From a virus: a stretch of 36,980 nt of DNA. The translations under genes were made by a program, and so were the position numbers. The stretch covers positions 1-36,980 of IMG/VR virus record IMGVR_UViG_3300037105_000058. One strand, 5' to 3'. A model generated the notes under the pieces. That model saw nothing but the letters and a program-made list of their open reading frames with translations, was not told the DNA's origin and did not search any database. Shown piece by piece: positions 1 through 36,980 of this stretch (the first letter of the stretch is position 1; every line of letters begins with the position of its first letter).

Positions 1-442
1 ACGTGTTGGCTGCATATTTGTACACCTCTCCCCACGCGTTCTGCGGGATCAGACTTGCGCAACCTGCGCGAGCTACTACCATGGTGGCGCCCGTACCTGC
101 GGCGAACGTGACCTTGCCGTTCGCGTTCGCGCATTTGAAAGTGATGGAACTGCCGACGGGGAACGCCAGATTTGAGTCCTGCGGTAGCGTGACGGTAGAG
201 GCCCCAGCATACGTCATGGCTTTGACAAGAAACGCATCGGTCAGCACAGGTGTGTACGTGTTGGTGCTCACGACGGAGGGAGCGGTCAGGGACGCCACTA
301 TCTCCGCTAGCTGTGCCGCCGTCAGCACCTGGTTGTGCGTCGTATCTACATTGCCGGCCGCCAGGTTCGCGACTGCGGCGGATTGGGAGGCGCCGAGAAT
401 TCCTGACGCGGTTTCGTTGCGTGATGGGGGATGAATCGACAT
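1..442 (-). CDS. Fibre or tip-like virion protein, 3' end cut by window edge
   Basis: The reading frame starts at ATG 440-442 and runs off the left edge, so 147 residues of the N-terminal part are visible. AGGAG lies about 8 nt before the ATG and the upstream gene stops 2 nt before it, so this is the next cistron of the fibre operon. The visible sequence has an Ala/Asn-rich opening (residues 10-45), then a beta-rich stretch with the pattern T-Y-T-P-V-L-T-D and F-P-V-G-S-S-I-T-F-K, which resembles the small beta-sandwich found in many phage fibre and appendage proteins. A distal tail appendage role is inferred from its position after two fibre genes. No catalytic motif is seen and the C-terminal part is outside the window. 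Confidence 0.7.
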   Translation of the reverse strand, partial: MSIHPPSRNETASGILGASQSAAVANLAAGNVDTTHNQVLTAAQLAEIVASLTAPSVVSTNTYTPVLTDAFLVKAMTYAGASTVTLPQDSNLAFPVGSSITFKCANANGKVTFAAGTGATMVVARAGCASLIPQNAWGEVYKYAANT

Positions 443-444
443 GG

Positions 445-960
445 TCAGTTCTCCTGCGGAGCGTAGTTGACCGACACCGTGACGTCCCAGCCGGTGCCCG
501 AAGTGGGGGCCGGCGTTCCGGCCGTGTACGTGATGGCGAAGCCCTTGTACCGACCGATGCGAAACGTCTCAGCCGCTTCCGCGCCTGCCGCAAGGGTCGG
601 CACCTGGACCGGAGCGGCCGCTCCGATGGTCGCCGCGTTGTTCGGGTCCTTCAGGTCGGTCTCGACCCACGTGACCCCGCCGTCGTTGGTGTAGTAGGCC
701 CGCAGACCATTGGCCGCGCTCGCGTGGTCGTGCTTGCCGAACACCACGTCAATGTCCTCAATGGCCGCCGGGTCGATTAGTACCGACTGCAGGCCTGACG
801 CTCGCGTGAACAGCGACAGGACCGAGACGCCCCCGGTCCCGAGCGTACATGGGTGGGTCGCGAACAGCACGACCGTGGATCCGGCAGAGGGTGCCGCAGG
901 GGGATTCGAGACGAAGGCCCGCTTGACCTGGACCACTACGTTGGGGTTGGTGTTTGACAT
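445..960 (-). CDS. Hypothetical virion protein, 171 aa
   Basis: I do not recognise this 171-residue protein. It is rich in Val, Thr, Ala and Gly, has no membrane segment or signal peptide, and alternates short hydrophobic and polar stretches as expected for a beta-sandwich, including G-L-R-A-Y-Y-T-N-D-G-G-V-T-W-V in the middle and W-D-V-T-V-S-V-N-Y at the end. AAAGGAAA lies about 9 nt before the ATG. It follows the large collagen-like fibre by 33 bp and precedes another appendage gene by 2 bp, so a tail-tip or fibre-associated structural role is inferred from context only. Confidence 0.65.
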   Translation of the reverse strand: MSNTNPNVVVQVKRAFVSNPPAAPSAGSTVVLFATHPCTLGTGGVSVLSLFTRASGLQSVLIDPAAIEDIDVVFGKHDHASAANGLRAYYTNDGGVTWVETDLKDPNNAATIGAAAPVQVPTLAAGAEAAETFRIGRYKGFAITYTAGTPAPTSGTGWDVTVSVNYAPQEN

Positions 961-993
961 CGAACTGTTTTCCTTTCGGTCAGTGTATCACGG

Positions 994-3780
994 TCACATG
1001 AAATCGCGCACGATGAGCACGCCTTGGGTTCCCGAGCCGCCCGCAGCGGTGAACCCTCCATTATTGGTGGTAACGCATCCACCCCCACCGGAAGCGTACC
1101 CCGTCGCTGGGTTTCCGTTGAGATACACTCCCGTCGCCAGCGCTATCGCAGCGGCGCCGCCTGCTCCGTACCGAGAGCTTGCCCCAGCCCCACTCAACGC
1201 CTCAGTGGATGACCATGCTATTCCGGGCAAACCGCTCGCCCCAGCGAACGACCACGTCGGAACGCCGCCCGTAGAATGCGCGACCCCCGCTCCACCGGCC
1301 TCCAACAGGGTTGTCGTAGTTGCGTAAGACGAACCACCGCCACCCTTAGCCGTGTAGGTCGTTGCTCCGATCTTGATGACGGTGTCTCCGCCCGTCGTCG
1401 AAACTGATGTACTCGTTCCGGCCGGGCCAGCCTTTCCGCAGTAGTAGTTCCAGGCGGCAATCGCGCTCCCGAGATTGTAGTGTAGGAACGCATCCTCACC
1501 AGCAGCGCCTCCGCCGGTGACCATGTAGTAGCTGCCGGGCGATGGGCAGTATCCCGCGCCGCCGCCGCCGCCCAGATATTCAATTTCCTCGCGGGTCGTG
1601 CCATTGGCGGGCGTGTAGACGATTGACGTCGACGTCGCGGTGGCGGTGGTTGTGAGCACCACCTCGGCCAATAGGCGACCGTAGCCGTACCCAGAAACAA
1701 CTGTCGTCGCCGCCCCTGTCCCGACGCTGCTATCGGTGCCTGTGCTGAGGAATAGCTCCATGCCCTGACTGCCCGAAACGGTGCTTTGCTTGCCGTCGAG
1801 GGCCGCCTGCAATCCGTTGATGCTCCCGATCGGCGGATGCCCCATGACGACGACGGATGCCGGGTTGGCGTTGGTACCCGTTGAGACCGACGTGGCCCCC
1901 GCGCTCTGCATGGTCGGCAGGTCGCCCACCTGAGCAGCGTTGACGCCGAAGCGGTGGGAGTGCAGCGCGGGCGACGGGTAGGTGTCGGTTCCCGTCGCTG
2001 TGGCGGTATTGGGAATGATAGGCATGGGCGCGACGTAATCCACGCCGGGAACTGGCGTTGGGTTGATCCACCCAGCTTCTCCGTCCGTGTACGTGTCGGT
2101 GCCAATCTGCGCTCCCACGGCGAGAATTCGACCACGGTAGGGAGTGCCTGATCCAATGTTGGCAGTCGGGACTTGCGCGCCTGAGTTCAAAGGCGCGTAC
2201 CCGTTTCCTGAACCCCTGTGCGCCACCAGCTCGTAGATTGACAGGTCGGGCTGCCACGCCACGGGTGTAGTGATCCGCGATGAATAGTACGAATTGTCCG
2301 CCAGCCCCACCGTCACGTTCGATGCGCTGGTGGTGACAGCCCAGACGCGCATGCAAATCAGATCGGTTAACGTTCCCGAGAGAGCGGCGACCGAGATGTT
2401 CGCATCTATCTCGGTGAGAGTAGCGCTGCTCACTGTCGCCACGGTGGCGTCCGATACGAGCAGTGTGGGGCTGCCGCACCCATTCGGCCCCCTGCCATAG
2501 TCGACGTGGATGGTCGCCGTCGCGCCACTCACCCGGGCGAAGAACCTCGTCCCCAGGGTGCCCGCCGGCCAATAGGCCACGTTCAGTGGCAAACTTTGCA
2601 TCATCGTGGCACCCGTGTAGAACGTGCCGGCGGTCTTGGAGCTGCCAGAATTGATAGTCACCGAGATGACATCGTTAGGGTCCGATGGAGGCGCCGAAGA
2701 CAGAATGGTGGAATTCTCGATCCCCCCGCCCTCGGTGTCGATCCACTGCGTACCATTCTGAATCGCGCCCACAGGATGAACATGCAGAGAGTCCGAGCAC
2801 ATGCCACCATTGCCTGGTGCCGCCACGCCGTCGGGCTGTGGGTTGTTCGGATCGAGCTTCACGATGCCTTGCCCAGACGTGCTGGCCTTGGGCAGAATCA
2901 CAACGGCATCATTGGGCGTTCCGACCGTTGACGTGCTCGACGCTGTGGCGGTGTTGGTCGTGGTACCGATGCGGGCCGAGGTTCCGAGGACACCACTACC
3001 CGCCGGGCCCGTGGCTCCCGTTGCTCCCGTCGAACCAGTCGCCCCGGTGGGGCCTGTCGGTCCCGCGGGGCCCGTTGCGCCAGTAGCCCCGTTGGTCCCG
3101 TTGGTTCCATTGCTACCGGTGGCGCCTGTGGCTCCCGTTGCTCCCGTCGAACCAGTCGCCCCGGTGGGGCCTGTCGGTCCCGCGGGGCCCGTAGGCCCGC
3201 TCTGCGGGTTTCCGCAGACGTAGTCCGTGTAGGTCGCCGTAGCGGTCGTGGTCGATGTGCCGTGAGTCTGAGGCACTTGGCCCTGGGCACAATTCGGCAA
3301 CACGGTTGGGGTGAACCCGAGAGCCCCCGTCACCTGACCACTGCTGAGAGCGTGCCACCCCCAGACGTTGGCGGCCGTGGAGGAAACGAATTGATTGGCA
3401 GCACTGGGCGCCGTCGCGTACCCGGCGGCGTTGGCGGCCGTGGAAGCGAAAATCTGACCGGCTGCAGTTGGGGCCGTGCCCCATCCCCACGCGTTGGCGG
3501 ACGTCGACATGCACATCTGCCCGGCCCCGGTCGGAGCGGCGGCGAACGCAGCAGTTCCGGCAGCAGTGGTGCTGAGAATCTGTCCGGCCCCCGTCGGCTT
3601 GGGAGAACCCAGTGTCGCCACCACTCCGCCATCGGCGGTCGCCAGGTAGCCGGCGGTCGTCTTGTTTGGGTAGCTCTTGCCGGTATTGTTGTCCTCGAAT
3701 AGGGCAGGGCCGGCGGCTGCGAAGGCCAGAGATGCCCCCAAGATAGTGATGAGCGCAGGGAGTGTGTTGCGTTTCTTCAT
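994..3780 (-). CDS. Large collagen-like, glycine-rich tail fibre protein with signal-peptide-like N-terminus
   Basis: A 928-residue fibre or adhesin. The chosen start is the ATG that shares one base with the preceding stop (TGATG), with GGAG 8 nt upstream; the frame is open further upstream but without a better start. Residues 1-24 (M-K-K-R-N then a hydrophobic stretch ending A-A-A-G) look like a Sec signal peptide, unusual for a virion protein. Residues about 62-147 hold four ~21-residue repeats built around G-A-G-Q-I and A-A-N-x-W-G-W, typical of fibre shafts. Residues 195-260 are 22 Gly-X-Y triplets (GPT, GAT, GPA), a collagen-like trimeric rod. A long beta-rich middle follows, then a Gly-rich C-terminal domain from about residue 737 with GGGGG runs, as in the host-binding tips of several phage adhesins. 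Receptor binding is inferred. Confidence 0.85.
3011..3192. repeat. 65-bp perfect direct repeat pair inside the collagen-like coding region
   Basis: Bases 3011-3075 and 3128-3192 are identical over 65 bp, with mismatches immediately outside on both sides. The offset is 117 bp, that is 39 codons or 13 Gly-X-Y triplets, so recombination between the copies would change rod length without shifting the frame. Confidence 0.95.
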
Positions 3781-6350
3781 CAAGTTGTCTCCGGGCTGAA
3801 CCACGGGCCAGCGGGGCGCCAGATGCCGCCACATTGTCGCAGTCGTAGGACACCGTATTGGTTGATTGTCACGTCGGGCGACGGGTAGCTCTGGCCGAGC
3901 GTGCCGAATGCCACGGCCCCGTAACTACCGTTTCCGGGTGAGCCCTGGTTGGTGATCGTCATCGTGTTCGAGAAGTAGAGCTCAAGAGAGTCGCCTATAT
4001 TTTTCCCAGTCAGCTCGATGCCGACGAGGGGGCCGGCGCCGCTGACGTCGACCGTGTTGCTCTTGACCGGAGGAGAGGCGGATGCGAGCGCGAGGAGCCC
4101 GCCGACGACCGCCACGGCCGTCGTGGGGGTTTGGACCCAGCCCGGCTCGATGTCGCTCATGGGGTGCGCGAGAAGCGGCGCATTGGCTGGAGTGAGGAAC
4201 GTCCCACGTCCCGTGAGGTCATTGTGGACCGTCGGGCCGCCACTCGACGGCGTGAAGAGCGTGTCGAACCAGGAAGCGTTGTCCCCACCACAGCGCACCT
4301 CGAAGACTTCGTCGGTGAGAGAGCCGCCCGTGACCACCAAAATCAAATCAGCTCGTAGCCGCCGCGCGCTAGAACCAGAAAGCCCGGTCACGTACAGGGG
4401 AAGTTGGAACGTTTGGTAGCTCGACGAGAGAACAGGTGCAGTTGGATAGGGCGCCATCTGGTAGATGTAGCCGCCCGTCACGTCGTACAACATCGCCTCA
4501 TAGACGATGCCAGAACCAGAGTACAGCGTGTACGTCAGCCCGCCGTGGGTATTGCGAACCCGCACGCGAAGATTTGCCAGCACCGTTCCGCTTGGCCAGG
4601 ATGTTAGGCCAGGCTCTCCGGGGGGCGAGTCGAACCAGATGTAAACCGGCGATGTTCCGGGATGCCCGACGTCGAGCGCGTGCGCTTCGTCGTAGGGGTT
4701 GGTCGTCGAGAGTAGGTAGCCCGTCTGTGGGTCGCCGGGGTCAGCCCGCGGAAGATCGCTCCCCTGCCCGGTCAGATAGTAGCGTTTGGTCAGCGACACC
4801 ACGGGCTGTGCCGGGTGCTGGTGACCCTCATTCGACTTCGGGCCAGATGCTCCCGCGGAACCCGCACCGCCGTCGATTGTCGGAATGGCGGTTGATACCG
4901 GCAGCTCGATGTTCTGAACACCGCCGCCTGCGCTCGTGACCGTGATGCTCCCATCGGTCGACTCGACGCTGTTGCTGCCTCCGCCGCCACCGCCCGTCGC
5001 CGCGATCTGAACCGTCTCGTGCGGCTCGCTGCCGGCCTTCGTGATCGTGACGTTGGCACCTGCGGAGAGCTTGGCGAAGAGATAGTCCGCGATGTCTCCT
5101 GCATCGACCGAGACCTTGTGGTCAGATGCTCCAGTGGGATTTCCGGACGGGGCAAACAAGGTGTCGATGTAGCTGGCGTCGTCACCCCCACATCGGATCT
5201 CGAAAACCTCGCTCGCGATTGCGTGGGGACCTACCTTGAGTGGAGTCATCGCCCATCGCAGACGGTCCAGCGCGTTCATGCCGGTGATGCGCCAATACTC
5301 CGGCAGCGACTGCACCGCAATGGCTACGTAATAGGTGACGTAGGTCGACGTTATGGGGAAGTCGAACTCTCCCGGCAGTGGCTCTGTCTGATAGCCAAAC
5401 GGTCCGTGGTCGTCGCCGACGCAATACCGTGCAAGAACAAGTTGCCCCTCTCCGGTGCCGAAATTCAGATAGTAGGTGTTGCCACTCTGGGCATTGCGGA
5501 CGCGCGCTCGAATGACGACATTGACGATGCCACCGGACCAGTTGAGGATTCCCGGCGTCCCCGCAGGGGAGTCGGTATTGGCTACTCCCCAATTGGTTCC
5601 CGTCACACTCGACGGCGCGAAGTCGTAGGCACCTGCTTCGGTGGTCGGATTCGTCAAAGAAAACTGCGAGTGGACCGCTATCCCATCGGTCAGGTTTGAA
5701 TGGTCGTGGGTGAAATAGTACCGATTGGTTAAGGCGGGTATGGGCCTGCTTGGAACCGCAAAATTCACCCGCTTGCCTGAGACGTCGTCCGTGATGATGA
5801 CGCTGCCGTCGGTCGACTCGACCTTGCCGAACAGGTAGTCGGGGCTGTCGTCGTACTCGTCCGACATCACCTTGAAGGTGTCGGTGGTCCCGCCGCCGGA
5901 TCGAATCTTGGTGAGCCAGCGGTTCAACATCTTGATCCAGCCCTGGGCCACCATCGGATCGTAGACGTCCTCGTCGGACTCCCCCGGCCCCAACAGCCTC
6001 AATGGACGGTTGCCTGGAGCGAGAAAGCTCTCCAGAATGGCCACGCCTCCACCGATCGCGAGAGCATCAGGCGCCCCACCGTTGACGATGCACTGGACGA
6101 TATACGTCCCCACCACGTCGACCGTGAACGACGCCACCTGAGCAGTCCCGAGGTAGCGTGGTTCCGGCCCGGGCCCGCCCGCCGCCGAACCCTCGGGCCT
6201 TCCGACGAGTCGCCAGATGTAGGAGTTGGCCCCGACGTTGTCGGTGAGCGACACCGAGATGACATCGTCGATCGCCAGGTCCTGACGCCACTCCGCGACG
6301 GCCGCATCGCCGTTTCGGCTGAACTGGAGAGTGGCGGACTGGAACCCCAT
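3780..6350 (-). CDS. Tail fibre / baseplate-attached structural protein with duplicated modules, 856 aa
   Basis: An 856-residue modular virion protein. Residues about 1-110 look like an Ig/PKD-like beta-sandwich ([13 protein letters not shown], later [11 protein letters not shown]), a fold common in phage appendages. Two copies of a ~300-residue module follow: each begins with N-R-Y-Y-F-T or K-R-Y-Y-L-T and ends with a near-identical motif, [13 protein letters not shown] near residue 379 and [13 protein letters not shown] near residue 681, each followed by D-T-L-F. Poly-Gly linkers separate modules. It starts 2 bp after the upstream stop with no clear Shine-Dalgarno, suggesting coupled translation, and shares one base with the next fibre gene. 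Fibre or fibre-connector function is inferred from architecture and position. Confidence 0.8.
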
Positions 6351-6352
6351 GG

Positions 6353-7888
6353 CTAGCGACCGAGGCGGGGGATGTTCATGTTGAAGCCGGTGGGCCGGAT
6401 GTTGAGGATCATGGTACTCGACGAAGTGATGCCGGACGTGGCGGTGAACTCGACGTTGTCAGAGGCCGGTCTCGCGATCTTCGCCCTGGCGCTCTGTACC
6501 TGCGTGCCGAGCTGAGCGGCCGGGACATTCAACACCTGTGGCCCGCCCACGCAGGAATTGATCATGAATACGCCTATCGGCCCCGAAGTGATGAGGATGT
6601 CGGCCTGAATCTCGACGACCGTGCTGGGGGCTGGGATCCCCGCAAGATTGAAGGCGGTCAGGCTAGGACCTCCCCCACCACCGAACCCGGTGACGTTCGC
6701 CTCGTAGAAACCTTGAATCGAACATCCTCCGGAAGTCGGGTATCCCGACACTGGCGTGTGGGCCTGTGGGTACACCCAGTCGCCATCGTAGAACAGTGAC
6801 TTGCCCCGGTTGCTGTTCGCGACCTTGAACGCCACGCCGACGTAGAGCGCAGCGGCACGGGGGATGGTTCGCCCGTTCCACGCCAATGTAGCAGTCGGGT
6901 ATCCGAGGGCATCGGGCACGACCGTACTTTCGATCATGACAACGGGCAATGCCAGGCTCACTGGGAAGTTGCGACCGCCGCACAAGTAGAGGTACGTCGG
7001 CATGTCGTTGCCCGCTGGAGCACTACCAGGGGTGTGCGCAGTGTCGGCCGCGGCGGAGAGGCCGTAGCCCACTCGGTTGAACGTGAGAAGTTCGCCGTCG
7101 ATCACGAGGCGGTTCACCGCCGTGCTGGCATCCATCTGCGCTGAGTCGCCGACCGCCTCGGTCGCGTAGCCCCACACTGGCACGCAGCCCTTGAGAATGC
7201 CGTGCTGAGAACTGCCGGGGAATTCGATGAGTCGCTGTGAGCGGCGGGTGGGGATGAAGGCCGTTGAGTCCGCCGACGCAGCTGGGAGGTACACGTCGAT
7301 CAGCCCCAGAGAGCCTGCGGGAACCGCTGGAGGTGTGGGAAACGCGGCGGCCGTCCCCACTGCCACGCTGATGGTCGCCAGCGGGTTGGACGTCTTGTAG
7401 ACGTTGGCCGGAACCAAGATTCGCGTCGCGGGGTCAGTCAGAATATTGCGACTTTGCAGATCGGTCAACGAGTCGGCCGGCGTCGCGTAGATGGTGCAGA
7501 CCTTCGGGTTCGATGGGTCCGGGTTCCCGATACTGACTGTCTGGGCCGCCCAACGCAAAAGCTGATAGGTCGACTCGTCGTCCGCGGGCGTTCCAGCCAC
7601 GTACAACTCGCCCTCACCCGCCCCCAGGTTCATGCTGAACGAGCTGGTGATCCCATCCAATGATGGGGGCTTCGTCACGCCGGAAATCGGAACTGCGTTG
7701 GCCGCGCGAGCGCTGGCTGAGAAATCGTCGAACGCATTGCTGGCGGGATTGTAGAAGTCCGGGCGTACAGCACGAGATGCGTCGGCGTCCTGTGCTTCCC
7801 TGTTGGCGAGTTTCCCGATGCGGTTCAGGTCGGACGAGATGACCTGCTCGCGATTCGACTGATTCATTCTGCTGCGCATACCTGGCAT
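6353..7888 (-). CDS. Baseplate-associated structural protein, possible fibre attachment, 511 aa
   Basis: The start ATG 7886-7888 has AAAGGT 6 nt upstream and lies 10 bp after the preceding stop; the frame extends upstream into that gene but without such a site. The N-terminus contains N-R-E-Q-V-I-S-S-D-L-N-R-I-G-K-L, a helical segment of the kind seen at the start of phage fibres and spikes that dock on a baseplate. The remainder is beta-rich with a Gly-rich loop (G-F-G-G-G-G-G-P, about residue 410) and no enzymatic motif that I recognise. Lying directly after the baseplate J genes and before the fibres, it may link wedge to fibre; that role is inference. Confidence 0.7.
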   Translation of the reverse strand: MPGMRSRMNQSNREQVISSDLNRIGKLANREAQDADASRAVRPDFYNPASNAFDDFSASARAANAVPISGVTKPPSLDGITSSFSMNLGAGEGELYVAGTPADDESTYQLLRWAAQTVSIGNPDPSNPKVCTIYATPADSLTDLQSRNILTDPATRILVPANVYKTSNPLATISVAVGTAAAFPTPPAVPAGSLGLIDVYLPAASADSTAFIPTRRSQRLIEFPGSSQHGILKGCVPVWGYATEAVGDSAQMDASTAVNRLVIDGELLTFNRVGYGLSAAADTAHTPGSAPAGNDMPTYLYLCGGRNFPVSLALPVVMIESTVVPDALGYPTATLAWNGRTIPRAAALYVGVAFKVANSNRGKSLFYDGDWVYPQAHTPVSGYPTSGGCSIQGFYEANVTGFGGGGGPSLTAFNLAGIPAPSTVVEIQADILITSGPIGVFMINSCVGGPQVLNVPAAQLGTQVQSARAKIARPASDNVEFTATSGITSSSTMILNIRPTGFNMNIPRLGR

Positions 7889-7898
7889 GGTGTACCTT

Positions 7899-9371
7899 TC
7901 ACTGCATTGGGCTGACCCAGAAGGTGCCGACGAGCCGCATGGAACTGGCGACACTGCTCTTCACGAGACCTTGGATCTGAGTGACCCGCTGGCTGAAGTA
8001 GCCGATCTTTTCGAGTTCAAACGTCCTGAGTGGCATCCCGTCGGTGTTCGTCTTCCAGCCCGAGTCGAGAACGGTCGAGTCCGACAACGTGATCTGAACC
8101 TTGTAGGCGTCGGTCGTCGGATCGAGAATCAGTGCCCCGCCTGGGACGTCGCATGTCACGAGCCCATCGCGCAGTAGCCAAGATCCACTGGTGGGCGTGA
8201 ACGTGAACGCGACTACCCCGGTTGGCGACGGAGTGACTGAGTCGGTGGCCGACAGGACATCCACGCACTCGACGTAGGTGTCGAACTGGATGCCGCCCGC
8301 CTTCTTAACCCGCGCCTCTTCTTGAATTGCCCGCAGGGACGCGCGCAGCACGGGGTGCAGTCCGATGTCCGGGTATCCCCACACCGGATCGTCGCAGAAT
8401 CCGTCATCACAGTACAGGACCGAGCCGTCCGGCTCTTCCAGCGGGCCGTCAATGGCCAGGCGGAAGTAAGCCCGTCCCTCCCGAATCGAAGGCGTCTCGC
8501 ACGTGCGGAACGGCCCCTTGCCCGGCACGCTCACGCCCAGTGGGTCGTCGCAGAACCCATCGTCGCAAAAGACCGAGTCGGCGAACACCAGATTGATGGC
8601 CGTTCGCGCGTCGTCGGTCGCCTGGTCGCGCATGGGTTCCACCATGTAGACCGGCGGAAGGTTGCCCTGCGACTGCGCGCCATGGACCGCCTCTTGAATC
8701 GCGATCGGTGTGACGGCGTCGGGGATGGCCCGAACCCGCAGCCGGTATGCTTCGCCGTCCTCGTTGGGCTGGCGATGACAGCCGCGCTCGTCGCCGTGAG
8801 CGGACAGCCAGTCCATCTTGGCCCCCACGATGGTGGTAGAAGCCGCGTAGGTGAGCGTGCCTTCTCCGATGCCGAGCAGGTAGACACCGAGGGTGTCCTG
8901 CACGACCCCGTCATCGGGAGACAGGATGACGTCGAGTGTGTCGCCTATTGACAGGACGTCGTCGAACGCCGGATCCACTGTGTTGACCAAGTCGATCCAT
9001 CGAAGTGATTGGAGAGGAAGCGTGATGCTGGTCTGGTGGGCCGCGACCGGCACATCCAGGCTCACTGCCAGCTCGACGCCCGTGCTGGTCAAAAACTTGT
9101 AGCCCTTGGGGATTGTGGCGGTCGCGATCGAGTCCACACGGGTCAACGTCAGATTGCACCGGCCCGGGCAGCCAGAAGGCGCGGTCGAGATCATGCAAGC
9201 GTCGACCTGCTCCATCAGGGCATTGCTGGTGGCCTCGAAGACCGAGCACTTGCTGGCGATGATGGCCTGCCCGTCGGGCTGGCGGAGCATGCCGTTCAGC
9301 CAGCCGTCGTCTGTGGTCCGGCGCAGCAGCGCCAGGACTTCGGCTTGAGTGATGGGGCCGCTATCGCTCAT
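7899..9371 (-). CDS. Baseplate J-like wedge protein with duplicated CDDGFCDD motif
   Basis: A 490-residue protein overlapping the upstream J gene by ATGA. Its N-terminal half carries the J-like signature of a 'G-Y-K-F-L-T-S-T-G-V-E' strand followed near residues 203-231 by E-D-G-E-A-Y-R-L-R-V-R-A-I-P and a helix, as in wedge proteins of the gpJ/gp6 type. The motif C-D-D-G-F-C-D-D occurs twice, at residues 269-276 and 321-328, and there are further cysteines at 42, 59, 68 and 72. The C-terminal third is beta-rich. In Mu-like baseplates the J gene is followed by gpI/gp48, so this may be a combined J-like/I-position protein. The assignment rests on motif pattern and position. Confidence 0.7.
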   Translation of the reverse strand: MSDSGPITQAEVLALLRRTTDDGWLNGMLRQPDGQAIIASKCSVFEATSNALMEQVDACMISTAPSGCPGRCNLTLTRVDSIATATIPKGYKFLTSTGVELAVSLDVPVAAHQTSITLPLQSLRWIDLVNTVDPAFDDVLSIGDTLDVILSPDDGVVQDTLGVYLLGIGEGTLTYAASTTIVGAKMDWLSAHGDERGCHRQPNEDGEAYRLRVRAIPDAVTPIAIQEAVHGAQSQGNLPPVYMVEPMRDQATDDARTAINLVFADSVFCDDGFCDDPLGVSVPGKGPFRTCETPSIREGRAYFRLAIDGPLEEPDGSVLYCDDGFCDDPVWGYPDIGLHPVLRASLRAIQEEARVKKAGGIQFDTYVECVDVLSATDSVTPSPTGVVAFTFTPTSGSWLLRDGLVTCDVPGGALILDPTTDAYKVQITLSDSTVLDSGWKTNTDGMPLRTFELEKIGYFSQRVTQIQGLVKSSVASSMRLVGTFWVSPMQ

Positions 9372-10504
9372 TGGAAGGTCACGCTCGTCGGAAGAACGCG
9401 AATCATTTGCGTCGGATCAGTCGGAACCACGTCGCCCAGCGGATAGACCAAACTCGCATCGCTGAGGATGACTCCGGGCACCGCCTTGGCCGCGGCCAGG
9501 AGCGAGGACCTGTACAGCACCCCGTTGTCCGGGCCCGGGGCCAAGAACTGTGAGACCGCGACCGTGACGGCGCGAACCCGAGCCGTCGCCAAGTCCTCGT
9601 CAAAGCCGGTCTGGAAGGCGAGCGCCCACGTGACCGACTGGAAGAACACTGTTCCGCCGCTCACCACGACCGGCATGCCGCCGGCCCGGTAGCTCAAGAG
9701 CTTGTCCGACACCGCTTGAATCATGGCGGAGGTGGCGTTGCCCGAGCGATCGCCGATCACCAGTTGCACGATGCCCGCTGGAAAGCCTCCCTGAGGGTTC
9801 AAGATCTCCGTAGCGGTGGCGACTACAACCCCCGGAACCTGCTTGGCGCCGTACTCGATGGCCCCCAGGACGCCCCTGCTGAGCGTCGGGAAGAAGCCCC
9901 GATAGCGTCCCAGATACTCGATGTCGCTCTCGGCGTCGGTCCCGCCGGCCGCTGAGTCTGGATTGTGGACCGTCAGGGTCGTATCGAAGGGCGTGCTCGA
10001 GAACGCCACAATCCCCATCCCGGTTGTCGGGTCGTAGGCCGGGACGTTCTGGTCAGCACCAGACAGGACCGACGTGGCTGCCACCGTCACCGTCGTGGTG
10101 GCGTCATGAAAAACCGCGTCCGTGTCGAGAGCGAACTGTGTGCCGTCGGCCGCCTGCACGACCGAGCCTGAATCCACGACGCCCGGCGTGGCTACGCTCG
10201 GCGAAGGGCGGGACAGCACCAAGTCCACGTGGGCCGGAGTGGCTCCGAATCGCGTGAGGCCCGAGCGGTCATAGATGACGCGGTCGAGCTGCGACTGGCG
10301 GGCCGTCTCGGCGAACGCTCCCCGCATGGCAGCGGCGCCGCGGGTCGACACCTCTTCGCCGATGACCGCGTCGGTCCCCACCGCCAGATTCAGATCGCTT
10401 CCTGGAATGTCCACCACCGCCGGGTTGATGCGGATGCCCGGCGTGGAAGCGATGGCCCGTCGCCCAATTGAGAACAAGTCGGCCCTTGATGCAAAGAGAC
10501 TCAT
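9368..10504 (-). CDS. Baseplate J-like wedge protein
   Basis: A 378-residue protein of the baseplate J family (P2 gpJ, Mu gp47, T4 gp6 C-terminal region), a wedge component that forms the ring around the spike. Supporting features are the strand 'D-G-T-Q-F-A-L-D-T-D-A-V-F' near residue 120, the central G-G-T-D-A-E-S-D-I-E-Y-L-G-R-Y block (the family's 'tDaEsdeelR'-like position), the helix ending at K-Q-V-P-G-V, and a C-terminal region with repeated AVxxxL turns. It overlaps both neighbours by 4 bp (ATGA), following the gp25-like gene exactly as in other contractile-tail systems. Confidence 0.88.
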   Translation of the reverse strand: MSLFASRADLFSIGRRAIASTPGIRINPAVVDIPGSDLNLAVGTDAVIGEEVSTRGAAAMRGAFAETARQSQLDRVIYDRSGLTRFGATPAHVDLVLSRPSPSVATPGVVDSGSVVQAADGTQFALDTDAVFHDATTTVTVAATSVLSGADQNVPAYDPTTGMGIVAFSSTPFDTTLTVHNPDSAAGGTDAESDIEYLGRYRGFFPTLSRGVLGAIEYGAKQVPGVVVATATEILNPQGGFPAGIVQLVIGDRSGNATSAMIQAVSDKLLSYRAGGMPVVVSGGTVFFQSVTWALAFQTGFDEDLATARVRAVTVAVSQFLAPGPDNGVLYRSSLLAAAKAVPGVILSDASLVYPLGDVVPTDPTQMIRVLPTSVTFQ

Positions 10505-11346
10505 GGGGTCGAAATTCCTCCGTCAGGGGTCGCGCTGATGGTATCGCTCATTTGCTGACCCGTCGAAGTCTTGGCTTTGATGGTCAGCTCCAGGATCCCC
10601 CGCTGGTCCATCACCACCGAAGTTTCCGACGACGCCACGTCCGGTTGGGCTGCAATCTGCTGCCGCAGGTCCGTCCGCAGGCCCGATAGAATGCTGACCG
10701 TCGCGGGCTTCTTGATGTCGTACTTGAGCCCGAAGTTCTTCAGGAACGAGAACTTCCCCAGCCCCGTCAAAGCGATCCGCCAGATGCGCTTGCGGGTTCC
10801 CGGCAAACCTTCCTGGCTCGCCCAGTCGCCCGCGCTGTCCACCATGATGCCGCCGGAGAATGGGTCACTGGCGAAGTCGACCAACCCGATCTTGCGGCGG
10901 ATCTGGCGAGTTCGCGAGGGTCGAGCGGCGCCGATGAAGGCCGCGGAGTACGGCGATCCGATCGCGGTTCCGTCGGCCGCCACCACGGGAGACTTGACGG
11001 TCACAAGGTACTGGAGCCCGACCACCATCGAACGGTCGGTCTGGATATCCAGGGCAAACTCCGTATCGGACGTCAGGCCGAACGCCGGCCACGCCACGAC
11101 GTCGGGCTTGACCCCTACCACCATGAGGTTCGCTCCAGTGCCGGCCGTGATCTCGACGCCGTAGTTGGCGGGGTTGCGGCCGTCGTCGATGGCCGACGCG
11201 CTCCTGTGCTTGGGCTCCTGGGTGAACACGACTCGCACGAGCTGCCCACCCACCGCAATGGCGCGGCTGACGGCGAAGCTGCCGCTGAGCCCCATCGGGT
11301 GGCCGCCGACTTCGAGACCTGCGCGGTTGGGCATTGGGTTGGTCAC
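10501..11346 (-). CDS. gp25/gpW-like baseplate wedge protein with Ig-like N-terminal domain
   Basis: A GTG at 11344-11346 overlapping the upstream stop as GTGA gives 281 residues; the first ATG is four codons later. Residues about 15-130 resemble an SbsA/Big-type Ig fold (V-V-F-T-Q-E-P-K, N-P-A-N-Y-G-V-E-I, S-P-Y-S-A-A-F). The C-terminal half has the layout of gp25-like lysozyme-fold wedge proteins: E-G-L-P-G-T-R-K-R-I-W-R-I-A-L-T, then F-S-F-L-K-N-F-G-L, a helix with L-R-Q-Q-I-A-A-Q-P-D-V, and a closing beta strand. Its position immediately before J supports this. It is longer than Mu gp46 or T4 gp25 because of the Ig-like domain. Confidence 0.72.
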   Translation of the reverse strand: MTNPMPNRAGLEVGGHPMGLSGSFAVSRAIAVGGQLVRVVFTQEPKHRSASAIDDGRNPANYGVEITAGTGANLMVVGVKPDVVAWPAFGLTSDTEFALDIQTDRSMVVGLQYLVTVKSPVVAADGTAIGSPYSAAFIGAARPSRTRQIRRKIGLVDFASDPFSGGIMVDSAGDWASQEGLPGTRKRIWRIALTGLGKFSFLKNFGLKYDIKKPATVSILSGLRTDLRQQIAAQPDVASSETSVVMDQRGILELTIKAKTSTGQQMSDTISATPDGGISTP

Positions 11347-12548
11347 ATCGTTCTCACGTGCAGTAGTTTCTTCCAGGCGCCGTTTACGAGGATCAACCCA
11401 ATGGGACCTCCGGTGCCGCCACCAACCCCGCCACTCGGGATCCATGCCCTTCGTCGCATGGCACACCCGCTCCCCGCCGCCACGACTCCGCCGAGCCCCG
11501 TCCAGTGGGGCGATTGATGGGACAGATTCGGGGCCGTGCCGCCACACATCGCCCCTCCGGTCGGGCGCCACGCGCGGCAGCTATGCGCGATCGCCATGCC
11601 GCCCACAGTGGCTCCCCCGGTCGCCAGATAGAGAACGGTGTGCCGGTTCGTACGGGGAGACGTTCCTCCGGCGATGGCCCCGCCCGATGATGCCCAAGTT
11701 CTGGAGCTGTCGATCGAGGCCGCTCCGCCGACCGTGACACCCGCCTGGGGAGCGTAGGATCTTCGACGAGTGACCGCAGCCGTCCCACCGCCAAGCATTC
11801 CCCACGCGGCCACCAACTTGCGAGTCTCAGTCCATCCGGCGGCGCCGCCTGCCACGATGCCGCCAGATACGGTCATGGCTCGGCGCCTTACACTCGGAGA
11901 CGTCCCGGCGGAGACAGCCCCGGCACTTGCCGTCCAAGCCCTCCGCGCCAAACGGGCCACGCCGCCACCAGCCACGGCACCACCGGCCACCGGTTGAAGC
12001 AGCGCGCGTCTCTCGTAGGACACCCCGCCGAACACTGCGCCGCTTGTCGCCACCATGGCGCGACGAATGAGCAGGCCAGCGGTGCCAGCGCATACCGCGC
12101 CGGCTCCAACCAAGTCGGCCCGCCTGGAGGTTCTGGCCGCCGTTCCAGCCGCGACTGCGCCCGCGCTGACCGAGTACGCGCGCCGATCGGTAACTCCCGC
12201 CACCCCAGCCGCCACGACTCCCGCTGCCACGGGATACACTCGTCGAACCGTGCAGAGAGAAGCTCCGGCCGCCACCACGCCGCCTGAAACCGCATAGACG
12301 CGGGATTGATGCTGGGCCGAAGCGTATCCGGCGGACCCGCCCACGACGACACCACCGACCACCACGTCTATCCGACTGCACGCGGTTGCAGCAGCCCCGG
12401 CTGCGACCGTGCCTCCAACTGCCGGCCATACTGCGGTCTGAGTCGATTCCAGCAACAGATCATCGAGCGCATTCCGCGCAGGGCATCTAAGGCGCAGTAT
12501 CTCCTTCGATACTCGCTGCCACTGCAAAAGATGCTGCGCTCGCTTCAT
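11343..12548 (-). CDS. Baseplate-cluster repeat protein: about 17 units of ~20 residues (GGxVxxG)
   Basis: A 401-residue protein that I cannot assign to a named family. From about residue 44 to 385 it is a tandem array of about 17 units, mostly 20 residues, with consensus [GA]-G-[AV]-V-x-[AG]-G-[TSA]-[AS], a variable turn, then R-R-x-[WYM] and a short polar end. Most middle units carry the paired arginines, giving a regular positive ladder. The end, I-L-V-N-G-A-W-K-K-L-L-H-V, resembles the closing strand of fibre tips. It lies 3 bp after its upstream gene and overlaps the gp25-like gene by GTGA, so it belongs to the baseplate operon. No strong Shine-Dalgarno is visible. A beta-solenoid or stacked-strand fibre is the likely architecture, by inference from the repeat. 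Confidence 0.75.
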   Translation of the reverse strand: MKRAQHLLQWQRVSKEILRLRCPARNALDDLLLESTQTAVWPAVGGTVAAGAAATACSRIDVVVGGVVVGGSAGYASAQHQSRVYAVSGGVVAAGASLCTVRRVYPVAAGVVAAGVAGVTDRRAYSVSAGAVAAGTAARTSRRADLVGAGAVCAGTAGLLIRRAMVATSGAVFGGVSYERRALLQPVAGGAVAGGGVARLARRAWTASAGAVSAGTSPSVRRRAMTVSGGIVAGGAAGWTETRKLVAAWGMLGGGTAAVTRRRSYAPQAGVTVGGAASIDSSRTWASSGGAIAGGTSPRTNRHTVLYLATGGATVGGMAIAHSCRAWRPTGGAMCGGTAPNLSHQSPHWTGLGGVVAAGSGCAMRRRAWIPSGGVGGGTGGPIGLILVNGAWKKLLHVRTM

Positions 12549-12551
12549 CAG

Positions 12552-13352
12552 TTACGCCGTCCCGAGGAGTATCTCCCCGATCAGGATGCCGGTGGCGGTG
12601 GTCGTGCAGAGCGCGACGATTTGCAGGCAAGACGACTGCTTGAACTCGGGCGCACCGATGGCGGCGAAGTCACCCGGGGGCGCCACGTTGGCGACAAGCT
12701 GGCCGATGCTGCACTGACGAGAGCACGCCGTGACGCCGAAGCTGCCCGCGGTTCCGGTCGTCCCGGACAGCGTGACAGTGTTGACCTTCTTGATCGAATC
12801 GCCTGCGTTCGGAATGATCTGGTACAGGCGCGAAGCCCGCGGGGTCGCGCCCAGGGCAATCGCCGCCGCATTCTGGGCAGCGTCGCTCTGGTTGTTGTAG
12901 TTGACGGTCGCGTTCACGGCCGTCGAACCCATGTCGGCGTAGATCTCGATGAACCAAACAACGTCCGATCCGTTGGCCTGACATCGCCCGTTCCCCGAGG
13001 CCGTCACCACGTCGACGTTCACGGTCTGCGCGGTCGCGACGGTACCGCTGAGCCCGCCCATGTGGCCGAGTCGATCGTAGAGCAGCCACGTGTTGGCGGT
13101 GGCACCCATGAGCGCCAAGCGCGCGATGTAGCCCTTGAGGGCTCCCAGGCTTGGCAGTGCGAGACCACCGGCTAGGCTGTTGTCACAGACTGCAAACGCA
13201 CCGGGGATAGCCCCCTGGGTGGGCATCCCGGTGGCTCTCCACAGACTCGCGAACTGCCCCGCCGCCGTATTGGCGATGCTGGCCTTGTAGATTGGATCAT
13301 TGGAACCCGAGGCCAACATAGCCACGAGCTTGTCCATGGTGTCGAGCGCCAT
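12552..13352 (-). CDS. Hypothetical baseplate-region structural protein, 266 aa
   Basis: A 266-residue protein without a recognised enzyme motif. It opens with a helical segment (T-M-D-K-L-V-A-M-L-A), continues with Y-D-R-L-G-H-M-G-G-L-S-G-T-V near residue 95, and has alternating Thr/Val/Asn strands such as V-N-A-T-V-N-Y-N-N. Similar sequence patterns occur, as far as I recall, in unassigned virion proteins of environmental phages. It starts 6 bp after the previous stop with AGGT a few nt before the ATG, and is followed 3 bp later by the repeat protein. A structural role is inferred from the operon. Confidence 0.65.
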   Translation of the reverse strand: MALDTMDKLVAMLASGSNDPIYKASIANTAAGQFASLWRATGMPTQGAIPGAFAVCDNSLAGGLALPSLGALKGYIARLALMGATANTWLLYDRLGHMGGLSGTVATAQTVNVDVVTASGNGRCQANGSDVVWFIEIYADMGSTAVNATVNYNNQSDAAQNAAAIALGATPRASRLYQIIPNAGDSIKKVNTVTLSGTTGTAGSFGVTACSRQCSIGQLVANVAPPGDFAAIGAPEFKQSSCLQIVALCTTTATGILIGEILLGTA

Positions 13353-13358
13353 GATGAC

Positions 13359-13781
13359 CTACGCTGGGGTGCCCTTCGATGCTTGGAATGTCGGGGTGAT
13401 CGTGATGTTGTCGCCGTTGTTGGCCGGCGTGAAGCTGGCCTGAGCCTCCGCGTACACCAGCACCCCGTCCGCGTCCACGACGTAGTAGCCGTAGATGGTT
13501 GGGTTCGTCGTAAGCGCCCCGGTGAAGGTGAACGTCTGGGCCGCATAGGCGACCTGCTCGATGCCACCGACGTTGCTCTCGGTCCAAGAGCCATTGGTCA
13601 GCGTCTTGGCAGCGTACCCACCGCCCGCCGCTTCGGTGAATGATCCCGCCGTCGAAGCGTCGGTCGGCGTGACGTTCGTGGCGAACAGCTTGAGCGTGAG
13701 GCTCTTCCCACCCGCTGGCCAAGTGTTGTTGAAGTACGCCTTGATGAGTGATGCGGCCCCTGCGTCTGCGAGTACGAGCAT
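13359..13781 (-). CDS. Small beta-rich structural protein, 140 aa
   Basis: The start is placed at ATG 13779-13781 because GGAGG lies 7 nt upstream; the ATG two codons earlier is only 1 nt from it and overlaps the upstream stop. The protein begins M-L-V-L-A-D-A-G-A-A and is Thr/Ala/Gly-rich with alternating strands (S-L-T-L-K-L-F-A-T-N, Q-T-F-T-F-T-G, I-Y-G-Y-Y-V-V-D-A-D-G). This resembles small beta-sandwich proteins common in phage appendages, but I do not recognise a named family. It sits between spike and wedge genes. Confidence 0.65.
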   Translation of the reverse strand: MLVLADAGAASLIKAYFNNTWPAGGKSLTLKLFATNVTPTDASTAGSFTEAAGGGYAAKTLTNGSWTESNVGGIEQVAYAAQTFTFTGALTTNPTIYGYYVVDADGVLVYAEAQASFTPANNGDNITITPTFQASKGTPA

Positions 13782-13783
13782 GG

Positions 13784-14044
13784 TCATGCCTCCGTGAGAA
13801 AGTAGATGTCTCCGTTCTGAAACTGTGCGGGATCGGGATTCGGGTTTGTCCCGGCGAAGATTCGACGACCGGCCACTATCGCGTCCGCGATGGCGTTGCC
13901 CTCGGCCTGCGCCGTCAGAAGCGCCAAGCAAGTCATCTCGGCGGGCGTATAGTGGCCAGACTTGCGACTGGCGGAGAATACAGCTACCGCCGTCGTCTTA
14001 TTGGCGACCATGGCCGCGCCGATGGCGTCTCCCGCGGCGCTCAC
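13784..14044 (-). CDS. Small baseplate-region protein, 86 aa
   Basis: An 86-residue protein starting with GTG (14042-14044) that overlaps the spike gene's stop as GTGA; AAGGTG lies about 10 nt upstream. The sequence is Ala-rich and helical for residues 1-60, then ends N-P-N-P-D-P-A-Q-F-Q-N-G-D-I-Y-F. No domain is recognised. Its place after the spike is where some phages carry a small spike-tip or assembly gene, but it lacks the histidine/cysteine pattern expected of a PAAR tip. Confidence 0.6.
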   Translation of the reverse strand: MSAAGDAIGAAMVANKTTAVAVFSASRKSGHYTPAEMTCLALLTAQAEGNAIADAIVAGRRIFAGTNPNPDPAQFQNGDIYFLTEA

Positions 14045-14781
14045 GAGGTGGTCACCTTTGGCGAGAGGTAGGTGCCGGATGCGATATTGACCAGCATCTT
14101 CGTGATCGAAACATTGGACACCGGGCCCGGCGGAGTGAGACCCAGCATTTTGAATGCCAAGTTGAGGTCCGCTTGAATGTCGCCCAGGGTGTCACTCAGA
14201 TCGCTTGTGAAATTCTCGCCGTGCATGACGTGCTGGCTCGCCCCCGCGTCGCCCAGCTTGATGGCCTTCCCTTCGACCGTGACGGTTCCGTCCTGCTCGA
14301 TCAGGATCTGAGCACCCCCGGCCGTGCGGATATCGATCGGCACGTTCTTGGCGTAGACCAGAAGGCGGTTGTTGTCGAAGATCGGCTTTCCGTTCTCGGT
14401 CGGCTGCCGCTTGGATCGGCTCTGCATGATGTGGGTGATGACCGGGGTGAACAAGTCCCCGTCCGGGCACTCCACTAGCACGATGTCGCCGGGGCGAATC
14501 GGCGCCATGATGGTGACGTCTCCGCACTGAATGCCGGCGTACTTGCAAGTGCAGGGCTGTCCCAGGGGTTCGAGCTCCACGTCCACATCCACGCCGGCCG
14601 AGTCGTTGTAGATCGCGAGCTTGTCGGTGGGATCCATCTTGCCGCTCTCGGGGTCGATGGTGCACACGGTCCCGAGGCTGCACCAGTAGCGCTGGTCCAT
14701 GCCGGGGGCCGCCAATGCCTTGCCGAGCATCTGGGCGTTGATGTCGCGTCGGATCGCAGTACCGAAGTTGTGCCGGCTCAT
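14041..14781 (-). CDS. Baseplate spike / gpV-like OB-fold protein
   Basis: A 246-residue spike protein. The ATG 14779-14781 has GGAGGG 5-6 nt upstream and overlaps the hub stop as ATGA. Residues about 15-110 fit the gp5/gpV/VgrG OB-fold (R-Y-W-C-S-L-G-T-V, G-D-V-T-I-M-A-P-I-R-P-G-D-I-V-L-V). Then come the usual connecting strand and I-L-I-E-Q-D-G-T-V-T-V-E-G-K, which is the short start of a triple-stranded beta-helix. The protein forms the central membrane-puncturing device and binds the hub encoded just upstream. No lysozyme domain like that of T4 gp5 is present. Confidence 0.85.
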   Translation of the reverse strand: MSRHNFGTAIRRDINAQMLGKALAAPGMDQRYWCSLGTVCTIDPESGKMDPTDKLAIYNDSAGVDVDVELEPLGQPCTCKYAGIQCGDVTIMAPIRPGDIVLVECPDGDLFTPVITHIMQSRSKRQPTENGKPIFDNNRLLVYAKNVPIDIRTAGGAQILIEQDGTVTVEGKAIKLGDAGASQHVMHGENFTSDLSDTLGDIQADLNLAFKMLGLTPPGPVSNVSITKMLVNIASGTYLSPKVTTS

Positions 14782-16964
14782 GGCGACCCTCCGGGTTGGT
14801 GAGCCCGGATGTAGTCCCTGCGGCGGGTGGCGTCGTCGATCACGGCCTGCGTTTCCTTGTCCACCGCCTGCTGGGCTTTCGCCGCCTTGCTGGTCGGCTT
14901 CTTCTTCCGCGCGTCGTTCATGGCCTGGCTGTCCTGGTCCATGTTCGCGGGATCGTTGCTCGGCATGTAGTTCGCCAGCTCCATCGAGCAATGAAAGAAC
15001 TCGTCATCAGCCTTGAACTGCAGGCGGATCCCCTTGCAGTAGTAGACGGTCGGCAGTTTGGCCGCCCGATAGGCCGCCTGAATCTTCTGGGCCGTGCCCA
15101 GTAGCTTGTTGGTGTCCAGCGATCCGTCGGTGCGGAACGTGCCCCAGCGGTCGTTCTGCTTCGTCAGCAGGTCCACGATCTGATCGCCCTTGAGGTCGTA
15201 GAACTCCGACAGGCTGCAAATCGTCAGATCGGAACTGTCGGTCGACTTCTTCGCCACCGTCACGTGAACGGGGCTGCCGGCGCAGAGGCGCAGGATGTCC
15301 GGGCTCTCGTTGTGGTTCTCGACGAGTGCCCCAACGGCGGCGCTCGCTACCGGATCGATGTAACTGGCGAGCTCGTCGGTCTCCAGCCCCATCGTCAGCT
15401 CGGCCTGGGTCAGCTGGTGGTACAGCGACACGGCCGCCCGGTCCAATGCCTCCTGGTCGCGGATTCCCTTCAGAACGAACGTGCGGATCACGTCGATCTT
15501 CCCGCCGCCCTTCTCGGTCATCTTGTGGGCCGATCGTCCCTTCCCCTTGGGCTTCTTCGGGTTGTGCTTGGGGAATCGGGAAGACATCACCCGCAAGGTA
15601 TCAGAGGCGTCGGGATTGTAGGCCCGAACTTCAACGGCGGTGGGCCGGACCTTCCCCATGTGGCGCGCCAGCTTCATCTTGGCGAGGTTGTGCCCCCACA
15701 CCATGAAGCGGACGTCTGAGGTGAAGGTGCCGCCGCCGCTGTTGTAGCCGAAGTCCCGCGAGAACCCATCCCGGGCCCCGCCCTTGATCTGAACGGCGCT
15801 GGTGATGTCGTCGTAGAACGCCTCGGGTGGCGTCACCAGCAGGCAGTTCACCGGGTCGATCATCGCCAGTCCGTCGGTGCCCGCTGAGGGATTGGGGAAT
15901 GGCGGCAGGCTCGGCTTGTACATCGGCATGACGCCACACAGCTCGCACGCCTGCGTGATGAGGTCCCAGATCGACATCCCATCCTCGGTCACGGCCTTGG
16001 GCGGCATCATGGGGGAACCAGCCCCGGCCGCGTCTCCCTGCCCCGATGGGTCTGCGGCTTCGCCCGTGGGGTCCTGCTGGGCGTTCGCATCCTGGGTGGG
16101 AGACTGCCCCGCGCCGGCGTTGCGGCTCTTGGCGGTCTGGAGGGAGCGCAGGAGGGTCTTGCGGTCGAGTGTCGGCTCTTTCTCCTTGGGGCTCGCGTAC
16201 CAGTAGGCACGGAACGGGTCGCCTCCCGTGTCGCCTGAAGTCGGGGGATACAGGGACAAGATCCGGTTGATGTAGACGGTCAAAAGCTCCGAGGACCCTT
16301 GGATGCGGTACGCCTTGGCGTGCTGGTTGATCTTCCCGTCGATCAGCGTCCCGATGTAGCTGCGGGCCTTGATGTGCACCGTGTTGCTGGCCTCGTCGGC
16401 TTCCATCTCCGCCAGATCCACGTAGCCGTTGAACCGCAGCACGCTGGTCTTCGACGGCACCGGCGCGAGGCACCAGTTCTCGGGGGTGGCGAAGTCTCCA
16501 GACTTCACGGTCCCGACCCACGCCTCGACGCGAATCTCTCGCACGATCAGCGGGTTCAGCGGCATGTCGACGAAGGGGAAGCTGGCCTCCAGTGTATCGG
16601 CCTCACGAAATCCCTTGTCCTCGATGGTCAACTCCATGGGGGATGTCGCGAAGTCGACCGAGAACTCATCGGATGGTCCGTTGTCTCCGGCTGAGGACTT
16701 ACCGCTTCTCTTGGCGGCGCTCTGCCGCAGGCTCGCCGAGGTCTTCAGCAGGTTGAGCGTCGACAGCTTGGAATACTTTCCGACTGCGCCCTCCTGCGAT
16801 AAGAACAAGTCGGTGAGCTTCGCCTGGTTGAGCTGCAGCTTCATGCCAGAGGAGTACGGAGCGGCTCCATCCTGGGCGCTGGAATCGTCGGTCTGACCGA
16901 AGTCCTCCAGCCGCACGTGGAGGCGTAGAAGACACGCCGGTCGGTAGAGGCGCGGTTCGCTCAC
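14778..16964 (-). CDS. Baseplate hub protein (gp27/gpD-like), 728 aa
   Basis: A 728-residue hub candidate starting at GTG 16962-16964, which overlaps the upstream stop as GTGA. Supporting features are the position between the LysM tail protein and the spike, the length, and the N-terminal pattern F-R-E-A-D-T-L-E-A-S-F-P-F followed by V-L-R-F-N-G-Y-V-D-L-A-E-M and H-I-K-A-R-S-Y-I-G-T-L-I-D, which fits the tube-like domain of gpD/gp27 hubs. A Gln/Gly/Ala linker near residues 285-315 and a Lys-rich linker (P-K-K-P-K-G-K-G) divide the protein into domains. The C-terminal ~70 residues are charged and helical. Trimer formation and tube-spike joining follow from the family. Confidence 0.8.
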   Translation of the reverse strand: MSEPRLYRPACLLRLHVRLEDFGQTDDSSAQDGAAPYSSGMKLQLNQAKLTDLFLSQEGAVGKYSKLSTLNLLKTSASLRQSAAKRSGKSSAGDNGPSDEFSVDFATSPMELTIEDKGFREADTLEASFPFVDMPLNPLIVREIRVEAWVGTVKSGDFATPENWCLAPVPSKTSVLRFNGYVDLAEMEADEASNTVHIKARSYIGTLIDGKINQHAKAYRIQGSSELLTVYINRILSLYPPTSGDTGGDPFRAYWYASPKEKEPTLDRKTLLRSLQTAKSRNAGAGQSPTQDANAQQDPTGEAADPSGQGDAAGAGSPMMPPKAVTEDGMSIWDLITQACELCGVMPMYKPSLPPFPNPSAGTDGLAMIDPVNCLLVTPPEAFYDDITSAVQIKGGARDGFSRDFGYNSGGGTFTSDVRFMVWGHNLAKMKLARHMGKVRPTAVEVRAYNPDASDTLRVMSSRFPKHNPKKPKGKGRSAHKMTEKGGGKIDVIRTFVLKGIRDQEALDRAAVSLYHQLTQAELTMGLETDELASYIDPVASAAVGALVENHNESPDILRLCAGSPVHVTVAKKSTDSSDLTICSLSEFYDLKGDQIVDLLTKQNDRWGTFRTDGSLDTNKLLGTAQKIQAAYRAAKLPTVYYCKGIRLQFKADDEFFHCSMELANYMPSNDPANMDQDSQAMNDARKKKPTSKAAKAQQAVDKETQAVIDDATRRRDYIRAHQPGGSP

Positions 16965-18256
16965 GGGGCGTCCCCCCACGTATTCGTCAGATCCGCGGAA
17001 GTGGAAGTGTGGCGGGGAATGTAGATCGGAGGCGCCCCGGTGTCGCTCGGCCCGGTGGGGGTCGCGGGAACTTCCGACGTGTCCAAATCATTGTAGTCAG
17101 CAATCAGCAGCCACAAGTCAGGATCCCCGTAGAACTTGACCGCCTGATCCCGCAGATCACTCCCGGCCGGTGGGCGAACGATCGCGATAACGTCCGGGAC
17201 CTGCTGGGCAGCAAGCTTCGCCGAGGCCACGGCCGCCTGTTCGGCCAGCAGGTCCCAGACCTGAATCAGGGAATCTTGGGACGTCTGACCGTCGAGGCGT
17301 TCGAGTGGATCGTCGTGTGGGTACATGGCGAGCTTGGCCTCGCCGGCCTGCTGGCGGAAGATCATCCCCGTCTCGCGAAAATCCTGGCCGAGACCCGCGC
17401 CTTCCTTGCCTGGCCACAGACCACAGAAATCGTCGTAGGCCGCACGCCCGTTCGCGCACGCGAGCACGACGCGCGAGCAAACTCCCTGGATTCGCTGATT
17501 GATGGAGCTGGGTAACTCCGCCACCTGAGACAGCATACTGCTCGCCCCGTCCACCACGTTGATGGCGTCCACGATGGAGTTCTGGACGTCGTCGAGGGAG
17601 TCATTGATGGTCAGCAGAACGTCCGCGCCCTTGCCGATGAGCTGCCAGGCGGCATCAATCCAAGATGTCGTCTCGTTCTCGGCGTCCTCCAGCTCATCGC
17701 TCAGTGCCGAGAAGTCCCAGCTCGAAGCGAAACCATCGGCCGCGAACGTCGGCGGCTTGGTCTGAATGACCTCGCCCCGCCATTCCCACTCGCACGTCCA
17801 CTCGACGTCCTGTGCCCGCTGGTACTTGGGCGTGAACTTCTTGATGAGCCCGCGGCGAACCACCGCCGGGTCTTCACCGTTGGTAAGTTGCCGCCCGCCC
17901 CAGCGAACCTCGACCGGGATGCCTCGCTCGCACAGGTACTCGAACTGCAGGACGAGTTGCCGGGCCCCGCCTTCCCCGAGCGTGACGTCCATCCAGTGCC
18001 CCATCCAGGTAGCGGGCGGCTTGATGGGGCCGCCGACCTGCTGGGTCGCCACTGGATTGCCGGGATAGTATTTCGTCGAAAGACGCTGCTCGGTCGGGAA
18101 CTCCATCCCCTTGAAGGGCAGGGCGTCGCCTATCAATGCAATGGGGCCGAGTTCTCCCTCCAGCGGGACGATCTCGACGCGCCCCTGTGACATGGAGTCG
18201 CGGTCGACGGTAACGTCGACGGCATTGAGATCGGCCAAAAGAGGAAGGGTTGCCAT
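16961..18256 (-). CDS. Tail/baseplate protein with C-terminal LysM-like domain
   Basis: A 431-residue protein between the tape measure and the hub, the place of Mu gpN or B. subtilis XkdP/XkdQ-type genes. Residues 10-175 are beta-rich with F-E-Y-L-C-E-R-G-I-P-V and W-T-C-E-W-E-W-R-G-E-V, resembling baseplate proteins that bind the tube end. Residues 175-330 are helical. The last ~70 residues fit a LysM-like fold: S-D-L-R-D-Q-A-V-K-F-Y-G-D-P-D-L-W followed by L-L-I-A-D-Y-N and P-I-Y-I-P. In tail proteins such domains usually mediate assembly contacts. ATG overlaps the tape-measure stop by one base (TAATG). Confidence 0.8.
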   Translation of the reverse strand: MATLPLLADLNAVDVTVDRDSMSQGRVEIVPLEGELGPIALIGDALPFKGMEFPTEQRLSTKYYPGNPVATQQVGGPIKPPATWMGHWMDVTLGEGGARQLVLQFEYLCERGIPVEVRWGGRQLTNGEDPAVVRRGLIKKFTPKYQRAQDVEWTCEWEWRGEVIQTKPPTFAADGFASSWDFSALSDELEDAENETTSWIDAAWQLIGKGADVLLTINDSLDDVQNSIVDAINVVDGASSMLSQVAELPSSINQRIQGVCSRVVLACANGRAAYDDFCGLWPGKEGAGLGQDFRETGMIFRQQAGEAKLAMYPHDDPLERLDGQTSQDSLIQVWDLLAEQAAVASAKLAAQQVPDVIAIVRPPAGSDLRDQAVKFYGDPDLWLLIADYNDLDTSEVPATPTGPSDTGAPPIYIPRHTSTSADLTNTWGDAP

Positions 18257-20076
18257 TACCCCACCGCCGGGATGCCGCTTGCCCGCGGGCTGTTGACCAT
18301 GTCGACGATGTCCCTGGGCACGTTGTGGAAGACGCGGTCAGGATCTGCCTGCTTGAAGTCCTGCGTGATCTCCAGGTGCTGAATGCTGATGTTGGTGATG
18401 TCCTTTCCAGCTAACGCACGACTGTCTTTGCCCTTGGCCAAGCCTGGGTACGCCTGCTCCAGTCTATCCAGAAAAGCGTTCAAATCGTCAGTCAGGCGCA
18501 GTGCCATTTCGGAGGGGGCGACATTGTGGAATTTCGTGCCGTATCCCGCCTTTGTCATGACTCCCTCAGCGAGAGAGGCACCCATGGCGTTCAAGTCAGC
18601 GGCAACTGTTTTCTGCGAGAAATGCTGTCCTTGCTTCAGCCCATACGCATCCTTCACGGTGTCCATGTGGGCCATCGCAGAAACGGCGGCGTCTTTACCC
18701 ATTAGCCCTCCGTATCCCAGAAGGTCGCGGTGAGCATTCACGAAAGCGCTGACAGCGTTTTGTGTGCGCGTTGAAACCCCCTTCGCCTCAAGATCCTTGT
18801 CTTGTTTGTGCAGTGCCCATTGGGCGAGAGCATCGAGGCCGATGTAGAGCCCGCCGAGCGCCTCGCTGACCATGCCGACCTTGGCCAGCATGCCCGTGAA
18901 TTTCGTGGCGGTTTCGGCCAGTGTTGGTTTCAGCCGCGCGTTGATGTTGGCCGCCGTCGTGGCACCTAGGGCACCCGCTGCCGCACCGTGGACGTTCACC
19001 GTCGCAGCCGATACGTTCATCGTGCCCGCTGCCATACCGGCCGCAGCGCCGGCTGTTCCACCACCCTCTGCGCTCGCCCCGAACCTTCCCGCCAGCCCCT
19101 GCATGGCCCCGGTGAATTTGGTGGCCACGAAGATGCCCGCGATCGTCTTCCAGTGGTCGGCGATGAAGGCCGTCGCGTCCTTCAGGTAGCCGAACGCCGT
19201 AACGAGCTTGCCGCCCCACTCGGCCGCCGCGCTCTGGCCGCCTTCCCGAACCTTGCCCAACTCGTGCGCCCACTCGCTGAAATCCTTGGTCACCTCTTTG
19301 AAGACCGGGCCCGTCAGGTCGCGGGTCAGCTCGTCGGTGGACTTGCGGACGTCGAACATGGATCCGGCGATGCCCTTCCCCATCCCCTCGGCAGCGGGCA
19401 TCAAGTCGCCCATGGCCGCCTTCAACTTCTGGAACCGCTTCTCCTCACTTAAGGCCTTCAGGTCGCCTACCGACTCCTTCATCTTCTTGCTGAAGTCGTC
19501 AAACCCCCTGGCCCTCCCGGTCGTGGCCATGCGGTAGACCTGCGTGGCGGCGAACTCGGCACTGACCCCGAGCACCTTCTGGACCGCCCCGAACTTCTCC
19601 GTCAAGTCGATCTGTTGTTCCTGATTCTGGTTGTAGCGAGCGCCCAGCGCATAGGTAGACTTGTAGACGTCGGCCATCTCTCCCTGTCGCAGCTTCAACC
19701 GGCTGCCCGCCTCGCCCAGCTTTGTGACGATCTCGGTGCCGGTTTCGAGCGACTCGTTCCACTTCTCCTGCTCGGTCGTGCCTTTCTTCCACCCGCCGAA
19801 CGTGTACTGGACGCCCGCGATCTTCTTGGCCGAGTTCTCCAGCTCCAGATTCGCCTCGCCGGCCTTGTTGGCAACCTCCCGCAGTCCGAATCCAAGCCCC
19901 ACCATCGCGAGCCCCGACATGGCCGCCCGGTGGGTCATCTCACCAAGTTTGCGAGTCGCTCCTTCGGCAGCATGGTGCACGTGCTCGAACGATTTCGCCA
20001 TCCGGTCGGCTGGCGCCGTCGCGTGGTCTTGAACTGTGAAGTCAAGACCTTCAACCTGTGTGACGTTGTCGGGCAT
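18256..20076 (-). CDS. Tail tape measure protein
   Basis: A 606-residue tape measure, identified by position directly after the tail chaperone pair, by its mostly helical, Ala/Gly/Lys-rich sequence, and by hydrophobic segments such as A-M-S-G-L-A-M-V-G-L-G-F-G-L (near residue 55) and a Gly/Ala-rich region near residues 335-385. It is short for this class. The usual ruler of about 1.5 Å per residue would give a tail of roughly 90 nm, an inference. No peptidase or lysozyme domain is apparent. ATG shares one base with the stop of the −1 frame extension (TAATG), so initiation may depend on ribosomes that shifted frame. Confidence 0.87.
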   Translation of the reverse strand: MPDNVTQVEGLDFTVQDHATAPADRMAKSFEHVHHAAEGATRKLGEMTHRAAMSGLAMVGLGFGLREVANKAGEANLELENSAKKIAGVQYTFGGWKKGTTEQEKWNESLETGTEIVTKLGEAGSRLKLRQGEMADVYKSTYALGARYNQNQEQQIDLTEKFGAVQKVLGVSAEFAATQVYRMATTGRARGFDDFSKKMKESVGDLKALSEEKRFQKLKAAMGDLMPAAEGMGKGIAGSMFDVRKSTDELTRDLTGPVFKEVTKDFSEWAHELGKVREGGQSAAAEWGGKLVTAFGYLKDATAFIADHWKTIAGIFVATKFTGAMQGLAGRFGASAEGGGTAGAAAGMAAGTMNVSAATVNVHGAAAGALGATTAANINARLKPTLAETATKFTGMLAKVGMVSEALGGLYIGLDALAQWALHKQDKDLEAKGVSTRTQNAVSAFVNAHRDLLGYGGLMGKDAAVSAMAHMDTVKDAYGLKQGQHFSQKTVAADLNAMGASLAEGVMTKAGYGTKFHNVAPSEMALRLTDDLNAFLDRLEQAYPGLAKGKDSRALAGKDITNISIQHLEITQDFKQADPDRVFHNVPRDIVDMVNSPRASGIPAVG

Positions 20077-20623
20077 TAGCTGGTTTTCTTCGTGTTTTCC
20101 GCATCTACCAGCCGCCCGAGGGCCTCTTTGATCTTGATGATTTCAGAGCGTGGACGGCTGAGAATCCTGTCGAAATCTTGGTGTGCGTATCGGGCTATGT
20201 AGACGACGTCATCCCAAAGGACATCAAGGAGCTGAGCCTCTAGACCGTGGTCTTTCCGCTGGCTAAAAAATCGTCAGCTTCGACCTTGCTGGGCAGGGCC
20301 ACGCGAACGAACCCTCGGATCACCATGTCCCGAACCTTGTTGGAAAGGCCCATGAACACGTTCTCGATCTGGTTGTCGGTCCACGAGAGGGGATTGCCAT
20401 CGATGGCGCAAAGCGCTCGCTTGGCTCCCTCGACCTCGAATGACCCGCCGCCGCGTTCTTTGGCTTCCAGCGCCGCTTTCTCTTCGGCGAACGTGAGCTG
20501 TCGGATCGTGACCGAGTGGGGATCGGTTTCGGTGCGGGCTGTTTCGGGAACCGTGAACGTGGTGCGGGGTAAGCGGTCGAGTGCCGCTGCGGCGCCTGCC
20601 GCGAGATTCATGACGTCTGACAT
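20076..20623 (-). CDS. Tail assembly chaperone, −1 frameshift product (gpGT-like), 182 aa
   Basis: If ribosomes slip −1 on the heptamer at 20264-20270, the first 120 residues of the chaperone are joined to a 62-residue extension that begins S-Q-R-K-D-H-G-L-E-A and ends E-N-T-K-K-T-S with TAA at 20076-20078. The −1 frame is open from the slip site to that stop, and the stop overlaps the tape-measure ATG as TAATG. The extension has no good start codon or Shine-Dalgarno of its own. It is charged and helical, as expected of T domains that recruit the tube protein. This matches the gpG/gpGT arrangement known in lambda and many myoviruses. Coordinates span both frames. Confidence 0.8.
20240..20623 (-). 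CDS. Tail assembly chaperone (gpG-like), 127 aa
   Basis: The unshifted product, 127 residues, with GGAGG 5 nt before the ATG. It contains T-I-R-Q-L-T-F-A-E-E-K-A-A-L, L-C-A-I-D-G-N-P-L-S-W and V-R-D-M-V-I-R-G-F-V-R-V-A-L-P, a layout typical of tail assembly chaperones located between tube and tape measure. It should coat the tape measure during tail assembly and be absent from the finished virion. The C-terminal seven residues are replaced in the frameshifted product. Confidence 0.82.
   Translation of the reverse strand: MSDVMNLAAGAAAALDRLPRTTFTVPETARTETDPHSVTIRQLTFAEEKAALEAKERGGGSFEVEGAKRALCAIDGNPLSWTDNQIENVFMGLSNKVRDMVIRGFVRVALPSKVEADDFLASGKTTV
20264..20270 (-). other. −1 programmed frameshift slippery heptamer T TTT TTA
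   Basis: On the minus strand the chaperone codons GAT TTT TTA contain the canonical X XXY YYZ heptamer T-TTT-TTA in exactly the right phase, followed 24 bp later by the zero-frame stop TAG. Re-pairing −1 lets translation enter the open frame that ends at the tape-measure start. I see only short possible hairpins downstream, so the stimulatory structure is uncertain. Confidence 0.82.
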
Positions 20624-20651
20624 GGTGGCCTCCAGGTCTGTTGGTTGTTGG

Positions 20652-21092
20652 TTAGAACGCGGGGATGTAGCGGTCAGTCTTGGCCGCGAACGATTGGGTC
20701 AGGAACGATTCGCGTCCCGCATTGGCGAGCTTGCCTGGGTCGCTGAATCGCAGGTCAGGCAGCGTGATGCGGATGATCTGCCCCGAGGGGAACATGATGC
20801 GATACCCGAGGTTGATCTGGAGGTTGTTGGCCTGGCCAGACCGCGCCCGCTGGTAGATCGCGTATTGCATGCGGAAGATCTCACTGCCCTCAGGCTCGAC
20901 GCTGAAGCTCACGTCCACCGCCTTGAAGACCTCCCGGTGACGCTCGGCCGCCTCACCGAGGAAGCCTTCGGACAGCAGCGTGAACTCCGGGCCGAAGTCC
21001 AGATTCTTGATCGCGGTGGTCTCCGCCAGCATCAGGCCGGACTGCGTGAGCCGCAGTGTCGTGTCTCGGCCAAGAACTCGGTAGTCAGACAT
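20652..21092 (-). CDS. Tail tube protein
   Basis: A 146-residue tube protein following the sheath gene by 15 bp, with AAGGAG about 7 nt before the ATG. The sequence runs S-D-Y-R-V-L-G-R-D-T-T-L-R-L-T, then A-V-D-V-S-F-S-V-E-P-E-G-S-E and I-N-L-G-Y-R-I-M-F-P-S-G, consistent with the two-sheet fold of the gp19/Hcp/gpFII superfamily. It stacks in hexameric rings inside the sheath. Order sheath, tube, chaperone, tape measure is the standard one. Confidence 0.87.
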   Translation of the reverse strand: MSDYRVLGRDTTLRLTQSGLMLAETTAIKNLDFGPEFTLLSEGFLGEAAERHREVFKAVDVSFSVEPEGSEIFRMQYAIYQRARSGQANNLQINLGYRIMFPSGQIIRITLPDLRFSDPGKLANAGRESFLTQSFAAKTDRYIPAF

Positions 21093-21107
21093 TGGGATCT
21101 CCTTGGG

Positions 21108-22940
21108 TTAGGTCGAGGGTGCGACCTGGGCGATGATGACTGTCGGCCCGATCATGGTGTTGATGACGATGTCGTTCATGTCGCCGTTCATCTGCACGAA
21201 GGCAGAGAACAGGTAGACGCCGTGACCGTTCAAGGTGTCGTTGTTGCCGGCGGCGGCGCCGTCGAGAACTCGGTAGTCCTTGGCGCGCGGGTCGCCCACT
21301 GGCGGATTGACCAGCCCGTCCAGGTAGGTCGTCATGTCGGTCGCGAAGGCGTCGGCTCTTTGAGAAGTGCCGGGCTTCTTCGAGTAGGGAGCCGCCAAAC
21401 CGAAGATCACGTCCTGGATTTCATCGGCGAAGCTGCGGCGGTTGTCGGCGACCCGGTTCGACGCCGTCAGGGGGTTGGCAGCCGTCACTCCGCTGTAGAA
21501 CCACCAGCCGGCCGTGCGGTCTTTGACCAGCCACGCGACCCCCGCGGCCCGCAGCGCCACGTAGTCAGCTTCCACCAGGGGATTCGCCGCGAAGCAGGCC
21601 TCTTGAGCGTCGATGACTTGAATCGTCGCGTTCTCGGGATTCCCGACGCTGGTCTGGTATTCGGACTTGCCGTCGTTTGCCAGGTTGACCTTCATGGCCG
21701 CACGGGCGCCACAGGCGCTCACGGTGATGTCGGCGTTGAGTTCCTGGCTGAAGACCTGCTGGAAGGGACCGGAGATCCAGGAGCGATCTGCGTCGTCGCC
21801 TGTGATGCTGTCTGCGCTGATGAGCCCTGTATAGACGCCCTTGGCAGTCACGGCCTGCGATCCCGTCGTCCCGAGCGCTGGGGCAGTCGTCACGCACGCC
21901 ACGCGACCGCGGCCCGTCTTGCTGGATGCGATCGCGTTGGCCCATAGGTTCGCCCGCATCTGCTTGTTGCCGTCTGGGGTCATGCCGTTGCTCTGGAAGT
22001 TGCGCGCCGACCAGATGGCCACGATGTCATTCGTCGCATCCACTCCGGGCAACGTCTTGGTGATGGCCGCCGCGTAGTTCAGGTTGATGCGGTTCGAGAG
22101 GGTGTCGGGGCTCGGAGCCGCACCGCCGGCCGCGGGAGCGAAGATAGCCGTGGCCGCCGCTGCCGCATTGAGGGTCGCGGGAGTGCCGGACAACACCGTT
22201 CCGGCGTTCACGCCCGGCAGCGGGTTGCTCGCCACGATGCCGTCGACGATCGTGTTGATGCCCGCGATGGCCTTGGTGGTGCCCTTGACGAAGAAGCAGG
22301 TGATGCCGGTGGTGGGGCTCGATGACCCCACGTACGTCAGAGCGCCGGACGCCGGATCCTGTGTGAAGTTGATCCCCAGTGTCAGAGAACCGGCGCAGGT
22401 CGTCCCCGAAGGAATCGTGACCTGCTGGGACGTCGCGATGATGACGTTGGATCCATCGGAGAAGCGCGTCCCCGATGGGATCACGATGTCCTTATTGGTC
22501 ACGCCGCTCGTAATGTCGGCTGCGTTGACTGTGAGTGTGCAGGTGATGAACGCCTTGGCGACGCTGCTGTTCGCCACCACCATGTCGCAATCGACGCGCT
22601 GGATCACCAGGCCCGAGAAGGTCTTGCCCTTCAGCTCGGCCCACAGGTTCCCGTCGAACGTCACGCCAGATCCGTCCTGAGCGGCGCTCGAAGGATCCAC
22701 TCCGCTCTGGCTGAGAAGTGTGAAGCGGCTGGGGGTTCCGACGAAGTAGTTCAGGATGTCGCTCGGCGCCGTCACCTTCGTGGGGCTGAACGGGCCTTGA
22801 AGGCACTCGCCCACCACGCAGGCGTTGACTCGGCCCGGGCCGACCGGCTGATTGACGCCTGCGCCGTCGATGGCCACGAGGCGTTCCAGCTCCAGGAGCT
22901 TGGCCAGTGTCGGCATCTGGGTTGTACGCAAAATGAACAT
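21108..22940 (-). CDS. Contractile tail sheath protein
   Basis: A 610-residue sheath protein, with AAGGAG about 7 nt before the ATG. The N-terminal half carries variable Thr/Gly-rich inserted domains; the C-terminal half has the conserved sheath core: E-A-C-F-A-A-N-P-L-V-E-A-D-Y-V-A-L, A-A-G-V-A-W-L-V-K-D and, near the end, V-Y-L-F-S-A-F-V-Q-M-N-G-D-M-N-D-I-V-I-N-T. The last strand is expected to exchange with neighbouring subunits, as in other sheaths. Contraction drives the tube and spike through the host envelope. Its presence defines this phage as a myovirus. Confidence 0.88.
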   Translation of the reverse strand: MFILRTTQMPTLAKLLELERLVAIDGAGVNQPVGPGRVNACVVGECLQGPFSPTKVTAPSDILNYFVGTPSRFTLLSQSGVDPSSAAQDGSGVTFDGNLWAELKGKTFSGLVIQRVDCDMVVANSSVAKAFITCTLTVNAADITSGVTNKDIVIPSGTRFSDGSNVIIATSQQVTIPSGTTCAGSLTLGINFTQDPASGALTYVGSSSPTTGITCFFVKGTTKAIAGINTIVDGIVASNPLPGVNAGTVLSGTPATLNAAAAATAIFAPAAGGAAPSPDTLSNRINLNYAAAITKTLPGVDATNDIVAIWSARNFQSNGMTPDGNKQMRANLWANAIASSKTGRGRVACVTTAPALGTTGSQAVTAKGVYTGLISADSITGDDADRSWISGPFQQVFSQELNADITVSACGARAAMKVNLANDGKSEYQTSVGNPENATIQVIDAQEACFAANPLVEADYVALRAAGVAWLVKDRTAGWWFYSGVTAANPLTASNRVADNRRSFADEIQDVIFGLAAPYSKKPGTSQRADAFATDMTTYLDGLVNPPVGDPRAKDYRVLDGAAAGNNDTLNGHGVYLFSAFVQMNGDMNDIVINTMIGPTVIIAQVAPST

Positions 22941-22943
22941 GGT

Positions 22944-23636
22944 CTAGCTCCTTATGCCGTTGGTGAACGTGCTGGTGGTCGTCGAGATGGTCCGGCCGTC
23001 TCCCGTCTGAAGAACTTCCGTGACCGTCGGGGTAAATGGATAGACGGCGCCGAGTTGCACTTTCGGCGCCTGCATGGAAATGACGAAGCTGGCCTCGCGC
23101 TGGTTCCGCACGGCCGCGTCTTCGGAGTCGGTGTTGCTGCCCTTCTGCAGAGCCGCCCGGGCGGTGAGCCCCCAGTATTCGGGCAGGTCGAGCAGCAGCC
23201 CGTAGGGCGGGACGCTCGGGTTCATGGTGACGTTCCTGGTCTGGAACGCATCCTCGATCGCCAGCTTGAGCAGTGACCGCATGGCGGTGCTGCCGGCCCG
23301 GATCTGCAGGTCGAACTCGTCGATCATTTCGGCCGTCTTGTACAGGCCGAAGCTGGGCGGATCGTTCGGCCCGGTGTCTTTGCTCTCGATGGTGTCCTCG
23401 AGCAGTTTGGGCGCTCCGCCTGAGTCCGAGTAGGTCCACTCGGGAGGTGCCATCACGCAGGCAGCAGGAGGATCGTACTTGTCCTCTTGGGTCGGCCACT
23501 CGTCGAACACGTGCGCGAAGTGAACCCGCTGACCACCGATGTCTCGATCGATGGCTTCGATGACCCGGCTGAGGGCCAGCGCGCAAGCATCCCTCACGTC
23601 CATGCAGGCCGACTTTGAAAAGTCGCTGGAGTGCAT
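22944..23636 (-). CDS. Tail terminator / completion-like protein, 230 aa
   Basis: The start is the ATG sharing one base with the upstream stop (TGATG), with GGGGAG about 10 nt before. The 230-residue product opens with a helical segment (D-V-R-D-A-C-A-L-A-L-S-R-V-I-E-A-I-D-R-D), continues F-A-H-V-F-D-E-W-P-T-Q-E-D and ends with strands including A-S-F-V-I-S-M. Its place just before the sheath gene is where tail terminator proteins (P2 gpR, lambda gpU, T4 gp15 types) are encoded. Family membership is inferred from position and fold pattern, not from a diagnostic motif. Confidence 0.62.
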   Translation of the reverse strand: MHSSDFSKSACMDVRDACALALSRVIEAIDRDIGGQRVHFAHVFDEWPTQEDKYDPPAACVMAPPEWTYSDSGGAPKLLEDTIESKDTGPNDPPSFGLYKTAEMIDEFDLQIRAGSTAMRSLLKLAIEDAFQTRNVTMNPSVPPYGLLLDLPEYWGLTARAALQKGSNTDSEDAAVRNQREASFVISMQAPKVQLGAVYPFTPTVTEVLQTGDGRTISTTTSTFTNGIRS

Positions 23637-24136
23637 CAGCCGTGGCTCCCCTTGAATTCGGCGCCCACGATCGCGAGCCTGGCGGCGTGTCGGCATGCCT
23701 CGACGATTCGCTTGCTGGCGCGCTCGAACACTCGCAGGCCCTTGGGTTGCCAGATGCCGCGGCGCTTGATGGCTGCCGCGATCGCGTAGGCCGCGGACCG
23801 CTCCATGCCGTGCCGCTGCGCCCAGCCCATGAGGGCCTGGATGCCGGCCTTGCCGACGCCGAAGCCCGGCCGGCGACCACCATCAACGATAGACGCCTTG
23901 GGATCTTTCGAGTAGATGCGACCACCGTCGTCAATCGCCATCGTGAACCACGAGTTGGCGTAGGTGCGTCGGTCAACTGGAGGGCGCGGCTTGGTGGCGT
24001 TGATCTCCTCGTTGACGATCACTCGTCCCCGTTGTTGCAACGTCTGCCGCACCCCTCTCACGGCCGCCGCGTGGCGCTCTCTGGGAATTCGTGAGATGTA
24101 GCCGCCCAAGTCTCGAAGCTGCACGTGGCGAATCAC
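23636..24136 (-). CDS. Head-tail joining / tail completion protein (HK97 gp10-like), 166 aa
   Basis: A 166-residue basic protein. The sequence contains P-P-V-D-R-R-T-Y-A-N-S-W, D-D-G-G-R-I-Y-S-K-D-P-K-A-S-I-V, G-R-R-P-G-F-G-V and A-I-K-R-R-G-I-W, the order seen in HK97 gp10-type and similar neck proteins that adapt the connector to the tail. It overlaps its upstream gene by 4 bp (ATGA at 24133-24136) and the terminator-like gene by one base, consistent with stoichiometric co-expression of neck parts. Confidence 0.68.
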   Translation of the reverse strand: MIRHVQLRDLGGYISRIPRERHAAAVRGVRQTLQQRGRVIVNEEINATKPRPPVDRRTYANSWFTMAIDDGGRIYSKDPKASIVDGGRRPGFGVGKAGIQALMGWAQRHGMERSAAYAIAAAIKRRGIWQPKGLRVFERASKRIVEACRHAARLAIVGAEFKGSHG

Positions 24137-24717
24137 GACGCCACCTCGGGCTCAACCTCGTAGGAGGTCGACTGCTTGGTCAGATTCACGCGCCAGTGCA
24201 GCCCGGTGCGGTTCAGCATCGGGACACCACTCGGCACGTACCGCCGCGGCTTGGTGGGTGGGCACGTGTTGCGGCGCTCCCGCACTTCCCAGAAGAACTC
24301 GACGTTGCCGGCGCTCGTCTGTGGTCTCACCGGATCGGCCATGTCGGGCGTGGTGCCCAGTAGGTCAGCCTCGCTGAACCGCTGGCTGATACGATCGATG
24401 AAGAGTCCGCCGCCTTCCGTCTGGCCGAAAGCCGACGCGGCGAACGTGGTGCTGAGCATGTCCTGGACGCGCGGGGTCGGCAGGATCTCGATTCGCGACG
24501 TCTCGACCGGCCGCCCGAGTCCTCGCTTTCCCGGCCAGCGCCAATGCACCAGGAATACCTGATAGGGACGGACCCCGAGATCAGTGGCAATCTGGCGGAT
24601 GCGATCGCATGTGGGGCCCAGCGAATCCGCCAGCGAGCGCCGCGACGCCTCGGGATGCACCTGCCCCGCGATGGCCGGAATCTCGGCCAAGACGTCGCTC
24701 GGAGAAGTGCGGTCCAT
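24133..24717 (-). CDS. Conserved phage protein of unknown function, neck region, 194 aa
   Basis: The ATG at 24715-24717 shares one base with the previous stop (TGATG). The 194-residue protein begins with a helix and has C-D-R-I-R-Q-I-A-T-D-L-G-V-R-P-Y, V-E-T-S-R-I-E-I-L-P-T-P-R-V and a C-terminal half with G-L-F-I-D-R-I-S, E-F-F-W-E-V-R-E and H-W-R-V-N-L-T. I recall such sequences as conserved unknowns beside neck genes in other phages. The location between capsid and tail completion genes suggests a connector or neck part. Confidence 0.62.
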   Translation of the reverse strand: MDRTSPSDVLAEIPAIAGQVHPEASRRSLADSLGPTCDRIRQIATDLGVRPYQVFLVHWRWPGKRGLGRPVETSRIEILPTPRVQDMLSTTFAASAFGQTEGGGLFIDRISQRFSEADLLGTTPDMADPVRPQTSAGNVEFFWEVRERRNTCPPTKPRRYVPSGVPMLNRTGLHWRVNLTKQSTSYEVEPEVAS

Positions 24718-25115
24718 CAGGAGGCGTCCCCCGCGATGAAGTAGCTGACGGTGGAGTTGGTCCCGATGAACTTGATGGCCGTGAAGGCGTCGTCGGGGTT
24801 CGGCTGGTGGAAAATCTGCATCCCGCCGCCGCTGAGGGGGATTTCTTGATCGACACCCGCGGCGCTCGTCAGCAGCATCGTCACGCTGTCTCCAGTCGCG
24901 CGAACGATCAGCACCCGGACCTTGGCGACGTTCTCCAATGGAAGAACGAACGGCGCTAGCAACGTCGCGTCGCTGATGTCGTCTTGGCTGGTCTTGCTGG
25001 CCTCGTAGGCCGCGCAGAAGCTCGTATCGAACGGCCCGCAGGCAAGCCCAATGGAACAACCACTCGATGCGGTTCCGATCGCAATCCCAGAGTGCTTCAC
25101 AATCACGGGACTCAT
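24717..25115 (-). CDS. Hypothetical beta-rich structural protein, 132 aa
   Basis: ATG 25113-25115 overlaps the upstream stop by one base (TGATG), with GGAG 7 nt away. A GTG one codon earlier is only 4 nt from that site and is less likely. The protein is beta-rich and contains F-D-T-S-F-C-A-A-Y-E-A-S, S-D-A-T-L-L-A-P-F-V-L-P, A-K-V-R-V-L-I-V-R-A and A-I-K-F-I-G-T-N at the end, a compact single-domain pattern. No named family. Capsid decoration or neck function is possible from context. Confidence 0.6.
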   Translation of the reverse strand: MSPVIVKHSGIAIGTASSGCSIGLACGPFDTSFCAAYEASKTSQDDISDATLLAPFVLPLENVAKVRVLIVRATGDSVTMLLTSAAGVDQEIPLSGGGMQIFHQPNPDDAFTAIKFIGTNSTVSYFIAGDAS

Positions 25116-25528
25116 CACGAAACTCCGATCATGCCGGTCTGAACCTTGCCACCGAGCGACTGCAGCGCCTTGAACCGCGCCGAGAAAGGGTAGATCGTAC
25201 AGTGCAAGGTGTCCGACAGGCGGGCCACTTGCCGCATGTACTCGCCCTCCAGCATGTTGGTCTCGTTGGCGTTCAACTCGATGCCGTCGACCTTGCTGGC
25301 CTGCATGCGGATCTGAGCGTCGACGATGGCCCCGTCGATCATGTCGAGTCGGGATACCAGCTCGCGAACAAGCGACTCAGCCGCCGGCAGCAACAGCACG
25401 AAGGACCGTTCCAGCAGAGTCATCAGGGGACTGTCGAGGGGGACGCCGGCCGACAACGATGGACCAGCCGAAAGGTTCGGATAGCCCATGTGATAGCGGA
25501 TGCGAACCTTTTCCCCGTCGCTCAGCAT
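25115..25528 (-). CDS. Hypothetical helical neck protein, 137 aa
   Basis: A 137-residue largely helical protein: S-F-V-L-L-L-P-A-A-E-S-L-V-R-E-L, L-D-M-I-D-G-A-I-V-D-A-Q-I and E-G-E-Y-M-R-Q-V-A-R-L-S-D. Helical proteins of about this size next to the capsid gene often are head-tail connector subunits (gp6/gp15 type), but I see no diagnostic motif. It begins 1 bp after the upstream stop and shares one base with the next gene. Confidence 0.6.
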   Translation of the reverse strand: MLSDGEKVRIRYHMGYPNLSAGPSLSAGVPLDSPLMTLLERSFVLLLPAAESLVRELVSRLDMIDGAIVDAQIRMQASKVDGIELNANETNMLEGEYMRQVARLSDTLHCTIYPFSARFKALQSLGGKVQTGMIGVS

Positions 25529-25529
25529 G

Positions 25530-25907
25530 TCAGGTGACCGGCTCCGTACGAACTTGGTTCAGGATCTCACGGAACCCCGAGTTGCTGTAGACGTTGGCGT
25601 CGAGCACGTCGCCGGCGGTGAACCGGCAGGGGTAGCCTCCGATGATGACCTTGGCGCTCTGGAGCACGCGCACCCGCGTGCGTGGGGCTTCGACGACGGG
25701 CATCTTGATGTCGTCCGGCGTGGTGTCGCCCATGAAGTTCTGCGCCACCGTAACGTCCAGTGCCTCGACAGGAGAGTGCTCGGCCTTGAACTCTTCGACC
25801 GTCACCGCCACCCCGGCGAGGGGATCTTCTTTGACGGCCGGGGGCGGCGCAGCGCCCTCGCCCGGCTTGTCCTTCTTCTTGGCTGACCTATCGCTCATCA
25901 GGCTCAT
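25530..25907 (-). CDS. Hypothetical protein downstream of the capsid gene, 125 aa
   Basis: A 125-residue protein with AGGAG about 7 nt before ATG 25905-25907; an in-frame ATG three codons later is also possible. The first 30 residues are Lys/Pro/Ala-rich and probably flexible, followed by V-T-V-E-E-F-K-A-E-H and a C-terminal part with R-V-R-V-L-Q-S-A-K-V-I-I-G-G and F-T-A-G-D-V-L-D. It is the first confident gene after the 537-bp gap behind the capsid gene. Function unknown. Confidence 0.62.
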   Translation of the reverse strand: MSLMSDRSAKKKDKPGEGAAPPPAVKEDPLAGVAVTVEEFKAEHSPVEALDVTVAQNFMGDTTPDDIKMPVVEAPRTRVRVLQSAKVIIGGYPCRFTAGDVLDANVYSNSGFREILNQVRTEPVT

Positions 25908-25990
25908 GGGGTTTCTCCTGGTCGAAAAGAGGCGGGACGTAGGACTCCAGCGCGTGCAGATACATGCTTTGTCCCAGCACGATGGGGTCT

Positions 25991-26440
25991 GCTCTTGCGA
26001 GAGCCGAACGTCATGGCCGAAGCCACCGGCCGACGAAAATCATCGGGGCCGCCAGAGGGGGACGCGGTTCCGTGGCCACAGGCCAGAGTCTGCGTTCCCC
26101 GAACGCAGCACAACATCTCGGACACGGCACGAGGCCAGTTCGAGTTCGCCATCAAAAACGGGCGCATCCGCTGAGTGACCAGACCAAGCGAGCGCGTATC
26201 CGTAACCATCAGGCGACAAGTGCTGCTAACCGACATGTTCGTATAGGCGAGCGCCGAAGCACCGCCACCACGTCGGCGGGCCAGAACACAGCGACACGAT
26301 CGCGTGTGTTTACGACTCGAAAAGAGTCCAGGCCCATTTATTGGCCCGAAGGCCAAACTCGACGATGGCATACCCGCCGGCTCAAGAGCCGTTCGTGTCG
26401 GGTATGCCTCGTGTCCAAACATAGCTCCTCTGAGACGAGG
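25991..26440 (-). ncRNA. Candidate structured non-coding RNA between capsid and neck genes
   Basis: Between the capsid stop (26445) and the next confident start (25907) there are 537 bp without a convincing gene, while neighbours are packed to within a few bases. In minus-strand orientation I find a chain of local hairpins: 26427-26440; 26367-26408 (10-bp perfect outer stem enclosing 26378-26391 with a CUUG loop); 26341-26356; 26314-26328; 26294-26307; 26246-26266; 26090-26108 (8-bp stem, GGG loop); 26073-26085; 26030-26046; 26013-26026; 25991-26004. Three of them (26341-26356, 26246-26266, 26013-26026) are closed by C(UUCG)G, the very stable RNA tetraloop; on the opposite strand those loops would be CGAA. 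That points to an RNA made with the capsid message. There is no U tract, so it is not a simple terminator. No known RNA family is recognised. Confidence 0.45.
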
Positions 26441-26444
26441 TTGG

Positions 26445-27869
26445 CTAGACGTGCTCGCAAACGACGCAGCGCTTATAGCGCGCAGAGTCACCAGTCGCAG
26501 CGTCGGTGCGGGTCGGCCAGTCCATGATGGTCTTCCACACGCCGGTCACGAGATCGCCCATCACGTTGACAGGCGCCCGAAGGTAGCACTGCACGCGGTC
26601 GGCGTTGACTTCCACGCCGTTGTTGGTGAGCTGGCTGAAGTCGCCAATCTCGCCGTTGATGCCGGCCTCGGTGATGAGCCCGCGCAGGTCCGCGTAGTAC
26701 TCGTAGATGGCCTCGGCGCCGATGAAGATCGGGCGCTGCACTTCCGTGCTCGGAATCGCGCTGATGGTGGCGCCGGTCGTGAACTCGCCGCCGAAGCGCT
26801 CGCCCATTCGCGCGTTGCCGTTGTAGGCGTTCTGCAGGCCGCCCGCGATGTTGGACTTCTTCGGGGTCTCGGTGTCGTTAAACACCAGTGTGCCCAGCAC
26901 GTCGCCCAGTGTGAACTCCTTGTACCAGTAGTAGTCAGGCAGCGAGGTCAGGAGCTTCTGCGCCTCGTCGCTCGAGAAGAGCTGGTTCTTGGAGTAGCTG
27001 TTGAAGTGCGAGTGGTAGAAGCCGTCGGGCATCTTGGGGACGTTCGAGTCCTCCAGACGGGCCACCGCCTGGCGGAACATGTCGAACGTGAACGTCGAGG
27101 TCGCCGCGAGACCGTCGACTGACAGCATGGTCGAAGCCGGCCGCACGATGAAAGAGCAGTCGTCCGACCAGACTGGATCACGCACTGCCAGTGTCACAGT
27201 TTCCGCCACCATCAGAACGCCGGGGCCCGTCTCGTCGCCCGAGTACGTCGGGGTGAACCCCGTCACAGTGGCGTCGTGGGTGACACCGGCGTTCTTGTAG
27301 TGAATCTTGAGCGGGTTGGTCGGCGAGACGGCCGAGAACTGCACGGGAGATCCCGCCGACAGGTCGGGACGACGCGAGGTCGTGAGACCGTTCAGCCGAG
27401 CGACCGTGATGGTGGTGCCGGACGCCTGCACTGCCGTGCAGACCGTCTGTCCACTCAGGCCTGCGTTGTACAGGCGGTCACGCACGCAGCGGTTGAGCGA
27501 CTGCGCGGCATGCAGCCCGAGCTGGTGCACGTTGTTGGTGAACAGGTTGGCGATGGCCACGATGCTCGTCGGCATGCTGGTGTCGGGGCAACGACCGGCA
27601 TACTGGTGGAGCTGCATGTTCCACTGTTCTTTTTCGTAGTCGATCGCTTCCGGCTCATCGCGCGGGTTCAGCGGGTTGGTGGTGGGGGCCATCAGGCCGT
27701 TCCCCGTGAAGACGAACTGATCGCCAGCCTGGCCGGGTTGCAACACCGGGGCCGCTTCACCGCGGAACAGGTTGCGCGGGTACAGTGCGTCCTTCATCTC
27801 GCGGATGAGGGCGTTGTCTTGCACGAGGGCTCGAATCGTCGGATCTTGCTGAATGACTGAGAAGTCCAT
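26445..27869 (-). CDS. Major capsid protein
   Basis: A 474-residue capsid protein with AGAGG about 6 nt before the ATG, placed directly after the scaffold gene. Features consistent with the HK97 fold are the N-terminal helix (P-T-I-R-A-L-V-Q-D-N-A-L-I-R-E), the long loop F-T-G-N-G-L-M-A-P, helix A-I-A-N-L-F-T-N-N-V-H-Q-L-G-L, and the C-terminal P-I-F-I-G-A-E-A-I-Y-E-Y-Y-A-D-L-R-G region. No N-terminal maturation delta domain is obvious, so a separate scaffold is probably used. The protein ends R-C-V-V-C-E-H-V with a CxxC pair. Confidence 0.85.
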   Translation of the reverse strand: MDFSVIQQDPTIRALVQDNALIREMKDALYPRNLFRGEAAPVLQPGQAGDQFVFTGNGLMAPTTNPLNPRDEPEAIDYEKEQWNMQLHQYAGRCPDTSMPTSIVAIANLFTNNVHQLGLHAAQSLNRCVRDRLYNAGLSGQTVCTAVQASGTTITVARLNGLTTSRRPDLSAGSPVQFSAVSPTNPLKIHYKNAGVTHDATVTGFTPTYSGDETGPGVLMVAETVTLAVRDPVWSDDCSFIVRPASTMLSVDGLAATSTFTFDMFRQAVARLEDSNVPKMPDGFYHSHFNSYSKNQLFSSDEAQKLLTSLPDYYWYKEFTLGDVLGTLVFNDTETPKKSNIAGGLQNAYNGNARMGERFGGEFTTGATISAIPSTEVQRPIFIGAEAIYEYYADLRGLITEAGINGEIGDFSQLTNNGVEVNADRVQCYLRAPVNVMGDLVTGVWKTIMDWPTRTDAATGDSARYKRCVVCEHV

Positions 27870-27919
27870 GGGTTCCTCTTTCTGTGTTGGTGATTCCTGC
27901 TAGCCCCCGTGCCCCTGCC

Positions 27920-28756
27920 TTACCCCAGCCCGGTCGATGCGCTGCGAAGGCCCTTGTTGCGCTTGTAGACCTCGAACTGCTGCTTGGTCATCGACATGAC
28001 GTCGACCTTGCCGGCTGATCCGGCCGCTGCGGCGGTGGCGCCTGACCTGGGCGCCGTGTGCGATCCTGGAACGGCCCCGGTGGTGCCCGTGGTCGCGGGG
28101 ACCGTGACTTCTCCGAACAGGTGCGGGTGATTCTCGCGAAGGCCGTTGAAGTACGCCTTCTCGTCGAGCTTCGCCAGCTCCTCTTCGCTCTTCCCTTCCT
28201 GTTCCCGAAGGTACAGGGTGATCGCGTAGTCGGTGTCTCGGATGCCGCACCCGAAGGCGATGCGCTCCAGATTGGCCTTGGCCTCGATGGCGTTGGCCCG
28301 GTTCTCGGCCTTGCGCCTGCGCTGCTTTTCGATCGTCAGTACCCGTTCACGCTGTTCGTCCGCGCGCTTCCATTTGGCCTTCTCCTGCTCGTACTTCGCC
28401 ATGGCCTGACGGTCATTGCGATTCTTGGGCGGGAGTGGAGGTTGTTCGGTCGTCGCGGGGGGTACTGGCGGTTGGGCCCGCTGGCCCTTGGGGGCTGCCC
28501 GCAGGGCATCCAGGTGCTGGAGCATGGCCGCGTGGTCGGCGAAGCCTCGTTCCGTTGCCTGCTTGTCCAGCTCGGCCTGAAACGCCAGTCTTCCCTTCGT
28601 CTCTGCCTTCTTCAATCGTTCGGAGAAGACGCGAATCGGGAGAACGACGTTCTTGCCTTGCTGTGCGGGTTGTTCCGCCGCTGCCGGCGGAGTGGCTGCT
28701 ACTGGGGTGGGTGGTGGATTCGCTGCTGGTGTCTCTGCTGCTACTGGCTCTGGCAT
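27920..28756 (-). CDS. Capsid scaffold-like protein, 278 aa
   Basis: A 278-residue protein with AAGGAG about 7 nt before the ATG. Residues 1-35 are Pro/Ala-rich and flexible; residues about 45-70 and 120-215 are highly charged and helical, with likely coiled coils (Y-E-Q-E-K-A-K-W-K-R-A-D-E-Q-R-E-R). A Gly/Ala/Thr-rich linker leads to a short helical C-terminus (V-D-V-M-S-M-T-K-Q-Q-F-E-V-Y-K-R-N-K-G). That order, ending in a small basic capsid-binding tail, is typical of scaffolds such as those of P22-like and phi29-like phages. It lies 50 bp upstream of the capsid gene in the transcribed order. Confidence 0.75.
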   Translation of the reverse strand: MPEPVAAETPAANPPPTPVAATPPAAAEQPAQQGKNVVLPIRVFSERLKKAETKGRLAFQAELDKQATERGFADHAAMLQHLDALRAAPKGQRAQPPVPPATTEQPPLPPKNRNDRQAMAKYEQEKAKWKRADEQRERVLTIEKQRRRKAENRANAIEAKANLERIAFGCGIRDTDYAITLYLREQEGKSEEELAKLDEKAYFNGLRENHPHLFGEVTVPATTGTTGAVPGSHTAPRSGATAAAAGSAGKVDVMSMTKQQFEVYKRNKGLRSASTGLG

Positions 28757-28774
28757 GACTCGCTCCTTGTGGGG

Positions 28775-28930
28775 CTACTCGTTTTCATCGCGGTCACCTG
28801 CTGTATCGTCGCAGTCATCACGAGTTGACGACTTCAACGGGCGGGCACTCGCAAGTATTCGAGTCACGTTGTGCGGGACAGAGGCGCCCTCGGTGGATCC
28901 GAGGCTGGCGTATGTCCCGCGGTGGTTCAT
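28775..28930 (-). CDS. Possible small protein, 51 aa
   Basis: Between the head-fibre-like gene and the scaffold there is an open frame with ATG 28928-28930 and TAG at 28775-28777. The predicted 51 residues start M-N-H-R-G-T-Y-A-S-L-G and end with an acidic tail (D-D-C-D-D-T-A-G-D-R-D-E-N-E). GGAA lies about 12 nt upstream, a poor site. The frame fits exactly between neighbours, leaving 20 and 18 bp, which supports it, but coding is not certain. Confidence 0.42.
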   Translation of the reverse strand: MNHRGTYASLGSTEGASVPHNVTRILASARPLKSSTRDDCDDTAGDRDENE

Positions 28931-28950
28931 TGTTTCAATCGTTCCGGCGA

Positions 28951-29724
28951 CTACTCCGGCATGGAGCGCAGGAGGCACGAGACCCTCTGCGTCAGGTCGC
29001 TCTTGGCGTAGATCACGTCGCACGCCGTGACGGCGTCAGCGATCGCGAACTTCAGGTTGACGCCGCCGTCCCAGTACACTTCGCCGGTGGCGAGCGTGTG
29101 GCCGGAATCGCGGATGAGCTTCTTCACGCCCGTGGCGCTGCCCGAGTTGACCGCGGTGGCATTGACTGTGATGAGGCCGTTCGTGGTCGGGGCCTGTGCG
29201 AGCGGCGCACATACGCCCGTGGCGTACGCGACGGCGAGGCCCGTCTCAGTCGCACCACCAATGGTCCCGGCGGTGTTGATGGTCGCCATCTCGGAGCGCA
29301 GAGCGAAGATGTCGACGACGGCCTGCCCCAGTTTGGTGGCCAGTGCCGTGATGTCGACCACAGCCGCCCCTAGCTTGGCATTGATGGCACCGATGTCGGT
29401 CACGCACGCGTTGATCGTCGTCTTGTTGGCGTTTCCCAGTAGCGCCAACAGCGTCTGGTCGGCCTGGACATAGGAAGCCGCGGCGGTCGACACCGCATTG
29501 GAGGCCGACACTGCCGTCGCAGTGAGCACGGACGTAGCCAAGGTCGGGGTGACGGCGCCCGACGCTGTCACGGCCGAGATGGTCGTGTTGGCGTTGCGGG
29601 TATCGAGCAAGATCGACAGGATGTCGCCCAGGGGCGCCCTGACTCCGGCGTCATTCAACACGCCGGTCTTGGTGCTGTTCAGGTTGTCGCGAACGGTGCT
29701 GACTTTCGTGGTCGTGCTGGACAT
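28951..29724 (-). CDS. Head-fibre-like or capsid-associated protein, 257 aa
   Basis: A 257-residue protein with AGGAG about 9 nt before the ATG. Residues about 60-150 are Ala/Thr/Val-rich and regularly spaced, with the near-repeat D-I-G-A-I-N-A-K-L-G-A-A-V-V-D-I and A-L-A-T-K-L-G-Q-A-V-V-D-I-F-A-L, probably a trimeric coiled coil. The C-terminal part is beta-rich (G-E-V-Y-W-D-G-G-V-N-L-K-F). A helical shaft with a small beta head is the layout of phage head fibres and some decoration proteins, and it lies just upstream of scaffold and capsid. The role is inferred. Confidence 0.6.
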   Translation of the reverse strand: MSSTTTKVSTVRDNLNSTKTGVLNDAGVRAPLGDILSILLDTRNANTTISAVTASGAVTPTLATSVLTATAVSASNAVSTAAASYVQADQTLLALLGNANKTTINACVTDIGAINAKLGAAVVDITALATKLGQAVVDIFALRSEMATINTAGTIGGATETGLAVAYATGVCAPLAQAPTTNGLITVNATAVNSGSATGVKKLIRDSGHTLATGEVYWDGGVNLKFAIADAVTACDVIYAKSDLTQRVSCLLRSMPE

Positions 29725-29763
29725 GTGAGAATTCTCCTCAGTGGTTTGGGTTCCCCGTCGCGA

Positions 29764-29913
29764 CTAGTCGGTGCCGCCCGAGGTCGGTTTGAACGGCAAG
29801 GGCCGCTCCTTCAGCGGCATGGCCGTGGAAGCTGTGTCGGTGCTCGGCTCTTCGCTCTTGGGCGTGCCGTGAGTGGCGTCGTATTCCTTGATCGGATCGC
29901 GGTTCTCAGACAT
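29764..29913 (-). CDS. Small protein with C-terminal ERPLPF motif, 49 aa
   Basis: ATG 29911-29913 has GGAG 6 nt upstream, and TAG is at 29764-29766. The 49-residue product begins M-S-E-N-R-D-P-I-K-E, is Ser/Thr/Glu-rich and probably unfolded, and ends with K-E-R-P-L-P-F-K-P-T-S-G-G. The same kind of ending (E-R-R-L-P-F-A-K) is found in the next upstream gene. Unknown function; location suggests a capsid-assembly partner. Confidence 0.65.
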   Translation of the reverse strand: MSENRDPIKEYDATHGTPKSEEPSTDTASTAMPLKERPLPFKPTSGGTD

Positions 29914-29926
29914 TTGGATCTCCTAG

Positions 29927-30139
29927 TTACTTGCTGCGCTTCGCGAACGGCAAACGACGCTCGCTCGCCGGCTTGGTGCTGCCGAGCAATGGTTTCTCAA
30001 CTTGTGACGCCGCCTGTGCGCCCGGTCCGACCGGGTGACCGTCGGGAGCCGCGTGCTGGGTGTCCGACTGAATCCTCGACCCCGAAAGCGCCATCGCGCG
30101 ACGACGGCCAGGAGACATGGGACTCTGGTTCAGGCTCAT
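29927..30139 (-). CDS. Small basic protein with C-terminal ERRLPF motif, 70 aa
   Basis: The 70-residue product starts at an ATG overlapping the upstream stop as ATGA, with AAAGGAAA about 5 nt before. It starts M-S-L-N-Q-S-P, has an Arg-rich patch at residues 11-14, is otherwise rich in Ser, Gln and Pro, and ends S-E-R-R-L-P-F-A-K-R-S-K. Probably disordered. No family recognised. Confidence 0.62.
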   Translation of the reverse strand: MSLNQSPMSPGRRRAMALSGSRIQSDTQHAAPDGHPVGPGAQAASQVEKPLLGSTKPASERRLPFAKRSK

Positions 30140-30402
30140 GTGCGTTTCCTTTCGGGGGCCACGAAGACCGGCTTGTTCCGCGGATAGCCCGGGATGGTCG
30201 ACGACAACGCCTGGGGCTTCACGACAATCTTGGCGTCGGGTCCCTTGCCCTCGACCTTCAGGCCGCTCTCGGGCGCGGGATTCTCTTCGCCGTCCGGTTC
30301 CTGAAGAAACCGCGGGTCAGCCGGAGCGGCCGTTCGTGACAGGTCGCTGTTGACCGTCCCGATAGCCGACTCGGCCTGTGGCCGCTTGAGGTTTCCCGGC
30401 AT
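30136..30402 (-). CDS. Hypothetical proline-rich protein, 88 aa
   Basis: ATG 30400-30402 shares one base with the upstream stop (TGATG), with GAGG about 7 nt away; a GTG one codon earlier is possible. The 88-residue product begins M-P-G-N-L-K-R-P, is Pro/Glu/Lys-rich, contains L-K-V-E-G-K-G-P-D-A-K-I-V-V-K-P and ends P-V-F-V-A-P-E-R-K-R-T. No domain recognised. Confidence 0.62.
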   Translation of the reverse strand: MPGNLKRPQAESAIGTVNSDLSRTAAPADPRFLQEPDGEENPAPESGLKVEGKGPDAKIVVKPQALSSTIPGYPRNKPVFVAPERKRT

Positions 30403-30953
30403 CACTTGGCCTCGCCCTCGTCGGGCTCTTCCTCGGGCGGTCCCTCGGCGGGGCCGCCGGATTCACCGTCGTCCTGCTCCTCGCCTTCATTCTTGTCCCC
30501 ACCTTCCTCGCCACCCTCTTCTTGCTGCTTGCGAACCGCGCGGCACCAGCCGACGAACCCGTCGACGTCTTCAATGTCGAGCTCTTCGCCGAGGCTGCGG
30601 AAGTCCTTCTTTCCAGCTTCCTCGGTCCACGCGCAGAAGGCGTGGATCTTGTCGGCGTCGACTTCCTCTTCGAGCTGCTCGACGCCCGCCTTGGGCTGCG
30701 CGTCGGTTCCCGTTCGGAACTCGTCGATGATCTCGTTGATGGTGGCGACCGCCGCCTTCAGGTCGGCCGCGACGGTCTCGACGGTGGCTTCTTCGTCGGA
30801 GCCTTCGTCGCCCGCCTCTTCCTCGTCACCGCCAGCTTCTTCGTCCGCCGTGCCTTCTGGCTGGTCCTCCTCGTCGTCGTCCGCCTGGGGAATCGACGTC
30901 TGGGAGTCTTTCATCAAGTCCTTGAGCTTTCGCGGATCTACAGCGCTGGTCAT
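30402..30953 (-). CDS. Acidic Glu/Asp-rich protein, 183 aa
   Basis: A start at ATG 30951-30953 is chosen because GAGG lies about 9 nt upstream. The 183-residue product has a basic-helical opening (D-P-R-K-L-K-D-L-M-K-D), an acidic stretch at residues 25-55, a helical middle (V-A-A-D-L-K-A-A-V-A-T-I-N-E-I-I), then A-F-C-A-W-T-E-E-A-G and V-D-G-F-V-G-W-C-R-A-V, and a very acidic, Gly-rich tail from about residue 143. Strongly acidic proteins upstream of capsid genes can be assembly factors or DNA mimics; here the role is unknown. It heads the capsid-gene cluster and is divergent from the plus-strand gene at 31096. Confidence 0.68.
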   Translation of the reverse strand: MTSAVDPRKLKDLMKDSQTSIPQADDDEEDQPEGTADEEAGGDEEEAGDEGSDEEATVETVAADLKAAVATINEIIDEFRTGTDAQPKAGVEQLEEEVDADKIHAFCAWTEEAGKKDFRSLGEELDIEDVDGFVGWCRAVRKQQEEGGEEGGDKNEGEEQDDGESGGPAEGPPEEEPDEGEAK

Positions 30954-31035
30954 GGTCGTGTACCTCAAAGGAACCACGACCGAAAAAGAGCGTCAACAAA
31001 TCGGCGAGTGATTGCGGGCGGTTAGGCGACATCGC

Positions 31036-31050
31036 TCAAGTTGCACTTGA
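31036..31050. promoter_or_regulatory. Palindrome TCAAGT-TGC-ACTTGA, candidate operator
   Basis: A perfect inverted repeat with 6-bp arms and a 3-bp centre in the 142-bp gap between the divergent acidic-protein gene and the plus-strand gene. It lies 83 bp before one ATG and 20 bp before the leader ATG of the other, where a regulator could control both. No convincing −10/−35 pair is seen here; the nearest TTGCAC and TACGAT are 19 bp apart. Confidence 0.4.
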
Positions 31051-31069
31051 ACAACTTCACGAGGTTACG

Positions 31070-31099
31070 ATGCGCACCGCTTTACAAACGACAAAATGA
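31070..31099 (+). CDS. Possible 9-codon leader peptide
   Basis: GAGGT at 31061-31065 is followed by ATG 31070-31072 and the codons for M-R-T-A-L-Q-T-T-K, ending in TGA at 31097-31099. That stop overlaps the ATG of the following gene as ATGA. The following gene lacks its own Shine-Dalgarno, so the short frame may serve to load ribosomes by coupling. Whether the peptide matters is unknown. Confidence 0.45.
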   Translation: MRTALQTTK

Positions 31100-31491
31100 C
31101 CAGTAACGTAGCTCCTCGCATGGCCACAAACTCACCGCCGGCCGCTGTCATTCGAGCCGCGAGAACACTTGAACGCTACGAGGTGCGCGAGCTGCTGAGG
31201 GTCGCGCCGAATCGGGATGCCAGCCTCGTGGGGCCGGCCCGGCTACTCGATGCGCTCAGAGCCTGGCGCGCGGTGTTTGATCCGCCGAAGGTACGTGTCC
31301 GGCGGTTCGACATCGCTGCGCTGAAGCGCGCTCGCGGCTATTCACTTGGGGCGCTGGCAGCTCGGCTTCACGCGGAAGAACTCGACTGGACCACCATCGC
31401 CAAGGTCAACGGGCTGAAGCCGAAGGCGCGGGCTCGGCGGTTCGACGTCGCCGCGTTTAAGCAGGTAGCGAAGAAGCTGCGGACGATTTGA
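31096..31491 (+). CDS. Lone plus-strand protein with possible helix-turn-helix, 131 aa
   Basis: A 131-residue basic protein read against the main direction. ATG overlaps the stop of a 9-codon leader. Residues 20-60 are helical. The C-terminal half has two related pieces, R-V-R-R-F-D-I-A-A-L-K-R-A-R-G and R-A-R-R-F-D-V-A-A-F-K-Q-V-A-K, flanking S-L-G-A-L-A-A-R-L-H-A-E-E-L-D-W-T-T-I-A-K-V-N-G, which could form a helix-turn-helix. DNA binding is therefore plausible, and the palindrome just upstream could be its site. Its end overlaps the opposite gene by 35 bp. No family is recognised; an accessory (moron-like) gene is inferred. Confidence 0.55.
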   Translation: MTSNVAPRMATNSPPAAVIRAARTLERYEVRELLRVAPNRDASLVGPARLLDALRAWRAVFDPPKVRVRRFDIAALKRARGYSLGALAARLHAEELDWTTIAKVNGLKPKARARRFDVAAFKQVAKKLRTI

Positions 31492-31642
31492 GTTCGCGCC
31501 ACGCCTTCCACCGGGCCCGGGCCGCCTTGCGAGCGCGCTTCTTTCGCTGAGCCGGCGTGAGCTTCGCGGCGCTGGCTTTGCCGCCCTTCGAGGCGCCCAG
31601 CTTGGCCAGTACGCGAGCGGCCTTGGTGGCGGCGGTCGTCAT
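31457..31642 (-). CDS. Small Lys/Arg/Ala-rich nucleic-acid-binding-like protein, 61 aa
   Basis: ATG 31640-31642 overlaps the upstream stop as ATGA. The 61-residue product contains L-G-A-S-K-G-G-K-A-S-A-A-K-L-T-P-A-Q and R-K-K-R-A-R-K-A-A-R-A-R-W. This 'GGKA..KL(T/S)P.QR...A.KAA.ARW' layout is widespread in small bacterial and phage proteins without a defined role. Its charge suggests binding to nucleic acid. The last 35 bp overlap the convergent plus-strand gene. Confidence 0.65.
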   Translation of the reverse strand: MTTAATKAARVLAKLGASKGGKASAAKLTPAQRKKRARKAARARWKAWRELKSSAASSLPA

Positions 31643-31857
31643 CGATCCACGTCGCGCCCGGGAGGCCCGCCGTTGTAGCCCGGAGGACGCCCGCAGTAGC
31701 CCCTTGGCATGGTGGGGAGAGGCGGATCGCCGTCTTCGAGCATAGGGCACGGCAGTGCGATCATGTCGACCTCCTTGGCCCTGGCCTGAGCCTGGCCCAT
31801 GTCCAACCACGCGGAGTCGATGGCGTTGCAGCAGTGAACAACATAGATGGTCTTCAT
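31639..31857 (-). CDS. Hypothetical protein, 72 aa
   Basis: ATG 31855-31857 overlaps the FkbM stop as ATGA. The 72-residue product starts M-K-T-I-Y-V-V-H-C-C-N-A-I-D-S-A-W, continues with a short helix (A-Q-A-R-A-K-E-V-D) and ends with a Gly/Pro/Tyr/Arg-rich tail (G-Y-C-G-R-P-P-G-Y-N-G-G-P-P-G-R). No family recognised. Coupling to the methyltransferase suggests joint expression. Confidence 0.6.
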   Translation of the reverse strand: MKTIYVVHCCNAIDSAWLDMGQAQARAKEVDMIALPCPMLEDGDPPLPTMPRGYCGRPPGYNGGPPGRDVDR

Positions 31858-32552
31858 GGGGTGCACACAATATCGTATTCAGGCTTCCCGTCGTCCGGGT
31901 TGAACGGTGCTCCCGTCCTGATGTCGGTGCAGCGCGGGTACTCCAACCACAGCAGCTCCTGCCACAGGTCGCGGATCGTGAAGCCGGCCGCAGCCAGTCC
32001 GTGCTGGTGAACCTCCATGACCATGATGGGGCGGCATCGCAGAATCGTCAGACGAGCCCCGCGCAGCGCCAACACCTCGTGGCCCTCGACGTCCCACTTG
32101 ATCAGCGCAGGCGACAGGCCGAATGAGTCCAAGGAAACGACCTTGATCGGCACGTCACCGCCTGCAGCGATCTGACTTGCCCCGACGTTGCCGCTCTTCG
32201 CGATGGTTAGGTCTGCCTTGCTGTCGCTCAGCCCGCAGTTGTACATCCGCACGTTCAAGCCGCCGCAGTTCTCCCGCAGACACGCGAAGCTCTCGGGCTG
32301 CGGCTCGAATGCATGAACCAACTCGGCCTTGGTGGCGTACAGTGCCGCGTGGTCGCCCAGTGATGCCCCTGCGTCGACGACGACCGAGCCCTCGGGGATG
32401 AGTTTCAGCACCAGATCTGCCAAGCCCGCTCGGTCGGCGTCGAGCCGCTTGTCTTCCTCGATCCACCGGCTCAGGTGCGTGTCGTCTTTCAGGATTGCGA
32501 TCTGCTGCTCACCTTCCTTGCCGGGAATTGTGCCGGGGGTGTGGATGATCAC
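31854..32552 (-). CDS. FkbM family SAM-dependent methyltransferase
   Basis: A methyltransferase of the FkbM type, which usually O-methylates sugars or polyketide-like substrates. With the GTG start at 32550-32552 (232 residues) the SAM-binding motif V-V-V-D-A-G-A-S-L-G-D lies at residues 57-67, F-E-P-Q-P at 82-86, and the family's K-W-D-V-E-G-H-E at 152-159. The frame is open to a GTG at 32612, but that would overlap the start of the divergent plus-strand gene; no strong Shine-Dalgarno decides between them. Next to a glycosyltransferase cassette, it may modify glycans on the virion or host surface; the substrate is unknown. Confidence 0.82.
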   Translation of the reverse strand: MIIHTPGTIPGKEGEQQIAILKDDTHLSRWIEEDKRLDADRAGLADLVLKLIPEGSVVVDAGASLGDHAALYATKAELVHAFEPQPESFACLRENCGGLNVRMYNCGLSDSKADLTIAKSGNVGASQIAAGGDVPIKVVSLDSFGLSPALIKWDVEGHEVLALRGARLTILRCRPIMVMEVHQHGLAAAGFTIRDLWQELLWLEYPRCTDIRTGAPFNPDDGKPEYDIVCTP

Positions 32553-32587
32553 GAGTTCATCTCGCTTGGCATAGGCATAGCGACATG

Positions 32588-32602
32588 ATACGCTTCGCGT
32601 AT
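32588..32602. promoter_or_regulatory. Palindrome ATACGC-TTC-GCGTAT over the start of the RHH gene, candidate operator
   Basis: A perfect inverted repeat with 6-bp arms and a 3-bp centre that covers the first two bases of the ATG at 32601. Small ribbon-helix-helix genes often carry such operators for autoregulation, so the 43-residue product may bind here. A weak promoter guess is TTGGCA at 32566-32571 with TACGCT 17 bp later, overlapping the palindrome. Confidence 0.5.
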
Positions 32603-32732
32603 GGAAAAGCACCTACTAAGTTTCTCCAAACCGGCCGACGCGTGGTTGCGCAAGGAGGCCGCCCGCCTAGGAATACCGCTGACGGAGCTGGTGCGAAGGC
32701 TCGTGGATGAAAAGCGAGTGGCTAGCCGATGA
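32601..32732 (+). CDS. Ribbon-helix-helix (CopG/Arc-like) small DNA-binding protein, 43 aa
   Basis: A 43-residue protein with the outline of a ribbon-helix-helix regulator: a short N-terminal strand (H-L-L-S-F-S), helix 1 (A-D-A-W-L-R-K-E-A-A-R-L), the turn G-I-P, and helix 2 (L-T-E-L-V-R-R-L-V-D-E). No Shine-Dalgarno precedes the ATG, which is partly inside a palindrome. Its stop overlaps the next start as ATGA. It is the first gene of a three-gene plus-strand operon and probably represses it. Confidence 0.68.
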   Translation: MEKHLLSFSKPADAWLRKEAARLGIPLTELVRRLVDEKRVASR

Positions 32733-33415
32733 GGATCTGCATCTGCGATAACGAATCCGTGCGTCTCTCGAAAATCAGGCAGCGTTTCTTTGCGAAGACG
32801 AAGCTTGCCGATTCCATCAGACCGGGCATGACGACTCCGTGCCTGGAATGGCAGGCGGCGCTGGATCATCATGGGTATGGGAGACTCAGCAGCCGTCTAG
32901 GACGCGTCGGCAGCTGGGAAAGTGCCCACCGCGTAGCATGGGAGTTGGCTCACGGTCCAATCCCCGAGGGGCTGAAGGTGCTGCACAAATGCGACAACCC
33001 GCCCTGTGTTGCCGATGAGCACTTGTTTCTCGGAACGATGAAGGACAATACCAGGGACATGATGGCGAAGGGCCGGCAAAGTGCTCCGCCTCATTTCTGC
33101 GGCGAAGAGCACTGGTCACGTCGGCGCCCGGATCGCATAGTGCGCGGCGATGCGCATTGGTCCCACTTACACCCAGAGCGCATGGCGCGCGGAGAACACA
33201 GCGGCTCACGCTTGCATCCGGAGTCTCGCCCACGCGGAGAAGGGCACAGTAGATCCAAACTGACCGATGAGAAGGTGCGCTCTGTCTTCCAGCTTCGCGC
33301 CCAAGGATGGACCGTACTTCGACTTGCCGCCGACTTCGGGGTGTGTGTTAGGAACATCTACGACATCCTCGCTCGCAAGACGTGGAAACACGTGGAATTG
33401 GAGGTGCAATCTTGA
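32729..33415 (+). CDS. HNH homing-type endonuclease with tandem repeats and C-terminal HTH
   Basis: A 228-residue protein with an HNH_3-type nuclease domain at residues about 38-115: C-L-E-W-Q-A-A, A-H-R-V-A-W-E, V-L-H-K-C-D-N-P-P-C-V, E-H-L-F-L-G-T and D-N-T-R-D-M. H86 and H98 are the likely catalytic or metal-binding histidines. Residues 125-184 are four tandem 15-residue units starting G-[ED], rich in His, Ser, Pro and Arg, resembling DNA-grasping linkers of such enzymes. Residues about 176-221 look like a helix-turn-helix (W-T-V-L-R-L-A-A-D-F-G-V-C-V-R-N-I). It overlaps neighbours as ATGA and TTGA. Self-mobilising endonucleases of this type are common in phages; here it sits inside an operon rather than an intron. 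Confidence 0.85.
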   Translation: MRICICDNESVRLSKIRQRFFAKTKLADSIRPGMTTPCLEWQAALDHHGYGRLSSRLGRVGSWESAHRVAWELAHGPIPEGLKVLHKCDNPPCVADEHLFLGTMKDNTRDMMAKGRQSAPPHFCGEEHWSRRRPDRIVRGDAHWSHLHPERMARGEHSGSRLHPESRPRGEGHSRSKLTDEKVRSVFQLRAQGWTVLRLAADFGVCVRNIYDILARKTWKHVELEVQS

Positions 33416-34575
33416 AAATTTTCTGTGTGGGTTTCCCACACACTCAGACCATTGACCCGACCGACGAGAGCCTCGTGAACCTGTGCCCGTTCACTGAACA
33501 GGTCTGGTACTTCGCCAAGATGATGGTGGACCGGGGGCACGAGGTCATTCACATTGGGAACCCTGGGAGTCATCCGCCGAAGGGCTGCGAACACGTCGAC
33601 GCCATCACGGAAGACTACTGGCGCGTCCTGTACGGCTGGCGGAAGCCCGAGGAGCCGTTCGTCACCGCCCGCGACAACGCCTACGGGCACCAGTGGAACC
33701 TGTATCAGGACAACGTCAAGAAGATCATCCAGGAGCGCGGTGGTGATCCGTACACTTCGATCGTCTCGTGTCTGTGGGGCCACAATGGGTGCGTGAAGGA
33801 CGTCCCGCAGATTGTCGTCGAGTGCGGCATCGGCTCGCCCTATGCGTTCGCGGCCTTCAGGATCTACTTGTCGCACGCCTGGAGGCACTACCACGAGGGG
33901 CTGGAGCAGAACTGGGGCGGCGACAAGTGGTATCGCCAGGTCATCCCCCTGGGCATCAACATGGACATGTTCGGGCCCGTGACCGAGAAGAAAGACAACT
34001 TCTTCCTGGTGCAGACCCGCATGCTGGAACCGAAGGGCGTGCGGATCGCGGTGCAGGTGGCGCGCGAGCTGCAAACGCCCATCGTGTTGACGGGCCGCGG
34101 AGATGCGTCGTCGTTCGTGGCCGAGTGGCCCGTGGGGGTCATCGCCGCCGGGATGTCGTCCAGCAGGGTGCGGCGCGACCTGATGAGGCGGGCAAGGGCG
34201 CTGTTCTCTCCCTCGAGGTACGTCGAACCCTACGGGGCCGTCGCGCTCGAAGCGATGGCGAGCGGCTGCCCGGTGATCTCAACTGACCTCGGCGGGTACG
34301 TCGATACCGTGGTCGATGGCTACACCGGCTACCGCTGCAACACGTTCGCGGAGTTCGTCCGGGCGGCTAAGCACGTGGACAAGATCAACCCGCATGTGTG
34401 TCGCGAGTGGGTCGCGAAGAACAACAGCCTCGCGGTGATAGGCGAGCGCTACGAGCGGTACTTTGAATCGCTCTTGCGGCTCAGGGAGCGCAAGACCTGG
34501 GTGGATTGCCCGGAGGGATTCGCCGATGTGCCACCGAGCCCGCGCGCCGACTACTCGATGTTCAAAACCCCATGA
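33412..34575 (+). CDS. GT4-family glycosyltransferase
   Basis: A 387-residue GT-B glycosyltransferase. The TTG start at 33412-33414 is chosen because GGAGGT lies 6 nt upstream and it overlaps the HNH stop as TTGA; a GTG ten codons earlier has no such site. Residues 1-60 form the first Rossmann half (L-K-I-F-C-V-G-F-P then R-G-H-E-V-I-H-I-G). The second half has V-I-P-L-G-I-N at about 177-183 and the donor-binding E-P-Y-G-A-V-A-L-E at 272-280 (the E-x7-E motif), followed by A-M-A-S-G-C-P-V-I-S-T-D. It transfers an activated sugar to an unknown acceptor, perhaps a virion protein or host surface glycan. Confidence 0.88.
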   Translation: MKIFCVGFPHTQTIDPTDESLVNLCPFTEQVWYFAKMMVDRGHEVIHIGNPGSHPPKGCEHVDAITEDYWRVLYGWRKPEEPFVTARDNAYGHQWNLYQDNVKKIIQERGGDPYTSIVSCLWGHNGCVKDVPQIVVECGIGSPYAFAAFRIYLSHAWRHYHEGLEQNWGGDKWYRQVIPLGINMDMFGPVTEKKDNFFLVQTRMLEPKGVRIAVQVARELQTPIVLTGRGDASSFVAEWPVGVIAAGMSSSRVRRDLMRRARALFSPSRYVEPYGAVALEAMASGCPVISTDLGGYVDTVVDGYTGYRCNTFAEFVRAAKHVDKINPHVCREWVAKNNSLAVIGERYERYFESLLRLRERKTWVDCPEGFADVPPSPRADYSMFKTP

Positions 34576-34598
34576 CATGACTCGTAATATAAGACGCA

Positions 34599-34736
34599 TC
34601 ATCGCTCGCGCACGGATAGCTTCTTCCCCCACCTCAGCACCTGTCTGCACGAACGCGAACACGTTTTGGACGTATGCTCCCCGCGAAACCTGCACTCGAA
34701 AGCCTTCGCGCAAACGGAGCAAACCCGCCCGACCAT
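34599..34736 (-). CDS. Small four-cysteine zinc-finger-like protein, 45 aa
   Basis: ATG 34734-34736 lies 8 bp after the minor-head stop. The frame is also open upstream inside that gene but only this start fits the operon. The 45 residues contain C-S-V-C near the start and C-S-R-S-C after it (Cys 6, 9, 26 and 30), with basic residues and R-W-G-K-K at the end, consistent with a single zinc finger binding nucleic acid. AGGAG is about 20 nt upstream, so initiation may rely on coupling. It is convergent with the glycosyltransferase, 23 bp away. Confidence 0.55.
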   Translation of the reverse strand: MVGRVCSVCAKAFECRFRGEHTSKTCSRSCRQVLRWGKKLSVRER

Positions 34737-34744
34737 TCGGTACT

Positions 34745-35683
34745 TCAAATCGGTACTCTCCTGCCCGCCTTGTATCTCCACCCCCGGCCGCCCCATTCCT
34801 TTTTCCACGGTAGGATCGTGGCGCGATCGTTTGGACGGTTGGGGGGGAACTCCCACGACTTGCCCACCAGGGACTCGCTCACGTTCACGTTTCCTTTCGC
34901 GTCGGGGTAGGGAGCGGTCGGCGGCATGAAAAACAACCCTCCCGGCTTCGCCACCTGCCCCGCTAGACTGATGCTATCAACTCCTACGCGATCGTCAAGT
35001 GGTTGCCCATCGGGCCCGCAAAACTCGGTCCACTGCTGTTCGAGAGCAACGTCCTCTTTCGCGATTTCCTTGATACCCTCCGCGTGCGTCGAATTGCATG
35101 CCCACGCCGACTCCGTTCTCGCTACCATCTCGGCTCTCCAGAACTCTCCTCCGATGACCTCATGCACGCGTCCGATCGCTCCGTCGAGTGTCTCGCCCGA
35201 TGCAGCCGACAGCGCCATGGCGTCCTGGGCCTTGTCGATCACGATCGCGCCATACCGCTTGATGCTGGTCTTGTGCTGGCGCAGGAGCGAGCTTCGGCTC
35301 TTGTCGATGACCCCCGCGAACCGCGCAGCCTCCTCGATTGGCAGCACCGGCGCGTGGCCCGTGAAATGGCGCTCGAGGCGCTTGTAGTTGCGCACCAGCG
35401 TGTGTAGTGATTCGACCTGCGCTTCCCGGGTGGCGGCGTTGAGCTCGCCCAGCATCGCGTCGTCGATGTAGATCTGCCCCGACTTCAACTGCGCCAGCGC
35501 CATGTGGAGGTGATGGGCTGTGAAGCTCGACGAGCCCCGGCCCAGTCGCTCCAGCTTGGCCAGCACCTCAGCCGAGGCCTTCTCGTAGAGGTTCCGCAGT
35601 CGCTCTACCGACCCACGATCAATCAGCCGGTCGAGTGTTTTCCGGTGCGCTGAAACGACCTGATCGTACAGGGTCTCCGCCAC
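34745..35683 (-). CDS. Minor head / head morphogenesis protein (MuF-like), 312 aa
   Basis: A 312-residue protein starting at GTG 35681-35683. The N-terminal 170 residues are helical. The C-terminal part follows the MuF (SPP1 gp7) layout: M-V-A-R-T-E-S-A-W-A-C-N-S-T-H at 187-200, W-T-E-F-C-G-P-D-G at 218-226, and P-P-N-R-P-N-D-R-A-T at 280-289, where most members have a 'P.HPNCR' motif. Such proteins bind the portal and a few copies enter the procapsid, sometimes helping DNA exit. Portal is expected upstream, beyond the window. Confidence 0.8.
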   Translation of the reverse strand: MAETLYDQVVSAHRKTLDRLIDRGSVERLRNLYEKASAEVLAKLERLGRGSSSFTAHHLHMALAQLKSGQIYIDDAMLGELNAATREAQVESLHTLVRNYKRLERHFTGHAPVLPIEEAARFAGVIDKSRSSLLRQHKTSIKRYGAIVIDKAQDAMALSAASGETLDGAIGRVHEVIGGEFWRAEMVARTESAWACNSTHAEGIKEIAKEDVALEQQWTEFCGPDGQPLDDRVGVDSISLAGQVAKPGGLFFMPPTAPYPDAKGNVNVSESLVGKSWEFPPNRPNDRATILPWKKEWGGRGWRYKAGRRVPI

Positions 35684-35686
35684 GCA

Positions 35687-36091
35687 TCACCGCCCGATGC
35701 TGGTGGCGTACGCCTTCTCTGCGGCCTCGACGACGTCGTGGCAGCGCTGCAGCGCCTTTCGTTCGATCTGACGGATCCGCTCTTTCGTGAGACTCACCAG
35801 CCGGCCCACGACCGACAGGCTGTGAGAGCCGCGCTCCGCCACGTCGAGTACGCACGTTTCAGGCATCTGCCAGACCTCGACGCCCGGGCAGTTATCCATG
35901 AGACCCCCCCACGTGGTGACGTCGAGCTTGAGGTGAAACTTGCAGCTCACGAATGGGCAGGGCCGCTGACCACCGGCGCAGTCGGACCGGCTGAGCGGCC
36001 GCATGACACCGCGGGGATACGCGCACTCAGGATCTTGTGCCGCCTCGTTGACCGAACGCCGAAGCTGTCGGAGTGAGACGGTCTTCAGCAC
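35687..36091 (-). CDS. Sigma-70 region 4-like DNA-binding protein with Cys-rich module, 134 aa
   Basis: GTG 36089-36091 overlaps the previous gene by 7 bp and gives 134 residues; the frame is open further upstream but overlaps two genes. Residues 90-116 (S-L-S-V-V-G-R-L-V-S-L-T-K-E-R-I-R-Q-I-E) match the sigma-70 region 4.2 helix-turn-helix, including the R-I-R-Q-I-E recognition helix. Before it come C38, C45, C50 (R-P-C-P-F-V-S-C-K-F-H-L), C68 and C80, a possible metal site. No region 2 is present, so it is not a complete sigma factor. I recall similar small proteins as frequent in Myxococcota and related genomes. At the head of the structural genes it might regulate late transcription, by inference. 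Confidence 0.72.
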   Translation of the reverse strand: MLKTVSLRQLRRSVNEAAQDPECAYPRGVMRPLSRSDCAGGQRPCPFVSCKFHLKLDVTTWGGLMDNCPGVEVWQMPETCVLDVAERGSHSLSVVGRLVSLTKERIRQIERKALQRCHDVVEAAEKAYATSIGR

Positions 36092-36225
36092 AGCGGCACC
36101 GGCGGCTTGCCTTCGATATCGGCGAACTTTTCTTCCTTGCCGTCGTGGTAGCCGTCGAGAAAATCCTGCACCTCGATGACCACTTCTCCGTGGCCGATGT
36201 CGACGCCCTGCCAGTTGAGAGCCAT
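36085..36225 (-). CDS. Small acidic protein, 46 aa
   Basis: ATG 36223-36225 lies 2 bp after the HNH gene's stop, with AAAGAG about 5 nt upstream, and TGA is at 36085-36087. The product starts M-A-L-N-W-Q-G-V-D-I-G-H and contains V-V-I-E-V-Q-D-F-L-D-G-Y-H-D-G and a C-terminal P-P-V-P-L-C. It overlaps the sigma-like gene by 7 bp. No family recognised. Confidence 0.6.
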   Translation of the reverse strand: MALNWQGVDIGHGEVVIEVQDFLDGYHDGKEEKFADIEGKPPVPLC

Positions 36226-36227
36226 GG

Positions 36228-36686
36228 CTACTCTTTACCTCGCATGGGTTGCGGCTTCTTGCCGTCGTCAATCTCGCGCTCGCGGTCGTGACAACGATCA
36301 TGACATTGTGCACAAATAGTTCTCAAGGCTTCCATCTTGGCCACGTGCCCGAGCTTGATCCCGAGCTTCAGGTCTTTCCTGTGCCGGGCTTCCGGGTCCG
36401 CCGCAATCTCCTTCGGGTGGCCACTGATGTGGTCAAGGGACAAATTCTTCTGTGGCGTGGGACAGTCCTCGTTCACGCAACGGAAATGATCCCGGCGCAT
36501 GATCCCCAAAACCAGGGACGGTGCGAGCCCACCCTCGCCGTTGTTGTCCAGCGTGGCGCCGGCCGCCTTGGCCTCGCGCCGCATCTTCTTCAACGCCAAT
36601 CGCTCTTGCGCGTTCCACTTCGGCTTGTCGTCGCGTGGCTGCTGGTCTTGCTTGCTCTTGGCGTACTGGACGGAGGCTTGTCCCAT
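36228..36686 (-). CDS. HNH endonuclease-like protein, 152 aa
   Basis: A 152-residue protein with a zinc-type HNH core: C70 and C75 (H-F-R-C-V-N-E-D-C), D85-H86 (S-L-D-H-I-S-G-H), then C125 and C128 in I-C-A-Q-C-H-D-R-C-H, with H129 and H133 at the last helix. The N-terminal 45 residues are charged and helical. HNH nucleases are often encoded beside terminase genes and take part in DNA packaging of cos phages; that role is possible because terminase and portal should lie just to the right. There is no clear Shine-Dalgarno before the ATG. Confidence 0.78.
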   Translation of the reverse strand: MGQASVQYAKSKQDQQPRDDKPKWNAQERLALKKMRREAKAAGATLDNNGEGGLAPSLVLGIMRRDHFRCVNEDCPTPQKNLSLDHISGHPKEIAADPEARHRKDLKLGIKLGHVAKMEALRTICAQCHDRCHDREREIDDGKKPQPMRGKE

Positions 36687-36801
36687 GGCGGCTAGTGTAC
36701 ACCCGGGCCCGTGTGCCAGTCCAACACCGATGCGGGAAGGTACCGTCCTAATTAGCCGGCGCCGGTCTTCCGTGGCGATGTGCTGGTATTCGTCGAATGA
36801 G

Positions 36802-36972
36802 TCAAGCTATCGCCTTGCCCTTGCTGTCCAGCACCTTCGGCCCGCCGACCTGACCGATGATGCGGTCTGGGTGCGGCCCGGTCCTGACCTCGCTCACCAC
36901 GTAGCTGGGGGCGTGCGCGGCCCACACCTCCATGTCCTTCCGGCACTGCTCGCAGAAGTACATGACCGGCAT
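36802..36972 (-). CDS. Small CxxC protein, 56 aa, possibly 5'-partial
   Basis: The frame ends with TGA at 36802-36804 and has ATG at 36970-36972, giving 56 residues: M-P-V-M-Y-F-C-E-Q-C-R-K-D-M-E, then a middle with A-P-S-Y-V-V-S-E-V-R and a C-terminus K-V-L-D-S-K-G-K-A-I-A. The frame remains open to the window edge, so the start could lie outside. The C-E-Q-C pair may bind metal. The 115 bp between it and the HNH gene hold no convincing gene; a GC-rich palindrome is the only structure seen there. Confidence 0.5.
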   Translation of the reverse strand: MPVMYFCEQCRKDMEVWAAHAPSYVVSEVRTGPHPDRIIGQVGGPKVLDSKGKAIA

Positions 36973-36980
36973 GGCGATGA

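Follow-up and report, generated by a model that had tools for sequence, protein, structure and literature searches.

Results

Genes and Features of the Head Region

The window analyzed here is the whole of a 36,980-base fragment from an uncultured virus, which its baseplate-J and collagen-like tail-fibre genes mark as a tailed, probably contractile-tailed, phage. One minus-strand gene (994-3834) encodes a tail-fibre-like protein with collagen repeats that matches Pfam Collagen and several PHROG tail fibre families. The head genes, likewise on the minus strand, include those of a scaffold-like protein and of the major capsid protein, the latter followed by a 537-bp interval and two small genes. 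The product of the capsid gene (26445-27869; phrog_1357, E = 2.2e-5) is homologous to the capsid proteins of Streptomyces phage Kromp and Komagataeibacter phage phiKX1. The first small gene (25530-25907, minus strand; 125 aa) is without a PHROG match and has a weak homologue in the relative L204, and the second (25115-25528, minus strand; 137 aa) provides a syntenic landmark: 96 of 101 relatives carry its homologue behind the capsid gene.

An initial annotation of this DNA proposed that the 537-bp interval, 25908-26444, contains an ornate non-coding RNA. The coordinates are correct, with the capsid stop codon at 26445-26447 and the start of the next gene at 25907, and the proposal is supported by folding, by covariation, and by the lack of protein constraint. 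ARAGORN found no tRNA genes in the 37-kb window, and a consensus scan found no sigma-70-like promoter near the RNA. Among cultured phages, no nucleotide relatives were found. The group is almost entirely uncultured: among cultured phages, only Kromp and Komagataeibacter phages phiKX1/2 have a related capsid protein, at ~28% identity. In Kromp and phiKX1, whose regions were read, the next gene starts within ~58 nt of the capsid gene. In bacterial genomes, a capsid-alignment scan returned no relative and a motif scan returned 88 chance matches, none of which fits the RNA profile. A search for hosts gave no genome with a capsid match among 396 from the phylum of an Acidobacteriia locus, and one with weak capsid matches among 399 from the phylum of an Alphaproteobacteria locus.

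A Conserved Fold Downstream of the Capsid Gene

Read on the minus strand, 25908-26444 has a folding energy of -231 kcal/mol, compared with -211.8 kcal/mol (SD 7.2) for 100 dinucleotide shuffles (z = -2.67), none of which was as good. Homologues were gathered by an IMG/VR capsid search and by capsid-independent searches with two conserved stretches of the RNA, which gave 12 distinct lineages. In all 12 of these close lineages the RNA region is located 3′ of the capsid gene, and it occurs once in each of the five 54-83 kb records that were searched for additional copies. The consensus fold, which was built on the 15-sequence alignment A4 and spans ~490 nt, contains 157 pairs in 25 helices (the tool's own helix count).

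In this fold 92.3% of the alignment cells are paired, versus 80.7% when partners were shuffled among sequences and 38-43% when they were slid. The same controls apply to the number of pairs with changes on both sides (91, versus 46 shuffled and 25-34 slid) and to the covariation score (0.373, versus 0.162 shuffled and 0.075-0.101 slid). A phylogeny-aware test of all column pairs identified three pairs at E <= 0.05, all of which are standard pairs in every sequence; because this test has low power with 15 sequences, we used helix counts with controls. The covariation among homologues is massive, with the fold maintained through hundreds of compensating base changes that support one common structure for the capsid-downstream RNA family. 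There is very little doubt that a genuine structured RNA, conserved in evolution, is present in the window.

Architecture of the RNA

The structured RNA as a whole (25925-26412; like all of its parts, on the minus strand) begins at the foot of the first helix and finishes with the 3′ U-tract, its ends being placed by conservation in the A4 alignment and consensus fold. P1 (26364-26412) is a long first helix (26412-26401/26375-26364) that encloses an invariant CACG(A/G) strand and a small hairpin and shows both-side changes in 8 of 12 pairs, a count made with the alignment one column out in part of P1. The perfect 10-bp stem (26399-26408/26367-26376) singled out in the initial annotation is real and forms the core of this strongly covarying helix. 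P2 (26341-26356) is a 6-bp UUCG hairpin, with 97.8% of cells paired and both-side changes in three pairs. P3 (26278-26335) is a three-way junction with the invariant loop UCGUG, whose helices 4-7 are 97-100% paired except for the small helix 6, and P4 (26229-26277) is a long, bulged UUCG hairpin with an invariant ACGAA, whose helix 8 is 97% paired and has both-side changes in six of nine pairs. The P5 domain (26105-26226; helices 11-15) consists of a closing helix, a long branched arm, and a second arm. P6 (26057-26100) carries a signature element at 26094-26063, which reads CGCAGACUC-hairpin-GGAACCGCG in the window and GCAAACCC-hairpin-GGAACCGC in its family form.

The 3′ domain (25931-26053; helices 19-25) has three arms and is closed by GGCGG (26053-26049) paired with CCGCC (25935-25931), a helix that reads GGYGG/CCRCC across A4. 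It includes an H-type pseudoknot (25963-25986), in which a hairpin (25981-25976/25968-25963) with both-side changes in five of six pairs presents a GGG loop (25975-25973) to CCC (25986-25984). The loop pairing itself covaries, being UCC:GGA in L040, AACCC:GGGUU in L049, and CGC:GCG and CGU:ACG in L205/L206. The closing helix is followed by a 3′ pyrimidine/U tract (25925-25930), a feature also visible in the TTTT statistics of long-gap loci given below.

Two other observations that had drawn attention to the interval fared differently. The three C(UUCG)G loops were confirmed: CUUCGG occurs at 26351, 26259, and 26022, all on this strand, where base composition predicts 0.24 occurrences in the interval, and UUCG hairpins also recur among the homologues. 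In contrast, the 8-bp stem reported at 26090-26108 is present in the window sequence but lies outside the conserved fold, because its 5′ arm is partly used by the covarying helix 26220-26226/26105-26111.

Divergent Relatives at the Same Position

Two further capsid scans and the A3 scan brought in wider relatives with capsid identities of about 30-60%; all sequences in the analysis are metagenomic. The distance from the capsid gene to the next gene in these relatives is either ~80-150 nt or ~310-600 nt, as judged from automatic start calls, some of which are wrong; one or other kind of gap is seen in capsid relatives to as low as ~40% identity. The long gaps have a mean folding z of -5.1 over 38 loci, versus -1.5 for the capsid coding sequences of the same loci, values that derive from 25 shuffles each and from a set in which some loci are near-duplicates or possibly coding. 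Separate groups of relatives show covariation of their own: L253/L262/L271/L280 are 95.4% paired with 38 both-side changes, versus 3-9 slid, L205/L206/L211 are 98.2% paired with 16 such changes, versus 0-2 slid, and other groups behave likewise. A covariance model of the 3′ domain, R1, weakly matched the expected location in L257 (3e-4), L181 (0.002), L207 (0.006), and a few more.

The signature, searched for as GCAAACCC-N(10-24)-GGAACCGC, is exact in 25 of 365 fetched loci (~18 distinct sequences by our count), all 25 times 180-345 nt after the capsid stop and on the same strand, whereas simple base counting predicts well under one occurrence. It is missing in L045, L047, and L049. A slightly relaxed form is found in 22 of 90 long-interval loci and in none of 15 short-interval loci. 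A regular-expression scan for the pseudoknot, which is indicative only, matched 56% of long gaps versus 3% of capsid controls, and also 2 of 15 short-interval loci. Moreover, 22 of 37 long-gap loci, versus 3 of 25 short-gap loci, have a TTTT within the 60 nt that precede the next gene; the frequency is 8.7% among other gap windows and 0.9% among capsid windows.

The position of the RNA is constant, although its immediate surroundings are not. In L040, a 178-aa ORF with an HNH-endonuclease-like Cys/His pattern, spotted by eye, lies at 9166-9702 between the capsid gene and an intact RNA, and the RNA thus needs no contact with the capsid stop. Two loci have a tRNA-Tyr gene inside the structured gap (L315:4031-4117 and L316:2881-2967). 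Together with the intervening ORF, these cases indicate that the RNA region tolerates both separation and insertion. Sister lineages have plain short hairpins or a terminator at the spot occupied by the RNA; in L182, a relative without the RNA, a canonical terminator-like hairpin stands directly behind the capsid gene (5418-5449). On the capsid tree, RNA-bearing and RNA-lacking phages are intermixed, and the RNA must thus be dispensable in many relatives; this distribution suggests its repeated loss or gain. Collectively, these comparisons describe a wide and fast-diverging RNA family of uncultured tailed phages, marked by its position, the signature, the 3′ pseudoknot domain, and the U-tract, with the qualification that not every member has all of these marks and that for the wider family only the signature, the pseudoknot, and the structuredness have been shown.

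An Open Frame Through the RNA

The interval had been described initially as having no convincing gene. This description overlooked a 172-codon open frame (25904-26422, minus strand) that has a good Shine-Dalgarno sequence and an ATGA overlap with the next gene, although the frame is without any coding signature. The frame is open in all 12 close lineages, and in 11 of them, L040 being the exception, the start codons align in a single column. Stop codons in its phase fall in three distinct columns, all in the 3′ part, versus 17 and 24 columns in the other phases, and after indels the register is regained in every lineage until near the 3′ domain. When columns and pairs were permuted among lineages with the structure preserved, each of 500 trials put more stops into the frame's phase than the real alignment has. 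In the close clade the best open frame is also longer than in dinucleotide shuffles, with a combined p of 9e-6 that is optimistic because the lineages share ancestry. Although the sequences lack independence, internal controls are provided by the two remaining phases. Outside the close clade the length effect is not significant (combined p = 0.11). In L181, the matching frame is open over most of the RNA.

Tests of codon position, dN/dS, BLOSUM scores, and codon usage found no purifying selection on the amino acids encoded by this frame, which is the one conserved frame in the interval. Between the window and L005, substitutions at the three codon positions number 32, 32, and 30 in the frame, versus 85, 72, and 151 in the capsid gene of the same pair. 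The dN/dS of the frame is 0.72-1.01 in informative pairs, parsimony changes per site are 2.11, 2.13, and 1.99 by phase, and amino acid replacements are no more conservative than those in another phase. In bits per codon, the codon-usage log-odds lie between -0.15 and -0.40 for the frame and between +0.12 and +0.48 for ten genes of the window. As judged by these measures, the frame is not an ordinary gene. Nor can it encode a readthrough or frameshift product of the capsid gene, because its frame relative to that gene varies between lineages. Furthermore, L247, L248, L271, and L316 have stops in every frame and yet have highly structured gaps (z = -5.9 to -8.3), which indicates that the family keeps the RNA and not the frame. 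A stop-free, amino-acid-neutral frame that is restored by compensating indels is an odd evolutionary signature and deserves an explanation of its own.

Discussion

The present study suggests that the interval behind the capsid gene encodes a discrete, ornate RNA that is released from the late head transcript and acts in trans. We assign this explanation, taken as a whole and including its mechanism, a probability of roughly 55%. Its size, its pseudoknot, and the conserved signature in an internal loop point to a folded RNA that acts as such; together with the signs of co-transcription and of a defined 3′ end and with the tolerance of separation and insertion, they lead us to favor a discrete trans-acting molecule. 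The RNA would form the 3′ portion of the late capsid transcript; that it is made together with the capsid mRNA is suggested by its co-linearity with the head genes and by the consensus scan that gave no sigma-70-like promoter close by. Its 3′ end would be set by the long closing helix and the U-tract, via termination or processing, such that a discrete RNA is released while part of transcription continues into the downstream genes. The released RNA would then fold into a stable particle acting late in infection, with plausible roles in head assembly, in packaging, or in shaping host translation. Within the close clade, ribosomes may initiate at the conserved start codon immediately behind the capsid stop and proceed through the RNA; this would account for the avoidance of stops without amino acid constraint, as the peptide itself would be irrelevant. 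Three features count against this explanation. The fixed place in one intergenic space and the hairpins or terminator of sister lineages fit a role in cis equally well; a free RNA would not usually have a conserved open frame such as that of the close clade; and the mixing of RNA-bearing with RNA-lacking phages on the capsid tree shows that many relatives can dispense with the RNA.

The main rival is accordingly a cis element of the head mRNA, because the RNA always occupies this one place, which in sister lineages holds plain hairpins. Such a 3′ UTR or attenuator would ensure that far more capsid protein is made than downstream head proteins: it would stabilize the capsid message, terminate a share of the transcription, and mask the ribosome site of the next gene with the CUUUU tract. 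Consistent with this, the U-tract adjoins the downstream ribosome site, and in most close lineages the open frame stops at or near the start of the next gene. However, the RNA is far larger and more elaborate than control of dosage needs, 80-150 nt suffices in the short-gap relatives, and the signature internal loop and the pseudoknot are kept beyond what a terminator needs. We give a cis-acting role odds well short of even.

A second alternative makes the frame itself the device: ribosomes crossing the RNA would unfold it, such that folding and translation compete, and would couple translation of the capsid gene to that of the next gene or shield the transcript from Rho. This reading accounts for the combination, across 12 lineages, of stop avoidance, frame-restoring indels, and absent amino acid constraint, and for the length of the frame relative to shuffles and its open counterpart in L181. 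It is nevertheless unlikely, given that the effect is not significant outside the close clade, that some lineages have closed frames, and that L040 is without a start codon at the homologous column. Least probable, and already largely refuted, is a protein-coding gene of ~172 codons with a structured mRNA, for which the start codon and open frame of the close clade and the paucity of stops relative to the 500 permutations would speak, but which is contradicted by the flat substitution pattern across codon positions, a dN/dS near 1 (0.7-1.0), the unconservative replacements, the negative codon log-odds, and the absence of the frame in the four lineages with closed frames.

To our knowledge, only a handful of large ornate RNAs have been described, and their functions are mostly open. 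The RNA described here is apparently a new family of large phage RNA, with divergent relatives at the same spot in dozens of uncultured phages. Since the family is linked to a single defined location, the capsid message, a function in head production becomes a concrete and testable hypothesis, for which the RNA-lacking relatives with a plain hairpin at the same spot are natural controls. With more reserve, and at clearly less than even odds, we propose the fuller statement that this is an undescribed, widespread family of large RNAs made from the capsid message, with a structural or regulatory part in head morphogenesis, and that in one clade it is crossed by ribosomes while the peptide is left unconstrained.

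No Rfam family matches the window or its homologues (cmscan with all 4227 models at gathering and permissive thresholds), the sole match being to tRNA in L316, which is the tRNA-Tyr gene noted above. Literature searches that covered mainly open-access papers turned up no account of a comparable RNA downstream of a capsid gene. The initial annotation had mentioned GOLLD and ROOL without claiming kinship, a caution that was right. Both are large phage RNAs, often located near tRNA islands, that form RNA nanocages and whose function is not known (PMC12286853). ROOL, which is 659 nt long in the solved example, is an ornate RNA of phages and prophages with pseudoknots (PMC12286853), and the present RNA resembles it as a large, ornate phage RNA with a pseudoknot. 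It differs in that the model does not match and in that it lies 3′ of a capsid gene and not near tRNA islands, with no tRNA in the window. GOLLD has a conserved 3′ region, a more variable 5′ region, and sometimes a tRNA in its linker (PMC12286853), and the tRNA-Tyr inside the gap of L315/L316 resembles the latter. In our distant relatives the 3′ pseudoknot domain is recognizable, yet the P6 signature in the middle of the RNA is also widely kept. GOLLD again has no Rfam match here; many GOLLD RNAs exceed 800 nt, in contrast with ~490 nt in this case, and the location in the head operon is distinct. ROOL and GOLLD thus appear to be the nearest in kind, but membership in either is not supported, because the models do not match and the location differs.

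OLE RNA is also large and ornate, but it is bacterial, comes from extremophiles, has no tie to phage head genes, and gave no Rfam match. The packaging RNA (pRNA) of phi29 is a phage-encoded structural RNA of ~174 nt tied to head function; its family, too, has no Rfam match here. Group I and group II introns are rejected, having no Rfam match, with the capsid gene and the next gene complete on both sides, as is a HEARO/OMEGA RNA, which has no Rfam match and for which a neighboring HNH-like ORF (178 aa) is seen only in L040. Terminators just behind phage capsid genes, such as the terminator-like hairpin of L182, are alike in position, whereas the present RNA is a multi-domain fold of ~490 nt with a pseudoknot. 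It is thus best described as a new family within a known kind, the large phage RNAs, and is set apart by its constant place behind the capsid gene and by the amino-acid-neutral frame of one clade.
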